Source of the DNA: Alphaproteobacteria bacterium
GTDB lineage: Bacteria > Pseudomonadota > Alphaproteobacteria > JAQWUY01
Length of the DNA stretch: 56,667 bases
Assembly (NCBI GenBank): GCA_029250225.1
Contig: JAQWUY010000022.1
Span: 1-56,667, forward strand
Direction of reading: 5' to 3'
This document shows, in pieces, positions 1 through 56,667 of the stretch; positions within the stretch are counted from its first letter, which is position 1, and the number at the start of each line of letters is the position of its first letter. The notes beneath the pieces are model-generated. The model saw only the letters and a program-made list of their open reading frames with translations, searched no databases and had not been told where the DNA came from. Made by a program: the position numbers and the translations under genes.

Positions 1-45
1 TTTAGCTTGTTTTTCATCAATTTTATTTACATCTACATCAAACAT
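1..45 (-). CDS. ligA: Probable NAD-dependent DNA ligase, N-terminal 15 codons only
   Basis: An ATG at 45 on the minus strand opens a frame that runs off the left edge and reads MFDVDVNKIDEKQAK. It begins directly after the recN stop with no gap. Alphaproteobacterial NAD-dependent DNA ligases start with a short acidic stretch followed by an E-x-Q-A-K helix, and recN followed by ligA is a common order in this class, so ligA is the best guess. Only 15 residues are visible and no catalytic motif can be checked, so the call rests mainly on neighbourhood. Confidence 0.5.
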   Translation of the reverse strand, partial: MFDVDVNKIDEKQAK

Positions 46-1722
46 TTAAACACCCATTAAAGATTTTGCATTTTGTTTAGACTCATCAGTGATTTTATCA
101 CTTGATAACATTCGTGCAATTTCATCGATTCTTGTATTTTTATCAAGCGATTTTATTTCTGTATAAGTTGAGCTTTCATCACTTGTCTTTTTAATGAAAA
201 AATGATTATTTGCAATACCTGCAACCTGAGGTGAGTGAGTTATAACAATTACTTGATGTGTTTGTGCTAGATTTTTTAAACGCATACCTATGCTGTGGGC
301 TGATGAACCACCAACACCTGAATCAACTTCATCAAACAGTAGTGTACAAGCCGTATTTTTTTCCGCTAGGGCAACATTAATTGCTAGCAACATTCTTGAT
401 AATTCACCTCCTGATGCGGATTTATGAATTGGTGAAAAATCCATACCAATATTTGTTTTTGCCATAAAATTTATTGTATTAAGTCCACTCGGTTTTGCTG
501 TATTTAAATCAATATTTTTTTCTGTTTTAACATTTATTAAAAACTCAGCCCCATTTAAAGCAACAGTTGGTAATTCACGATTTACTCTGCTTGATAATAT
601 TTGTGCATTTTCAACTCTAATATTTGATAATTCTTTTGCATATTCGAGATATTTATTTTTAGCTAGCTCTAAATTTTGTTTTAATTGCAATATTTCCCCA
701 GAATTATCTTGTAATAAGTTTGCTTGTATTTGTAAATTATATTCTATATTTATTAAATCATCAACACTACAACGGTGTTTTTTTGCAAGGTCCGATAACA
801 TATACAATCTATCTTCTACGACCTGTAAACAATGTGCAGATTCTTGTAATTTCTCTGCTTCTTCTTGAATTAATGATTTTATTTCAAGTGCTTCTGTGCT
901 GATAAAATCTATCTTTTTAATGATATTTTGTAATTCTTCACCACCAACAGAGCTTATCTTTTCAAGCTGTTTTTCTGCTTTTATGATTAAACTTTCAATT
1001 CCTTGATCTGAATTTAAAAGATTATAACTCTCGTTATAAGATTGTAACAATTTATCGGCATTTTTTAATTTGTTTTTATATTCTAGTAATTCTTGTTCTT
1101 CGTTTTCTTTTAATTCAGCATTTTTTAATTCTTCTAGACAATGAATTATATATTCTTCGTCTTGCTTTATTTTATTGTACTGATTTATAGTTTCTTGGTA
1201 TATATCTTGGGATTTTTTCCAATTATAATATGCTTCGGCTGTTTTTTGCTTTAACATACTATTTAAACAATAATTATCCAAAATATCCATATGTCGTTTA
1301 GGTGATAATAACCCGTGTTGCTCAAATTGACCCTGTACATCAACCAATAACTCACCAATATTTCGTAAGTTTTTCACATTAACAGGTTGCCCATTTATAT
1401 AACAGCGGGATTTACCATCATTAGTAATAATTCGCTTTAATATCAATGGTTCGTTATTTTGAAATTCAATGTCATATTCATTTAAAATATTAAAAACAGG
1501 GTGCTGTGTATCTAGTTCGAATTCTGCACTTATAGTAGCTTTTTCTGTGCCACGGCGTACTAGTGTGCTGTCACCACGCCCACCAATTACCAAGCCAATT
1601 GCATCAAGCAATATTGTTTTACCAGCCCCAGTTTCACCTGTTAATGCGGTTAAACCATTATTGATGTTTATTTTAGTTTTTTCTACTAATACGATATTAT
1701 TTATGTTTAGTGATGTTATCAT
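46..1722 (-). CDS. recN: DNA repair protein RecN
   Basis: RecN is an SMC-like ATPase that acts early in recombinational repair of double-strand breaks. The 558-residue product has the expected layout: Walker A GETGAGKT at residues 29-36, a long central helical region rich in Glu, Lys and Leu (roughly 160-380) that would form the coiled coil, then the ABC signature SGGELSR near residue 437 and Walker B LLFDEVDSGVGG near 460. Length is normal for the family (about 550). The ATG at 1722 follows the bamD stop by 18 bases; the possible ribosome site (GAGTGGTG) is weak. It lies between bamD and the probable ligA on one transcript. No missing motif was seen. Confidence 0.95.
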   Translation of the reverse strand: MITSLNINNIVLVEKTKININNGLTALTGETGAGKTILLDAIGLVIGGRGDSTLVRRGTEKATISAEFELDTQHPVFNILNEYDIEFQNNEPLILKRIITNDGKSRCYINGQPVNVKNLRNIGELLVDVQGQFEQHGLLSPKRHMDILDNYCLNSMLKQKTAEAYYNWKKSQDIYQETINQYNKIKQDEEYIIHCLEELKNAELKENEEQELLEYKNKLKNADKLLQSYNESYNLLNSDQGIESLIIKAEKQLEKISSVGGEELQNIIKKIDFISTEALEIKSLIQEEAEKLQESAHCLQVVEDRLYMLSDLAKKHRCSVDDLINIEYNLQIQANLLQDNSGEILQLKQNLELAKNKYLEYAKELSNIRVENAQILSSRVNRELPTVALNGAEFLINVKTEKNIDLNTAKPSGLNTINFMAKTNIGMDFSPIHKSASGGELSRMLLAINVALAEKNTACTLLFDEVDSGVGGSSAHSIGMRLKNLAQTHQVIVITHSPQVAGIANNHFFIKKTSDESSTYTEIKSLDKNTRIDEIARMLSSDKITDESKQNAKSLMGV

Positions 1723-1740
1723 ACAACACCACTCAAAATA

Positions 1741-2511
1741 TTATTTTTTGTATTTTTGTAATAAATTGTAAGCATATTTATACCACTTATTATTAGGGTG
1801 GTTATGTCCTAATATAGTACCGTTTGCATATGCTTGGTCATATAAACCAAGTGCAAGGTATGTCTCAACTAATCTAGCTAGAGCCTCTGGTGTTTGTGAT
1901 GTTTCAGAATATAGTTTTACCACATTGTTAAATCTTGCTATTGCGGCTTGGTATTCACTATTTTTTTGATAAAATCTACCAACACTTAATTCTTTACCAG
2001 CAAGATGGTCATATGCTAGATCTAGTTTATATTTAGCATTTATAGCATATTTTGTGTTTGGATATGTTAGTATAATATCGTTTAATGCTTCAAGTGCTTT
2101 ATTTGTATTTCCTTGATCTCGTCCAATATCAGAGATTTGTTCATAATAACTTAATGCACGAATATAAGTAATTTTTGGTGCAAGTTTGTGATTTGGGTTG
2201 TATGAAAGGAAGTTTCCTGCAAATAGAATTGCATCTGAATATTCTAGGTATGAATAAGAAAAGAAAGCAGCTTCTGCGATTGCTTTTTTGGCATATTCAG
2301 ATTGTGGATGTTGTCTTTCAACTTCTTCAAATGCTTTTATTACATCTGTGTAATCGGCATCATTATTGCGTAAATTTATAGCTGTTTCGTATAATTCTTG
2401 TGCTGGTCTTTCAACTTGTTTTTCAGGTTCGCCGTTACCACAAGCAGTAATAACAACACTTAGTAACATTACACATAACAATTTATATAATTTTTTCAAC
2501 ATTTTAAACAT
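1741..2511 (-). CDS. bamD: Outer membrane assembly lipoprotein BamD
   Basis: BamD (ComL) is the essential periplasmic TPR lipoprotein of the BAM complex that folds beta-barrel proteins into the outer membrane. The 256-residue product starts with a basic, hydrophobic signal peptide ending in a lipobox, VITAC, so Cys24 would be lipidated. The mature part is made of TPR helices, including the typical segments HPQSEYAKKAIAEAAFFSY and YPNTKYAINAKYKLDLAYDH. In many alphaproteobacteria bamD sits between lpxC and recN; here recN follows as expected but the upstream gene is cysS, so the lpxC link is broken. An alternative in-frame ATG lies three codons downstream. Function is well supported by fold, length and context. 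Confidence 0.93.
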   Translation of the reverse strand: MFKMLKKLYKLLCVMLLSVVITACGNGEPEKQVERPAQELYETAINLRNNDADYTDVIKAFEEVERQHPQSEYAKKAIAEAAFFSYSYLEYSDAILFAGNFLSYNPNHKLAPKITYIRALSYYEQISDIGRDQGNTNKALEALNDIILTYPNTKYAINAKYKLDLAYDHLAGKELSVGRFYQKNSEYQAAIARFNNVVKLYSETSQTPEALARLVETYLALGLYDQAYANGTILGHNHPNNKWYKYAYNLLQKYKK

Positions 2512-2570
2512 CCAATTTTATTATAATTTTAACAAGAGAAATAATAACATTTTAAGCTCTAAAATACAAA

Positions 2571-3878
2571 TCAAATTTTATTTATTTCATAGCCATTGGG
2601 TGTATCTTTTATTTCGTACCCTAGTTGTTTTATTTTATTTCTAATCTTATCGGATTCTGCAAAGTTTTTTTCAATTTTAGCTTGGTTTCTTTTTTCTGCT
2701 AATTCTTTAATTTCTTGAGGTATTTGACTTTTATCAGAATTTTTTATATCAAAGCCTAATAATTCAATAGATTTTAATAATTTACCAATTTGATTTTCTT
2801 TTTGATATTTCCACATTATTGAAATAGCAAGTGGAGTATTTAAATCATCGCAAAGTGCATTTTTAAATTCATCTATATTTTCATCTTGTTTTTCATTTTT
2901 ATTTTTATTAATAAAATCAGATAATTTATTTATTAAGTTTTCAGCTTCAATTAGTTTTGACTTCGTAAAATCAAGCGGTTTGCGGTAATGGGTTGATAAT
3001 AAAACTAATCTAATTGCATTGCCCGAAAATTCATTTAGCAATTCATTAATAGTGTAAAAATTACCAAGAGATTTTGACATTTTTTGTCCTTCACTCATTA
3101 AAAATCCATTGTGCATCCAGTAATTTGCAAATTTATCTGATTTATTTGCACAACAAGATTGAGCTATTTCGTTTTGGTGGTGCGGAAATATTAAATCAAG
3201 ACCGCCACCGTGAATATCAAAATTTTCACCTAAATGTTTTTTAACCATTGCAGAACATTCAATATGCCACCCAGGGCGACCTTTACCCCAAGGACTATCC
3301 CAACTTGGTTCATCATCGCTTGATGGTTTCCAAAGCACAAAATCGGCAGGGTCTTGTTTATAATCGGCTACTTCAACTCTTGCCCCGTGTTCTTGTTCGT
3401 CATAACTTTTGTTAGCAAATTTACCGTATTTATCCCAAGATTTTACACGGAATAATACATGTTTTTTCGCCTCGTACGCATTTTTATTTTCAATCAGCTG
3501 TTGAATCATTTCAATCATTTCATCAATATGTTCAGTTGCGCGAGGTTCTATGTCCGGCTTGATTGCATTTAAATCTTTATAGTCTTTAATGAATTGATTT
3601 TCAGTTCTTTTTGTTAGTTCAAAAATTGTTTCATTATTTTGTAATGCTTTTGAATTAATTTTATCATCTATGTCTGTTATGTTACGAACATATTTAACAC
3701 TTGGATAAATACTTGATAATAATCTATATAAAACATCAAATACAATAATAGGGCGGGCATTACCAATATGTATATAATCATATACAGTTGGCCCACAAAC
3801 ATACATTGTTACTTCATCTTTATTTATAGGTATAAAATCAATTTTCTTATTTTTTGCAGTATTAAAAATTTTTAACAT
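2571..3878 (-). CDS. cysS: Cysteinyl-tRNA synthetase
   Basis: Charges tRNA-Cys with cysteine in the cytoplasm. Class I signatures are visible: HIGN at residues 37-40 and KMSKS at about 266-270. The zinc site that selects the cysteine thiol can be traced: Cys28 in MYVCGPTVYDY, the Cys of GWHIECSAM, and the His of HHQNEIAQS. At 435 residues it is somewhat short for bacterial CysRS (about 460), the reduction being in the C-terminal tRNA-binding part. It starts five bases after the gltX stop and is presumably in one operon with gltX and nadE. Confidence 0.96.
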   Translation of the reverse strand: MLKIFNTAKNKKIDFIPINKDEVTMYVCGPTVYDYIHIGNARPIIVFDVLYRLLSSIYPSVKYVRNITDIDDKINSKALQNNETIFELTKRTENQFIKDYKDLNAIKPDIEPRATEHIDEMIEMIQQLIENKNAYEAKKHVLFRVKSWDKYGKFANKSYDEQEHGARVEVADYKQDPADFVLWKPSSDDEPSWDSPWGKGRPGWHIECSAMVKKHLGENFDIHGGGLDLIFPHHQNEIAQSCCANKSDKFANYWMHNGFLMSEGQKMSKSLGNFYTINELLNEFSGNAIRLVLLSTHYRKPLDFTKSKLIEAENLINKLSDFINKNKNEKQDENIDEFKNALCDDLNTPLAISIMWKYQKENQIGKLLKSIELLGFDIKNSDKSQIPQEIKELAEKRNQAKIEKNFAESDKIRNKIKQLGYEIKDTPNGYEINKI

Positions 3879-3883
3879 ATATT

Positions 3884-5197
3884 TTATGACAGCCTTTTTA
3901 TAATTTTTTCTCGCCCAATTAAAGGTAATAATAAACCAATTTCTGGGCCTTGTTTTTGTCCCGTAATAGCAAGGCGTAAAGGCATAAATAAATCTTTACC
4001 TTTTCTACCTGTTTCAGCTTTAATAATATTAGTCCAATTTTTCCAAGAATCTTTTTTTATTTCTCCATCCGGTAATAAAGATAGTGCCGTTTTGATAAAA
4101 TCAGGTTCTTCAATCACAGTTTTAATATCCTTGTTAATCACATCCAACCATAGGTTTGCCTGTGATAATTTTGAAATATTGCTTTTTATTATTTCCCAAA
4201 CTTCAACATTTGCTTGTTTAGGTAACCTATCTTTAACTATATCAAAATCCATATTATTAATAAACTTTGAATTTAGTTTTTCTAGTTCTTCAATATCAAA
4301 TTTCGGCATTGAGCGACTGTAATTATCCATATCAAATTCATTAATTAATTGCTCCATAGTTTCACTACCATCAGCATTAAAATTAGTCCCCAATCTAGCA
4401 AGTGCTGATAATAATGTAATTGGCTCAATTTCATTTTCTCTTAAAGATGAAATAGCCCCGTTACCTAGTCTTTTAGACATTTTATCACCATCTTTTCCAG
4501 AAATTAAAGGTAGATGCCCAAATTCAGGAATATGGCTTTCTAATGCTTTGAATATTTGTATTTGCACGGCTGTGTTGGTTGCGTGGTCGTCACCCCTTAC
4601 GATATGTGTTATTTTTTCATCCATATCATCAACTACTGTTGTTAAGGTAAATAGGGGTCTGCCATCTTCTCGTACAAGGACTGGGTCTGATAAGTGTTCA
4701 GCTTCGAATTTTGTTTCACCCCTTGATAGGTCATTCCAAGACATAGATTCCTCGTTTAACAGAAAACGCCAATGTGGTTTAATACCTTTTTTTTGTTTTT
4801 CCTGTTTTTCTTGTTCTGATAATTTTAAAGAGGCACGGTCATATACAGGCGGTTTTCCTGACGCAATTTGATTTTTTCTTTTTAATGATAATTCTTCTGG
4901 TGTTTCATAACAATCATAGACTCTTCCCATATCTTTTAATCGTTGTAAAACTTCGTTGTATCTATCCATTCGATCTGATTGTTTAAATGTATGGTCGTGC
5001 TTTAATCCCAACCATTCTAAGTCTTTTAATAATCCATCAGCAAATTCTTGTGTGCTTCGCTCAGAATCTGTATCGTCAAGGCGAAGTATAAAATCGCCAT
5101 TATTCTTTTTTGCAATCAAGTAGTTGAATAATGCAATTCTTGTATTACCGATATGTAATTTCCCAGTTGGCGATGGTGCAAATCTTACTCTTGTCAT
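3884..5197 (-). CDS. gltX: Glutamyl-tRNA synthetase
   Basis: Class I aminoacyl-tRNA synthetase of the Glu/Gln subfamily. FAPSPTGKLHIGNTR near the N-terminus carries the HIGH-type motif (HIGN, 15-18) and KMSKRLGNG carries the KMSKS-type motif (about 239-243). WRFLLNEE, the VREDGRP.FTLTTVVDD loop and the HIVRGDDHATNT segment are typical of bacterial GluRS. Length is 437, at the short end of the family. The cysteine-rich zinc motif of the E. coli enzyme is not present; only one Cys is seen in the corresponding region. Many alphaproteobacteria have two GltX paralogues, one of which may be the tRNA-Gln-charging form, and I cannot tell which this is. Its ATG shares one base with the nadE stop (TAATG), so translation is probably coupled. 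Confidence 0.93.
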   Translation of the reverse strand: MTRVRFAPSPTGKLHIGNTRIALFNYLIAKKNNGDFILRLDDTDSERSTQEFADGLLKDLEWLGLKHDHTFKQSDRMDRYNEVLQRLKDMGRVYDCYETPEELSLKRKNQIASGKPPVYDRASLKLSEQEKQEKQKKGIKPHWRFLLNEESMSWNDLSRGETKFEAEHLSDPVLVREDGRPLFTLTTVVDDMDEKITHIVRGDDHATNTAVQIQIFKALESHIPEFGHLPLISGKDGDKMSKRLGNGAISSLRENEIEPITLLSALARLGTNFNADGSETMEQLINEFDMDNYSRSMPKFDIEELEKLNSKFINNMDFDIVKDRLPKQANVEVWEIIKSNISKLSQANLWLDVINKDIKTVIEEPDFIKTALSLLPDGEIKKDSWKNWTNIIKAETGRKGKDLFMPLRLAITGQKQGPEIGLLLPLIGREKIIKRLS

Positions 5198-6843
5198 TAT
5201 TTATCCTTTTTAAGTTCGTGCCATATAAAATCGTTACTTATAGGGTATAGTCTATCATAATCGAAATCACAACTAGTTAATTTTAAACCGACTGCTGATT
5301 GCTTTCTTTTATATTCTGCTATGTGTAACAATTTCCAAATTTTTTCTACTGTATCTTTATCAAAACCTAATTTAATAGTTTGTTTAACACTTTTTCTTTC
5401 TTCGATAAAACATTTTAATATTTCGTCTAGAATTTCATATTCCGGCAAATTATCTTGGTCAGTTTGATTTTCCCTTAATTCTGCACTCGGAGCCTTTGAT
5501 ATTATGTTCTTTGGTATTATTTCTTTATCTTTATTTCGCCATTTACATATTTTAAATATATCAGTTTTATAAATATCTTTTACAACATTAAAGCCACCAC
5601 ACATATCACCGTATAAAGTTGCATAACCAACAGCATTTTCTGATTTATTTCCTGTTGTTAAGGCTAAATAACCAAATTTATTTGATATAGACATAATAAT
5701 ATTACCACGAATTCGCGCTTGTATGTTTTCTTCTGTGGCATCTGCTTGTGTACCTTGCATTAGATTTTTAAAGCTTTTTTCAAATACATTTACCATAGGC
5801 TCAATATCTATAACTTCGTTGGTAACGCCTAGATTTTTAATTAATTCGTTTGCATCATCTAGTGAATCTTTTGATGTATATCGGCTTGGCATCATTATTG
5901 TGTGAACTTTTTCTGCTCCTAGTGCATCAACAGCTATTGTTGCGGTTATTGCACTATCTATTCCACCTGATAGACCCAAGACAATACCATTAAACCTATT
6001 TTTATCAACATATTGTTTTAATCCAAAACAACACGCTTCCCAAATTGTTGGGCAAAAATTATCTTCGTCTTCGGGTATTTCTTTATTTTCATCTGATGAT
6101 AATACACCGTTATCATAATTAATAATTGTATTTTTAGTTTTAAATTGTGGTAGTTGCATAGCTAGACTTCCATCTGGATTATATGCAAAAGAACCACCTT
6201 CATTTAATACACCATCATATGCACCGGCATCGTTCATATAAATAAATGGAATTTTTATTTTTGTTGCAAGTGATTTAACCACATTATGTCTTTTTGATAA
6301 TTTACCATAATAATAAGGAGATGCATTTATTGAAATTACTAATTCTGAATCTTGTATAATATCTATACAGTTTTGTTCGCTCCAAATATCATGGCAAATT
6401 GGCATCGATATTTTCACCCCATTTATTGTAAATGGTTTTTTTGGTAGACCTGTGTCAAATTGGCGAGAGTCAATACAAGCACTTTCATTAGCAAGTCTTC
6501 TTTTGTGTGTCATATGCACGACTTTTCCATCTATCATCACAATTGCTGAATTTAGCGGTAATTCTGTTTTTGATTTTGTTGCTGAACCTATAATAATAGC
6601 AGTTTTACTGTTTTTTGTAAGTTCTGCAATATCGTTTATTTTTTCCATACAAGCATCTATAAAGTGTTTTGATTGGAATAAATCAAAAGCATAATATCCG
6701 TGTATTGTACCTTCGGCAAACACCGCTATATCACAATTATTTTGAGTTGCATACTCATACGATTTTTTTATTGTTTCGTAATTTTTGTCAAAATTACCGA
6801 CATAAGGACTTGTTTGGCAAATAGCAATTTTTAATTTAGTCAT
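5197..6843 (-). CDS. nadE: Glutamine-dependent NAD+ synthetase
   Basis: Converts deamido-NAD+ to NAD+ using glutamine and ATP. The 548-residue protein has two domains. The N-terminal nitrilase-type glutaminase carries the catalytic triad candidates Glu44 (FAEG), Lys114 (HKRRL) and Cys150 (MPICHDIW). The C-terminal N-type ATP pyrophosphatase domain carries the P-loop SGGIDS at 292-297, and GNKSENAVGY, typical of the family, further on. Having the glutaminase domain means the cell can use glutamine rather than depend on free ammonia. Its stop overlaps the gltX start by one base and it lies 12 bases after the DAHP synthase gene, so a polycistronic message is likely. Confidence 0.96.
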   Translation of the reverse strand: MTKLKIAICQTSPYVGNFDKNYETIKKSYEYATQNNCDIAVFAEGTIHGYYAFDLFQSKHFIDACMEKINDIAELTKNSKTAIIIGSATKSKTELPLNSAIVMIDGKVVHMTHKRRLANESACIDSRQFDTGLPKKPFTINGVKISMPICHDIWSEQNCIDIIQDSELVISINASPYYYGKLSKRHNVVKSLATKIKIPFIYMNDAGAYDGVLNEGGSFAYNPDGSLAMQLPQFKTKNTIINYDNGVLSSDENKEIPEDEDNFCPTIWEACCFGLKQYVDKNRFNGIVLGLSGGIDSAITATIAVDALGAEKVHTIMMPSRYTSKDSLDDANELIKNLGVTNEVIDIEPMVNVFEKSFKNLMQGTQADATEENIQARIRGNIIMSISNKFGYLALTTGNKSENAVGYATLYGDMCGGFNVVKDIYKTDIFKICKWRNKDKEIIPKNIISKAPSAELRENQTDQDNLPEYEILDEILKCFIEERKSVKQTIKLGFDKDTVEKIWKLLHIAEYKRKQSAVGLKLTSCDFDYDRLYPISNDFIWHELKKDK

Positions 6844-6855
6844 TTTCTACTCTTT

Positions 6856-8208
6856 TTAAGATTTATTTTTTTTTATTTTATCAGCAATTAGAAATGATAT
6901 TTCTAATGCTTGTTCTGCATTTAACCTTGGATCACAAAAAGTATAATATCGATCTGATAAATCTTGTTCTGTTATACCAATTGCTCCGCCGGTGCATTCT
7001 GTCACATTTTTCCCAGTCATTTCAAGATGAACTCCACCAGCATAGGTTCCCTCGGCTTTATGTATATCAAAGAATGTTTCAATTTCTTTCCAAATACTTT
7101 CTAATTTTCTTGTTCTATATCCGGTTGATGATTTTATGGTATTTCCGTGCATAGGATCGGAAGACCATATTACATTACGACCTTCGCTTTTTACTTTACG
7201 AATTAAACTAGGTAATTTTTCCGATATATTATCTGCACCCATTCGTATAATTAGCGTTAGACGACCTTCTTCGTTATGTGGGTTTAGTATATCACACATT
7301 TCTATAACTTCGTCACTTGTTATATTTGCCCCACATTTTACACCGATTGGATTTTCAATCCCACGGAAAAATTCAGCGTGTGCCATATTGGGTTTTCTTG
7401 TTCTTTCGCCAATCCATAACATATGAGCCGATGTATTGTACCATTTACCTGTTACACTGTCTTTGCGAGTAAGAGCTTCTTCGTAGCCTAATAATAATGC
7501 TTCGTGTGATGTATATAAATCAGTTTCTCTTATTTGTTTTACATGTTCAGATGTAATGCCACACGATTGCATAAAATTTAATGTATCGTCAATTTGTGAG
7601 GCTAGCTTAGAGAATTTTTCACCAGCTTTACTATCTTTTACGAAATCTTGTGTCCAAGCGTGGATTTTGTGTAAATCAGCAAAACCACCTTGTGCAAATG
7701 CTCGTAACAAGTTTAATGTAGATGCTGATTGATTGTATGCACGAACCATACGCATAGGGTTTGGCATTCTTTTTTCTGCTTTAAAATCCGCACTATTAAT
7801 TATATCACCACGATAAGATGGTAATTCCATATCGTTTATTACTTGTGTATCAGATGAGCGAGGTTTTGCAAATTGCCCAGCCATACGCGCAATTTTTACC
7901 ACTGGCATAGAACCGGCAAAAGTTAAGATAATTGACATTTGTAAGATTATTTTAAAATTATCTTTTACATTATTGGCAGAAAAATCTCGGAAAGATTCAG
8001 CACAATCACCACCTTGTAATAAAAATGCTTCTCCGCGACAAACTTTTGCTAGGTGCTTTTTCAGATTCCTTGCTTCACCGGCAAATATAAGTGGAGCTTG
8101 TTTAGCAATGATTTGTTCTGCTTTTACAAGTAATTCTTGATTTGGGTATTTTGGTATTTGTAAAGCTTGTTTTTCCCGCCAAGAATTAGGAGCCCAGCCG
8201 TTTGTCAT
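6856..8208 (-). CDS. Class II (plant-type) DAHP synthase
   Basis: 3-Deoxy-D-arabino-heptulosonate 7-phosphate synthase condenses phosphoenolpyruvate and erythrose 4-phosphate, the first step of the shikimate pathway. The 450-residue product matches the class II type: N-terminal SWREKQALQIPKYPN, the RGEAFLLQGGDCAESF segment containing the metal-binding Cys, then RMAGQFAKPRS, and near the end GGVHLEMTGKNVTECTGG. Class II enzymes are monofunctional and unrelated in sequence to E. coli AroF, AroG and AroH. The p-aminobenzoate genes about 1.7 kb away use the same pathway's end product, chorismate. The upstream gene gor is separated by 90 bases, so a separate promoter is possible. Confidence 0.94.
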   Translation of the reverse strand: MTNGWAPNSWREKQALQIPKYPNQELLVKAEQIIAKQAPLIFAGEARNLKKHLAKVCRGEAFLLQGGDCAESFRDFSANNVKDNFKIILQMSIILTFAGSMPVVKIARMAGQFAKPRSSDTQVINDMELPSYRGDIINSADFKAEKRMPNPMRMVRAYNQSASTLNLLRAFAQGGFADLHKIHAWTQDFVKDSKAGEKFSKLASQIDDTLNFMQSCGITSEHVKQIRETDLYTSHEALLLGYEEALTRKDSVTGKWYNTSAHMLWIGERTRKPNMAHAEFFRGIENPIGVKCGANITSDEVIEMCDILNPHNEEGRLTLIIRMGADNISEKLPSLIRKVKSEGRNVIWSSDPMHGNTIKSSTGYRTRKLESIWKEIETFFDIHKAEGTYAGGVHLEMTGKNVTECTGGAIGITEQDLSDRYYTFCDPRLNAEQALEISFLIADKIKKNKS

Positions 8209-8298
8209 TGTTCACTATCCTTAGATTGTTATTGATACTGAACAATAATAATCAAAAAAATATAAAAAATAAACAAAATTCTTTATTTAGTTAAGTAT

Positions 8299-9639
8299 TT
8301 ATGAAGGTGTACGCATAGTAACAAATTCTTCGGCGGATGTTGGGTGTATACCAATTGTGTTATCAAAGTCTGATTTTTTTAATCCAGCTTTTACAGCGAT
8401 TGCCATTCCTTGAATTATTTCGCTAGCATCATCACCAATCATATGCACACCTAGTACTTTTTGAGTATTTTTATCAACGATTAATTTTACAAATGAACGA
8501 CAATTTGACCCAGAAATTGTGTTTTTCATAGGTTTGAAATTTGATTTATAAATATCAAATTTATATCCTTGTTCAGTTGCTTGTTCTTGACTTAAACCCA
8601 CGGTTGCCATATTGGGATAGCAAAATATAGCCGTTGGAATATTTTCATAATCCATTTTCTTTGTTTTATCGCCGTAAACACGGTTTAGGAAAGTCATCGC
8701 TTCACTTAGTGCAACAGGAGTTAATTGCATTTTATCTATAACATCACCTAATGCATAAATAGATGGTATGTTTGTTTGGAAATCATCATTAACTTTAATT
8801 GCTCCGTTTCTGGTTTTAACGCCAACTTGTTGTAGGCCTAATTTATCAGTGTATGGTTTGCGACCAGTTGCATACATTACTAGTTCGGCCGAAAAATCTT
8901 TTTTATCTGTGTGGCAAATTGTTTTATTATTTTTTTTGCTAAGTTTTTTGATATCTGTATTGTAAATAATTTCAATACCTAGTTCTTGCATTTGATTACT
9001 AACAAAATCAACAGTTTCATTATCAAATTCTCTTAATATTCTATCGCCTCGTAATAATAATTTTGTTTTTGCACCTAAATTATTAAAAATACTCGCAAAT
9101 TCTACGGCTATGTATCCGCCACCTACAATAATTACTTCATTTGGCAATTTATCTAAGTAAAATGCATCAAAAGATGTTTTTGCATGCTCAATTCCACTTG
9201 TATCAGGCAAACTAGTGGTTGCACCGGCGCTAATTAATATTCGTTCTGCGGTATAGTTTTTATTATTAATACGGACTGTATTTTTGTCAACAAAAGTTGC
9301 ATATCCATTTATTATATCAACCCCTGCATTTTTTAGCATATTTTCATATACATTATTTAATCTTTTTATTTCTTTGTCTTTGTTTTTACGCAAAATTTTC
9401 CAATCAAAAGATTGATTTTTGTAATTCCAGCCATATCCTTTCGCATCTTCTAATGAGTGTGCAAAATCACCAGCATAAGTAAATAATTTCTTTGGGACAC
9501 AGCCAACATTTACACAAGTTCCCCCCATCATATTGTCTTCTACAATGGCTACTTTTAAACCTAGGTCAGATGATGCCATTCTAGAAGCCCTTACACCACC
9601 AGAACCAGCACCGATAACAAGTAAATCATAGTCGTACAT
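8299..9639 (-). CDS. gor: Glutathione-disulfide reductase
   Basis: FAD/NADPH-dependent reduction of oxidised glutathione in the cytoplasm. The 446-residue protein has the N-terminal FAD Rossmann motif GAGSGG (10-15), the redox-active disulfide pair in GGTCVNVGCVPKKL (Cys42 and Cys47), a second nucleotide-binding motif VIVGGGYIAVEF around 170, YALGDV, and the C-terminal dimer-interface segment IGIHPTSAEEF with the catalytic His. The GCVPKK and GIHPT forms favour glutathione reductase over dihydrolipoamide dehydrogenase, although trypanothione-reductase-like specificity cannot be excluded. A ribosome site AAGG precedes the ATG. It is transcribed divergently from the small ORF/pabB unit, with a 135-base spacer that holds a nested inverted repeat. 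Confidence 0.93.
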   Translation of the reverse strand: MYDYDLLVIGAGSGGVRASRMASSDLGLKVAIVEDNMMGGTCVNVGCVPKKLFTYAGDFAHSLEDAKGYGWNYKNQSFDWKILRKNKDKEIKRLNNVYENMLKNAGVDIINGYATFVDKNTVRINNKNYTAERILISAGATTSLPDTSGIEHAKTSFDAFYLDKLPNEVIIVGGGYIAVEFASIFNNLGAKTKLLLRGDRILREFDNETVDFVSNQMQELGIEIIYNTDIKKLSKKNNKTICHTDKKDFSAELVMYATGRKPYTDKLGLQQVGVKTRNGAIKVNDDFQTNIPSIYALGDVIDKMQLTPVALSEAMTFLNRVYGDKTKKMDYENIPTAIFCYPNMATVGLSQEQATEQGYKFDIYKSNFKPMKNTISGSNCRSFVKLIVDKNTQKVLGVHMIGDDASEIIQGMAIAVKAGLKKSDFDNTIGIHPTSAEEFVTMRTPS

Positions 9640-9684
9640 ATTTATTACCTTTTTTATTTAATAATTATATTAATTTATTTGCCA

Positions 9685-9766
9685 TAACTCTTTAAATTAC
9701 TTGCATACTTTATAATTTGAGAGTAATTATTATATTATATTTTGTAGTTGTTAAAGTAAAGAGTTA
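9685..9766. repeat. Nested inverted repeat in the gor / small ORF intergenic spacer
   Basis: Perfect 10-base arms TAACTCTTTA (9685-9694) and TAAAGAGTTA (9757-9766) are 62 bases apart. Inside them lies a second pair, AATTAC (9695-9700) and GTAATT (9723-9728), with the first inner arm touching the first outer arm. The repeat sits between divergent gor and the pab unit, so it could be a pair of operator half-sites or a leader structure. No clear -35/-10 pair could be fixed inside it. Confidence 0.5.
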
Positions 9767-9774
9767 AAAAAATA

Positions 9775-9870
9775 ATGGCAAGAAATAAAGAGTTTAATCA
9801 ATATTATAGTAATAAATTATTAAATAGTATTATCAAAAAAGTTTTTAATCCAGCTAAAATTTATGAATAA
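9775..9870 (+). CDS. Small ORF (31 codons) coupled to pabB, function unknown
   Basis: ATG at 9775 opens a 31-codon frame, MARNKEFNQYYSNKLLNSI and on to NPAKIYE, ending TAA at 9868-9870. The last eight bases, ATGAATAA, contain both its stop and the ATG of pabB at 9863. The same eight-base overlap joins murC-murB and murB-ddlB in this window. pabB has no visible ribosome site of its own, so translation through this ORF is a plausible way to load ribosomes on pabB. The peptide is basic, rich in Asn, Lys and Tyr, and has no signal peptide or membrane segment. I do not recognise a family. It could be a real microprotein, a pure coupling device or chance. Confidence 0.45.
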   Translation: MARNKEFNQYYSNKLLNSIIKKVFNPAKIYE

Positions 9871-11254
9871 AATTTTATATAAGGTACTTGATGATTGGAT
9901 AGATCCATCACAGGTTTTAACCTGTTTTGATGGTAGTAGCCTTTTATGCGCATTACATTCAACTTTACCAAGTGAATCTGATAATAAGATAAAAGATTTG
10001 GGGCGCTATTCTTTTATTTCTGCAAATCCTTTTGCCGTTTTTAATGCATTAAACGGAGATGTTTTTTTCAACCATAAAAAGATAAATAAACAACCTTATG
10101 ATTTAAATCCGTTTGATGTTTTAAATAAATTTATGCAAGATTATAAAATTGAAACAAATAAAGATTTGCCGCCTTTTCAAGGTGGAGCAATGGGCTATTT
10201 TTCTTATGAAATCGGTTCTTATTTAGAAAATATACCATTGAATCAAACACTATCTGATTATGATGATATGGTTATTGGTATATATGATTGGGTTGTATCA
10301 TTTGACCACAAAGAAAAAAAGGTATTTATTACAGCATGTGGTTTTAACCAAGATGCAAATAAAACAATTGATTTTATCTATAATAAAATAAAAGAAGTTA
10401 CTAATTTTGATTTAGTTCAACCAAAAAAATCTTCACAAATAATGACTGATTTTACTAAAAAAGAATATGAAAAAAGTGTAAGCAAGGTAATAGATTACAT
10501 TTACGATGGCGATATATTTCAAGCAAATATGACACAACCATTTAAAGTGCATTATGACGGGGCTAGTCCATTACAAGTGTATCAATATCTTAGTCATATT
10601 AATCCAGCTCCGTTTTCTGCATATATTGATTGTGATAATTTTGTTATCGCTTCATCATCACCCGAAAGGTTTATTGAAGTTAATTGTGCGCGGGTAGTTG
10701 AAACAAGACCTATTAAGGGAACGGCACCTAGAAGTGATGACTTAGCAAAAGATAAAAAATTTAGTGATGATTTATTAAAATCAGAAAAAGACAGAGCTGA
10801 AAATATAATGATTGTTGATTTGATGCGTAATGATTTATCACGGGTTTGTAAAGCAGGCAGTATTTCAGTGCCGAATGTTTGTGGCCTTGAAAGTTATCAA
10901 TCGGTACACCATTTGGTGAGTACTGTAAAAGGCGAATTACAAGAAGATAAAAACGCATTTGATTTATTAAAAAATTGTTTTCCGGGTGGCTCTATTACAG
11001 GGGCGCCAAAAATCCGTTCACAAGAAATTATAGCTGAACTTGAATCTTGCAACCGTGGTGTTTATTGCGGTTGTATAGGTTATATTGGTTTCGACGGTGT
11101 GATGGATACTAATATTGCAATTCGAACTATGACTTTAAAAGATAATGTTGCCTCATTTAATGCCGGCGGGGGTATTGTTAGTGACAGTAAACCTGAATCA
11201 GAATATGAAGAGACAATGATAAAAGCAGATAAAATGATTAAGGTATTCAAATGA
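9863..11254 (+). CDS. pabB: Aminodeoxychorismate synthase component I
   Basis: With PabA, converts chorismate and glutamine-derived ammonia to 4-amino-4-deoxychorismate for folate synthesis. The 463-residue chorismate-binding protein carries PIKGTAPR at about 283-290. The Lys in PIKGT is the hallmark of PabB, where anthranilate synthase TrpE has Ala (PIAGT). Other family motifs are IMIVDLMRNDLSRV, FPGGSITGAPKIR and the C-terminal FNAGGGIVSDSKPESEYEET. The N-terminal region is the usual divergent lobe. The gene overlaps pabA by four bases (ATGA) and the preceding small ORF by eight. Confusion with trpE is unlikely given the Lys and the linked pabC. Confidence 0.92.
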   Translation: MNKILYKVLDDWIDPSQVLTCFDGSSLLCALHSTLPSESDNKIKDLGRYSFISANPFAVFNALNGDVFFNHKKINKQPYDLNPFDVLNKFMQDYKIETNKDLPPFQGGAMGYFSYEIGSYLENIPLNQTLSDYDDMVIGIYDWVVSFDHKEKKVFITACGFNQDANKTIDFIYNKIKEVTNFDLVQPKKSSQIMTDFTKKEYEKSVSKVIDYIYDGDIFQANMTQPFKVHYDGASPLQVYQYLSHINPAPFSAYIDCDNFVIASSSPERFIEVNCARVVETRPIKGTAPRSDDLAKDKKFSDDLLKSEKDRAENIMIVDLMRNDLSRVCKAGSISVPNVCGLESYQSVHHLVSTVKGELQEDKNAFDLLKNCFPGGSITGAPKIRSQEIIAELESCNRGVYCGCIGYIGFDGVMDTNIAIRTMTLKDNVASFNAGGGIVSDSKPESEYEETMIKADKMIKVFK

Positions 11255-11826
11255 TATTATTAATTGATAATTATGATAGTTTTGTTTATAATCTTGCCCG
11301 TTATGCAGTTGAATACGGCCAAAACATAAAAGTATTTCGCAATGATAAAATAACAATATCAGAAATAGAAAATATTGACCCGAAAGGTATTATTTTATCA
11401 CCGGGGCCGTGCAGTCCAAATGAATCTGGAATATGTTTGGAATTAATTGAAAAATTACACAAAAAATATCCTATTCTTGGGGTGTGTTTAGGACATCAGG
11501 CAATAGGGCAGTTTTTCGGTGGTAAAGTTAATAAAGCAATTAAACCTATACACGGGAAAACTGAAAAAATTTTCCATAATGGTAATGGCTTATTTAAAGG
11601 TATTGCATCACCAACTGTTGTTACAAGATATCATTCTTTGATTGTTGATTTAGAAGATAATAACGAACTCGAAATTAATTCTAAAACTAATGATAATGAA
11701 ATAATGGCATTTCAGCACAAGATTTATAATGTATATGGGTTGCAATTTCATCCTGAATCTATAATGTCTGAACACGGTAGATTAATGATAAAGAACTTTA
11801 TTGACATTGCAAATAGTAGTAATTAA
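11251..11826 (+). CDS. pabA: Aminodeoxychorismate synthase glutamine amidotransferase component
   Basis: Class I glutamine amidotransferase that feeds ammonia to PabB. Catalytic Cys79 lies in LGVCLGHQAIG, and the His167/Glu169 pair lies in LQFHPESIMSEHG. The N-terminus ILLIDNYDSFVYNLARY and the LSPGPCSPNE segment are typical of the PabA/TrpG group, and HGKTEKIFHNGNGLFKG is the region contacting component I. In many bacteria one protein serves both PabB and TrpE, so it might be shared with tryptophan synthesis. The ATG overlaps the pabB stop by four bases. Length 191 is normal. Confidence 0.93.
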   Translation: MILLIDNYDSFVYNLARYAVEYGQNIKVFRNDKITISEIENIDPKGIILSPGPCSPNESGICLELIEKLHKKYPILGVCLGHQAIGQFFGGKVNKAIKPIHGKTEKIFHNGNGLFKGIASPTVVTRYHSLIVDLEDNNELEINSKTNDNEIMAFQHKIYNVYGLQFHPESIMSEHGRLMIKNFIDIANSSN

Positions 11827-11835
11827 AAAATAATA

Positions 11836-11862
11836 TTGCCGAATAATTGTATTGTCTATAAT
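11836..11862 (+). promoter_or_regulatory. Candidate pabC promoter overlapped by a palindrome
   Basis: A perfect -10 TATAAT at 11857-11862 is preceded by TTGCCG at 11836-11841 with a short 15-base spacer. The -10 lies inside an interrupted palindrome, TCTATAA (11855-11861), five bases, TTATAGA (11867-11873), which could be a repressor site. It lies in the 60-base gap between pabA and pabC, so pabC could be transcribed independently. Confidence 0.4.
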
Positions 11863-11886
11863 TCATTTATAGATTAAGGTTATTTT

Positions 11887-12699
11887 ATGAATAAAATTTG
11901 GATAAATGGTAAAATAGTTGATGCTCAAAATGCAATATCTTCTAGTGATAGGGGATTTACATTAGGTGATGGTATTTTCGAAACTATGTATTTTGATAAT
12001 GGAAATATTGAACTATTTGAAATGCATATGATAAGATTAAAATCAACATTATCATTTTTATATATAAATATTTCTTATAGCCATAATGATTTAATTAATG
12101 CTACTAGAAAACTTTTCGAAGAAAATAAATTGTCCTGCGGTGTCGTGCGATTAACAGTAAGTCGCGGTTGTGGTAAAAGGGGCATTGCCTTTGATAACGA
12201 ATTAAAAGCAACAGTTGTTATTTCTGTATCAGTTGTCGATAGGTTACAAGCGCCAGTTAAAATTTGTACTACTAGTTATATTCGCAATGAAAAATCTCCT
12301 CTATCATCATTTAAAATGTTAAATTATACTGATTCTATAATGGCTTTTAATGATGCAAAGATGAAAGGTTTTGGCGATGCCTTAATGTTAAATGTTGAGG
12401 GTAATGTTTCTTGTACAACAACGGCTAATATATTTTTAATTAAAGGTAATAACTTAATAACTCCATCTTTGAAATCAGGCTGTTTACCAGGAATTATTCG
12501 TTCTGTTGTTTTAAATATAGCCAAGAAAAATAATTTAAATGTTGCTGAAACTGATGTTAAGATTGAACATATGGAAACCGCCGATAGTGTATTTATAACT
12601 AATAGTATAATTAGATTAAAAAAAATTATCGGGTTTGAAGACACAAACTACGATTTAGAAAATAAAGTTATGTTAAATATTGAAAAGGAATTAATATGA
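11887..12699 (+). CDS. pabC: Aminodeoxychorismate lyase (class IV PLP enzyme)
   Basis: Fold-type IV PLP protein that would release pyruvate from aminodeoxychorismate to give p-aminobenzoate. The N-terminus IWINGKIVDAQNAISSSDRGFTLGDG contains the SDRGFTLGDGIFET block of the class IV family, and the expected PLP Lys lies in SSFKMLNYTDSIMA. The C-terminal part has TTANIFLIKG and GIIRSVVLNIA. D-amino acid and branched-chain aminotransferases share the fold, so specificity is inferred mainly from pabB and pabA just upstream. 270 residues is normal. A TAAGG ribosome site precedes the ATG, and the stop overlaps the next gene by ATGA. Confidence 0.85.
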   Translation: MNKIWINGKIVDAQNAISSSDRGFTLGDGIFETMYFDNGNIELFEMHMIRLKSTLSFLYINISYSHNDLINATRKLFEENKLSCGVVRLTVSRGCGKRGIAFDNELKATVVISVSVVDRLQAPVKICTTSYIRNEKSPLSSFKMLNYTDSIMAFNDAKMKGFGDALMLNVEGNVSCTTTANIFLIKGNNLITPSLKSGCLPGIIRSVVLNIAKKNNLNVAETDVKIEHMETADSVFITNSIIRLKKIIGFEDTNYDLENKVMLNIEKELI

Positions 12700-13160
12700 A
12701 AAAAATAATTTTTGTAATTTCGGTTATTATCCTCTCAGCTTGTAAATCCAGTGAAATCGGCAGTATAGTTGGCGGTTCAATAGGTGGTGTAGTTGGTGGC
12801 AACCTTGGTGCTGAGGTTTCTAATAAATTAGGTAGAGTTGTCGGCACAGGTGTTGGTATTTATCTAGGTAGTGAACTTGGTTCTAAGATGTTTAGCAAGA
12901 TTAACGAGGACTCACAAAAAAAATTAAATGATACTACACAAGATGTTTTAGAAACAGGTGTTGATGGTGATGTGGGTAGGTGGAATAACCCATCTGATAA
13001 TTCATATGGTGAATTCAAAGTTGAAGAGACGAAATATATAGACGAACTAGATACTACTTGCCGATTTTTCACACAAACAATCAATCATCGTGGTAAAAAA
13101 GAAGTTGTAAAAGGAAAAGCATGTAGAAAACCAAATGGTTCGTGGGAAGTAAAATCCTAA
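12696..13160 (+). CDS. Glycine-zipper lipoprotein, 17-kDa surface antigen-like
   Basis: A 154-residue protein with a signal peptide ending in the lipobox LSAC (Cys16), so it is probably an outer membrane lipoprotein. The Cys is followed by a glycine-zipper repeat (GSIVGGSIGGVVGGNLGAEV, then GRVVGTGVGIYLGSELG) that can form a membrane hairpin, and by a soluble C-terminal domain with two cysteines (TTCRFF and GKACRK) that could form a disulfide. This layout matches the rickettsial 17-kDa common antigen family, which is widespread in alphaproteobacteria. Its role is not well defined; cell-envelope structure is usually assumed. The ATG overlaps the pabC stop. Its 3' end overlaps the convergent permease gene by four bases. 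Confidence 0.82.
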   Translation: MKKIIFVISVIILSACKSSEIGSIVGGSIGGVVGGNLGAEVSNKLGRVVGTGVGIYLGSELGSKMFSKINEDSQKKLNDTTQDVLETGVDGDVGRWNNPSDNSYGEFKVEETKYIDELDTTCRFFTQTINHRGKKEVVKGKACRKPNGSWEVKS

Positions 13161-14005
13161 ATATATTTGTTTTCTATCTTTTTTTCACAGTAGTTAAAAA
13201 ACTTTGTCATAGTGAAACATAAAATAAAGTATATAATAGCAACTATTATCCAAGCTTCAAAGATACTACGAGTGGAAGTTACTACTTCTACCCCTGAAAA
13301 TACTAAATCTTTCACAGATATTAATGATGCAATAGAAGTATTTTTAAGCGCTATTATTGATTGCCCAGCTAGCGATGGATAACACTTGGCAAGTGCTTGT
13401 GGCAAGATAATTTTTCTTATTGTTTGTAGATAATTAAAGCCCAGTCCTAAACTTGCTTCGTACTGTCCAGTAGGCACAGATTTTATTGCTCCGCGTATTA
13501 TTTCAGCAAAAAATGCCGATTCAAATAACCCCAGACAAATTCCCGCCGAAATTAGATTTGCACCATATACTCCTTCGCCAAACAACCATTTTAAAGCAGT
13601 AAAATTCTCAAATAATTCGGGTGTTAATCCTAATTTTGGGAATATTTGCTCTGATATAAAGAAATAAAATATAAATAAAAATACTAATGGTGGAATATTT
13701 CTTACAAAATTTATATACACTGTACCTAATAAATTTAAGCCGTGATTGTTACTAATACGGAATATTGCAAGTGATAATCCAAAAGTGATGCCAATAAGCA
13801 TTGACATAAAAAATAATCTTAATGTGTTTAATAAACCAATTAGAAATAAATCCATATAACCCAGTGGTGTTGACCAATTCCATTCATAAGAAAAATCTAT
13901 ACTACTTACTAAAATAGTGCTGATAAACATTATTAAAATTGCGGTAGTGATTATATCTGATATATGCCATTTATAATTTAATATATTTTTAATAATATTA
14001 ACCAT
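13157..14005 (-). CDS. Polar amino acid ABC transporter permease (second subunit)
   Basis: Inner-membrane permease of the HisM/GlnP type. The 282-residue protein has about five membrane segments and the EAA-loop expected to contact the ATPase: GAIKSVPTGQYEASLGLGFN, followed by RKIILPQALAKCYPSLAGQ. YINFVRNIPPLVFLFIFYF matches the family's first core helix. It starts one codon boundary after the companion permease and follows the binding protein, giving the order binding protein-permease-permease. No ATP-binding gene lies in the window. The stop codons of this gene and the convergent lipoprotein overlap (CTAA), leaving no room for a separate terminator. Confidence 0.88.
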   Translation of the reverse strand: MVNIIKNILNYKWHISDIITTAILIMFISTILVSSIDFSYEWNWSTPLGYMDLFLIGLLNTLRLFFMSMLIGITFGLSLAIFRISNNHGLNLLGTVYINFVRNIPPLVFLFIFYFFISEQIFPKLGLTPELFENFTALKWLFGEGVYGANLISAGICLGLFESAFFAEIIRGAIKSVPTGQYEASLGLGFNYLQTIRKIILPQALAKCYPSLAGQSIIALKNTSIASLISVKDLVFSGVEVVTSTRSIFEAWIIVAIIYFILCFTMTKFFNYCEKKIENKYI

Positions 14006-14779
14006 TTAATTATTCCATTTAATTTGCTTTTCAATTATCCTGCCGATAATCGCAAAAATAGACGATAAAGACCAATATAAAAAGGCTATTGCAATCCAAA
14101 TTTCCATTGTTAAATATGTTTCTGAAATTAAATCGCGACCAACAGTTGTTAAGTCTTGTACGGCAATAACAGAAACAATAGATGAATGTTTTAATAAATT
14201 AATTGATACATTTGTCATTGGTGCAATTAATAAGCGTATTGCTTGCGGTAATATTACTTTTTGTGCGGTGTAAAATCTATTAATGCCTAGGCTATACGAA
14301 GCTTCCCATTGCCCGCGATTTACTGATTCAATAGCACCCCTGATTATTTCACTAACAAATGCACCTTCGTATACACTAAGCACTATTATACCGGTTATAA
14401 ATCTATCCATACCTAAAATTGGTGCTAAAATAAAATATGTTAGATATATTTGTACTAGTACTGGTGTATTACGAACAAATGTAACATATAATTTAGCAAA
14501 CCCATTTGCAATTTTACCTTTTGCAAAACCTGCTATCGCAATTATTATACCGATTAAAAATGATAATAATATTGAACTTAATACGATATAGATTGTTTTT
14601 TCCATACCAAATATGAATTCACCGGCCCACCACTTACCTTCGTCATATACAGCAAAATATTTCCAAACACTATACCACTGCCAAGGATAATTATTTGTTG
14701 AAAAAAGCTCATATAAAACATAAAAAACTGTTATTAATATTATACTAGAATAAATATACTGTTTGATGTTTTTCTTCAT
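14006..14779 (-). CDS. Polar amino acid ABC transporter permease (first subunit)
   Basis: Membrane subunit of the same importer. It has an N-terminal membrane segment, then the core helices with LYVTFVRNTPVLVQIYLTYF and the EAA-type loop GAIESVNRGQWEASYSLGINR followed by QKVILPQAIRLLIAPMTN. I chose the ATG at 14779 (257 residues, starting MKKNIKQYIYSS) because it overlaps the binding-protein stop as ATGA. An upstream in-frame ATG at 14800 would add seven residues and overlap the binding-protein gene by 25 bases. Both permeases have the family pattern, suggesting a heterodimeric channel. Confidence 0.88.
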   Translation of the reverse strand: MKKNIKQYIYSSIILITVFYVLYELFSTNNYPWQWYSVWKYFAVYDEGKWWAGEFIFGMEKTIYIVLSSILLSFLIGIIIAIAGFAKGKIANGFAKLYVTFVRNTPVLVQIYLTYFILAPILGMDRFITGIIVLSVYEGAFVSEIIRGAIESVNRGQWEASYSLGINRFYTAQKVILPQAIRLLIAPMTNVSINLLKHSSIVSVIAVQDLTTVGRDLISETYLTMEIWIAIAFLYWSLSSIFAIIGRIIEKQIKWNN

Positions 14780-15579
14780 TTTGGAATTTGATTTTTCCAT
14801 TCCCGAGTTTTAAACCAATAATGTGCTTTGCTTTGTAACCAACCACTGTTTTTTTGGGAACGAATCCAGTTATTAAATACATTTAAAGTATCGTGATTAC
14901 CTTTACGAACACCAAACGAAGAAGGTACTTGATAAATTGTTTTGCCACCATCTACATAATTAACTTTGCCTTTATGCTTATCAAGGGCAATACTTGCATA
15001 TGTTGATGTTTCAATAATAGCATCAACTTTGCCTGATAATAATTCTTGCAGTGCAACTCCATCATCATCAAATTGTAATAGTTTTGCTTTTGGAAAGTGT
15101 TTTTTAGTCAAGTTTGCTGGTATTGCCCCGCGACGACCAGCGAATTTTAATGAACGAGAATTGAAATCTTTAAATTTTTTATCTTTATGTTTTGGTAATG
15201 TTAGTAAAATGTAATCTGTTCCGGCGTAACTATCTGTAAAATTAATAGCTAGATTTCGTTTTGTTTTAACAGACATACCACCGATTATTACATCAAATTT
15301 CCCTGATTGTAATGCTGGAATAATACCATCCCAAGCCGTATTAATTATTTTTACTTTTACTCCTAAATCTTTTGCTAACTTTTTTGCAACATCAACTTCA
15401 AAGCCAACTAACTCACCATTTTTATTTACAAAAGCCCAAGGAACAAATGAGCTTAAACCAACACGCAACTCACCGCGTTTAATTATATTGTCAATTGTTT
15501 CTGCTTTTGCACCAATGGTGCAAAATATTGTTACGCTAATTAAAAGAATTAATTTTTTAAATATTTTTGTTTTTTTCAT
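14776..15579 (-). CDS. Periplasmic amino acid-binding protein of an ABC importer
   Basis: Family 3 solute-binding protein of 267 residues. It has a basic, hydrophobic signal peptide with a likely cleavage site after AKA (near residue 26). The mature protein begins ETIDNIIKRGELRVGLSSFV, the typical first strand, followed by GFEVDVAKKLAKDLGVKV, WDGIIPALQSGKFDVIIGGM and TKRNLAINFTDSY, the last holding the Arg and Asp that usually grip the amino acid alpha groups. The substrate (glutamine, cystine, basic or other polar amino acids) cannot be fixed by eye. It is the first gene of the three-gene unit and would be secreted to the periplasm. Confidence 0.9.
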   Translation of the reverse strand: MKKTKIFKKLILLISVTIFCTIGAKAETIDNIIKRGELRVGLSSFVPWAFVNKNGELVGFEVDVAKKLAKDLGVKVKIINTAWDGIIPALQSGKFDVIIGGMSVKTKRNLAINFTDSYAGTDYILLTLPKHKDKKFKDFNSRSLKFAGRRGAIPANLTKKHFPKAKLLQFDDDGVALQELLSGKVDAIIETSTYASIALDKHKGKVNYVDGGKTIYQVPSSFGVRKGNHDTLNVFNNWIRSQKNSGWLQSKAHYWFKTREWKNQIPK

Positions 15580-15857
15580 CTTTCTTAAACCCTATAATAT
15601 TTTGTATTTATTTATTGCAATATATACTCACTGTTTTTCTCGAATTCATAGATATAAAATTAACAAATTAACGCACTTAAATCAATAATAATGTAATTTT
15701 AAAAATGTTGTTACTTATTAATTACAGAATATAAATTTTTCTTGCGAATGTACAAAATAGAGTGTATATATTAAAAAGTTTGTGCCGATTTTGATTTGGG
15801 CAAGCTAAAAATGATTAAAACACTAAATTATTTTGCTTGATAGGATAAATAAATAAT
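15580..15857. other. 278-base divergent spacer between the ABC importer and carB
   Basis: No convincing gene is seen here. On the plus strand a carB promoter candidate lies at 15742-15770. On the minus strand a weak -35/-10 pair for the importer is possible, with TTGCAA over 15615-15620 and TATTAT over 15594-15599 (spacer 15). A hairpin candidate, CAAGC (15801-15805) with GCTTG (15835-15839) extended by A/T pairs, lies in the carB leader. It has no U-tract, and no recognised riboswitch was found. Confidence 0.4.
15742..15770 (+). promoter_or_regulatory. carB: Candidate carB promoter
   Basis: TTGCGA at 15742-15747 and TATATA at 15765-15770 are separated by exactly 17 bases, about 90 bases upstream of the carB ATG. 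Four of six bases match consensus in the -35 and five of six in the -10. This is a plausible sigma-70 promoter in a very AT-rich background, so chance matches are possible. Confidence 0.45.
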
Positions 15858-18800
15858 ATGCCAAAAAGAACTGATATTAAATCGATTATGATTATAGGTG
15901 CAGGGCCGATAATTGTTGGACAAGCTTGTGAATTTGATTATTCCGGTACCCAAGCTATTAAAGCTTTAAAAGAAGAGGGGTATAAAGTAATATTAGTAAA
16001 CTCAAACCCTGCAACTATTATGACAGATCCAGATATGGCAGATGTGACATATATCGAACCAATTACACCTAATACTGTTGCAAAAATTCTCGAAAAAGAA
16101 AAACCAGATGCTTTATTACCAACAATGGGTGGGCAAACTGCATTAAATACAGCACTTGCACTAGAAGAAAACGGTACATTAGAAAGACTAGGTATTGAAA
16201 TGATAGGGGCAAAGGCTGATGTAATTGATAAAGCCGAAGACCGAGATCGTTTTAAAAAAGCAATGGATAAAATCGGGCTTGATACACCAAAATCAAAACA
16301 AATCGGCTCTATGGACGAAGCCGATGATGCTCTGGAATTCGTAGGATTACCAACTATACTAAGACCATCATTTACAATGGGTGGAACAGGTGGCGGTATT
16401 GCATATACCAAAGATGAATATTATGAAATATTACAAAAAGGTTTAGATGCATCTCCTGTTAACACTGTTTTAGTAGAAGAATCTGTACTAGGTTGGAAAG
16501 AGTACGAAATGGAAGTTGTGCGTGATTGTGATGACAACTGTATTATTATTTGTTCCATTGAAAATATTGATCCGATGGGTATTCACACAGGCGATAGTAT
16601 TACAATTGCCCCATCTCTTACCTTAACAGACAAAGAATATCAAATAATGCGAAATGCTTCAATTGCTGTATTGCGTGAAATAGGCGTTGAAACCGGCGGT
16701 TCAAATGTACAATTTGCGGTTAATCCAGAAAATGGACGAATGATTGTAATTGAAATGAATCCAAGAGTATCTAGATCTTCTGCACTTGCATCAAAGGCAA
16801 CCGGTTTCCCAATTGCAAAAATTGCCGCTAAGTTAGCAGTTGGTTACACACTAGATGAACTTAAAAATGATATTACAAAAGTAACTCCGGCATCATTTGA
16901 ACCAACAATTGATTATGTTGTTACGAAAATTCCAAGATTTACATTTGAAAAATTCGCCGATGCACAAGATAATTTAACTACTGCGATGAAATCAGTAGGC
17001 GAAGCAATGTCAATCGGTAGAACATTTAATGAAAGTCTACAAAAAGCACTTCGTTCAATGGAAACAGGCTTAAATGGTCTAGATGAAGTTGAATTACCTT
17101 GTGCTATTGATGAAAATGGAAATGTTGATTTATCAGCTGTTGAATCAGCTCTAAGACCACAACGACCAGACCGTATTTTAAAAATCGCACAAGCATTAAG
17201 ATATGGTATGTCAAAAGAACAAATATTTGAAGCAACCAAAGTTGACCCTTGGTTTATTAATAGCATTGCTGATTTGGTAAACACAGAAGAACAAGTTAAG
17301 AAAAATGGTTTGCCAAAAGATAAGCAAGAGCTTCACCGTTTGAAAAAAATGGGTTTCTGTGATGCTCGTTTAGCAAAATTATCAGGTAAAACATCTGATG
17401 AAGTTGCAAAAATTCGCTATGATTTAGATGTCTTGCCGGTTTATAAACGCATTGATACTTGTGCTGCGGAATTCCCAAGTGAAACACCTTATATGTATTC
17501 TTGTTATGAAGGTGACGGTGTCAATCAAGCTCAATGTGAAGCAAAAATATCTGATAAAAAGAAAATAATTATATTGGGCGGTGGGCCTAATCGTATCGGA
17601 CAAGGTATAGAATTTGATTATTGTTGTGTTCACGCTTGTTACGCATTATCTGATATTGGTTATGAAACAATAATGGTAAATTGTAACCCTGAAACAGTTT
17701 CAACGGATTATGACACATCGGATAGACTATATTTTGAACCATTAACGGACGAAGATGTTATTTCTTTAATTCGTCGTGAACAACAAAAAGGTGAAGTTGT
17801 AGGGGTAGTTGTACAATTCGGTGGGCAAACTCCACTTAAATTATCACAATCTCTTGAAAAAGCGGGTATCCCGATTTTAGGAACTTCCCCTGATGCTATT
17901 GATTTAGCAGAAGACCGTGAAAGATTCCAAGAATTATTAAATCAACTTGGATTAAAACAACCACCAAATGGTATTGCAACAAATGTGGAACGAGCGGTTG
18001 AAATTGCTAGTGATATTGGATATCCAGTTGTTGTTCGTCCAAGTTATGTACTAGGTGGTCGTGCAATGGAAATCGTCCACGATGAAAAATCGTTAAGACA
18101 TTATATGGCAACTGCCGTACAAGTATCAGGCGATAGTCCAGTATTAATTGATTTTTATTTGCGTGATGCAATAGAAGTTGACCTAGATGCATTATGTGAT
18201 AAAGACGGCGAAGTTTATATTGCAGGTATTATGGAACATATTGAAGAAGCAGGAATTCATTCAGGTGATAGTGCTTGTTCATTACCTCCTTATACTCTTA
18301 GTAAAGAATTACAAGATGAAATGTCTCGTCAATCTAAATTATTAGCCAAAGGATTAAATGTTGTTGGATTAATGAATGTTCAGTTTGCTGTGCAAGATGG
18401 CAATGTTTATATCCTAGAAGTGAATCCTCGTGCTTCAAGAACAGTGCCATTTGTTGCAAAAGCAACTGGTGTATCGGTGGCAAAAATAGCTTCATTATTA
18501 ATGGTTGGCAAGAAATTGTCTGATATGAACTTGCCTAAATCACCCTTAGGTGACTCAATAGCCGTGAAAGAAGCTGTTTTCCCATTTAATCGTTTCCCTG
18601 GGGTTGATGTTATTTTAGGCCCAGAAATGCGTTCAACTGGTGAAGTAATGGGAATTGATAAATCTTTCGGCATTGCATTTTTAAAATCTCAGCTAGGCGC
18701 AGGAATGAAATTACCGAAAAAAGGAACGGTATTTATTTCTGTAAAAGATGAAGACAAAGATAAAATATTAAATGTTGCAAAAGATTTAGTTAAAATGGGT

Positions 18801-19115
18801 TATAAAATTATCGCAACCGGAGGAACCGCTAGATCGCTACAAGAAAAAGGCATAGACGCAGTCCGTGTAAATAAAGTTGTAGAAGGGCAACCTAATGTAT
18901 TAGATGCTATGGAAAATATGGAAGTTGATTTAATGTTTAATACAGTAAAAACAAAAATTAGTATTCACGATAGTTTATCCTTGCGTCAATCTGCATTAAT
19001 GAATAAAATACCATATTATACTACTGTAAATGGAATTTATGCCACATTAGAGGCATTAAAAGCACAACAAGAATCTGATTTTGATGTAATATCAGTACAA
19101 CAATATTTTAAATAA
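15858..19115 (+). CDS. carB: Carbamoyl-phosphate synthase large subunit
   Basis: Makes carbamoyl phosphate from bicarbonate, ATP and ammonia channelled from CarA, for pyrimidine and arginine synthesis. The 1085-residue protein has the expected duplicated architecture: a first carboxyphosphate half ([35 protein letters not shown]), an oligomerisation region around 410-550, a second carbamate-kinase half ([33 protein letters not shown]) and a C-terminal MGS-like allosteric domain ([17 protein letters not shown]). The paired halves and full length show an intact gene. Its usual partner carA is not in the window. It is followed after nine bases by greA on the same strand. Confidence 0.97.
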
Positions 19116-19124
19116 GGTGAGATT

Positions 19125-19598
19125 ATGCAAAAAATACCAATGACTAAACAAGGTTATGAAGTTTTAGAAAAAGAACTTAAAAATTTAAAAGACAAAGAAA
19201 GACCAAGTGTAATTTCTGCTATTTCTGAGGCAAGAGAACACGGCGATTTATCTGAAAATGCTGAATATCACGCTGCTCGTGAAAAACAATCTTTTATAGA
19301 AGGTAGAATTGCCGAGGTTGAAGCAATAATATCATTAGCAGATGTAATTGACCCTGTTGCAGTAGCTCACGAAACAATCCGTTTTGGTGCTACGGTTGTA
19401 ATTGCTGATTGTGAAACAGATGCTGAAAAAAAATATCAAATTGTTGGGGATCCAGAAGCTAACTTAGAGCAAAACAAGATAGCTTTATCATCACCTCTTG
19501 CTAAGTCTTTAATTGGTAAGGAAGAGGGCGATGTCGTTAGTGTAAGAGCACCAAGTGGCAATCGTGAGTATGAAATTATAGAAGTTATTTATAAATAA
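19125..19598 (+). CDS. greA: Transcription elongation factor GreA
   Basis: Rescues backtracked RNA polymerase by stimulating transcript cleavage. The 157-residue protein has the N-terminal antiparallel coiled coil (MTKQGYEVLEKELKNLK to about residue 75) with the catalytic-tip acidic residues in REHGDLSENAEYHAAREKQ, and the C-terminal FKBP-like domain ending in EYEIIEVIYK. AAGGTGAG forms a ribosome site before the ATG. carB followed by greA is a familiar alphaproteobacterial order. The stop is only two bases from the end of the convergent msrB gene. Confidence 0.96.
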   Translation: MQKIPMTKQGYEVLEKELKNLKDKERPSVISAISEAREHGDLSENAEYHAAREKQSFIEGRIAEVEAIISLADVIDPVAVAHETIRFGATVVIADCETDAEKKYQIVGDPEANLEQNKIALSSPLAKSLIGKEEGDVVSVRAPSGNREYEIIEVIYK

Positions 19599-19600
19599 AA

Positions 19601-19993
19601 TTACTTTTTAATTAATTTTAAACTGATTGAATTGATACAATAGCGTAGTCCGCCCATTTCTTCTGGGCCATCATCAAATACATGCCCTAGATGAGCATCA
19701 CAAGAACCACATACAATTTCAGTTCTTTGTGTGTCTAGTGAATTATCGATATGTTCAGATACACTTTTTTGTGATATTGGTTTTGCAAAACTAGGCCACC
19801 CACAATGTGTTGGAAATTTTGTATCGCTAGAAAATAAAGGTTCATCGCAACAAGCACAAACATATGTACCATCATCAAATACATCGGTGTATTTGCCTGC
19901 GAAGGGTGGTTGTGTTCCTTTTTGCCTTGCGACATAGAATAATTCGTCAGAAAGTATTTTTTCCCATTCTTCATCACTTTTTTTATTACTCAT
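19601..19993 (-). CDS. msrB: Peptide-methionine (R)-S-oxide reductase
   Basis: Repairs the R-epimer of methionine sulfoxide in proteins. With the start at 19993 the product has 130 residues. Zinc ligands are Cys46/Cys49 (CACC) and Cys95/Cys98 (CGSC); the catalytic Cys119 lies in RYCINS; and THCGWPSF holds Cys64, a possible resolving residue. A longer frame from 20020 adds nine residues, but the ATG at 19993 overlaps the ispE stop as ATGA and begins MSNKKSDEEWEK, a normal MsrB N-terminus, so I prefer it. It probably depends on thioredoxin for recycling. Downstream it converges on greA with a two-base gap. Confidence 0.94.
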   Translation of the reverse strand: MSNKKSDEEWEKILSDELFYVARQKGTQPPFAGKYTDVFDDGTYVCACCDEPLFSSDTKFPTHCGWPSFAKPISQKSVSEHIDNSLDTQRTEIVCGSCDAHLGHVFDDGPEEMGGLRYCINSISLKLIKK

Positions 19994-20838
19994 AGTTTTA
20001 CCCTTGTAATAGTTTTCCAATATTTATTATCAATTTTGTTAAAACCATTTAGTGCCGATTGTTTATCTGGATATATGCCGTAACAAGTTGCACCTGAACC
20101 ACTCATTGCGAAAGCATCAGCTCCACTATCAGCTATGTTATCTAATAATTCTAGTATTTCGTTACATATTGCAACTGCTGGTTTTTGTAATACATTTTGT
20201 GAGCTTGTAATTGATTTTAAAAAATCATTATAATCGTTGGTTGATTTGAAACTAATATTATTTTTTATATCTGGGTTTTGGGCAAACTTTTTAAAAACTT
20301 CTTTGGTTGAGATTGCTATATTTGGATTTGCTAGAACCATATAAAAAGAAGGTATATTTACAGGTGTTAAATCTTGGCCAATTTCTTGCATAATTACTGT
20401 CTTAGTATAATAACAAACGGGTATATCTGCACCTAATGAAAGTAATAATTCTTCTATATTTTTTGGTTCTTGCTTATTCCACAGCTTCAACAATGTCTTT
20501 ATTGTGGTTGCACAATCAGTTGAACCACCGCCAATTCCACTTGCAACAGGAATTTTTTTATTCAGTATAATGTCGGCACCTTTAAAATCATCAAATTGTT
20601 CTGCAATTATATTAGCCCCTTTTATTATCAGGTTATCAGTATTTGAAAGAGAATTTGCATAATCACCAATAATTTTTAAATTAAATTGCTTATCATTTCT
20701 TAGTTTTATATCTAATTCGTCGCCAAATTCAGTAAAACAAACTAAGGAGCTTAGTAGGTGATAGTTATTTTTATCTTTACCTGTAATATGTAAATTTAGG
20801 TTAATTTTTGCAGGTGCCACAATTTTATTAATTGTCAT
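19990..20838 (-). CDS. ispE: 4-Diphosphocytidyl-2-C-methyl-D-erythritol kinase
   Basis: ATP-dependent GHMP kinase of the non-mevalonate isoprenoid pathway. The 282-residue product begins VAPAKINLNLHITGK, holding the catalytic Lys and Asn region, and contains the ATP-binding glycine-rich motif PVASGIGGGSTDCA. A C-terminal GHMP motif is MSGSGATCYGIYPD. Isoprenoids made here would include undecaprenyl phosphate, which MraY and MurG in this window need as lipid carrier. The ATG lies 11 bases inside the end of the upstream TPR gene and the stop overlaps msrB, so all three are probably cotranscribed. Confidence 0.94.
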   Translation of the reverse strand: MTINKIVAPAKINLNLHITGKDKNNYHLLSSLVCFTEFGDELDIKLRNDKQFNLKIIGDYANSLSNTDNLIIKGANIIAEQFDDFKGADIILNKKIPVASGIGGGSTDCATTIKTLLKLWNKQEPKNIEELLLSLGADIPVCYYTKTVIMQEIGQDLTPVNIPSFYMVLANPNIAISTKEVFKKFAQNPDIKNNISFKSTNDYNDFLKSITSSQNVLQKPAVAICNEILELLDNIADSGADAFAMSGSGATCYGIYPDKQSALNGFNKIDNKYWKTITRVKL

Positions 20839-22180
20839 ATTTTTTTATTTTGGATTTTATTTTATCTATGTCAATATATTCGTTTTTAGCATCTAAATCG
20901 ATTACGCGGTTCCATTGGAATATAGCTTCTCGTTTTCGTCCGAGTTTAAGGTATAAATTGCCTAGATGGTCATTTACAACGCCATCTGTTGATAACTCAG
21001 TTGCTGATTTTTCAAGATAAATTAATGCTTTATCATATTTTCCAAGTTTGTAATATGCCCAACCAACACTATCTGCTATGTATGGATTTGGTAGATTTTT
21101 GTAAGCAACTAATAATTTGTTAAGGCTTTTTTTTAGATCAATATTTTGCTCTATTGATAAATAATGTAAATAACTTGTTATGTTTGGGTCGGAATTTGAT
21201 AGTTTATTTGCAAGTTTTAATTTATCAATTGATTCTTTGAACATACCATTTTTTTCAAGTGCAACTGCATAATTTAGCAGATAGAAATAATCATCATCGA
21301 GATCTTTTGCCTTTTTAATACTTTCAAGGGAGTCTTTGTATTGCTTTTCTTTTTTTTGTTTAATGCTTAGTGCAATGTAATAATATGGATCATTTTTATC
21401 TATTGTTTCCATTATTTGATTAATATAATATTTTTTTTGTGCAGGAATTGCATCAATTAATTGAGTACGAATTATATTATGTATTCTATCATTAGGTATA
21501 TCTTTCGCGAATTTTAATGCGGTAGGATATGCCTTTTTCTTTATTAAAATATTACTTATTTTAAATAATGCATTTTCGTTATAAGGGTTTATTTTATAAG
21601 CAAACAATAGGGGGATTAATTCATTATTAACGGATAACATACTAGACAGTATTCTACGTGAATTATATTCATATTTTTCTACAAATGCTTCGTATTTTTT
21701 TATTTCTTCGGGGATTTTAGAATTTTTATCCAGTTTACGACTGCTTAAAAAATATGCCATTTTCCCTACAATACTTGTTTCATTTTCAAAGTATTTTTTT
21801 GATTTTTCAAAATTCTTATTAATAAGAGCATCAAAACCTAGTAAATATGTTTTTATTGATTCATCTTTTAGTTTTTCAGCATTTTTTAGAGCTAAATCAT
21901 AATTAAAGCTTTCTAGTAATTCCATTACTAAAAAGTGTGTTTTTGATTCTTGTTTAATATTTGATGCTAAATTTGAAATTTCATCAGTTTCATTATTGTA
22001 TATAGCAAACAATAGTTTTGTGTAGTCTGCGTATTTTTGATCCTGTGGATTTAAACTAACCGGTCTATTAATATCATTAGAAAAAAGTGTGTTAAATTGT
22101 AATTTGTCTTTGTTTATAAACAAGAGGCATAATACCATCGTTACACATAAAATAGAGTTCAATATATTTTTTTTCATCAT
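20828..22180 (-). CDS. TPR-repeat protein with N-terminal signal or anchor
   Basis: A 450-residue protein with an N-terminal hydrophobic segment (NILNSILCVTMVLCLLF) that is either a signal peptide or membrane anchor, so it is probably periplasmic. The rest is helical with recognisable TPR units in the C-terminal half, for example YFYLLNYAVALEKNGMFKES, YIADSVGWAYYKLGKYDKAL and VNDHLGNLYLKLGRKREAIF. A TPR protein upstream of ispE is a common alphaproteobacterial arrangement. The specific role is unknown; TPRs suggest a scaffold in envelope assembly. It overlaps ispE by 11 bases. Confidence 0.75.
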   Translation of the reverse strand: MMKKNILNSILCVTMVLCLLFINKDKLQFNTLFSNDINRPVSLNPQDQKYADYTKLLFAIYNNETDEISNLASNIKQESKTHFLVMELLESFNYDLALKNAEKLKDESIKTYLLGFDALINKNFEKSKKYFENETSIVGKMAYFLSSRKLDKNSKIPEEIKKYEAFVEKYEYNSRRILSSMLSVNNELIPLLFAYKINPYNENALFKISNILIKKKAYPTALKFAKDIPNDRIHNIIRTQLIDAIPAQKKYYINQIMETIDKNDPYYYIALSIKQKKEKQYKDSLESIKKAKDLDDDYFYLLNYAVALEKNGMFKESIDKLKLANKLSNSDPNITSYLHYLSIEQNIDLKKSLNKLLVAYKNLPNPYIADSVGWAYYKLGKYDKALIYLEKSATELSTDGVVNDHLGNLYLKLGRKREAIFQWNRVIDLDAKNEYIDIDKIKSKIKKYDN

Positions 22181-22252
22181 TGTTATATTATTAATGTTGT
22201 TTTTAATAAAGTCAATTATAAAAGAATTTAATATAATTATTTAAATATTAAG

Positions 22253-22281
22253 TTGACATTTTGTTTAAAAATTTATATAAA
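22253..22281 (+). promoter_or_regulatory. rpmJ: Strong promoter of rpmJ
   Basis: TTGACA at 22253-22258 (perfect -35) and TATAAA at 22276-22281 are separated by 17 bases, giving a start about 30 bases before the rpmJ ATG. This is one of the closest sigma-70 matches in the window and fits a highly expressed ribosomal protein gene. Confidence 0.7.
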
Positions 22282-22316
22282 TCGTCTATAAATTTAAAAA
22301 TAGTTAGGAAAACGTT

Positions 22317-22442
22317 ATGAAAGTTGCTAGTTCTCTAAAGACATTAAAAAATCGTGATAAAGATTGCCAACTAGTGCGCCGTCGTGGTCGTGTTTATGTA
22401 ATTAACAAGAAAAACCCTCGTTTTAAGGCTCGTCAAGGCTAA
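22317..22442 (+). CDS. rpmJ: 50S ribosomal protein L36
   Basis: A 41-residue basic protein reading [20 protein letters not shown] and on to NPRFKARQG. It matches the alphaproteobacterial L36 type, including the conserved [17 protein letters not shown] segment. The zinc-ribbon form has three Cys and one His; here only one Cys remains, so this is the zinc-free form typical of the class. The gene stands alone with its own promoter and a strong terminator, so it is a monocistronic ribosomal protein gene. Confidence 0.93.
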
Positions 22443-22465
22443 TTAAATTAATCAATAATTATATA

Positions 22466-22503
22466 AATCAACCCTAGATTTAAAGCCTAGGGTTGATTTT
22501 TTT
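22466..22503 (+). terminator. Rho-independent terminator of rpmJ
   Basis: A perfect 12-base-pair stem, AATCAACCCTAG (22466-22477) with CTAGGGTTGATT (22487-22498), and a nine-base loop, is followed by a T-run to 22503. It lies 23 bases after the rpmJ stop. Confidence 0.88.
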
Positions 22504-22536
22504 AGTATAAATTTTGTAAAATTAAGATAAATTAAG

Positions 22537-22809
22537 TTAATAATTCATCAATTTTCCACCTAATGCAATAAATGCTTTTTGGAAATCTTCACCTTCTATA
22601 CTTCGTTCTTGCGAAATTTTTAATAACAAAGGTTCCCAAGACATTATATATTCTAAAACACTACTTAAAAATATTTCATTACTGAAATTATTACGAATAT
22701 TATTTATATCGGTTCCTGATATATCAATGAATTTATAAAACTCTTCTTCTTTTTCAATAATATATAACAGAGCATTTTGCGAAATATCGATAGCTATTTG
22801 TTTATCCAT
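22537..22809 (-). CDS. DUF3572 family protein
   Basis: A 90-residue acidic, helical protein matching the alphaproteobacterial DUF3572 pattern: an N-terminal helix with A-L-x-x-I-x-E-x-E-x-x-x-x-F, a central ISGTDINNIRNNFSNEIFLSSVLEYIM, and a C-terminal helix with DFQKAFIALGG. The function of this family is unknown. It overlaps the preceding ArsC-like gene by eight bases (ATGGATAA), so the two are probably translated together. No signal peptide or membrane segment. Confidence 0.75.
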   Translation of the reverse strand: MDKQIAIDISQNALLYIIEKEEEFYKFIDISGTDINNIRNNFSNEIFLSSVLEYIMSWEPLLLKISQERSIEGEDFQKAFIALGGKLMNY

Positions 22810-23146
22810 TCTTTATTTTATCCTGTATTTTACTATTAAATCCAACAGTTATTTCTTGATTATTATATATTATAAGGGGTCTTTTAATTATTGATTTATT
22901 AGACTGAATAATATTTAAAAAATCATTACTAGCATTATCTTTTACTTGTTGTGGTAATGAACGCCACGATTGTGATTTTTTGTTAATCACAATGTCCCAG
23001 CCCAAAGTATTTACCCACAAATTAATATCTTGCTCACTAATTTCATTCTTTTTTAAATCAATAAAATCATATTCGATATTATTAAATTCTAAAAAAGATA
23101 TACATTTCCTTACTGTATCACAATTTTTAATACCATAAACTTTCAT
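22802..23146 (-). CDS. ArsC/YffB-like thioredoxin-fold protein
   Basis: A 114-residue protein of the arsenate reductase/Spx/YffB superfamily. It begins VYGIKNCDTVRKCISFLEFN, with the family's N-terminal Cys9 and another Cys15, and has IIKRPLIIYNNQEITVGFN, containing the cis-Pro region. The GIKNCDTVRK form resembles YffB, a probable glutathione-dependent thiol reductase, more than true arsenate reductase; no ars genes are nearby. It is transcribed divergently from yaaA and coupled to a DUF3572 gene. Confidence 0.8.
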   Translation of the reverse strand: MKVYGIKNCDTVRKCISFLEFNNIEYDFIDLKKNEISEQDINLWVNTLGWDIVINKKSQSWRSLPQQVKDNASNDFLNIIQSNKSIIKRPLIIYNNQEITVGFNSKIQDKIKNG

Positions 23147-23232
23147 AATTTTCCCTATGTTTTTTACTTTATCAAATATACACTATAATATATATTATAG
23201 ATAGGTAAAGTAAATAAGTTTAAGGAGAAAAT

Positions 23233-23991
23233 ATGCTTGTAGTCGTATCCCCAGCAAAAAAACTAAATTTTGAAAGTGATTTGAGTTTTGATACATTTTC
23301 ACAGTGTGATTTTTTACCCGAAGCCATTGAATTAATTTATATACTAAAAAATAAAAAAGCTAGTGATTTAAAAAAATTAATGAATGTGTCTGATAAAATC
23401 GCAAAGCTTAATGTGCAAAGATTTAATGATTTTGAAACCCCATTTGATTTAAGTAATGCTAGGCAAGCTATATTCGCATTCAATGGTGATACATATACAG
23501 GATTAGAAGCAAAATCATTAACAGATGATGATTTAAACTATGCTCAAAATCATTTTAGAATATTATCCGGATTATACGGAGTGTTAAGACCACTTGATTT
23601 AATACAACCTTATCGACTAGAAATGGGAACTAAGCTAGCAAACGAAAAGGGTGAAGATTTATACGATTTTTGGGGAAAGAAAATAGCAAATAAACTAGAT
23701 AGTGAAAAGCAAAAATTTATAGTTAATTGTGCTTCTAATGAATACTTTAATTCCGTTGCAAAACAACCATTAAAAACTAAAATAATTAATACCGTGTTCA
23801 AAGAAGTAAAAAATGGAACTGCAAAAATAGTATCGTTTTCAGCAAAAAGAGCAAGGGGGATGATGGCAAGATTTATAATTCAAAATAAAATTAAAAATGT
23901 TAAAGATTTAAAAGATTTTGATATGGCTGGTTATAAATATATACCTAGTGAATCAGATGAAAATAATTTAGTATTCCACAGACAAAAATAA
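23233..23991 (+). CDS. yaaA: Peroxide stress protein YaaA (DUF328)
   Basis: A 252-residue protein starting MLVVVSPAKKLNFESD, the conserved N-terminus of the YaaA family. Other family blocks seen are FNGDTYTGLEAKSL, FRILSGLYGVLRPLDLIQPYRLEMG, YDFWGKKI, NCASNEYFNSV and FSAKRARGMMARFI. In E. coli YaaA lowers free iron during hydrogen peroxide stress. An AGGAG ribosome site precedes the ATG. Related stress functions nearby are a RidA-family gene immediately downstream and superoxide dismutase at 43034. Confidence 0.93.
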   Translation: MLVVVSPAKKLNFESDLSFDTFSQCDFLPEAIELIYILKNKKASDLKKLMNVSDKIAKLNVQRFNDFETPFDLSNARQAIFAFNGDTYTGLEAKSLTDDDLNYAQNHFRILSGLYGVLRPLDLIQPYRLEMGTKLANEKGEDLYDFWGKKIANKLDSEKQKFIVNCASNEYFNSVAKQPLKTKIINTVFKEVKNGTAKIVSFSAKRARGMMARFIIQNKIKNVKDLKDFDMAGYKYIPSESDENNLVFHRQK

Positions 23992-24019
23992 ATTAAATAA
24001 CAATATAAAAGAGAATAAT

Positions 24020-24484
24020 ATGAACAAGGTTGAGCAAAAATTAAAAAAAATTGGTATTGAAATACCGCAAGTATCGGCACCCGTGGCAAATTACGCACCT
24101 TATGTAATTAGCGGTAATAAAATATATATTTCAGGGCAAATTCCAATTGTTGCGGGTGAAATTAAACACCAAGCCAAAGTTGGTGATAATATGACAACTG
24201 ATGAAGCTATTGAAGTTGCGAAGATATGTTGTATAAATATAATTACGCAGATAAAATCAGCGATTGATAATTTAGATCGTGTTAAAAAAGTTATAAAATT
24301 GGGTGGGTTTGTTAATGCTACTTCGGATTTTACGCAACATTCAAAAGTCATAAATGGTGCTTCTGATTTAATGGTTGAAGTTTTCGGCAAAGAAGTTGGC
24401 ACACATTCAAGAACGGCAATAGGTTCAAATTCATTGCCATTTGGTGTTGCAGTTGAAATTGATGCCTTAATAGAATTTGAATAA
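24020..24484 (+). CDS. RidA family protein (YjgF/YER057c/UK114)
   Basis: A 154-residue protein of the RidA superfamily with blocks ISGNKIYISGQIP, CCINIITQIKSAIDNLDRVKKVIKL, GFVNATSDFTQHSKVINGASDL and HSRTAIGSNSLPFGVAVEIDALIE. The SRTAIGSNSLP segment has the Arg that in active RidA proteins deaminates reactive enamines, so activity is plausible. It belongs to the longer RidA subfamily (about 150 residues) whose physiological substrate is less clear. It follows yaaA by 28 bases and ends in a bidirectional terminator shared with ftsZ. Confidence 0.88.
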   Translation: MNKVEQKLKKIGIEIPQVSAPVANYAPYVISGNKIYISGQIPIVAGEIKHQAKVGDNMTTDEAIEVAKICCINIITQIKSAIDNLDRVKKVIKLGGFVNATSDFTQHSKVINGASDLMVEVFGKEVGTHSRTAIGSNSLPFGVAVEIDALIEFE

Positions 24485-24507
24485 TATTTTATAAATTACG
24501 GACATAA

Positions 24508-24535
24508 AAAAAGCACTATTTTTATAGTGCTTTTT
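24508..24535. terminator. Bidirectional terminator between the RidA gene and ftsZ
   Basis: A stem AAAAAGCACTAT (24508-24519) with ATAGTGCTTTTT (24524-24535) and a TTTT loop. It has A- and T-tracts on the two sides, so it can terminate both convergent transcripts: the yaaA unit and the whole dcw cluster. It lies three bases from the ftsZ stop. Confidence 0.87.
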
Positions 24536-24537
24536 GT

Positions 24538-26082
24538 TTAATTTAGTTGTTTACGCAGAAAAGGTGGAATATCTATTTCCGATTCTTCTTGTTTGTTTTG
24601 TTCCATAGCTAAATTACCGTTTTCACTTGTTTTTGAGTAATTGTTATCTACGATAGGGTCAGTTTTTTCAACTGCTTTTTTATTTGAAATAAAACCAGAG
24701 AACAATTTATTAAAAAACCCTTTTTTTTCTGGTTCTGATTTAATTCTTTGTTCATTATTTACTGTTTCTTTGTCGCGAGTAGCATTTGCCATATCGGCTT
24801 CAATAAATGGATCGATGCTGATATCGTATCCTTCTTTTTCTTCCGTTATAGTTTCTTCAAGTTTTTCTTTTTCCTGAAATAATTCTGAATTTTCTGTGAA
24901 TTGTTCCTCTAAGATATTTAATTCATCAATATCTATGTTATCAGGGAAAATACTTTCATTGTTAATTTCATCATTAGTTTCAGTTGCTAGAATTTCTTGT
25001 TCTTGCTTTTCAATTAAGAAATCATCAGATTTTATATCGTCATCTTCCCATAATTGTTCTTCATTTGTATCGCTTACTTTAAACGGAGAGGTAATTTTGT
25101 TTTTAACATCATTAATCCCAGTTGCAACAATAGATATACGGATAGTGTCACCGATATCATTATCTATTGTTTGACCATAGATAATATTTGCTTCTGGATC
25201 GATTTCTTGTCTAAGTCTGTTTACAGCTACTGTTATGTCGTGTAATGAAATATCACTAGATGATGTTATATTAATGATAGCAGATTTTGCACCTTTCATA
25301 TTATCGTCATCAAGTAATCTGTTGCGAATAGCTGTTTCAGCTGCAAAAGAAGCCGCTTCGCTACCTAGCTCTGACTTAGAAGCTTCACCAACTCCCATCA
25401 TTGCTTTACCTTTTTTCTCCATTACTGTTCTAATGTCGTTAAAATCAAGGTTAATTTTACCTGGTTTAATCATTAAATCTGTTACACCTTGAACAGCTAA
25501 TAATAAAACACGGTCAACTTTTTTAAATGCATCTTCTAAGGTGTCATTTTCCGAAACTTCGGTATGTAATTTTTCATTTGGGATTACAATTAATGTATCA
25601 ACATACTTTTGTAGTTCGCTGATACCTTCTTGTGCTTGACGCATTCTTACTGTGCCTTCAAATTCAAAAGGTTTAGTAACAATACCTACTGTTAGTATTC
25701 CTTTTTCTCTTGCTGCACGGGCTATTACAGGTGCAGAACCTGTTCCTGTACCGCCACCCATACCAGCGGAAATAAATACCATATTTGCACCGTCTATAAA
25801 TTTAGATATTTCATCAAAGTTTTCTTCGGCTGCTTGACGACCAACTTCTGGTCTTGCACCGGCACCTAAACCACTTGTGATTTCTTTTCCAATTTGAAAT
25901 TTATTTTCTGCTTTTGAGTATTCAAGTGCTTGTGCGTCAGTATTACATACTGCAAAATCACAACCATCTAGTTTTTCGACAATCATATTGTTGACTGCAT
26001 TACCACCAGCACCACCAGAACCTATGACTATAATCTTAGGTGTGTTTTTTGTGGTTTGTTCAATTGGTGTAATATCTAACAT
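24538..26082 (-). CDS. ftsZ: Cell division protein FtsZ
   Basis: Tubulin-like GTPase that forms the division ring. The 514-residue protein has the GTPase domain with GSGGAGGNAVNN near residue 21, NTDAQAL at 47-53 and the tubulin signature GGGTGTGS at 109-116. A long acidic, variable linker follows from about 330, and the C-terminal conserved peptide is IDIPPFLRKQLN, the docking site for FtsA and other partners. It is last in the dcw cluster, separated from ftsA by 146 bases that contain a candidate separate promoter. A good ribosome site (CGGAGA) precedes the ATG. The linker is long, as is usual in alphaproteobacteria. Confidence 0.97.
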   Translation of the reverse strand: MLDITPIEQTTKNTPKIIVIGSGGAGGNAVNNMIVEKLDGCDFAVCNTDAQALEYSKAENKFQIGKEITSGLGAGARPEVGRQAAEENFDEISKFIDGANMVFISAGMGGGTGTGSAPVIARAAREKGILTVGIVTKPFEFEGTVRMRQAQEGISELQKYVDTLIVIPNEKLHTEVSENDTLEDAFKKVDRVLLLAVQGVTDLMIKPGKINLDFNDIRTVMEKKGKAMMGVGEASKSELGSEAASFAAETAIRNRLLDDDNMKGAKSAIINITSSSDISLHDITVAVNRLRQEIDPEANIIYGQTIDNDIGDTIRISIVATGINDVKNKITSPFKVSDTNEEQLWEDDDIKSDDFLIEKQEQEILATETNDEINNESIFPDNIDIDELNILEEQFTENSELFQEKEKLEETITEEKEGYDISIDPFIEADMANATRDKETVNNEQRIKSEPEKKGFFNKLFSGFISNKKAVEKTDPIVDNNYSKTSENGNLAMEQNKQEESEIDIPPFLRKQLN

Positions 26083-26114
26083 TATCTGAATTCTCCGTAA
26101 TAATAATAAAAACC

Positions 26115-26141
26115 ATTATATAGTTTAATTGTAATTGTTAA
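26115..26141 (-). promoter_or_regulatory. ftsZ: Candidate ftsZ promoter in the ftsA-ftsZ spacer
   Basis: Reading on the minus strand, TATAAT (26115-26120) is preceded by TTAACA (26136-26141) with a 15-base spacer, about 33 bases before the ftsZ ATG. The -10 is perfect, but the surroundings are extremely AT-rich, so chance is a real possibility. Extra promoters for ftsZ are common in bacteria. Confidence 0.4.
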
Positions 26142-26181
26142 ATAACAATAATACAAGTAAAATATAAAAAATCATATATAT

Positions 26182-26200
26182 TATAATATAATATATTATA
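26182..26200. repeat. AT-only palindrome after ftsA
   Basis: TATAATATA (26182-26190) and TATATTATA (26192-26200) are perfect inverted arms around a single A, 29 bases beyond the ftsA stop in the transcribed direction. With no G or C and no clear U-run, it is not a convincing terminator; it may be a binding site or low-complexity sequence. Confidence 0.4.
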
Positions 26201-26228
26201 TTAATTTATAAATTATTTAATGCAATTT

Positions 26229-27455
26229 CTAAATTTCTGTTTTTAGCCAATTTACAAGTCTTTTAACAATTGAATCTTCTATGTTATATCCTTTTTCTAC
26301 TAGGTTAATTTCTTCGTTAGGTCGATTTCCACCTGAATACCTCATTAAGCCGATAGAGGTTGTATATAATGATGTTTTATAGTCATTAGGTAGATTTATT
26401 GTGTTACTTGGATTACCTATTCTTGTTGGTAGTGATAGGTGGGTACGACATAATTCAGCTATGTTTTCAATTTGTGTAGAGCCACCGGTTAATATTATAC
26501 GATTAACATTTTTAAAATACGGTGTTTTTGTTTTACATTTATCAAAAATTTCTTCTAGCCTGTGTTTTACGATGTCGCTTATTACGGTTGTTGTTATGGT
26601 ACTAGGCACATTGTTTTTTTCACCTGCTGGGTGAAATTCGATTGGTCGTTGAATTGCTATTGAATTGTTTAATACAGCGTGAGCATGTTTTAGCTTGATT
26701 CTTTCGGCTTCTATTTTTGATGCTGCGGTTGTAAACATAATATCATTTGTTATATTATCCCCTGCACAGTTAAAGGTTACACAAGATATAAATTTACCTT
26801 TGTACAAGACGGAAACAGATGTTGTCCCACCACCTATATTTATTATTCCGCAACATAAATCTTTTTCGTCATCATCTAGTGTTCCAATGGCTGAAACATA
26901 TCCATCATAAGCTATGTCTTTTATTTCGATATCACAAGATTCAAGTAATCCTTTAATATTTTTAATTACTAGTGCATCACAAACGGTTATGGTAATGCGA
27001 ATTGCAAGTTCATTTCCGATTATACCTATGGGGTTTTGTGTTGGGTTGTTATCAACAAAATATGACATTGGGACTGCGTGTAACAATGTTTTTTCTTCGT
27101 TTTGTATTTTTTTATTACATATGTTTAATAATCTATTTATATCTTTTTGGGTAACTCTTTTTGATGATATTTTTGTTTTTTCCTGAATATTATGGCAATG
27201 TGGTTTTAACCCAGACATTGTAACAAAAACATTTTTAATTCTACTGCCTTGTTTCTTTTCCAATTGGTCAACACATCTTGTTATTGAATCTTTTGCTAGC
27301 ATTACATCGCTGATTATACCATTTTTAATTCCTTTTGAAGAAACTGTTGCAACTTTATTTATTTTTACAGTTTCATTTGGGCTAACCTCACCACTCATAC
27401 AAGTTATTTTGTATGAACCGATATCAATAGAGGTAATAGTTTTTGAAAAAGCCAT
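26229..27455 (-). CDS. ftsA: Cell division protein FtsA
   Basis: Actin-like ATPase that tethers FtsZ to the membrane. The 408-residue protein shows the phosphate-1 motif SIDIGSYKITCM near residue 10, the phosphate-2 region CGIINIGGGTTSVSVLY near 200, the adenosine motif ILTGGSTQIENI near 320, and a C-terminal amphipathic helix (IVKRLVNWLKTEI) expected to insert into the membrane. It starts 12 bases after ftsQ. The expected domains are all present. Confidence 0.95.
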   Translation of the reverse strand: MAFSKTITSIDIGSYKITCMSGEVSPNETVKINKVATVSSKGIKNGIISDVMLAKDSITRCVDQLEKKQGSRIKNVFVTMSGLKPHCHNIQEKTKISSKRVTQKDINRLLNICNKKIQNEEKTLLHAVPMSYFVDNNPTQNPIGIIGNELAIRITITVCDALVIKNIKGLLESCDIEIKDIAYDGYVSAIGTLDDDEKDLCCGIINIGGGTTSVSVLYKGKFISCVTFNCAGDNITNDIMFTTAASKIEAERIKLKHAHAVLNNSIAIQRPIEFHPAGEKNNVPSTITTTVISDIVKHRLEEIFDKCKTKTPYFKNVNRIILTGGSTQIENIAELCRTHLSLPTRIGNPSNTINLPNDYKTSLYTTSIGLMRYSGGNRPNEEINLVEKGYNIEDSIVKRLVNWLKTEI

Positions 27456-27467
27456 TCAATTATAATC

Positions 27468-28226
27468 CTATATTTTTTTCTTATTTTTACGCATTTTTAT
27501 AAATATTTTTTTTGGCACGCGCATATCTATTACACTTATTGGACGAGCTAATAAATTATTTTTTCTCGCATAATTACCTAGTGCTTCCCAAGCTTCTTTT
27601 GGTTCGTTGTACGGTAATTTAACAGTTATTTTATCTAGTATTATCAAATTCCAGCGACGATTTGAAATATATACACCAGCGACCACAATTTGTGACATAG
27701 TTTTGTCTGTTGTTATTAATTTCAAGAATTCTAAGGCTTTTATATTAGCATTTTTTCCTACTACTGTTTTTAGATGAGAAAATTTATTAATGTTTTTGTT
27801 ACTTATTACAATTCCGTCTTTATCAATTAAATTTAATTTTTTGTTATATTGCCAAATTGCAACAGGTTTTCTTTCCGTTATTTTAATATTAATTCGGTTT
27901 GGTAAAAATCTTTCTATTGTTGCTGATTTCACCCAACCTATTGATTCAATATCTTTTTTTATATCTTCTAAATCAACTCTAAATATAGATTGCCCATATT
28001 TTAATTTTGTTTTTTTAAGAATATCTTTCTTTGCGGTATTATGACGACCGTATAAAATAACATCTTGTAAAGCAAATCCATTATCTCTCATAAATAAGTG
28101 GAAATTGTTCGTTATTTTATTTGTTTTTTTGTCGTAATTAAAGGCAACTAAAAATGTAGCAAGAAATATAAACAATATAAATCTTTTTACAAATTTCCAA
28201 TTAGTTATTTTTTCTTTTATAGACAT
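27468..28226 (-). CDS. ftsQ: Cell division protein FtsQ
   Basis: Bitopic divisome protein of the FtsQBL complex. The 252-residue product has a short basic cytoplasmic tail, one membrane segment (RFILFIFLATFLVAF, about 15-29), then a periplasmic POTRA domain (from about residue 50: FALQDVILYGRHNTAKKDIL, ending in the ERKPVAIWQ turn) and the FtsQ beta domain (LKTVVGKNANIKALEFL). It sits 11 bases after ddlB and 12 before ftsA, the classic order. Confidence 0.92.
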   Translation of the reverse strand: MSIKEKITNWKFVKRFILFIFLATFLVAFNYDKKTNKITNNFHLFMRDNGFALQDVILYGRHNTAKKDILKKTKLKYGQSIFRVDLEDIKKDIESIGWVKSATIERFLPNRINIKITERKPVAIWQYNKKLNLIDKDGIVISNKNINKFSHLKTVVGKNANIKALEFLKLITTDKTMSQIVVAGVYISNRRWNLIILDKITVKLPYNEPKEAWEALGNYARKNNLLARPISVIDMRVPKKIFIKMRKNKKKI

Positions 28227-28237
28227 ATTTTTTTCTT

Positions 28238-29140
28238 TTAATCAGTTTGTGCTTGTTCTACTAATATATTTACTAAATCTGGCATATTTATGCCAATACT
28301 TTTTGCTTGTTCCGGTACAAGTGATAATTCAGTCATACCGGGTTGGGTATTTGTTTCTAGTGTCGCAATTATTTTGTTTTTGTTGTCGTAACGAAAATCA
28401 GTTCTACTTACACCACGGCAATTTAATATTTTATGGCACTTTTGTGCAATTTTCATTAATTCATCAGCTACATTTTTATCAATATCAGCAGGGCATATAT
28501 GTTCAGTTTTACCATCTGTATATTTTGCCTCATAATCATAAACCCCACTTTTTGGCTCTAATTCGGTTACATTTAATGCTTTACCATTTATTACAGCAAC
28601 AGTTAATTCTAGTCCTGAGATATATTTTTCAACCATAATGTCACCAAAATCCCACTCTGATAAATCAGGCAGAGGGCTATTTTCAAATACAATGTGTAAA
28701 CCAACACTACTACCTTCGCAAGCCGGTTTAATTACAAAAGGTTTACCAAATGGAATTTTGTCATAATTAAAATCTTGTGATTTAAATATTATATTTTCCG
28801 CAACCGGTATGTTATTTTTTTTATACAATTCAATAGTTTTTGGCTTGTTCATTGCTAAGTTTGAAGTTTCATAACCACTGTGCGTATATGGAATATTTAG
28901 TTTGTTTAATATTTTTTGAATACCGCCATCTTCGCCAAATAATCCGTGCAGTGCATTGAAAACTAGATCAAACCCGTCTAGTTGTTTTTTAATTGTATCA
29001 AAATCAGAACTTGTTATATCAACCTTGTGGACATCATAACCAAACTGCTTTAAGGCATTCAGACAAGAATTGCCGGAATTAAGGCTTATTTCGCGTTCGT
29101 TTGAAATTCCCCCCATTAATACAGCAATTTTTTTATTCAT
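28238..29140 (-). CDS. ddlB: D-alanine--D-alanine ligase
   Basis: Makes D-Ala-D-Ala for the peptidoglycan stem. ATP-grasp protein of 300 residues starting MNKKIAVLMGGISNEREISL, with HGLFGEDGGIQKIL, KPACEGSSVGLHIV and the metal-binding ETNTQPGMTELSL near the C-terminus. I chose the ATG at 29140; an in-frame TTG at 29149 is less likely because the AAGGA ribosome site lies nine bases from the ATG. The ATG overlaps the murB stop as ATGAATAA. The product feeds MurF, encoded in the same cluster. Confidence 0.95.
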   Translation of the reverse strand: MNKKIAVLMGGISNEREISLNSGNSCLNALKQFGYDVHKVDITSSDFDTIKKQLDGFDLVFNALHGLFGEDGGIQKILNKLNIPYTHSGYETSNLAMNKPKTIELYKKNNIPVAENIIFKSQDFNYDKIPFGKPFVIKPACEGSSVGLHIVFENSPLPDLSEWDFGDIMVEKYISGLELTVAVINGKALNVTELEPKSGVYDYEAKYTDGKTEHICPADIDKNVADELMKIAQKCHKILNCRGVSRTDFRYDNKNKIIATLETNTQPGMTELSLVPEQAKSIGINMPDLVNILVEQAQTD

Positions 29141-30032
29141 ATTTTCCAATCCTTTTTATTTCCCAATTTAAATCTATTCCTAATTCAGATTTTACGGTGT
29201 TTTTTGCTAATTCTCCTAGTTGTTCTAAGTCGTATGATGTTGCTGAACCTTGATTGATTAAAAAGTTACAATGTTGTTCAGAAATCTGCGCTCCACCAAT
29301 AACTTTACCCCTTAAATTAACTTGATCAATTAATTCCCAAGCCTTGTAATTATCTGGGTTACGGAAAGTTGAACCACCAGTACGAGATTTTATTGGCTGA
29401 CTATTAGTACGAGAAATATTTATTTCTTGCATTTTTTTGTTAATTTCTTCTTTTTTACCTATTTTGCCTTGGAATGTCGCACTTGTAAATATTACATTGT
29501 TTGCATAATCACAATGACGATATGAAAAATTCATTTGTTCTTTGCTAAGTGTTAATTTGTTACCTTGATAATCAAATCCTTGTGCAGAAACAAATATATC
29601 ACTTGTTTCGTTGCCATATGCACCGGCATTCATCACTATCGCTCCGCCTATACAACCAGGTATACCGGATAAAAATTCAAATCCGCTAATATTATTATTC
29701 ATTGCTAGCTTAGCAATTTTTAAATCACTATTTCCTGCCCCTGTACTTATTGTCGTATCTTTTACACAGGTTTTATTAAAATTGTTTAAACGAATAATAA
29801 CACCATCATAACCACCATCACGAACTAGTGTATTTGACCCTAATCCCATAGGGTATATTTTAATATTTGATGGTTTGTTTTTTAGAAAATATTCTAAATC
29901 ATTTTCATCAGATGGTGAAAATACAATCCCATTACCGCCAACACGAAACCAGCATAATTTTGATAGGGGTAATATTTGTATATTTCCTTTTGTTTTAGGT
30001 AATGAATCTATTATAGTATCTATATTATTCAT
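29133..30032 (-). CDS. murB: UDP-N-acetylenolpyruvoylglucosamine reductase
   Basis: FAD/NADPH enzyme that completes UDP-MurNAc. The product begins MNNIDTIIDSLPKTKGN (299 residues from the ATG at 30032) and shows LCWFRVGGNGIVF, PMGLGSNTLVRDGGYDGVII, the FAD-site segment FEFLSGIPGCIGGAIVMNAGAYG, the proton-donor region SRTGGSTFRNP and a final Glu in KSELGIDLNWEIKRIG. This is the type I form. Longer in-frame starts exist to 30071, but the ATG at 30032 gives an eight-base ATGAATAA overlap with murC, matching other junctions in this cluster. The downstream overlap with ddlB has the same form. Confidence 0.94.
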   Translation of the reverse strand: MNNIDTIIDSLPKTKGNIQILPLSKLCWFRVGGNGIVFSPSDENDLEYFLKNKPSNIKIYPMGLGSNTLVRDGGYDGVIIRLNNFNKTCVKDTTISTGAGNSDLKIAKLAMNNNISGFEFLSGIPGCIGGAIVMNAGAYGNETSDIFVSAQGFDYQGNKLTLSKEQMNFSYRHCDYANNVIFTSATFQGKIGKKEEINKKMQEINISRTNSQPIKSRTGGSTFRNPDNYKAWELIDQVNLRGKVIGGAQISEQHCNFLINQGSATSYDLEQLGELAKNTVKSELGIDLNWEIKRIGKYE

Positions 30033-31416
30033 CGCTAATTTCATAAGCCCATTTTGTAATATCCCCAGCACCCATAAAAATTACAATATCTTCACTTTTA
30101 ACAGTTTTTGCTAGGGTAGTTTTTAAATCTTGGAAATTTTTTTGATATGATGCATTTTTATGTCCAGATGTTATAATATTTTTCGTTAAATTTTCTGAAT
30201 TAACATTATCAATAGGCTCTTCGTTTGCTGAATAAACAGGTAATATATGAACATAGTCGGCATCACCAAAACAAGTTGAGAAATCTTTGAATAAATTTTG
30301 TAAGCGAGTATATCTGTGGGGTTGCATAATAGCGTGAATTTTTCCACTTGTTGAACTGCGCCCAGCTTGTAAAGTTGCTTTTATTTCAACAGGGTGGTGA
30401 GCATAATCATCAATTACTTTTGCCCCGTTAAATGTTCCTGTATTTGTGAAACGGCGTTTTACACCCTTAAACTTTTGATAAAGTTTTTGAATTTTATTGT
30501 TTTCTATACCAACTTCCATAGCAGCAGCTATTGAGGCTAGTGTATTTTGAATATTATGTTTTCCATTAATCGGAATAAATAAATCTTTAATGTTTCCATT
30601 TTTCGTAATTACATCAAATGTAGTTCCTTTTATATCGGTTCTAATATTATCAGCTCTTACATCAGCTTTGCTGTTAAGGCCGTATGTTATTACTCTGCGG
30701 TTTTTGATTTTTAAGCGGAGTTTTTGCACCTCTTTATTATCTGTACATAAAATAGCCACCCCGTAAAAAGGTATATTCTCAACGAATTGAGAGAATGCTT
30801 TTTTCACAGAATCAAAGTCACCATAAAAATCTAGGTGTTCAGGATCAATATTACTTACAATTGCTATTGTTGCAGGTAAACGAGTAAAAGAACCGTCAGA
30901 TTCATCAGCTTCGGCAACAAGCCATTTACCTTCGCCCAATTTTGCATTAGAACCAAATTTATTAATAATCCCACCATTTATAATTGTTGGGTTTAATCCC
31001 GCTTCGCTTAGTGCATGTGCAACTAGGGAAGTTGTGGTTGTTTTCCCGTGTGTCCCAGCAATAGCAATAGACAGGCGAAGTCGCATAACTTCGGCTAGCA
31101 TTTCTGAGCGGTGAACAATAGGGATATCATTTTTTTGTGCTGATATGTATTCAGGATTATCTTCTTTAATTGCTGTTGATATAACTATGGCTTCGGCACT
31201 AGCAACATTACTTTTATTTTGCCCGATAAATATTTTTATCCCCATATTTTCAAGTCGTTTTGTTGTATCAGATTCTTTGATATCGGAGCCGGTTATTTCA
31301 TAGCCTAAGTTAAATAATATTTCTGCGATACCACTCATACCAATTCCACCAATACCAATAAAATGAAGTTTACCGATATTTACAGGCATTTGCATTGTAA
31401 TGGGTTGTCGTTTCAT
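30025..31416 (-). CDS. murC: UDP-N-acetylmuramate--L-alanine ligase
   Basis: Adds L-Ala to UDP-MurNAc. Mur ligase of 463 residues with N-terminal LHFIGIGGIGMSGIAEIL, ATP-binding AGTHGKTTTTSLVAHAL around 117-124, the central EADESDGSF, and DDYAHHPVEIKATLQA in the C-terminal domain. A methionine six codons into the frame could be an alternative start. It begins one base after murG ends and overlaps murB. Confidence 0.96.
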   Translation of the reverse strand: MKRQPITMQMPVNIGKLHFIGIGGIGMSGIAEILFNLGYEITGSDIKESDTTKRLENMGIKIFIGQNKSNVASAEAIVISTAIKEDNPEYISAQKNDIPIVHRSEMLAEVMRLRLSIAIAGTHGKTTTTSLVAHALSEAGLNPTIINGGIINKFGSNAKLGEGKWLVAEADESDGSFTRLPATIAIVSNIDPEHLDFYGDFDSVKKAFSQFVENIPFYGVAILCTDNKEVQKLRLKIKNRRVITYGLNSKADVRADNIRTDIKGTTFDVITKNGNIKDLFIPINGKHNIQNTLASIAAAMEVGIENNKIQKLYQKFKGVKRRFTNTGTFNGAKVIDDYAHHPVEIKATLQAGRSSTSGKIHAIMQPHRYTRLQNLFKDFSTCFGDADYVHILPVYSANEEPIDNVNSENLTKNIITSGHKNASYQKNFQDLKTTLAKTVKSEDIVIFMGAGDITKWAYEISDE

Positions 31417-31417
31417 A

Positions 31418-32470
31418 TTACTTCCTTATGTTTTCCAGTATTGTATTGCCAAGTAATTCATCTGCATTAATCACAGCAAAAGACTTAGCACATTTTGACA
31501 TTTGCTCTAATTTATTTTTTACTATAATCGAATCTATAGCTTTTTGCAAAGCTTGTTGTGAAAAATCGTCTTGATTAATTATTATACCACCTCCGGCATC
31601 AGCAATAGATTTAGCATTGTAATATTGATGGTTGTTTGCGGCGTATTTATACGGCACATATATTGTTGGAATACCTGCACAGGAATTCTCCATAACAGTT
31701 CCAGCTCCTGAACGACAGATAGCAAGGTGAGTTTCTTTTAAAACATCAGACATATTTGCAATAAATGTTTTTACACTAGCATTCATATTGTGTTTTTTAT
31801 AAAATGTTTTTATTTCTTCTAATTGTTCTGGGCGTGCTTGGTGTGTTATTGTCATTTTATCTTTATATTTTAATAATGCACTTGGTATAACTTCACCAAA
31901 TATTTTTGCACCCTGTGAACCACCGGTAACTAATACATTGATATTATCATTATTTCTTAGATAAATGTTTTTATATAATGCTTTAATTTCAGTTCTTATG
32001 GGGTTTCCAGTGTGTATAGTTTTTGCTTTCAAAGCTAGTGTTTTTGGAAACGCTGTTGCGACTATTTTAGCAAACCTTGAAAGCATTCTATTTGCTCGAC
32101 CAGCGTAGGCATTTTGCTCGTGTAATATAATTGGAATTTTTAATGAATATCCAGCAAAAATAACAGGAAAGCTAGCATACCCGCCAAATCCAACAATTGC
32201 ATCTGGTTTTATATTTTTTAAATGTTTACGGGCTTTAAAAAATCCATATGTTATTTTAAACCCAGCTTTTGATTTACCCGTTATACCAGTTCCCGATATT
32301 TGACTAGATGGAACATTGTATATAGGTATGTTTTTATCCGACCATTTAACACCACGACTATCTGTCAATAAATATAAATTACAATTTCGCTCCATTAAGT
32401 ATTTAGCTGTTGAGATAGCAGGGAATATATGTCCCCCAGTTCCTCCGGTTGTTATTACTATTTTTTTCAT
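31418..32470 (-). CDS. murG: Lipid II synthase MurG (GlcNAc transferase)
   Basis: Membrane-associated glycosyltransferase that converts lipid I to lipid II. The 350-residue GT-B protein starts KKIVITTGGTGGHIFPAI, with the first G-loop; the others are IVGFGGYASFPVIFAG and VTGGSQGAKIF. LHEQNAYAGRANRML and CRSGAGTVMENSCAGIPTIYV match the acceptor and UDP-GlcNAc sites. It follows ftsW by 23 bases. Confidence 0.96.
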   Translation of the reverse strand: MKKIVITTGGTGGHIFPAISTAKYLMERNCNLYLLTDSRGVKWSDKNIPIYNVPSSQISGTGITGKSKAGFKITYGFFKARKHLKNIKPDAIVGFGGYASFPVIFAGYSLKIPIILHEQNAYAGRANRMLSRFAKIVATAFPKTLALKAKTIHTGNPIRTEIKALYKNIYLRNNDNINVLVTGGSQGAKIFGEVIPSALLKYKDKMTITHQARPEQLEEIKTFYKKHNMNASVKTFIANMSDVLKETHLAICRSGAGTVMENSCAGIPTIYVPYKYAANNHQYYNAKSIADAGGGIIINQDDFSQQALQKAIDSIIVKNKLEQMSKCAKSFAVINADELLGNTILENIRK

Positions 32471-32493
32471 AATTATTCTTTCTCAGTGTATTT

Positions 32494-33609
32494 TTACGCT
32501 ATATCCCGTCTACGAGTTAATGCTATTATTAATCCTAATCCCATAGATATTCCAATATATGATGAACCACCTGCGGATATTAAAGGTAGTGTCATTCCTT
32601 TTGCGGGGATTAGACCTATTGTTGAACTTATATTAATTGCCGTTTGTAATGCAAATTGAATAGCAATTCCTAGTATTGCTAACATAATAAATAAATCATC
32701 TTGTTTGCGAACTTGTTTTAACATTGCATTTATTATAAAAGTGAAAAGAGTTATTAATAATATACAAAATAATATCCCGCCTTCTTCACCTATTACAGCA
32801 AAAATAAAATCTGTGTTGGCGTCTGGAATTTTATATTTGTTTGTTCCAGAACCCCATTTGAAACTTAGCCAACCACCATCAGCAAATGATTGTAATGATT
32901 TGTCAACTTGATATGTATCGTTTTTGTCGGGCATAATCCAACTATCAATTCTTGATTGGAAATGTGGCATAAATAAATAAGCAGTAATAATACCTATTAT
33001 TACGAGAAGCATAATATATAATACACCTTGTATGCTTAATCCGACGACAAATAATTGACCAACCCATATAGCGGTAAGTAATATTGTTTGACCCATATCG
33101 GGTTGAATAATGAATAAAATAGCAAATGTAATAAACAAGCCAAAAGACATTGCAATCCCAGGAATTTTTAAATTTTTGTATTGTGCGCTAAACAGCAGGG
33201 CTGAAAATGTGGCAAAGATAGGTTTAACAAATTCTGTTGGTTGTACTGAAAAACCGAATATTTGTATCCAGCGGATTGCTCCTTTTTTCTCAATCCCTAT
33301 AAATTGCATTAATATTAATGTTATTATTAAAGCAAAACCACCAAATATAGCAATTCGTTTTATCCATTTTATATTTAAGAATGAAAAAAATAGAAATGTT
33401 GTAATACCCAATAATACAAATAATAGATATTTCTTGTTTATGGAAGTTGTAATTCCTACTACTTTTTCATTATTATAATTGGGTGCTGTGATACTTATTA
33501 ATATTCCGACAAACATTAATAATATAATTTTTTTAAATAATGGTTTATCAATTGACCACCACCAACGCGCAACAAGGGATTTATCTGAACGAGATAGCAT
33601 ATTAATCAT
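32494..33609 (-). CDS. ftsW: Cell division protein FtsW (SEDS glycosyltransferase)
   Basis: SEDS-family polytopic membrane protein that polymerises septal glycan with FtsI. The 371-residue protein has about ten membrane helices. Family landmarks are RWIQIFGFSVQPTEFVKPIF, QPDMGQTILL, the large periplasmic loop with FADGGWLSFKWGSGTNKYKIPDANTD (read in part), FAVIGEEGG and the C-terminal LIPAKGMTLPLISAGGSS. The ATG at 33609 overlaps the murD stop by eight bases; a second ATG three codons on is possible. Confidence 0.95.
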   Translation of the reverse strand: MINMLSRSDKSLVARWWWSIDKPLFKKIILLMFVGILISITAPNYNNEKVVGITTSINKKYLLFVLLGITTFLFFSFLNIKWIKRIAIFGGFALIITLILMQFIGIEKKGAIRWIQIFGFSVQPTEFVKPIFATFSALLFSAQYKNLKIPGIAMSFGLFITFAILFIIQPDMGQTILLTAIWVGQLFVVGLSIQGVLYIMLLVIIGIITAYLFMPHFQSRIDSWIMPDKNDTYQVDKSLQSFADGGWLSFKWGSGTNKYKIPDANTDFIFAVIGEEGGILFCILLITLFTFIINAMLKQVRKQDDLFIMLAILGIAIQFALQTAINISSTIGLIPAKGMTLPLISAGGSSYIGISMGLGLIIALTRRRDIA

Positions 33610-34888
33610 TGTTTAGGCTTTCAACTATTTTAATAAAACAATCGCCTCTGTGTTCAAAATTTTTAAATTTATCGAATGATGCACAGGCAGGGGATAATAA
33701 TATAACTTTTTTAATATCTTTGTTATTTTTCTTTGCTGTTTCATATGCTTTAAGTGTTGCATTTTCAAGAGTTTGACAATTTTCATAAGGAATTTTTGTT
33801 GTTTCTAGGTAGTTCAATAAATTTTTAGAATTTTCCCCAATAACAAATACCTTTATTACATTTTTAATATTTTTACTTAGAATTGTATAATCTGAATCCT
33901 TTTCTTGTCCCCCAGCGATTAAATAAATATTTTCATAAGAAGACAAGGCATTGGTTGCCGATACTGGATTTGTGGCTTTACTATCATTAATAAATAATAT
34001 GTTGTTATCATCTTTTATTATTTGTTGTCGGTGTTTTAAGCCTTTAAATGATTTTATCGCATTCTCAATAGTATATTCATCTATTCCAACTTGTTTAGCA
34101 ACAGCCACAGCACAAGCAATATTTTGATTATTATGCTTTCCTTTTAAATTATCGTAACTTTTTTTAATATCTTTTGCTGAAACAGTTATTTTATTTTTAT
34201 GATTTATTTGTTTGTCCAGTTTTTTACCGTATTTATCGTCAGTACATATAATAGGGGTATTATCATCTTTTATATTGTTAAATATTTTTGCTTTTGCATT
34301 AAAATAATTATCCATTGTTTTGTGCCATTGCAAGTGGTCAGATGTCAGGTTTATAAATAAAGATATATCAAAATTTACATTTGGAGTTCTCTCCAACATA
34401 TAAGATGACATTTCTAGTATGTAAAACTCACCTTTATTTAGTTTTTCCAGTGATACGGCGGGTGTGCCAAAGTTACCTCCGACTACATTTTTAATTTTTG
34501 CAGTATTAAGTATATGTGAAATTAATGCAGTTGTGGTTGACTTGCCGTTTGTCCCTGTAATACCGATATATTTTGCTTGTTGATTTGTTTCCCACAATAA
34601 TTGGACTTCACCAATTAATGGTATTTTATTTTTGATTGCATTTTTACAAATTGGGTTTTCGTTACTTATACCTGGTGAAACAACTATAAAATCAAATTGT
34701 TTTAAGTCTGTTTTATTTAGATCCGATATTTTAAGATTTTTATCCGTTATGTCATCTAATTTATTTTTATTTTCATCCCAAACAACAACATCAGCGCCTT
34801 TATCTAATAAAAAATGAGCAACACTTGTGCCAGAAATACCCAATCCAAATACAGCTATTTTTTTATTATCATAAAAATCAATATTCAT
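33602..34888 (-). CDS. murD: UDP-MurNAc-L-alanine--D-glutamate ligase
   Basis: Third cytoplasmic stem-peptide enzyme. The 428-residue Mur ligase starts with KIAVFGLGISGTSVAHFLL, has the ATP site GITGTNGKSTTTALISH around 110, the LEMSSYMLERTP substrate segment, LTSDHLQWH, and FINDSKATNPVSATNALSSY in the C-terminal domain. Its start abuts the mraY stop with no gap and its end overlaps ftsW. Confidence 0.95.
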   Translation of the reverse strand: MNIDFYDNKKIAVFGLGISGTSVAHFLLDKGADVVVWDENKNKLDDITDKNLKISDLNKTDLKQFDFIVVSPGISNENPICKNAIKNKIPLIGEVQLLWETNQQAKYIGITGTNGKSTTTALISHILNTAKIKNVVGGNFGTPAVSLEKLNKGEFYILEMSSYMLERTPNVNFDISLFINLTSDHLQWHKTMDNYFNAKAKIFNNIKDDNTPIICTDDKYGKKLDKQINHKNKITVSAKDIKKSYDNLKGKHNNQNIACAVAVAKQVGIDEYTIENAIKSFKGLKHRQQIIKDDNNILFINDSKATNPVSATNALSSYENIYLIAGGQEKDSDYTILSKNIKNVIKVFVIGENSKNLLNYLETTKIPYENCQTLENATLKAYETAKKNNKDIKKVILLSPACASFDKFKNFEHRGDCFIKIVESLNND

Positions 34889-35965
34889 CTATCTTAACTT
34901 TAAAGTCGCAAGTCCAATAATCGCAAGAATAAGTGCAATAATCCAAAACCTTATTACAATCGTACTTTCGTGCCAGCCTTTTTTTTCATAATGATGATGT
35001 AAAGGCGCCATTGCAAAAACTCGCTTGCCTGTTAATTTAAAACTTATTACTTGTATTATTACACTAGTTGTTTCTAATACAAATAGCCCGCCTATTATTG
35101 CAAGAACAAGTTCGTGTTTTGTAATCACAGCAATTGTTCCCAAAGCTCCGCCAAGTGACAATGAACCTGTATCACCCATAAATAATTTTGCTGGTGGTGC
35201 ATTAAACCATAAAAATCCAAGTGAAGCACCAACTAATGCTCCGCAGAAAATAGAAATTTCACCTACATTTTTTACATACGGAATAAATAAATATTCCGAA
35301 TAAATTACATTGCCGACGATATAAGATATTAAACCAAAGCAAGCCCCCGCTATCATTACAGGAACTATCGCAAGACCATCAAGTCCATCGGTTAAATTAA
35401 CTGCATTTGAAGAACCAATAATTACGAAAATAGCGAATGGAATAAATAATATTCCCAAATCTAACAAGTAGTTTTTCATAAAGGGTATTGCAAGTGTAGT
35501 TTTTAATTCGCTTGCAAATTCATATTGAGCTACATAAACCGCGATAAAAGAGATTAAAATTTGTAGTAAAAGTTTTAGTTTTCCGGATAAATCTTGTTTT
35601 GATAATTTTAAATAATCATCTAGTAATCCAATTAATCCATATCCAATAGTAATAATTAAGACCACCCAAACATATTTGTTTGTAATATCGCTCCAAATGA
35701 TTGTGGAAATACTTATTGATAATAAGATAATTAATCCACCCATTGACGGAGTACCGTGTTTTTTTAAATGGGTTTCAGGTGTGTATTTACGAACATTTGA
35801 AGCACCGTTTTGTATTTTTTTCAACCATTTAATAAATAGTGGGGTAACAAGAAATGATATACATAACGCAGTAATTAACGCACCGCCTGTACGAACAGTT
35901 ATATAACGAAATAAGTTAAAAATTTGTGAGTATTCATCTAGTTGAGGTAAAAAATTATATAACAT
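34889..35965 (-). CDS. mraY: Phospho-MurNAc-pentapeptide translocase MraY
   Basis: Polytopic membrane transferase that makes lipid I from UDP-MurNAc-pentapeptide and undecaprenyl phosphate. The 358-residue protein has about ten membrane helices. Conserved features seen are [14 protein letters not shown], the magnesium and catalytic Asp region [39 protein letters not shown] and the His triad [12 protein letters not shown]. It starts nine bases after murF. Confidence 0.97.
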
Positions 35966-35974
35966 TATATATTC

Positions 35975-37327
35975 CTATTGTCCTTTTATCTTTTCTATAA
36001 TAATTTTCATATTTGAACCTAATGAACCTTTTACCATAATAGTATCCCCATCCCTTAATAATTTTAACACTTGTTTAGATAATATACTAGAATTATTTTC
36101 CCAAGCACCGCAAATGTTGGGCGGGCATAATTTATATAATTCGTGCATATATTTTCCACAAGCAAAAACAATATCAATATTGTTTTTATTTATATCATCG
36201 ATTAATTCTTTATGTAAGTTAGAGCTATCTTTTCCCAGTTCTAACATATCACCAAGAACGGCAATTCTTCGTCCTTTTGTTTTTGTTAAACTAAGAACTT
36301 CCAGAGCCGACCTCATAGAAGTAGGCGAAGCATTATAACTTTCATCAAACAAGGTAATTTCACCGTCTTTAATTTTTACTTTCTCTGATGAACCGCGCCC
36401 AACTGTTGGTTTAGTATCTTGTATTTTTTTTATGGCATTTGATAGGTTTAACCCTAGCTCTGATATTACATTTAACACAGCTAGTGTATTGAGTATTCTG
36501 TGAGAACCTAACCCGTTAATCTTAACTTTAATTTCTTTTCCAGATATATCTAGTGATACAGTTTGATGGTTATTTATTATCTCTATGTCTTTTATATTAT
36601 TTTTGCCATATGAAACGATGTTATTTGTGTTTTGTTGAGCATTTTCTAGTATTATTTCAGTGCAATTTGTAGAATTATTGTAAATTGCAATTCCATTTTT
36701 ATTTAAGCCGTTAAATATTTCAGATTTAGCTTGTGCGATTTGATTTATCCCATCAAAAAATTCTATGTGATTATTTTCAACAGAAACAACAACCGCAATA
36801 TCTGGTTTAGCGATTTTTGTTAATGCATCTATTTCTAGTAAACTAGACATACCCATTTCAATTATTATAAATTTTGCATCTAGTGGGGCGTGTGCAAGAG
36901 TTAAGGGTACACCTAAGTGATTGTTTAAGTTTCCACTTGTGGCATATGTTTCACCGTATGTTGATAAGGTATTTTTCAACATATCTTTTGTTGTTGTTTT
37001 TCCGACAGAACCGGTAATACCAATTATCTTTCCTTGTAATTTATTGCGAGCATAAATACCTATGTCTGTTAATGCCTGCATTGTGTCTTTTACTAATATC
37101 TGCGGGATATCTAAGTTTGATTTTTTTGAGACTATTACAGCAACAGCACCTTTTGAAATTGCAGTTTCAATATATTTATGGCCATCTGATTTTTCTGTTT
37201 TAAGAGCAATAAATATATCACCTTTTTTAATCTTACGACTATCTAGGCAAATACAACTTGATTGCCAGTTGTTTTTTTCACAATCGCCACCAGTTGCTTT
37301 TATAATCTCATCTTTATTCCACAGCAT
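35975..37327 (-). CDS. murF: UDP-MurNAc-tripeptide--D-Ala-D-Ala ligase
   Basis: Adds the dipeptide made by Ddl. The 450-residue Mur ligase has SRKIKKGDIFIALKTEKSDG in its N-terminal UDP-binding domain, the ATP site GITGSVGKTTTKDML near residue 103, the IEMGMSSLLEIDAL segment, and DESYNASPTSMRSALEVL in the C-terminal domain. It follows murE with a one-base gap. Confidence 0.95.
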   Translation of the reverse strand: MLWNKDEIIKATGGDCEKNNWQSSCICLDSRKIKKGDIFIALKTEKSDGHKYIETAISKGAVAVIVSKKSNLDIPQILVKDTMQALTDIGIYARNKLQGKIIGITGSVGKTTTKDMLKNTLSTYGETYATSGNLNNHLGVPLTLAHAPLDAKFIIIEMGMSSLLEIDALTKIAKPDIAVVVSVENNHIEFFDGINQIAQAKSEIFNGLNKNGIAIYNNSTNCTEIILENAQQNTNNIVSYGKNNIKDIEIINNHQTVSLDISGKEIKVKINGLGSHRILNTLAVLNVISELGLNLSNAIKKIQDTKPTVGRGSSEKVKIKDGEITLFDESYNASPTSMRSALEVLSLTKTKGRRIAVLGDMLELGKDSSNLHKELIDDINKNNIDIVFACGKYMHELYKLCPPNICGAWENNSSILSKQVLKLLRDGDTIMVKGSLGSNMKIIIEKIKGQ

Positions 37328-37328
37328 A

Positions 37329-38759
37329 TTAACTATTTTCCAATATTGCTTTGCGTATTATTTTACTATCATCAAATGGTAATATTTTATCACCCACTAT
37401 TTGACCTTGTTCGTGTCCTTTACCAGCAACAATTAAAATATCATCTTGTTCTAATTCTTTTACTGATTGCATAATTGCATTTTCTCGCCCATCAATTTCA
37501 ATCCCATCAACTGCCCCAACCATCATATCACGACGGATATTAGCGGGTTTTTCATTTCTTGGATTATCATCGGTAATATATGCATTATCAGCATAATTGC
37601 AAGCAATTTTACCCATAATTGGTCGTTTCCCAGCATCGCGATTACCACCGCATCCAATTAATACATTTAATTTCTTTTTACTGTGATTTCGCATAGTTTG
37701 CAACACAGTTTTTAAAGCATCAGGGGTATGTGCATAGTCAACATATACAATTCCGCCTTTTTGTGTCATTCCTATGTATTCCAGTCTTCCCCTTACACCG
37801 GATACATTATCAATAAACTGTGCGTTTTCTACTATGTCATTATTTATTCCACTTAACCCTAATGCACAAAGTATATTTTCAATTTGGAATAATCCTGCTA
37901 TTTGTATATTAGTTTGCATTTCAACACCCATTACTGACATATCAACATCAAAACCTGTTGAGCTTGTTTTATATCCTATTACATGAATATCAGGTATAAT
38001 CCCATTTTTTGATTTTTCTAACAATCCGTATGAAATTGTTTTAATTTTGCGTTTGTCACAAATCTCTTTTAATTGATTGTATTCCGGTATAGTTGAATTT
38101 AATACAGCATAACCATCTGGGGATAATAATTTCTCAAATAAATAAGATTTTGCTTTAAAATATTCATTCATATTTTTGTGATAATCTAAATGGTCTCTTG
38201 ATAAATTAGTAAATCCAGCACTAGTAAATTCAATTCCATCTAAACGGTTCATATCTAGGCCGTGCGAAGAGGCTTCCATACAAACAAAATCAACTTGTTT
38301 TTCTTGGGTTACTTGTTTTAATTGTTGATGTAATAGGGCGGGTTCAGGTGTTGTTAAAGAAGATTTTGGTTCGCATCCACACCCAGTAAAACCAAGTGTT
38401 CCGGTGGCTATTGCATTATGACCTTTTTTATCCCATATTTGCTGTGTAAAATTTGCTACGGAAGTTTTGCCATTAGTGCCTGTAACCGCCGAAAAATATT
38501 TTGGCTTAGGTTGATAAAATTTTGCACAATACTGAGCATAATATTGACGAGGATTGTCAGTTTTTATTACTTCTATTTTATCAGGTATATTTTGTGTTTC
38601 AACATCAGAGTGTGTAATTATTGCAACGGCACCATTTTGTATTGCTTCTTCGATATATTTTGTCCCATCTTGATTTTCACCACGAAGAGCAATAAATAAC
38701 CCACCTTTTTTGATGGTTTTACTATTTGGGGAAATCATATTAATATTTGATTTAATCAT
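37329..38759 (-). CDS. murE: UDP-MurNAc-tripeptide synthetase, meso-DAP type
   Basis: Adds the third stem residue. The 476-residue Mur ligase carries SRTIKKGG-like N-terminal features (SKTIKKGGLFIALRGEN), the ATP site SAVTGTNGKTSVANFT, ASSHGLDMNR and, decisive for specificity, TDDNPRNEKP at about 398-407. The DNPR motif marks enzymes that take meso-diaminopimelate rather than lysine, so the organism should have DAP-type peptidoglycan. Its ATG shares one base with the ftsI stop (TAATG). Confidence 0.95.
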   Translation of the reverse strand: MIKSNINMISPNSKTIKKGGLFIALRGENQDGTKYIEEAIQNGAVAIITHSDVETQNIPDKIEVIKTDNPRQYYAQYCAKFYQPKPKYFSAVTGTNGKTSVANFTQQIWDKKGHNAIATGTLGFTGCGCEPKSSLTTPEPALLHQQLKQVTQEKQVDFVCMEASSHGLDMNRLDGIEFTSAGFTNLSRDHLDYHKNMNEYFKAKSYLFEKLLSPDGYAVLNSTIPEYNQLKEICDKRKIKTISYGLLEKSKNGIIPDIHVIGYKTSSTGFDVDMSVMGVEMQTNIQIAGLFQIENILCALGLSGINNDIVENAQFIDNVSGVRGRLEYIGMTQKGGIVYVDYAHTPDALKTVLQTMRNHSKKKLNVLIGCGGNRDAGKRPIMGKIACNYADNAYITDDNPRNEKPANIRRDMMVGAVDGIEIDGRENAIMQSVKELEQDDILIVAGKGHEQGQIVGDKILPFDDSKIIRKAILENS

Positions 38760-40492
38760 TATATCTGTCCATTTATTTTAGTTTTAGTATTTTTAGGCGG
38801 TGGGATTTTCATTGCTCTTTTAATTGCCGGATTATTTTCATCAACAGGGTAAATATCTAGTATAGGAGCGATTTGTTCTATAACTTTGGCCGCAACAGGT
38901 GCACCAACCCACCCACCAGTTGGTCTTAAATTGTTTGTAATGGGGCTAGGTTGTGGTTCGTCTATCAATATATAAACAATATATTTAGGGTTGTGCATAG
39001 GAAAGCTTGCTACTAACGATGAAATTAAAGCTTTTTTATCATACCCACCATTTTTGGGTTTTTCTGCGGTTCCAGTTTTACTACCAACTAGATAACCTTG
39101 TACATTTGTTAATTTCCCTGATCCATTAGTTGTGTTATAACGCATTAATTTACGAACTTGACGAGAAGTTTTTGAACTAAATACAGTTCTTCCTTCGGCT
39201 ATTTGGTCTTTTATAAATAGAGGTTTATAATATGTTCCCCCGTTAACTACTGCACCTATTGCCGATACTAAATGTAATGGTGAAACCGATATTCCGTGGC
39301 CATAAGATATTGTCGCTGTTTCAGTTTTTCGCCAATATTTCGGATATATAGTTTTTGCTCGTTCTGGCAATATAATATCTAGGGGTTCAAGCAGATTCAA
39401 TTCTTGCATTTTTTCTTTTTGAATTTTTGTACCTACATCCATTATCATTTTTATAGAACCAATATTTGATGAATGAATAAAAATTTCAGGAACTGATAAT
39501 ATTTTTTTCTGTGCGTGATAATCGTTGATTACAAACTTACCTATTTTTATAGGCTTAGTGGCATCATATACATCGCGTATTGATACTTTTTTAGATTCTA
39601 GTGCGATGGCTGAATTAATAATTTTAAATGTAGAGCCTAGTTCATATACCGCGTGTGTTGCTTTATTAAGAAAGTTTTTTCTACCTTTGTTTGGGTGATT
39701 TGGGTCAAAATCAGGTAGGCTTGTCATTGCGATAACTTCACCGTTTGTTACATCCATAACTATTCCAGTTCCACCGATAGCCGAAGTTAATTTCATCATC
39801 TTCAATATTTCACTTCTAAGTATATATTGAATTCTTGCATCGATAGTTAGATGCACTGGTTTTTCTAGTTCACTTAATTTTTTATCAAATTTTTTCTCAA
39901 TTCCACTAACCCCGATATTATCGACATTTACATATCCGAGTATATGTGACATTAAGTTTTCGTGAGGATAAATTCTTGTTTTAGCTTTTATGAAATTAAG
40001 TGATATGTCGCCTAATGCATTAACGCTATATTTTTGTTTTGGTGTAAGGCGACGAACTAACCACACAAACCTAGCTTTGCGAGTAAGTTTTTTATATAAT
40101 TTGTCGGGGTTCATATTTGGAAATATTTCTAGTAATTGGTGCTGTAATAATTTAGCATCTTTTACCATTTTAGGATTTACATATAATCCATCTGAATTTA
40201 AAAAATCGGCAACTAGTGTGCCGTTACGATCATAAATACTTTCGCGGGTAATGGTTTTTTTAGGCGCATATGATGGTTTTTTTGTGTAAATATCATTTGG
40301 AAAGCCACCGATTAAAACAATTTTTAATGATATTATAGAATAAACCGTCCAAACAACACCTTTTATAATTAAACTACGATTTTTCCCTGCTTTTAATGTT
40401 TTTTCATAACTATTGTCAAAATTAATAGATTTATTTATTAATTTCGATATGTATTTAAAAATACAATTTAATAGTCGTCCGAGTAGTTGCAT
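38759..40492 (-). CDS. ftsI: Peptidoglycan transpeptidase FtsI (PBP3)
   Basis: Septal class B penicillin-binding protein. The 577-residue protein has a basic N-terminus, one membrane anchor (SLIIKGVVWTVYSIISLKIV, about 39-58), a pedestal domain beginning RESIYDRNGTLVADF, and a transpeptidase domain with the three active-site motifs: STFK near residue 286, SSN near 342 and KTGT near 471. It works with FtsW in the same cluster. The C-terminal tail is Pro- and Lys-rich. It follows ftsL by 21 bases. Confidence 0.95.
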   Translation of the reverse strand: MQLLGRLLNCIFKYISKLINKSINFDNSYEKTLKAGKNRSLIIKGVVWTVYSIISLKIVLIGGFPNDIYTKKPSYAPKKTITRESIYDRNGTLVADFLNSDGLYVNPKMVKDAKLLQHQLLEIFPNMNPDKLYKKLTRKARFVWLVRRLTPKQKYSVNALGDISLNFIKAKTRIYPHENLMSHILGYVNVDNIGVSGIEKKFDKKLSELEKPVHLTIDARIQYILRSEILKMMKLTSAIGGTGIVMDVTNGEVIAMTSLPDFDPNHPNKGRKNFLNKATHAVYELGSTFKIINSAIALESKKVSIRDVYDATKPIKIGKFVINDYHAQKKILSVPEIFIHSSNIGSIKMIMDVGTKIQKEKMQELNLLEPLDIILPERAKTIYPKYWRKTETATISYGHGISVSPLHLVSAIGAVVNGGTYYKPLFIKDQIAEGRTVFSSKTSRQVRKLMRYNTTNGSGKLTNVQGYLVGSKTGTAEKPKNGGYDKKALISSLVASFPMHNPKYIVYILIDEPQPSPITNNLRPTGGWVGAPVAAKVIEQIAPILDIYPVDENNPAIKRAMKIPPPKNTKTKINGQI

Positions 40493-40513
40493 TTTAACAC
40501 CACAGAATTAAAT

Positions 40514-40870
40514 TTATTCATCAGATATTCTGATAACAGGATACTCTTCTTTTGAATCCGTTTTTATATCAACAAGTTTTGATGAATTTGGAATTGTTTC
40601 CAAATTAACAATTTTCTTTGCCGTGATTTTCTTTAATTCAGGTAATAATTTTTTGCTAATCGCATCAATTCTCTCTGGACGAGTTAAAAAAGCCCACTCA
40701 CTTTCAGATTCTCTTATATTATCGTGTTCTTCTTCTATTTTTTTCTCAATATAACTTATTTGTTTTCCAAGATTTTTAACTTGTGCTGATACATATATAA
40801 TCATAAACAGTATACTAGAAAATATTAAAATCCAAACGGTGATAAATAATTTTTTCCCTGATAAAAACAT
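40514..40870 (-). CDS. ftsL: Cell division protein FtsL
   Basis: Short bitopic protein of 118 residues: a small cytoplasmic tail, one membrane segment (FITVWILIFSSILFMIIYV, about 9-27) and a periplasmic coiled coil (KNLGKQISYIEKKIEEEHDN) followed by WAFLTRPERIDAISKKLLPEL, the block seen in alphaproteobacterial FtsL-like proteins. Sequence conservation in FtsL is low, so the call rests on size, topology and its fixed place between rsmH and ftsI. Confidence 0.88.
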   Translation of the reverse strand: MFLSGKKLFITVWILIFSSILFMIIYVSAQVKNLGKQISYIEKKIEEEHDNIRESESEWAFLTRPERIDAISKKLLPELKKITAKKIVNLETIPNSSKLVDIKTDSKEEYPVIRISDE

Positions 40871-40890
40871 AATAATTCCTCCTTACATCT

Positions 40891-41811
40891 CTATATCTTT
40901 GTTGCCATTCTTAGTTTTGCAGAACGGGAACGAGGGTTTAATTCATATTCTTGCTCTGTGCATTTAATGAATTTTTTATTTCCTACCTTCAAGCTAAGTT
41001 TTTTTTCTTCGGTTATTGGTAAATGACGATTTACGCTTTCTTGTTGCGAATTCTTTTTTATAAAATTCTTAACAATTCTATCTTCTAGTGAATGAAATGA
41101 AACTACCACCAGACGACCACCAGAATTTAACAATTCTAATGTACTTTCTAAACATCTTTCAACTTCACCTAACTCATCATTTACAGCAATTCTTAGACCC
41201 TGAAAAGTTCTTGTTGCTGGATCTATTTTACTATTTTTTGAAAAAACCACACTTCTTACAATATCAGCAAGTTCTTTTGTTGTTTCAATTTCTTTTTCTT
41301 GACGGAATTTTAATATTCTTGATGCTATTTTACCCGCCATTTTTTCTTCACCGTAATTCTTTATTATATGTGCGATTTCACCGTGTGAGTACTTGTTTAC
41401 AATATCTTTTGCTGATATTCCCGAACTACTCATACGCATATCCAAAGGACCATCTTTTTTAAAAGAAAAACCTCGTTCTGCTTGGTCAATTTGTGGACTT
41501 GAAACCCCTAAATCTAGAACAATTACATCAACTCTATCTATTCCTTGTTCTAGTAATAATTGTTTTATATCACCAAAACAACCTTCAAGAATTTTAAAAT
41601 TCTCTTTGTATGTGTTTTGTAATTCTTTACTTCTGTCAATTGCTTGTGGATCACGGTCAATTGCATAAACTGTGCATTTGGCGTGATTTAAAAATGCTTT
41701 TGAATAACCACCTGCACCAAATGTGCAATCAACCACAATATCTTTATCTTTTATATTTGCTTGCTGTAATACTTCATTTAACATTACCGGAGCGTGAATT
41801 GTATTAGTCAT
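40891..41811 (-). CDS. rsmH: 16S rRNA (cytosine1402-N4)-methyltransferase
   Basis: SAM-dependent methylase of the ribosomal decoding centre (formerly MraW). The 306-residue protein begins HAPVMLNEVLQQANI and has the SAM motif VDCTFGAGGYSKAFL, DLGVSSPQIDQAERGFSF, DMRMSS, RTFQGLRIAVNDELGEVE, VVSFHSLEDRIVKNF and the C-terminal NPRSRSAKLR. The ATG overlaps the mraZ stop by eight bases (ATGACTAA). Standard second gene of the dcw cluster. Confidence 0.97.
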   Translation of the reverse strand: MTNTIHAPVMLNEVLQQANIKDKDIVVDCTFGAGGYSKAFLNHAKCTVYAIDRDPQAIDRSKELQNTYKENFKILEGCFGDIKQLLLEQGIDRVDVIVLDLGVSSPQIDQAERGFSFKKDGPLDMRMSSSGISAKDIVNKYSHGEIAHIIKNYGEEKMAGKIASRILKFRQEKEIETTKELADIVRSVVFSKNSKIDPATRTFQGLRIAVNDELGEVERCLESTLELLNSGGRLVVVSFHSLEDRIVKNFIKKNSQQESVNRHLPITEEKKLSLKVGNKKFIKCTEQEYELNPRSRSAKLRMATKI

Positions 41812-42268
41812 TAATTACCTCACTTGGCTTTTTTATTGTCAAACCTTTTTCGGCAAAATGTTTTCTTGAATCTTGGTTTTTTATTTTATAATTATCTGGA
41901 TTCCATATTTGAAAACGACGACCGCTACCAACAAACATAGCTGAAGTCGATATTTTAGCAAAACTTGAAAATTCTTCGGGTAAAACAAATCTTCCTGTAC
42001 TATCAAATGAAAAGGGGCGAGCATTCGCAATTATATAATTAAATGTTTCTTCTTCGTTAGAAAACATAGGGGCATTTTCTTCTATGCTGTGAATTATAAA
42101 ATCTATCAAATCTTGACCACCAGCTTCAAGACAATCTTTGTTTGGACTTGGAAAAATATAGAAAATATTACTCTTTTTAATATTCAGGACATCGCGAAAA
42201 TGCGAGGGTAGAGAAACCCTTGATTTTATATCAACCTTATTTTCATATGAACCAACGAAATATTTCAT
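41804..42268 (-). CDS. mraZ: Transcriptional regulator MraZ
   Basis: First gene of the dcw cluster; a 154-residue protein with two AbrB-like swapped-hairpin domains. The N-terminus FVGSYENKVDIKSRVSLPSHF and the second repeat FDSTGRFVLPEEFSSFAKI show the two DNA-binding modules. MraZ proteins bind direct repeats ahead of their own operon and usually repress it. The obvious target is the promoter region just upstream, although I could not pick out a clear set of repeated boxes there. Confidence 0.95.
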   Translation of the reverse strand: MKYFVGSYENKVDIKSRVSLPSHFRDVLNIKKSNIFYIFPSPNKDCLEAGGQDLIDFIIHSIEENAPMFSNEEETFNYIIANARPFSFDSTGRFVLPEEFSSFAKISTSAMFVGSGRRFQIWNPDNYKIKNQDSRKHFAEKGLTIKKPSEVIND

Positions 42269-42299
42269 TGTCTTTTACCTAAACATCTTACTACTTTAT

Positions 42300-42328
42300 G
42301 GTATATCATGGGAATATATGGTTGTCAA
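42300..42328 (-). promoter_or_regulatory. mraZ: Promoter of the dcw cluster (mraZ promoter)
   Basis: On the minus strand a perfect -35 TTGACA (42323-42328) is followed after 17 bases by TATACC (42300-42305), preceded by TGA as an extended -10. The expected start is about 25-30 bases upstream of the mraZ ATG. As most downstream genes overlap or nearly touch, this is probably the main promoter for the 16-gene cluster. Confidence 0.65.
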
Positions 42329-42432
42329 GTTATTAATTATGGTAAGTGATTGTAAAAAGGTTATTTTTAGGTGTTTATTTTATGAGTTAATTGTCAATTT
42401 AATGAATTAAATATTTTAATAAAAAAAAGATA

Positions 42433-42469
42433 TTGAATGTATCTGTGCACGAGTATTTTTTACATTCAA
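42433..42469. repeat. Inverted repeat upstream of the DUF1353 gene
   Basis: Perfect nine-base arms TTGAATGTA (42433-42441) and TACATTCAA (42461-42469) around 19 bases, ending one base before a TTGACA at 42471. It could be an operator or part of a transcribed structure. Confidence 0.5.
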
Positions 42470-42540
42470 CTTGACATTTTTATTGTAAGCTGTTTTATTG
42501 TGTTTTGCTATTTCTTTTCTAGTTATAGTTGATATTAAAA

Positions 42541-42620
42541 AAAATAAGAAAGTGTATAAAATAAAAATAAGAAAGTACATAAATGAAAACAGAAATACAT
42601 AAATGAAAACAGAAATACAT
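42541..42620 (+). repeat. Two adjacent tandem duplications at the DUF1353 start
   Basis: An imperfect pair of 20-mers with period 23 (42541-42560 and 42564-42583, two differences) runs into a perfect pair with period 20 (42581-42600 and 42601-42620). Each perfect copy contains an ATG followed by codons for KTEIH. The first copy makes a seven-codon ORF (42583-42606) whose TGA overlaps the ATG of the DUF1353 gene. Confidence 0.85.
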
Positions 42621-42956
42621 AATAGGCCTAGATTGTTATGGCTGGGTAAAGGAAGATATGAGTTATTAAATGATTTAGAATATTCAGTTAATGGTGAAAA
42701 ACTAAAAGTAAAAAAAGGTTTTGTTACTGATTTTACTTCTGTTCCTAGATTTTTACATTGGTTATTTAGTAGAAATTCTTTACAAAGTAGAGCGAGCGTT
42801 ATTCACGATAATCTATATGCAACTGGGGTAAGGTCAAGAAAAGATTCAGATATATTTTTTAAAAATTTATTGCGTAATGATTATGCAACTTTTTTAACTA
42901 GAATCTTGATGTTTTCAGGTGTAAGGATATTTGGTGCGCGAAGGTATAAAGGATAA
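42603..42956 (+). CDS. DUF1353 family protein
   Basis: A 117-residue basic protein matching DUF1353: GRYELLNDLEYSVNG, then KKGFVTDFTSVPRFLHWLF (the TDFTSVPR block is the family hallmark) and ASVIHDNLYATGVRSRKDSD with the conserved HD. DUF1353 proteins are found in phages and in many bacterial chromosomes and have no assigned function. Here no other phage gene is seen. The start at 42603 follows a tandem duplication that also supplies a seven-codon upstream ORF ending in an ATGA overlap. It ends in a terminator shared with convergent sodB. Confidence 0.8.
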   Translation: MKTEIHNRPRLLWLGKGRYELLNDLEYSVNGEKLKVKKGFVTDFTSVPRFLHWLFSRNSLQSRASVIHDNLYATGVRSRKDSDIFFKNLLRNDYATFLTRILMFSGVRIFGARRYKG

Positions 42957-42985
42957 TGAAGTTAAAATAGTTTGATTTTTTAAAT

Positions 42986-43020
42986 AAAAAGCCAATATAA
43001 AAATTTATATTGGCTTTTTT
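42986..43020. terminator. Bidirectional terminator between the DUF1353 gene and sodB
   Basis: A stem GCCAATATAAA (42991-43001) with TTTATATTGGC (43004-43014), flanked by an A-run before and a T-run after (to 43020), so it can act on both strands. It sits in the 77-base gap between the two convergent genes. Confidence 0.87.
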
Positions 43021-43033
43021 ATTTTTTATTAGT

Positions 43034-43636
43034 TTACTTTGCGTTATTAAATCTTTCCGCTACATATTCCCAATTAATTAGATTATCAACAAATGCTTTT
43101 AGATAGTCTGGGCGAGCATTTCTATAATCAATGTAGTAAGAATGTTCCCAAACATCACAACCTAATAAAGCGTGTCCACCGTGAATCAAAGGATTTTCAC
43201 CATTTGCAGTTTTTGTTACTTCTAGTTTTCCATTGTCATTTAACACTAACCAAGCCCAGCCAGAACCAAATTGGGTTGCACCAGCTTCACAAAAAGTTGC
43301 TTTAAATTTATCAGCAGATTCAAAATCTTCAATAATCTTTTTTTCTAGTTCACTAGGAATTTTCCCACCACCCTTAGGAGACATCATTTTCCAAAATTCA
43401 ATATGATTCCAGTGTTGTGCTGAATTATTAAATAAACCTGTTAATTCTTGTTCCCAAGAACCTTCTACTATTTCTTCTAGTGTTTTTTCTTTTAAATTTG
43501 TCTCTTCTAGTAATTTGTTTCCATTAACAACATATGCATTATGGTGTTTGTCGTGGTGAAATTCTAAGGTTTCAGCTGACATATAAGGACCCAATGAATC
43601 ATATGCATATGGTAATTCAGGTAGAGTTAAGGTCAT
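43034..43636 (-). CDS. sodB: Superoxide dismutase, Fe type
   Basis: Cytoplasmic superoxide dismutase of 200 residues. Metal ligands are His27, His78 (in AQHWNH), Asp161 and His165 (DVWEHSYYIDY). Gln74, four residues before the second His, is at the position where Fe-SODs have Gln and Mn-SODs have Gly, so the iron form is favoured; cambialistic use cannot be excluded. A good ribosome site (AAGGAGAA) precedes the ATG, and a promoter candidate lies upstream. It is divergent from purB. Confidence 0.94.
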   Translation of the reverse strand: MTLTLPELPYAYDSLGPYMSAETLEFHHDKHHNAYVVNGNKLLEETNLKEKTLEEIVEGSWEQELTGLFNNSAQHWNHIEFWKMMSPKGGGKIPSELEKKIIEDFESADKFKATFCEAGATQFGSGWAWLVLNDNGKLEVTKTANGENPLIHGGHALLGCDVWEHSYYIDYRNARPDYLKAFVDNLINWEYVAERFNNAK

Positions 43637-43672
43637 AGTGTTCTCCTTGTTGTAGTTAAATTGTTTAATTTT

Positions 43673-43700
43673 ATAATATCATATTTTATTATTTTAGCAA
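43673..43700 (-). promoter_or_regulatory. sodB: Candidate sodB promoter
   Basis: On the minus strand TTGCTA (43695-43700) and TATTAT (43673-43678) are 16 bases apart, with TGA before the -10 as an extended element, about 37 bases before the sodB ATG. Confidence 0.5.
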
Positions 43701-43763
43701 TAATTTAAAGTTTAAAGCTTATATTTCACTAATAATATATAACATTGAAAAATTATTTATTTT

Positions 43764-43792
43764 TTGTTATTTTTATATTATATAACTATAAG
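43764..43792 (+). promoter_or_regulatory. purB: Candidate purB promoter
   Basis: TTGTTA (43764-43769) and TATAAG (43787-43792) are separated by 17 bases, 33 bases before the purB ATG. The match is good but the region is AT-rich. Confidence 0.45.
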
Positions 43793-43825
43793 ATTATTAA
43801 ATAAAAATAACGGAAAGATAAAATA

Positions 43826-45121
43826 ATGATACCAAGATATAGTTGCCCAGAAATGGTTAAAATATGGGAGCCACAAAATAAATTTAAAATTTGGTTTGAA
43901 ATTGAGGCTCACGCTTGCGATAAACAAGCAGAACTTGGAATTATACCTAAGGATTCAGCTAAAAAAATATGGGAAAAAGGAAACTTTGAAGTTGCTAGGA
44001 TAGATGAAATTGAGGCAGAAACAAAACACGATGTAATTGCCTTTTTAACTAATGTAGCCGAATATGTAGGTGATGATGCAAGGTTTATTCATCAAGGAAT
44101 GACATCATCTGATGTTTTAGATACTTGTCTTAATGTTCAATTAACACAGGCTTGTGATATTTTACTTGATGATATGGATAAAGTTTTATTAGCTTTGGAA
44201 AAAAGAGCGCTAGAACACAAATATACAATACGCATCGGGCGTAGTCACGGAATTCACGCAGAGCCAACAACATTTGGTTTAACTTTGGCAAGATTTTATG
44301 CTGAAATGAATCGAGGTAAAGATAGGCTAATTAATGCTAGAAAAGAAATTTCTTCTTGTGCAATATCCGGAGCCGTTGGCACATTTGCTAATATTAACCC
44401 AGAGGTTGAACAATATGTCGCGGAAAAAATGGGATTGGAAATTGAGCCAATATCAACACAAGTTATTCCACGCGATAGGCACGCAATGTTTTTTGCGACA
44501 CTAGGTGTTATTGCATCAAGTATGGAAAACATCGCAACTGAAATTCGTCATATGCAACGCACTGAATTACGCGAGGCTGAGGAATTTTTCAGCAAAGGTC
44601 AAAAAGGTTCTTCTGCGATGCCACATAAACGCAATCCTGTATTAACAGAAAACCTAACTGGTTTAGCAAGATTAATAAGAATGTCGGTTATTCCAGCGAT
44701 GGAAAATGTTACATTATGGCACGAACGCGATATTTCACACTCATCAGTAGAAAGAGCCATAGGGCCTGACACTACTGTTACAATGAATTTTGCATTAAAT
44801 AGACTTGCCGGTGTAATTGAAAAATTGGTTGTTTATCCTGATGAAATGGAAAACAATCTTAACCAATTGGGTGGATTGCATAATTCGCAAAGAGTTTTGC
44901 TTGCCTTGACACAGGCGGGTATGTCGCGTGAAAATGCATATAAAATAGTACAGCGAAATGCAATGCAAAGTTGGAAAGAAAAAGAATCTTTCCAAGAGCT
45001 TTTAAAGAAAGATAAAGAAGTTATAAACAAAATAACTAAACAACAAGTTGATGAAATGTTTGATATTGAATATCATACAAAATACATTGACACTATATTT
45101 AAAAGGGTATTTAATAAGTAA
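43826..45121 (+). CDS. purB: Adenylosuccinate lyase
   Basis: Catalyses two fumarate-releasing steps of purine synthesis (SAICAR to AICAR, adenylosuccinate to AMP). The 431-residue protein belongs to the fumarase/aspartase superfamily: MIPRYSCPEMVKIWEPQNKF at the start, KHDVIAFL, FIHQGMTSSDVLDT, GRSHGIHAEPTTFG, and the superfamily signature GSSAMPHKRNPVLTENL. Later blocks WHERDISHSSVERAI and NLNQLGGLHNSQRVLL also fit. It is followed by a DMT permease three bases downstream. Confidence 0.96.
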   Translation: MIPRYSCPEMVKIWEPQNKFKIWFEIEAHACDKQAELGIIPKDSAKKIWEKGNFEVARIDEIEAETKHDVIAFLTNVAEYVGDDARFIHQGMTSSDVLDTCLNVQLTQACDILLDDMDKVLLALEKRALEHKYTIRIGRSHGIHAEPTTFGLTLARFYAEMNRGKDRLINARKEISSCAISGAVGTFANINPEVEQYVAEKMGLEIEPISTQVIPRDRHAMFFATLGVIASSMENIATEIRHMQRTELREAEEFFSKGQKGSSAMPHKRNPVLTENLTGLARLIRMSVIPAMENVTLWHERDISHSSVERAIGPDTTVTMNFALNRLAGVIEKLVVYPDEMENNLNQLGGLHNSQRVLLALTQAGMSRENAYKIVQRNAMQSWKEKESFQELLKKDKEVINKITKQQVDEMFDIEYHTKYIDTIFKRVFNK

Positions 45122-45124
45122 AAT

Positions 45125-45994
45125 ATGATTTCTAGATTATCGCCAATATTTGGTATTTTAGCTGTATTACTCTGGGGGCTTTCATTTAGCGCTGGTAAAA
45201 TCGCTTACCAACAATTAAATGTTTTTGAATTAACTTTAATGAGGTTAGGTATTGCCTCTCTTTGTTTTTTCCCTGTATTAGTTTATGATGTACATAAAAA
45301 TGGGGTTCCTTGTAAAAAGGATTTATTGTTATTAACATTTGTAGGGTTCTTTGCCTTTTTAGCTACTTTATTACTTCAATTTTTGGGATTAACATATGTT
45401 AATGCTTCAGTTGCTTCTATAACTGCCGGTTTGGAAGGAACATTTGTGATGATTATCTCGTATTTGGTTTTAAAGCAAAAACCTTCTAAATCAAATTGTT
45501 TCGTTGCTTCAATTTCAATGATTGGTTTGATAATTGTTATAGGAATACCAGAGCAAACAAAAATAACAGGGGTGTTTTTAATAATGATGGCTAATGTTTG
45601 TGCTGGCATTTCAACTGTTGCTCAAAAACCATTGTTTGAAAATATATCTGTACTAGGGATTACCTCTTGGACGGTAATTATAAGTTTCTTAATTATTTCT
45701 TTGGGCATTCCATTTTTTGAAGTAACAAATATGGAATCTTATACAAATCAAACTTGGATGGCTTTATTATTGTTAAGTGTTGGGGCGACAGTAGTTGCAT
45801 ATTTATTATCAACTCTTTGCTTAAAACACCTATCTACTAATCGTTCGGCTCAGTTTATGGTAATGGAACCAATAGTCGGTGTATTCGCAGCTGTCATACT
45901 TTTAGGTGAAGCATTTACTATTAATATAATCATAGGAACCACTCTTGTAGTAATAGCGATGGCTGTTAATAGTTTAATAGATGATGGTAATTAA
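45125..45994 (+). CDS. DMT-superfamily (EamA) permease
   Basis: A 289-residue inner-membrane protein with about ten hydrophobic helices arranged as two EamA repeats. The first begins FGILAVLLWGLSFSAGKIAY and includes FLGLTYVNASVASITAGLEG; the second includes GVFLIMMANVCAGISTVAQK and ends GEAFTINIIIGTTLVVIAMAV. The NASVASI...E and LGE.F..N blocks are typical. Such proteins export or import small metabolites and the substrate cannot be read from sequence. The position right after purB suggests cotranscription. Confidence 0.85.
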   Translation: MISRLSPIFGILAVLLWGLSFSAGKIAYQQLNVFELTLMRLGIASLCFFPVLVYDVHKNGVPCKKDLLLLTFVGFFAFLATLLLQFLGLTYVNASVASITAGLEGTFVMIISYLVLKQKPSKSNCFVASISMIGLIIVIGIPEQTKITGVFLIMMANVCAGISTVAQKPLFENISVLGITSWTVIISFLIISLGIPFFEVTNMESYTNQTWMALLLLSVGATVVAYLLSTLCLKHLSTNRSAQFMVMEPIVGVFAAVILLGEAFTINIIIGTTLVVIAMAVNSLIDDGN

Positions 45995-46061
45995 ATAAAA
46001 TATTTTTATTAATCAATTATATTCACATTTTTATTTAATTATTTCAATATATAAAAAAATA

Positions 46062-46091
46062 TTGTATAAACCCCCAATTGAGTGTTATATT
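46062..46091 (+). promoter_or_regulatory. Candidate bolA-grxD promoter with paired C-runs
   Basis: TTGTAT (46062-46067) and TATATT (46086-46091), 18 bases apart, lie upstream of the BolA gene. Two CCCCC runs, at 46071-46075 and 46093-46097, bracket the -10. Such runs are rare in this AT-rich DNA and could belong to a regulator site. Confidence 0.45.
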
Positions 46092-46119
46092 ACCCCCAAA
46101 ATAAAAAGGAAAAATTACA

Positions 46120-46353
46120 ATGCCAATGAATGCAGATGAAATAGTTAATCAAATTAAAAAAACTTTCCCTGATGCTGTTGTTGAAATGACAGATCTAGCA
46201 GGTGACGGAGACCATTGGTCTGCTGTGGTTAAATCATCGTCTTTTGTTGGTAAAAGCCGTATCCAACAACATAAAATGGTGTATGAGGCATTAGGCGGTA
46301 AAATGGGCGATGATTTACACGCATTACAGTTAAAAACTAAACCTTTGGATTAA
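46120..46353 (+). CDS. BolA family protein (IbaG/YrbA-like)
   Basis: A 77-residue protein with the BolA fold: MNADEIVNQIKKTFPDAVVEMTD, GDGDHWSAVVKSSSFVGKSR and QQHKMVYEALGG. BolA proteins form [2Fe-2S]-bridged complexes with monothiol glutaredoxins, and exactly such a glutaredoxin is encoded 11 bases downstream. The invariant C-terminal His lies in QQHKMVYEAL, and another candidate in GDHWSA. The pair probably works in iron-sulfur cluster trafficking or iron sensing. AAAGGAA is a fair ribosome site. Confidence 0.92.
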   Translation: MPMNADEIVNQIKKTFPDAVVEMTDLAGDGDHWSAVVKSSSFVGKSRIQQHKMVYEALGGKMGDDLHALQLKTKPLD

Positions 46354-46364
46354 GGAGGGTTAAT

Positions 46365-46676
46365 ATGACAAATCCAGTACACGAACAAATTAAAAAAGAT
46401 ATTACTGAAAATAAAGTAGTTTTATATATGAAAGGCACCCCAGTCTTTCCACAGTGTGGATTTTCTTCAATGTCTGTTCAAATAATGGAACATTGTGGTT
46501 GTGACTATAAAGCGATTAACGTTCTTGATGATATGTTAATTCGTGAAGGGATAAAAGAATATTCTGATTGGCCGACTATCCCACAATTATATGTTAATGG
46601 CGAATTTATCGGCGGTTGCGATATTATGCGTGAAATGTTTGAAGAAAATGAATTACAAGAACTTTTAAAAGATTAA
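46365..46676 (+). CDS. grxD: Monothiol glutaredoxin, CGFS type
   Basis: A 103-residue glutaredoxin-4-like protein. The active-site CGFS begins at Cys31 (FPQCGFSSMSV), preceded by KGTP with the glutathione-binding Lys; WPTIPQLYVNGEFIGGCDIM contains the cis-Pro and the GG.D glutathione site. CGFS glutaredoxins carry [2Fe-2S] clusters and pair with BolA proteins, matching the gene upstream. A strong AAGGAGGG ribosome site precedes the ATG, and a terminator follows. Confidence 0.95.
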   Translation: MTNPVHEQIKKDITENKVVLYMKGTPVFPQCGFSSMSVQIMEHCGCDYKAINVLDDMLIREGIKEYSDWPTIPQLYVNGEFIGGCDIMREMFEENELQELLKD

Positions 46677-46716
46677 AATAAGTATTTTTTTAATTTTTTA
46701 CTATTTTATTTAAAAA

Positions 46717-46741
46717 AAAGCCCTGCATTAAACAGGGCTTT
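46717..46741. terminator. Terminator between grxD and the AGCS symporter gene
   Basis: Stem AAAGCCCTG (46717-46725) with CAGGGCTTT (46733-46741) and a seven-base loop, preceded by an A-run that gives the T-run for the minus-strand transcript. On the plus strand the T-tract is short. It lies between convergent grxD and the symporter gene and may serve both. Confidence 0.82.
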
Positions 46742-46765
46742 AAATTTATTAACATAATTTTTTTA

Positions 46766-48112
46766 TTATATTTTTGATTTTAATTCTTTTGTTAATTTAA
46801 ATACCATTGGACTTAGTATTAATAATCCTATTAAATTAGGAAGTATCATCAAACCGTTAAAAGTATCGGCTATTGCCCAAGCTTGTTCTAGTGAAAGTGT
46901 TGCAGAGAAATAAATTGACATAACAAAAAGTAAACGATAAATATGTTTTGCAAAATTATTTTTTGTTAAGTATTCAAAACATTTTTCACCATAGTACGAC
47001 CAACCCAAAATAGTTGTAAATGCAAATAATGCTAATGATATAGATACTATTACATCCCCACCATTAAATGCAGTAGCAAAACTTTTTGTTGTAAGAGTAG
47101 CACCATTAATTCCATTGTCTGGTTGGTAAATACCAGAGACTAGTATAATTAAACCTGTAAAAGTACATACTACAATAGTATCAATAAATACACCAATCAT
47201 CGCAATCATACCTTGACGAGATGGATTATCAGTTTCAGCAGCAGCGTGAGCAATAGGAGCTGAACCTAAGCCTGCTTCGTTAGAAAATACACCGCGTTTA
47301 AAGCCCATTAATATAGCAGTTCCAACTGCACCACCAGCCACAGAATCAAACCCAAATGCTCCTTTGAAAATCATAGCGAATGCATTCGGTATATTTTCTG
47401 CAAAGATTATAAGGACAATTATGCAAGATGATAAATATAATATAACCATTGTAGGAACGAGTTTAGAGGCAACATCGGAAATACGCTTAATACCACCTAT
47501 TATTGCCGATCCTGCAAGTATTGCCACTATTACCCCTGTTGTATGAGAAGATATTCCAAATGTAGATTTTAATGCATATGCAATAGAATTTACTTGTACG
47601 CCACTACCAGTGCCAAAAGCAGCAAGCATACCAGATAATGCAAATATTACTGCTAATACTTTACCAAGAGTAGGTGATTTTTCACCAACACCCTTACTTA
47701 TATAATACATTGGTCCACCATACCATTCACCATCTTCGTTTTTTTGACGATATTTTACCGCAAGAAAAACCTCGGTATATTTAGTTGCCATACCAAAAAG
47801 GGATATTATCCACATATAAAATAATGAACCCGGACCACCAATGTAAATAGCAGTTGCTACACCAGCAATGTTACCTGTACCAACTGTTGCTGATAAAGCA
47901 GTAAATAATGCTTTTCTTGGTGCAATACCCTTGTTACTTGATTTATTACTGCCACGACCAAAAGTTATTTTTAAAGCATTTGCAAATTCACGCCAAGGCA
48001 TAAATTTTAGGCCAATGCTTAGAAATACCCCCGTAAAAGCAAGTAAGCTAATCATAGGTAAGCCCCATACATTATCATTTATAATATTGTTTATCTTAAA
48101 CAGTGAATCCAT
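46766..48112 (-). CDS. Sodium:alanine/glycine symporter (AGCS family)
   Basis: A 448-residue polytopic membrane protein with about eleven helices. Family blocks include ATVGTGNIAGVATAIYIGGPGSLFYMW, the AGCS signature, then AVKYRQKNEDGEWYGGPMYYI, FKRGVFSNEAGLGSAPIAHAAA and ILGWSYYGEKCFEYL. AGCS carriers import alanine or glycine with sodium. A strong GAGGAG ribosome site lies eight bases before the ATG, and an extended -10 promoter about 110 bases upstream. Confidence 0.92.
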   Translation of the reverse strand: MDSLFKINNIINDNVWGLPMISLLAFTGVFLSIGLKFMPWREFANALKITFGRGSNKSSNKGIAPRKALFTALSATVGTGNIAGVATAIYIGGPGSLFYMWIISLFGMATKYTEVFLAVKYRQKNEDGEWYGGPMYYISKGVGEKSPTLGKVLAVIFALSGMLAAFGTGSGVQVNSIAYALKSTFGISSHTTGVIVAILAGSAIIGGIKRISDVASKLVPTMVILYLSSCIIVLIIFAENIPNAFAMIFKGAFGFDSVAGGAVGTAILMGFKRGVFSNEAGLGSAPIAHAAAETDNPSRQGMIAMIGVFIDTIVVCTFTGLIILVSGIYQPDNGINGATLTTKSFATAFNGGDVIVSISLALFAFTTILGWSYYGEKCFEYLTKNNFAKHIYRLLFVMSIYFSATLSLEQAWAIADTFNGLMILPNLIGLLILSPMVFKLTKELKSKI

Positions 48113-48219
48113 TTAAATTTCTCCTCTTTTTTTATTTTATTTTATAAACGGATTTTTAATAAATTATTTTATAAAAAACCACCACAAAATACTATTAAAA
48201 ATAAAAAAAAGATACAAGG

Positions 48220-48228
48220 ATTATAACA
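48220..48228 (-). promoter_or_regulatory. Candidate extended -10 promoter for the AGCS symporter
   Basis: On the minus strand TGTTATAAT is a perfect extended -10 element. The -35 region is poor, as is usual for such promoters. The implied leader is about 100 bases; no riboswitch was recognised in it. Confidence 0.45.
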
Positions 48229-48252
48229 CTTTATTGACAATTTTGTATTAAT

Positions 48253-48301
48253 ATAACAAAAATTTAAAATATATTGTAATTTAAACTTAAAATTTTGTTA
48301 T
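48253..48301. repeat. AT-rich inverted repeat spanning the end of the helicase gene
   Basis: Arms ATAACAAAA (48253-48261) and TTTTGTTAT (48293-48301), extended after one mismatch by five more pairs. The right arm lies in the last codons of the dinG-like gene. It could stabilise the transcript end, but lacks GC pairs and a U-run expected of a terminator. Confidence 0.4.
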
Positions 48302-51058
48302 TTTATTTTCAAAATTATAGCTCTGTATTAGGTTTATAGCTTCATCGATACCACAATTAATAATTTCTGTGTCATCGGGAAATGATTTTTTTAAATCAGA
48401 TGGTAAATTATCTAGTATGATAAATGTTCCTGAATCATTTTTATTACGAATTAAGCGTCCGAAAGCTTGTTTTAGTTTTGCTCTTACCAATGATTTGTCG
48501 TAATTATTTTTAAAATGTTTTTTGCGTTGTTTATTTATTTCATTTGTTATTTCCCAAGGTATTCGTTCCATTACTAATAAATTCAAGCTTTCTCCTGGTA
48601 TATCAACACCATCACGAACCGCATTAGTCCCTAGTAAGCACGATTGTTTTTCATTTTTAAATATATTAATTATTGTTGCAGTATTCATATTATCAATATG
48701 CTGAGCATATAAATTAATGTTTAGGTTAGATATTTCATCATATATATTATTATATACTTGTTTTAATCTTGCTATATTAGTAAACAAACCAAGCGCCGAA
48801 CCGTTATTGGCTTTAAAAAGTTGGAAATAACTACTCGAAAGCTGTTGTATGTTGTTTTTATCGATATCATTAACAACAATTACACGGCTATTTTTTTTGT
48901 AATCAAATGGGCTTTTAACTACTATTTTGTTGGGTGGATTTTCCATTGTATTGGTTCCGGTGCGCGTTAAAGCCCAATCCCAGTTTTTATTTTCATCACC
49001 TGTTGAATCAAGTAGACTTGCAGATGTAATTACAGCTCCATTGATTTGTGGATAAACATATTTTGCAAATTCTTTTATTGGATTAATGTAACTTCTTCTT
49101 ATTCCAATGTCGTTATGATTTCCATTTATTTTAGATAATAAAAAACAATCAATTATATTTGAATAGTCGCAATTTTCATTTTCGTAATTATTATCTAGTT
49201 TATATAACATATCAACCCATACCGTAATTGTGTCTAGTAATCTGAATTGCATAATTTTTAAGGCATTGGTTATTTCACGACGAGTTTCTTTGTCCAATTC
49301 GGCATATTGTGTTTTTAATTTATCTTCACATAATTTTATTAATTGCTTTGTTGGAGCAATTATTTTTTGTAATTTATCGGCAAAATCATAGCCAGTTTCT
49401 ATGATATTATTTGGAATGTAAGAATTATTTAATTCAACATCATAATGCGATGCTTTGGTATTATTTAGAATAAATTCTTTTAGTTCACAGAAAAATTTCT
49501 CTCCTGTATTTAATGGGTTTTTTATATCTATCCTTTCACGCCATTTTGAATCAGGCAAACACTCGGCATAATTTAATATTGTATCAACCTGTTTTTGTGC
49601 ATTTGTATCATTACCTAAAATATTTGTTATTGTTGATTTTAATCCTGTTGCTTTTGAACCAAGAATATCACCGTTTTCATTTTTTATTATGAATCGACGC
49701 ATAAATTCAGCTTCACTCGCACATAAAAATGTTAGAAATGCTGAATCAGACGCTTCAAATAAATGATGCCCTTCATCAAATACAATTCTGCTTATTGTAT
49801 TTTCACTAACAAATCCAAATTTTGCATTAAACAGCAAAAATGCGTGATTGGTAATTACTATATCCGCATAAGATGATCTTTTTAATGCCAAGTCGACAAA
49901 ACAATTTTCATTATATTGACAGTGCGAATGTGTTTCACCAACATCTCGCTTCACACTTAATAATTTAATTATATTGTTGTTTGGGTCAATTATCTCACTT
50001 AGCCAAGATGGAAAATCATTTCCTGTTATATCACCATCGATACTTTTTTCTAACCATCTAGCTAGCATACCTAATGCAATATGCCAGTTTTTTTCAATTT
50101 TTGCTCTTTTTAATGCTAGTTTGAACTTAGTTATACAAACATAATTCTCTCGCCCTTTGCAAATAACTACTTTGTCATACAATTCTTTTTTATTTTTATA
50201 TAACTTTGATATTTCGTTATAAATTTGATGTTGCAAGTTTCTTGTGTAAGTCGATATCCAAACGGGTGCTTGGTTTTTTTCCGCCCATATACTAGCAGGG
50301 GCAAGATAAGCTATTGTTTTACCAACCCCAGTTCCACCTTCTGCAACTGTTATTAGAGGTTCTTGGCTTTGCTTAGGATTGAATGAATCTAATAAATTAG
50401 TTGAATATTTAAATTGTTCTATTCGTTCTTCTTTATTATCTGGCAGTAAACTTTTTAATCTTGTAATTACTTCTTCTTTTGTAATTGGAATGTTATTAGG
50501 ATTGGGTGGCGGTGGACGGTTTTGCCATTTTTTTAATCTATTCCAGATGTCAAAGCCATCATTAATATCGTTATTTTGAAAATTTTGTTTATTTAGACCT
50601 AGATTATTCATTAATATTTCACCCCAAGGCCAACCTGTTCTAGTCATATTTGCAATCATTTTTTCTAAATATGGTTTACCTGCTTCGGCTTTTATTAATT
50701 CTAGTAATTCGTTAACAGATTGAATTAATGTTATTGTTGGATGATTAGGATCGTAGTCTTTTATATTTAACGATTTTGCAATTTCATTTATAGTTGGCAC
50801 GACAAAACAGGCTGGTTTTACAAAAGCCCATAATTCTAGTATATCAAGTATTCTTTCATTTTTAATATATTTAGCCCCAATTTTTTTTGTAATATTTGTC
50901 TTATGGCATACCAATATTAACTGTTTTGTATTTAATATAAAATTTTGTGTAGATGTTTTATCTAGTTTTTGAATTTGTCCGTCACAATCCATAACTATAA
51001 AATTATTTTTATACGGAGAAATTACGGATATATTATTAATATTATGTGATTTTATCAT
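48287..51058 (-). CDS. dinG: DinG/XPD-type ATP-dependent DNA helicase
   Basis: A large superfamily 2 helicase, 923 residues from the ATG at 51058; a GTG two codons upstream is an alternative. Using numbering from that GTG: Walker A GGTGVGKT is at 243-250, DEGHH (box II) at 430-434, and the C-terminal motif GRLIRNKNDSGTF near 880. Cysteines 302, 310, 382 and 388 sit between Walker A and box II where XPD/DinG helicases hold a 4Fe-4S cluster. The N-terminal 150 residues, with LELWAFVKPACFVVPTINEI, match the extension seen in alphaproteobacterial DinG proteins and look like a decayed exonuclease domain. It probably unwinds DNA at R-loops or stalled forks. Confidence 0.88.
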   Translation of the reverse strand: MIKSHNINNISVISPYKNNFIVMDCDGQIQKLDKTSTQNFILNTKQLILVCHKTNITKKIGAKYIKNERILDILELWAFVKPACFVVPTINEIAKSLNIKDYDPNHPTITLIQSVNELLELIKAEAGKPYLEKMIANMTRTGWPWGEILMNNLGLNKQNFQNNDINDGFDIWNRLKKWQNRPPPPNPNNIPITKEEVITRLKSLLPDNKEERIEQFKYSTNLLDSFNPKQSQEPLITVAEGGTGVGKTIAYLAPASIWAEKNQAPVWISTYTRNLQHQIYNEISKLYKNKKELYDKVVICKGRENYVCITKFKLALKRAKIEKNWHIALGMLARWLEKSIDGDITGNDFPSWLSEIIDPNNNIIKLLSVKRDVGETHSHCQYNENCFVDLALKRSSYADIVITNHAFLLFNAKFGFVSENTISRIVFDEGHHLFEASDSAFLTFLCASEAEFMRRFIIKNENGDILGSKATGLKSTITNILGNDTNAQKQVDTILNYAECLPDSKWRERIDIKNPLNTGEKFFCELKEFILNNTKASHYDVELNNSYIPNNIIETGYDFADKLQKIIAPTKQLIKLCEDKLKTQYAELDKETRREITNALKIMQFRLLDTITVWVDMLYKLDNNYENENCDYSNIIDCFLLSKINGNHNDIGIRRSYINPIKEFAKYVYPQINGAVITSASLLDSTGDENKNWDWALTRTGTNTMENPPNKIVVKSPFDYKKNSRVIVVNDIDKNNIQQLSSSYFQLFKANNGSALGLFTNIARLKQVYNNIYDEISNLNINLYAQHIDNMNTATIINIFKNEKQSCLLGTNAVRDGVDIPGESLNLLVMERIPWEITNEINKQRKKHFKNNYDKSLVRAKLKQAFGRLIRNKNDSGTFIILDNLPSDLKKSFPDDTEIINCGIDEAINLIQSYNFENKITKF

Positions 51059-51100
51059 GTGCACATAATAACATTTTAATGTTTTAAATAATACAATTTT

Positions 51101-51130
51101 TTGAAATAGATACTTGATTAATATTATATA
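51101..51130 (+). promoter_or_regulatory. Candidate promoter of the NCS1 permease gene
   Basis: TTGAAA (51101-51106) and TATATA (51125-51130) are 18 bases apart, 56 bases before the chosen ATG. The region is divergent to the helicase gene. Confidence 0.45.
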
Positions 51131-51185
51131 TTGTGTAATTATCGGAAAGTTTTTTTTATCATGTATTTTACGACAAGGGGAAGTA

Positions 51186-52613
51186 ATGCCAAATAAAGAT
51201 AATCATTTAATAGAAGAATCTATTTTACCCACAACTCAAAATCAAAGAACACTTGGCAGTATGGGGTATACTTATATTTGGATTTGTATGGCAGTAATAG
51301 TTGCAACATTCTCGTTAGGGGCGGCCGGAATATCTGGTTTAAACTTAGCAACAGTTGCAATGATTATATTTTTAGCTAATTTAACACTGGGATTAGTTAT
51401 GTTATTAACTGCTGATATTGGTACAGAACACGGTTTAAGCTTTGCGGTATTCCTTCGCGCACCATTTGGTACATTTGGCACGCATTTACCTGCATTAATG
51501 CGTGGTGTTGTTGCATCTGGTTGGTTTGGTGTGCAAACATATTTAGGTGCATTGGCATTAAATGGTATTTTTAGCTATCTTACAGGTTTTGATAATTGGA
51601 TTGCTTGGTATGTGATTTTTGCGATATTACAAATTACAAACACAGCAATGGGCTTTCAAGCAGTTGAAAAACTTGCTAGATATTCAGCTCCTGCGATTTT
51701 AATAGTATCAATTTGGATGTATTATACAGTAGAGGGAATTGCACAAGTAAAAGGGATTAATATTTGGACATTTGCTGGTTCACAAGATATTGATATGGCA
51801 ATATTATTTGTTGCAAATATGTCTTGGTGGTCAACATTAGCTGTTGATATTCCAAATATTACTCGTTATTTAAAAACAACTCCAGGTGAAAAGAAATTTT
51901 TAAAACGAAACAAAAATACCTTAATAGCGCAATTTATCGCATTACCAGTTACCCAAGCTTGGATTGCGGTTATTGGTGCGGTATCATTTATAGCCGCAGG
52001 TGATTGGAATCCAGTTAATGTAATCCAAGAAAATGGTACAGGTTTAACTCTATTAATATTGTTGGTATTGGTAACATTGGCACAATGGTCAACAAATACA
52101 ACTGCAAATTTAATACCGGCAGCATTGACATTTATTAATGCATTGGCACCACGATTAAATTATGTAGGCGGTATTATATTAGCTGGTATGGTCGGCACTT
52201 TATTAATGCCTTGGAATTTATTAAATGAATTATTCACATTTTTAGGGTTGGCGGGTTCTGCTTTATCAGCCGTAGGTGGAATTATGATTTGTGATTATTT
52301 TGTAATTCGTAAACGCCAATTAAATGTTCCTGATTTATATAACGAAGACGGACAATATAAATATTTCAAAGGGGTTAACCCAGCTGGCATTATAGCATTG
52401 ATTGTTGGGGCTAGTTTTGCACTAAATAACCTTAATTATGCATATGTTTATGGTTTCCCAATTGCTGGTATAGTTTATTATGTACTTATGAAAATATGGA
52501 TATTGAAAATATATCCACAAGCAGAGTTTGATAATCCATCGCAAGAAAAGTATCTTGCCACATCTGTTGGTAAGAGTTGGAATTATTCAGGCGGTAAGTT
52601 TAAGCGTAAATAA
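51186..52613 (+). CDS. NCS1-family nucleobase permease, possibly uracil or cytosine
   Basis: A 475-residue polytopic transporter of the nucleobase:cation symporter-1 family with about twelve helices. Characteristic blocks are FSLGAAGISGLNLATVAMII, GLSFAVFLRAPFGTFGTHLP, ASGWFGVQTYLGALALNGIF, NMSWWSTLAVDIPNITRYL and STNTTANLIPAALTFINALA. I chose the ATG at 51186, which has GGGGAAG just upstream, over one 24 codons earlier that would put a hydrophobic stretch with no family match in front. The substrate is not certain, but upp lies 77 bases downstream, so uracil or cytosine uptake is the natural guess. Confidence 0.88.
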   Translation: MPNKDNHLIEESILPTTQNQRTLGSMGYTYIWICMAVIVATFSLGAAGISGLNLATVAMIIFLANLTLGLVMLLTADIGTEHGLSFAVFLRAPFGTFGTHLPALMRGVVASGWFGVQTYLGALALNGIFSYLTGFDNWIAWYVIFAILQITNTAMGFQAVEKLARYSAPAILIVSIWMYYTVEGIAQVKGINIWTFAGSQDIDMAILFVANMSWWSTLAVDIPNITRYLKTTPGEKKFLKRNKNTLIAQFIALPVTQAWIAVIGAVSFIAAGDWNPVNVIQENGTGLTLLILLVLVTLAQWSTNTTANLIPAALTFINALAPRLNYVGGIILAGMVGTLLMPWNLLNELFTFLGLAGSALSAVGGIMICDYFVIRKRQLNVPDLYNEDGQYKYFKGVNPAGIIALIVGASFALNNLNYAYVYGFPIAGIVYYVLMKIWILKIYPQAEFDNPSQEKYLATSVGKSWNYSGGKFKRK

Positions 52614-52634
52614 TATTTATTTTTTATATAAGTA

Positions 52635-52662
52635 TTGATATTACTGAAAAAAACAATATAAT
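52635..52662 (+). promoter_or_regulatory. upp: Candidate upp promoter
   Basis: TTGATA (52635-52640) and a perfect TATAAT (52657-52662) with a 16-base spacer lie 29 bases before the upp ATG. Confidence 0.55.
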
Positions 52663-52690
52663 TTAATTATAAATAAAAGGTTATGTAAAA

Positions 52691-53332
52691 ATGAATAAAG
52701 TTATTGAAGTAAAGCACCCATTAGTTACCCATAAGTTATCAATTATGCGTAATAAAGAAACATCAACTAGTGAATTTCGTCAATTGACCTTCGAAATTAC
52801 ATCATTATTGACATTTGAAGCAACAAAACATTTTGAAATGGAAAGTGTAAAAATATCAACCCCAGTTTGTGATACACAAAACCAAAAATGTAGTGGTAAA
52901 AAACCAGCTGTCATTTCTATACTTAGGGCTGGTAACGGTATGTTGGAAGGAATGCTATCAGTTATGCCTTCTGCTCGTGTTGGTTTTGTTGGATTGGAAA
53001 GAGACGAAAAAACATTAGAACCACGACAATATTATTACAAGGTTCCGCAAAATATGGATGAACGCAATGTAATAGTTGTTGATCCAATGTTGGCAACAGG
53101 TGGAAGTGCGGTTTCTGCTTTAAATTTATTAAAAAAAGAAAATCCGAAATCAATAACTTTTGTTTGTTTAGTTGCCGCCCCTGAAGGGATAAAAGCATTA
53201 CAAACAGCTCATCAAAATGTTGATATTGTGGTTGCATCGATTGATGAAAAATTAAATAAAAATGGTTATATCGTCCCAGGCTTAGGAGATGCTGGCGATA
53301 GAATATTTGGTACATTAAAAAAGGAAAAATAA
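52691..53332 (+). CDS. upp: Uracil phosphoribosyltransferase
   Basis: Salvages uracil to UMP with PRPP. The 213-residue protein has KHPLVTHKLSIMRNKETSTSEFRQL, ILRAGNGMLEGMLSVMPSARVG, the PRPP-binding loop VVDPMLATGGSAVSAL and the C-terminal uracil-binding region YIVPGLGDAGDRIFG. Length and motifs are standard. It is the first gene of a unit with lysS and a membrane protein, and follows the likely nucleobase permease. Confidence 0.97.
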   Translation: MNKVIEVKHPLVTHKLSIMRNKETSTSEFRQLTFEITSLLTFEATKHFEMESVKISTPVCDTQNQKCSGKKPAVISILRAGNGMLEGMLSVMPSARVGFVGLERDEKTLEPRQYYYKVPQNMDERNVIVVDPMLATGGSAVSALNLLKKENPKSITFVCLVAAPEGIKALQTAHQNVDIVVASIDEKLNKNGYIVPGLGDAGDRIFGTLKKEK

Positions 53333-53336
53333 AAAA

Positions 53337-54920
53337 ATGAATATACCAATTGAAATATTAAATGATGCAAAATCTTGGGTTTATGTAGAAGCTAAAAAAG
53401 TTATAAAACGCATAGGTGGTAAAACACCTGAAAAAGGTTATGTTTTATTTGAAACCGGATATGGACCTTCCGGATTACCTCATATCGGGACATTTGGTGA
53501 AGTTTGCCGTACAACAATGGTAATGAAAGCATTTGAACAATTAACAGAAGGTAAAATTCCTACAAAATTAATATGTTTTTCTGATGATATGGACGGCTTC
53601 CGCAAAGTCCCAGAGAATGTTCCAAATCGTGACGAACTAGAAAAATATTTAAATAAACCACTAACAAAAGTTACCGACCCATTCGGTTGTTGTGAAAGTT
53701 TCGGACAACACAATAATAAACTATTGTGTAAATTCCTAGATGATTTTAATTTTGAATATGAATTCGCTAGTTCAACTGAATATTACACTAGTGGAAAATT
53801 TGACGAGGCATTAATTAAATTACTCAATAATTATGAAAAAGTGCAAAATATTATGTTGCCAACACTTGGCGAAGAAAGGGCTAAAACATACAGTCCATTT
53901 TTACCAGTTTGTCCAGAAACAGGAAAAGTTTTACAAGTCCCAGTAACGAAAGTAGATACGACTAATAACACAATTACATATCGTCGTGACGATGGAGAAG
54001 AAGTTGAAACAAAAATAACAGGCGGAGCTTGTAAATTACAATGGAAGCCGGATTGGGCATTAAGATGGTATGCACTTGATGTAGATTATGAAATGTGTGG
54101 CAAGGATTTAAAGCCATCTGTTGATGTATCTGAAAAAATCATTAGAGTACTAGGGGGAAAACCACCTGAAAATCTAGTTTATGAATTATTCTTGGACGAG
54201 CAGGGTAGTAAGATTTCTAAATCAAAAGGTAATGGTCTTTCTATCAAAGATTGGTTAAAATATGCACCACAGGAATCTTTATCTTTGTTTATGTATCAAA
54301 AGCCTAAAACAGCCAAGAAATTATATTTTGATGTAATACCAAAAACTATGGATGAATATTTAACTTGGGTAGAAAAATATAAAACTCAAGAAGATAAGCA
54401 AAAAGTTGAAAATCCAGCTCATCATATTCACGGTGGGAATGTGCCGGATAATTCTTCTCCTATATCTTTTGCACTGTTATTGAATTTAGCAAGTGTTGCG
54501 AATTCATCAGATCCAAAAGTTTTATGGGCATTTATCAGTAAATATTCCTCAGGCGCAACCCCAGAAAAAAGCCCAAAACTAGCACAAATGGTTGAATATG
54601 CAATTCGTTATTACCAAGATTTTATTAAAACTAAAAAACAATATCGCCCTATGAGTGATGCTGAAAGACCACAATTCGAATTGTTAAAAGATACACTAAA
54701 ACAAATGACTGATTGCAAAGATCCTAGTGAAATGCAAACAGCTGTATTTAGTGTCGGCAAAGAATTTAAGTATGAAAAACTAGGCGATTGGTTCTCTGCT
54801 ATTTATCAGGTTCTACTTGGACAAAACCAAGGCCCTAGAATGGGATCGTTTATATTACTTTACGGTGTTAAAGAAACAATTAACTTAATTGACAAGGCAT
54901 TAAATAATGAGATGGATTAA
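53337..54920 (+). CDS. lysS: Lysyl-tRNA synthetase, class I
   Basis: Charges tRNA-Lys. The 527-residue protein is the archaeal-type class I enzyme rather than the class II LysRS of E. coli: Rossmann-fold motifs PHIG at 48-51 and KISKS at 292-296, with FETGYGPSGLPHIGTFGE and VRVLGGKPPENLVYELFLDE-like segments. Alphaproteobacteria are one of the few bacterial groups that commonly carry this form. It starts four bases after upp and its stop shares one base with the next gene (TAATG). Confidence 0.94.
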   Translation: MNIPIEILNDAKSWVYVEAKKVIKRIGGKTPEKGYVLFETGYGPSGLPHIGTFGEVCRTTMVMKAFEQLTEGKIPTKLICFSDDMDGFRKVPENVPNRDELEKYLNKPLTKVTDPFGCCESFGQHNNKLLCKFLDDFNFEYEFASSTEYYTSGKFDEALIKLLNNYEKVQNIMLPTLGEERAKTYSPFLPVCPETGKVLQVPVTKVDTTNNTITYRRDDGEEVETKITGGACKLQWKPDWALRWYALDVDYEMCGKDLKPSVDVSEKIIRVLGGKPPENLVYELFLDEQGSKISKSKGNGLSIKDWLKYAPQESLSLFMYQKPKTAKKLYFDVIPKTMDEYLTWVEKYKTQEDKQKVENPAHHIHGGNVPDNSSPISFALLLNLASVANSSDPKVLWAFISKYSSGATPEKSPKLAQMVEYAIRYYQDFIKTKKQYRPMSDAERPQFELLKDTLKQMTDCKDPSEMQTAVFSVGKEFKYEKLGDWFSAIYQVLLGQNQGPRMGSFILLYGVKETINLIDKALNNEMD

Positions 54921-55870
54921 TGGATAATATCACACAAGGAATAACAGGTTTAGCAATAGCTAAGCTGTGTCTTTGTAATACAAAAGCCGATAAATATTGG
55001 TGGCGTTTTGTAATAACCTTTTTCTGTCTAGCTAATCTTTCTGATATTGATATTATATTACGATTTTGGAGCTATGATATATATTTTGAACAACATCGCG
55101 GTTATACGCATTCCTTACTAGGATTATTAACCATCGTCCCACTGGGAATGTGGATAATAAAAAAAGTTTATCAAGATAAAGTTGAATTTACATTAAAACA
55201 ATTATTTATTACTAGTTTTTCGGTAATGTTTTTCGGTCATATTCTTCTAGATTACTTTACTGTTTACGGAGTACAGTTTTTCTGGCCTTATGATGTTACT
55301 CATTATGATTATGCACTAATTTTTATTATAGACATTATTATGTGGCTAGTTGCAATTGTAATCGGAATATTAAGGTGGAGAAAATATGATACAATAAAAC
55401 TATCAATAGCCTATTTATCAATATTTGCATTTTTAATAAGTTCTTATTTTATACAAAGACAATATATCGTAAGTAATTTTTCTAGTCTTTATAATGTTAA
55501 AAAAGTTCATTATAGTACATTTATAAACCCATTTTTTAAAACAAGTGTATTTGGTTTTGATAATAACGGCAGAGTTGTACAAGCAGTGTACGATGTATTT
55601 GATATGATTGATAAAAAAGACCCAAGAGCAACAAAAGATTATCCATACATACCAAAAAAATATTCTGTAAATGAACTTCCTAATAATGGTACATACGATG
55701 CGAAAAACAAAGAAAAATTCCGCAAGTACAAAGCAATGGGAAGAATAGTTATCTGTGAACCAATTAGCGACGGAGCAAATTGTTTTTCATTAAAATACTT
55801 CTCACCTAGTTTTAGCCCTGAGTTAACCTCTCGTATCCCATTATCAAGAAAAATATATTTTAATAATTAA
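54920..55870 (+). CDS. YdjM-type membrane protein, putative metal-dependent hydrolase
   Basis: A 316-residue membrane protein of the YdjM/LexA-regulated hydrolase-like family. The N-terminal part has DNITQGITGLAIAKLCL, a Asp pair in LSDIDIILRFW and the HRGYTHSLLGLL block, with further His and Asp in GHILLDYFTVYGVQFFWPYD; these could bind a metal within the membrane. About four or five helices lie in the first half; the second half (from about 190) is soluble and probably faces one side. No enzymatic activity is established for the family. Its ATG overlaps the lysS stop. Confidence 0.8.
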   Translation: MDNITQGITGLAIAKLCLCNTKADKYWWRFVITFFCLANLSDIDIILRFWSYDIYFEQHRGYTHSLLGLLTIVPLGMWIIKKVYQDKVEFTLKQLFITSFSVMFFGHILLDYFTVYGVQFFWPYDVTHYDYALIFIIDIIMWLVAIVIGILRWRKYDTIKLSIAYLSIFAFLISSYFIQRQYIVSNFSSLYNVKKVHYSTFINPFFKTSVFGFDNNGRVVQAVYDVFDMIDKKDPRATKDYPYIPKKYSVNELPNNGTYDAKNKEKFRKYKAMGRIVICEPISDGANCFSLKYFSPSFSPELTSRIPLSRKIYFNN

Positions 55871-55919
55871 TAAATTGATTTTCTTTAATTAAATTGTTAA
55901 AACAACTTAACCTATTATT

Positions 55920-56007
55920 GGTGTCGTGGCCGAGCGGTTTAAGGCGCACGCCTGGAAAGCGTGTTGGGGGCAACCCCTCGAGAGTTCGAATCTCTCCGAC
56001 ACCGCCA
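55920..56007 (+). tRNA. tRNA-Ser (anticodon GGA)
   Basis: An 88-base class II tRNA. The acceptor stem GGTGTCG pairs with CGACACC before discriminator G and an encoded CCA. The anticodon GGA is at 55954-55956 in CTGGAAA, giving Ser (UCC/UCU). The long variable arm has a GGGG/CCCC stem, and the T-loop TTCGAAT is standard. Confidence 0.97.
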
Positions 56008-56013
56008 TTTATT

Positions 56014-56667
56014 TTACCACCTGATTTTAAAGTTGTTTCTTATCGCTAATAATAAGAAAAACCAAAATATAGTTGATACACTTGACTGTAATACATGATG
56101 CCATTGAGTATAAACATCAAGCTTATTAGAGTTTAAAATACACAACGGCAGTGTTCTTATAAAAGAATCTCCTAAATTTAATATTATTACATATTTATCC
56201 TCAGTTATAGAGAATACAAACCAAATAGATAATAAGCATATAAAAGGTTTTACAATACTGTGCCCGTAATCAAAAAGATGTTCATATACAAAGTTAATTT
56301 GTTTTTCAAACCAAGGCGTGTCTTTTAGCTCTCTTTTAGATCTAAGTTCTAACTTACAAAATCTTTGTTCTTCTAAAACATTGTCAACAGAATTCATAAT
56401 TTTTCGCATATTAGAAAAATTCATATTATTGTCTAATTCAAACCTAGAGCCATCAAAACTTGTACGTAGTGGAAGTTTGGTTTTATATATTTTATATAAT
56501 AATATTTTTGATTCAACTTCCATTTTATTTTCAACCTCAAAATTATCAAATGAAAAAACACAAGTTGATTTTAATTTAGGACGATTAATGATTTTAAAAT
56601 TTTTCATAATAACATTTTCTACATTAATATGAATTTTATCAACCGTATATTTTTCATTGGTAAGATT
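56014..56667 (-). CDS. C-terminal part of a membrane protein, pentapeptide-repeat channel-like
   Basis: The frame is open to the right edge, so the true start is outside the window; the first internal Met is at 56607. The visible 218 residues begin with an Asn/Ile/Val-rich region that could be the end of a pentapeptide-like beta repeat. Then come a helical segment (NMRKIMNSVDNVLEEQRFCK), LELRSKRELK, FVYEHLFDYGHSIVKPFICL entering a membrane helix, and a second helix near the C-terminus ending LLLAIRNNFKIRW. The E-x-R-F-x-x-L-E-L-R, DYG-x-S and A-x-RN-x-F-K-I pattern resembles the C-terminal half of bacterial pentapeptide-repeat membrane proteins. No function is known. It converges on the tRNA gene with a six-base gap. 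Confidence 0.5.
   Translation of the reverse strand, partial: NLTNEKYTVDKIHINVENVIMKNFKIINRPKLKSTCVFSFDNFEVENKMEVESKILLYKIYKTKLPLRTSFDGSRFELDNNMNFSNMRKIMNSVDNVLEEQRFCKLELRSKRELKDTPWFEKQINFVYEHLFDYGHSIVKPFICLLSIWFVFSITEDKYVIILNLGDSFIRTLPLCILNSNKLDVYTQWHHVLQSSVSTIFWFFLLLAIRNNFKIRW

Follow-up and report, generated by a model that had tools for sequence, protein, structure and literature searches.

In the window, by which we mean the whole 56,667-nt stretch of DNA analysed, a 31-codon ATG open reading frame (ORF31; 9775..9870, + strand; translation MARNKEFNQYYSNKLLNSIIKKVFNPAKIYE*) was found directly ahead of a pabB gene, where it is a candidate leader minicistron. The nearest upstream stop codon in its frame is a TAA at 9757, and the spacer that separates it from a divergent glutathione-reductase-like gene (start at 9639, - strand) covers 9640..9774 (+ strand). 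This spacer presumably holds a promoter; its promoter-like sites, four against 3.7 by chance, show no excess. The octamer ATGAATAA (9863..9870, + strand) contains both the start codon of pabB (ATG at 9863) and the stop codon of ORF31 (9868-9870), the latter falling within codons 2-3 of pabB. ORF31 thus ends inside the pabB start with an overlap of 8 bases, as the original prediction had stated.

The pabB gene (9863..11254, + strand) encodes aminodeoxychorismate synthase component I. Its product scored 366.8 bits with the PabB equivalog model TIGR00553, above the cut-off of 328.4, and it scored higher with the TrpE model TIGR00564 (404.1 bits) but under that model's own cut-off of 517.7. A pabA/trpG-type glutamine amidotransferase gene (11251..11826, + strand) overlaps pabB by 4 bases (ATGA) and is followed by a pabC-like aminotransferase class IV gene (11887..12699, + strand), which also starts with ATGAATAA, here without overlap, and whose top NCBIfam match, aminodeoxychorismate lyase, lies under its cut-off. 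There is a single PabB match genome-wide (E <= 0.001), and anthranilate synthase component I was therefore not seen as a separate protein; this genome may lack tryptophan synthesis, or the pathway may share the pabB enzyme.

The assigned pabB start agrees with the N-termini of PabB proteins from members of the same class, lying about 13 residues ahead of a conserved Asp-Pro, as in locus L038 for example; in this comparison one sequence (L003) was N-terminally shortened and another (L037) was taken from an internal Met. Upstream in the pabB frame, no further ATG, GTG or TTG was found. Since the start matches those of the class-mates and has no alternative in frame upstream, we rejected the possibilities that the start of pabB had been placed wrongly or that an N-terminal extension lies upstream in a shifted frame.

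The same octamer lies, as predicted, at the murC-murB (30025..30032, - strand) and murB-ddl (29133..29140, - strand) junctions of the window, in both cases with the stop codon of the upstream gene inside it. Coupling between the real genes at these two junctions had been called near certain, and the junction of ORF31 with pabB had been likened to them. The octamer arises because the protein begins with Met-Asn-Lys/Asn, and a start of the form ATG AAT AA always brings a stop codon into the +2 frame. As any open +2 frame has to end there anyway, the analogy with the mur junctions does not make coupling of ORF31 to pabB near certain. Moreover, a second in-frame ATG lies 12 bases upstream of 30032, at 30044, so that murB may overlap murC by 20 instead of 8 nt. 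The proposed coupling is partly supported, and the geometry permits termination-reinitiation between ORF31 and pabB.

To this geometry we give two main readings. We tentatively favour, at somewhat under an even chance, that ORF31 is a leader minicistron, incidental or selected, which hands ribosomes to pabB. Almost as likely, ORF31 arose by chance: the spacer is AT-rich, and a frame that is open in it happens to extend into pabB. On this reading any translation of ORF31 would be incidental, and pabB would start by itself through an open A/U-rich region, like other genes of this genome that have no Shine-Dalgarno (SD) sequence.

We surveyed gene overlaps in the window and five of the 12 fetched contig pieces of the same genome, which are also the basis of the other statistics below. 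Genes were called as simple ORFs of at least 110 aa with the first ATG taken as the start, and the start choices are therefore approximate, murB for instance being taken at its upstream ATG and not at 30032. Among same-strand neighbours, the commonest overlap was -8 (6 pairs), followed by -1 (5) and -4 (4). This favours a leader minicistron, as does a reported survey of 2.66 million gene pairs from 1,695 species, in which -8 is the third commonest overlap and stop-to-start distances of -8 to +6 nt are read as indicative of coupling (PMC10666635); the ORF31 stop, with its 8-nt overlap, falls inside that range. The octamer itself is not enriched (13 copies in the window against 11.2 +/- 3.0 expected in shuffles), consistent with a chance ORF, and four of the 122 genes called in the surveyed stretches begin with it.

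SD pairing was computed for the 17 bases at -20..-4 against a canonical anti-SD sequence. The genome uses SD pairing, with means of -3.68 kcal/mol for leading genes (n = 40) and -4.04 kcal/mol for overlapping genes against -1.25 kcal/mol for all ATGs. The pairing energy of pabB was +1.2 kcal/mol, bearing out the earlier statement that this gene lacks a ribosome site of its own, whereas ORF31 reached -2.4 kcal/mol, a value between those of all ATGs and of leading genes and a better context than that of pabB; murB (at 30032) and ddl gave -2.4 and -6.4 kcal/mol, respectively. This difference favours the leader reading. A pairing energy of +1.2 kcal/mol or above is shared by 13 of the 121 starts, pabB included, which is in keeping with a chance ORF ahead of a gene that starts by itself. 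Six of these 13 are leading genes, and ahead of the other five SD-less leading genes no ATG ORF of 15 aa or more overlaps the start, which counts against a leader minicistron.

In the predicted fold, the ORF31 start region is wholly unpaired. Of the 121 starts, only 26% have an ATG paired as much as that of pabB or more, which places the pabB ATG above about three quarters of them in pairing. Both features favour the leader reading. Against it, the start region of pabB, taken as a whole, is not sequestered: its unpaired fraction of 0.60 is near the median of the 121 starts, and since it is as open as the median, pabB could possibly initiate independently. The predicted fold has an A-U stem around the pabB ATG, but 172 of 200 shuffles fold equally well or better (z 0.99), and sequestration of the start in a hairpin was therefore rejected. 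Reinitiation is reported to be helped, as a rule, by an SD at the downstream start, and removal of the downstream SD lowered it in four of five E. coli pairs (PMC6728339). The missing SD of pabB is therefore no sign of efficient coupling and weighs against the leader reading.

Searches for other RNA elements at the ORF31/pabB locus revealed no unusual fold (z 0.13), no terminator-like hairpin and nothing above the gathering score in Rfam, where matches were at chance level only. The only Rfam match above the gathering score in the whole window was a tRNA gene at 55920-56004 (+ strand). Attenuation leader peptides of the trpL type are encoded by short ORFs before the gene of a chorismate-using enzyme, and ORF31 likewise precedes a TrpE/PabB-family gene. 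It differs from them in having neither a terminator-like hairpin nor an unusual structure nor Trp codons, and in running into the gene that follows. An attenuator or other RNA element after ORF31 was thus rejected.

How often an ORF of this kind would arise by chance was estimated by keeping the real pabB start fixed and generating 5000 spacers per model, counting ATG ORFs of at least 31 aa that overlap the start. When the spacer was dinucleotide-shuffled, 0.32% of the sequences had such an ORF; among order-2 Markov intergenic spacers the figure was 3.0%. With GTG and TTG starts allowed, these values rose to 1.3% and 6.0%, respectively. A probability of 0.3-3% for this single spacer speaks for the leader minicistron, and the lower value, obtained under the spacer's own composition, counts against chance. 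Yet 41 leading genes were surveyed; with a probability of 0.3-3% for each of them, chance alone should yield about 0.1 to 1.2 such ORFs, which favours the chance reading. A comparable overlapping ORF was found at three of the 41, namely ORF31, a 48-codon ORF and a 91-codon ORF. The last of these (L064, 6443-6718, + strand) has an 8-nt overlap with the next gene (start at 6711), which is preceded by a strong SD, and is probably a real small gene that falls under the 110-aa length cut-off.

The composition of ORF31 leans coding, to which the following measures lend modest support. Its phase periodicity, scored from position-specific composition, is +2.82 in frame and negative in the other five frames, a moderately coding-like value that 41% of real 30-codon gene pieces do not exceed. 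The value was reached by 5.8% of 397 non-gene ORFs (25-60 aa) and by none of the 31 among them that are mostly intergenic; both results favour a leader minicistron, and the latter counts against a chance ORF. Because open frames are biased by the absence of stops, nulls conditioned on an open frame matter here, and 2.82 was reached by 8.8% of the dinucleotide shuffles that were free of stops and by 2.0% of the intergenic Markov sequences without a stop. Included among the 31 ORFs is one at 22317-22442 (+ strand) that we take, from its sequence, to be the 41-aa ribosomal protein bL36 gene (rpmJ). This true small gene has a periodicity of only 1.25, under that of ORF31, and the measure therefore separates genes poorly; this and the shuffles tell against the leader reading. 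The codon log-odds of ORF31, -0.023 per codon, falls at the 15th percentile of 122 real N-termini, which is low for a gene, and at the 81st percentile of spurious ORFs, inside their range, as a chance ORF would. It ranked fourth among the 32 intergenic ORFs, which rpmJ topped.

A further reading is that the product of ORF31 is a microprotein specific to this lineage, translated together with pabB and acting with the PabA-PabB complex. The coding-like periodicity of ORF31 would fit, and an excess of pairs whose products belong to the same complex is reported among genes with short overlaps (PMC10666635). Homologue searches argue against it. The ORF31 peptide had no significant match in its own genome, in a set of 58 genomes including its own, in 384 class-mates, or in phages, plasmids, PDB, PHROGs and Pfam, and its sole NCBIfam match was TIGR00288 with an E value of 0.081. 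The microprotein of the p-aminobenzoate unit first proposed thus found no support as a conserved protein in these collections. The best class-mate match (E 0.0056 per genome) carries an internal stop. Weak matches (E <= 0.5) occurred in 21 of 385 class genomes, the own genome included, and none of 11 stretches of 2 to 3 kb around such matches contains pabB. Several lie within what by eye look to be other genes, encoding uS9 (L153, L156), MiaA (L152) and AcpS (L155).

The class-mates, 385 genomes with the own one, all lie outside the order of this genome, and their closest PabB is about 50% identical. A single-protein PabB scan of wider genome contigs found no close relative, a scan of viral contigs found none either, and a scan with a PabB alignment returned at least 590 matching stretches in genome contigs, the best 80 of which are all distant. 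We then compared the regions upstream of 114 PabB-family loci, of which one was dropped and 113, the own locus included, had a usable start; starts were assigned by rule, and some of the loci may be TrpE rather than PabB. At 35 of the 113, some small ATG ORF has its end between -30 and +40 relative to the assigned start, and an 8-nt overlap also occurs at two other loci, L036 and L119. This frequency speaks for a chance ORF. None of the small upstream ORFs at the other loci resembles ORF31 when compared by eye, which further weakens the microprotein reading, and on balance we consider it improbable. The Vibrio locus L119 shares the ATGAATAAA start with pabB and has an unrelated 23-codon ORF that overlaps it by 8 nt. 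The PabB-family starts of L119 and of three further Vibrio loci (L128, L130 and L138) all read ATGAATAA(A/C), and in the latter three the frame that is open in L119 stops 4 nt ahead of the start. Judged from these Vibrio sequences, L119 is a natural example of chance overlap.

One weak class match to ORF31 (L035; E 1.1, from a genome of 70% GC) proved, when checked against Pfam and NCBIfam, to be a gene for a twin-helix HIG1 protein containing MARGGEFNRRYGNKLM. ORF31 might accordingly be a relic or an exapted piece of a HIG1-type gene with twin transmembrane helices, a reading that we regard as very unlikely. Residues 1-16 (window 9775-9822) weakly resemble the loop of these proteins, which in several members follows the pattern M-x-R-G-G-x-F-N-x-x-Y-S-N-K-L-M. 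Compared with a profile built from the 30 best HIG1 matches in the class, ORF31 scored 11.5 bits, with an E value of 1e-5 when counted as a single comparison. It led the 398 non-gene ORFs, the next of which reached 5.3, and none of 2000 shuffles scored higher than 4.4. Of 289 class genomes, 211 have a HIG1 match (E <= 0.01), but none was found up to E 10 in the own genome, and a hydrophobic frame in a different phase lies just upstream of ORF31 (9696-9764), of a kind that AT-rich DNA often gives. Against this, the family was chosen after the matches had been seen, and the E value therefore becomes about 0.25 over about 25,000 Pfam families. With hmmscan run up to E 10 with the HMMER filters on, neither Pfam HIG_1_N nor NCBIfam twin_helix was reported for ORF31. 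By eye, both hydrophobic helices that flank the loop are missing from ORF31, as is the R-x-R-x3-Q part present in most of the HIG1 proteins fetched. Of 22 hand-picked genomes from the PabB and HIG1 match lists of the class, 12 have the HIG1 gene and pabB on different contigs and 10 have them on one contig, at least 6.4 kb apart. In those 10 genomes, HIG1 shares its strand with the best PabB match, and in nine, which belong to only three families, they are 6 to 46 kb apart.

Taken as a leader minicistron, ORF31 would work as follows. Transcription would come from upstream of 9775, and ribosomes would load at the unstructured ORF31 ATG (9775), where SD pairing is weak, translate ORF31, terminate at its stop codon (9868-9870) and reinitiate at the pabB ATG (9863), which lies in the overlap and has no SD. 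Expression of pabB would depend on ORF31; the peptide itself would be of little importance. In its strongest form, a lineage-specific minicistron, perhaps derived from a lost HIG1 loop, would be the site at which ribosomes must load for the pabB-pabA-pabC operon to be translated, and initiation at ORF31 would set the rate of folate-precursor synthesis; to this version we assign the lowest probability of all.

Several known systems resemble this arrangement. In E. coli, the short ORF uof lies upstream of fur and coupled expression of the two is reported; there, regulation by the sRNA RyhB and by rare codons is reported under iron depletion (PMC11550727), whereas translation of ORF31 is a prediction. 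In Pseudomonas aeruginosa, the upstream ORF of pqsR is likewise positively coupled to translation of the main gene, but its ribosome site is blocked by structure until the sRNA PhrS opens it (PMC8395346), while the ORF31 start is predicted to be unstructured. Termination-reinitiation pairs with distances of -8, -4 or -1 nt include the same -8 nt geometry (PMC10666635), yet they usually consist of two proper genes, with an SD before the second in most groups (PMC6728339); at ORF31-pabB the first member is a 31-codon ORF without a known homologue and the second has no SD. Small ORFs with start/stop overlaps are listed in M. tuberculosis as well (PMC11133741). Judging by titles and the opening lines of abstracts, the literature found does not deal with a pabB leader peptide or translational coupling of pabB, from which we do not claim its absence from print.

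Should ORF31 be a chance ORF, the ATGAATAA junction would be near automatic in AT-rich genomes wherever a Met-Asn-Lys/Asn start meets an open upstream frame. Should it be a leader minicistron, ORF31-pabB would, by analogy, add to the known uof-type cases uof-fur (PMC11550727) and uof-pqsR (PMC8395346) a further upstream ORF to which translation of the next gene is coupled and which thereby controls it, at the folate-pathway operon of a small AT-rich genome, and would show how a gene without an SD can be fed by an overlapping ORF.
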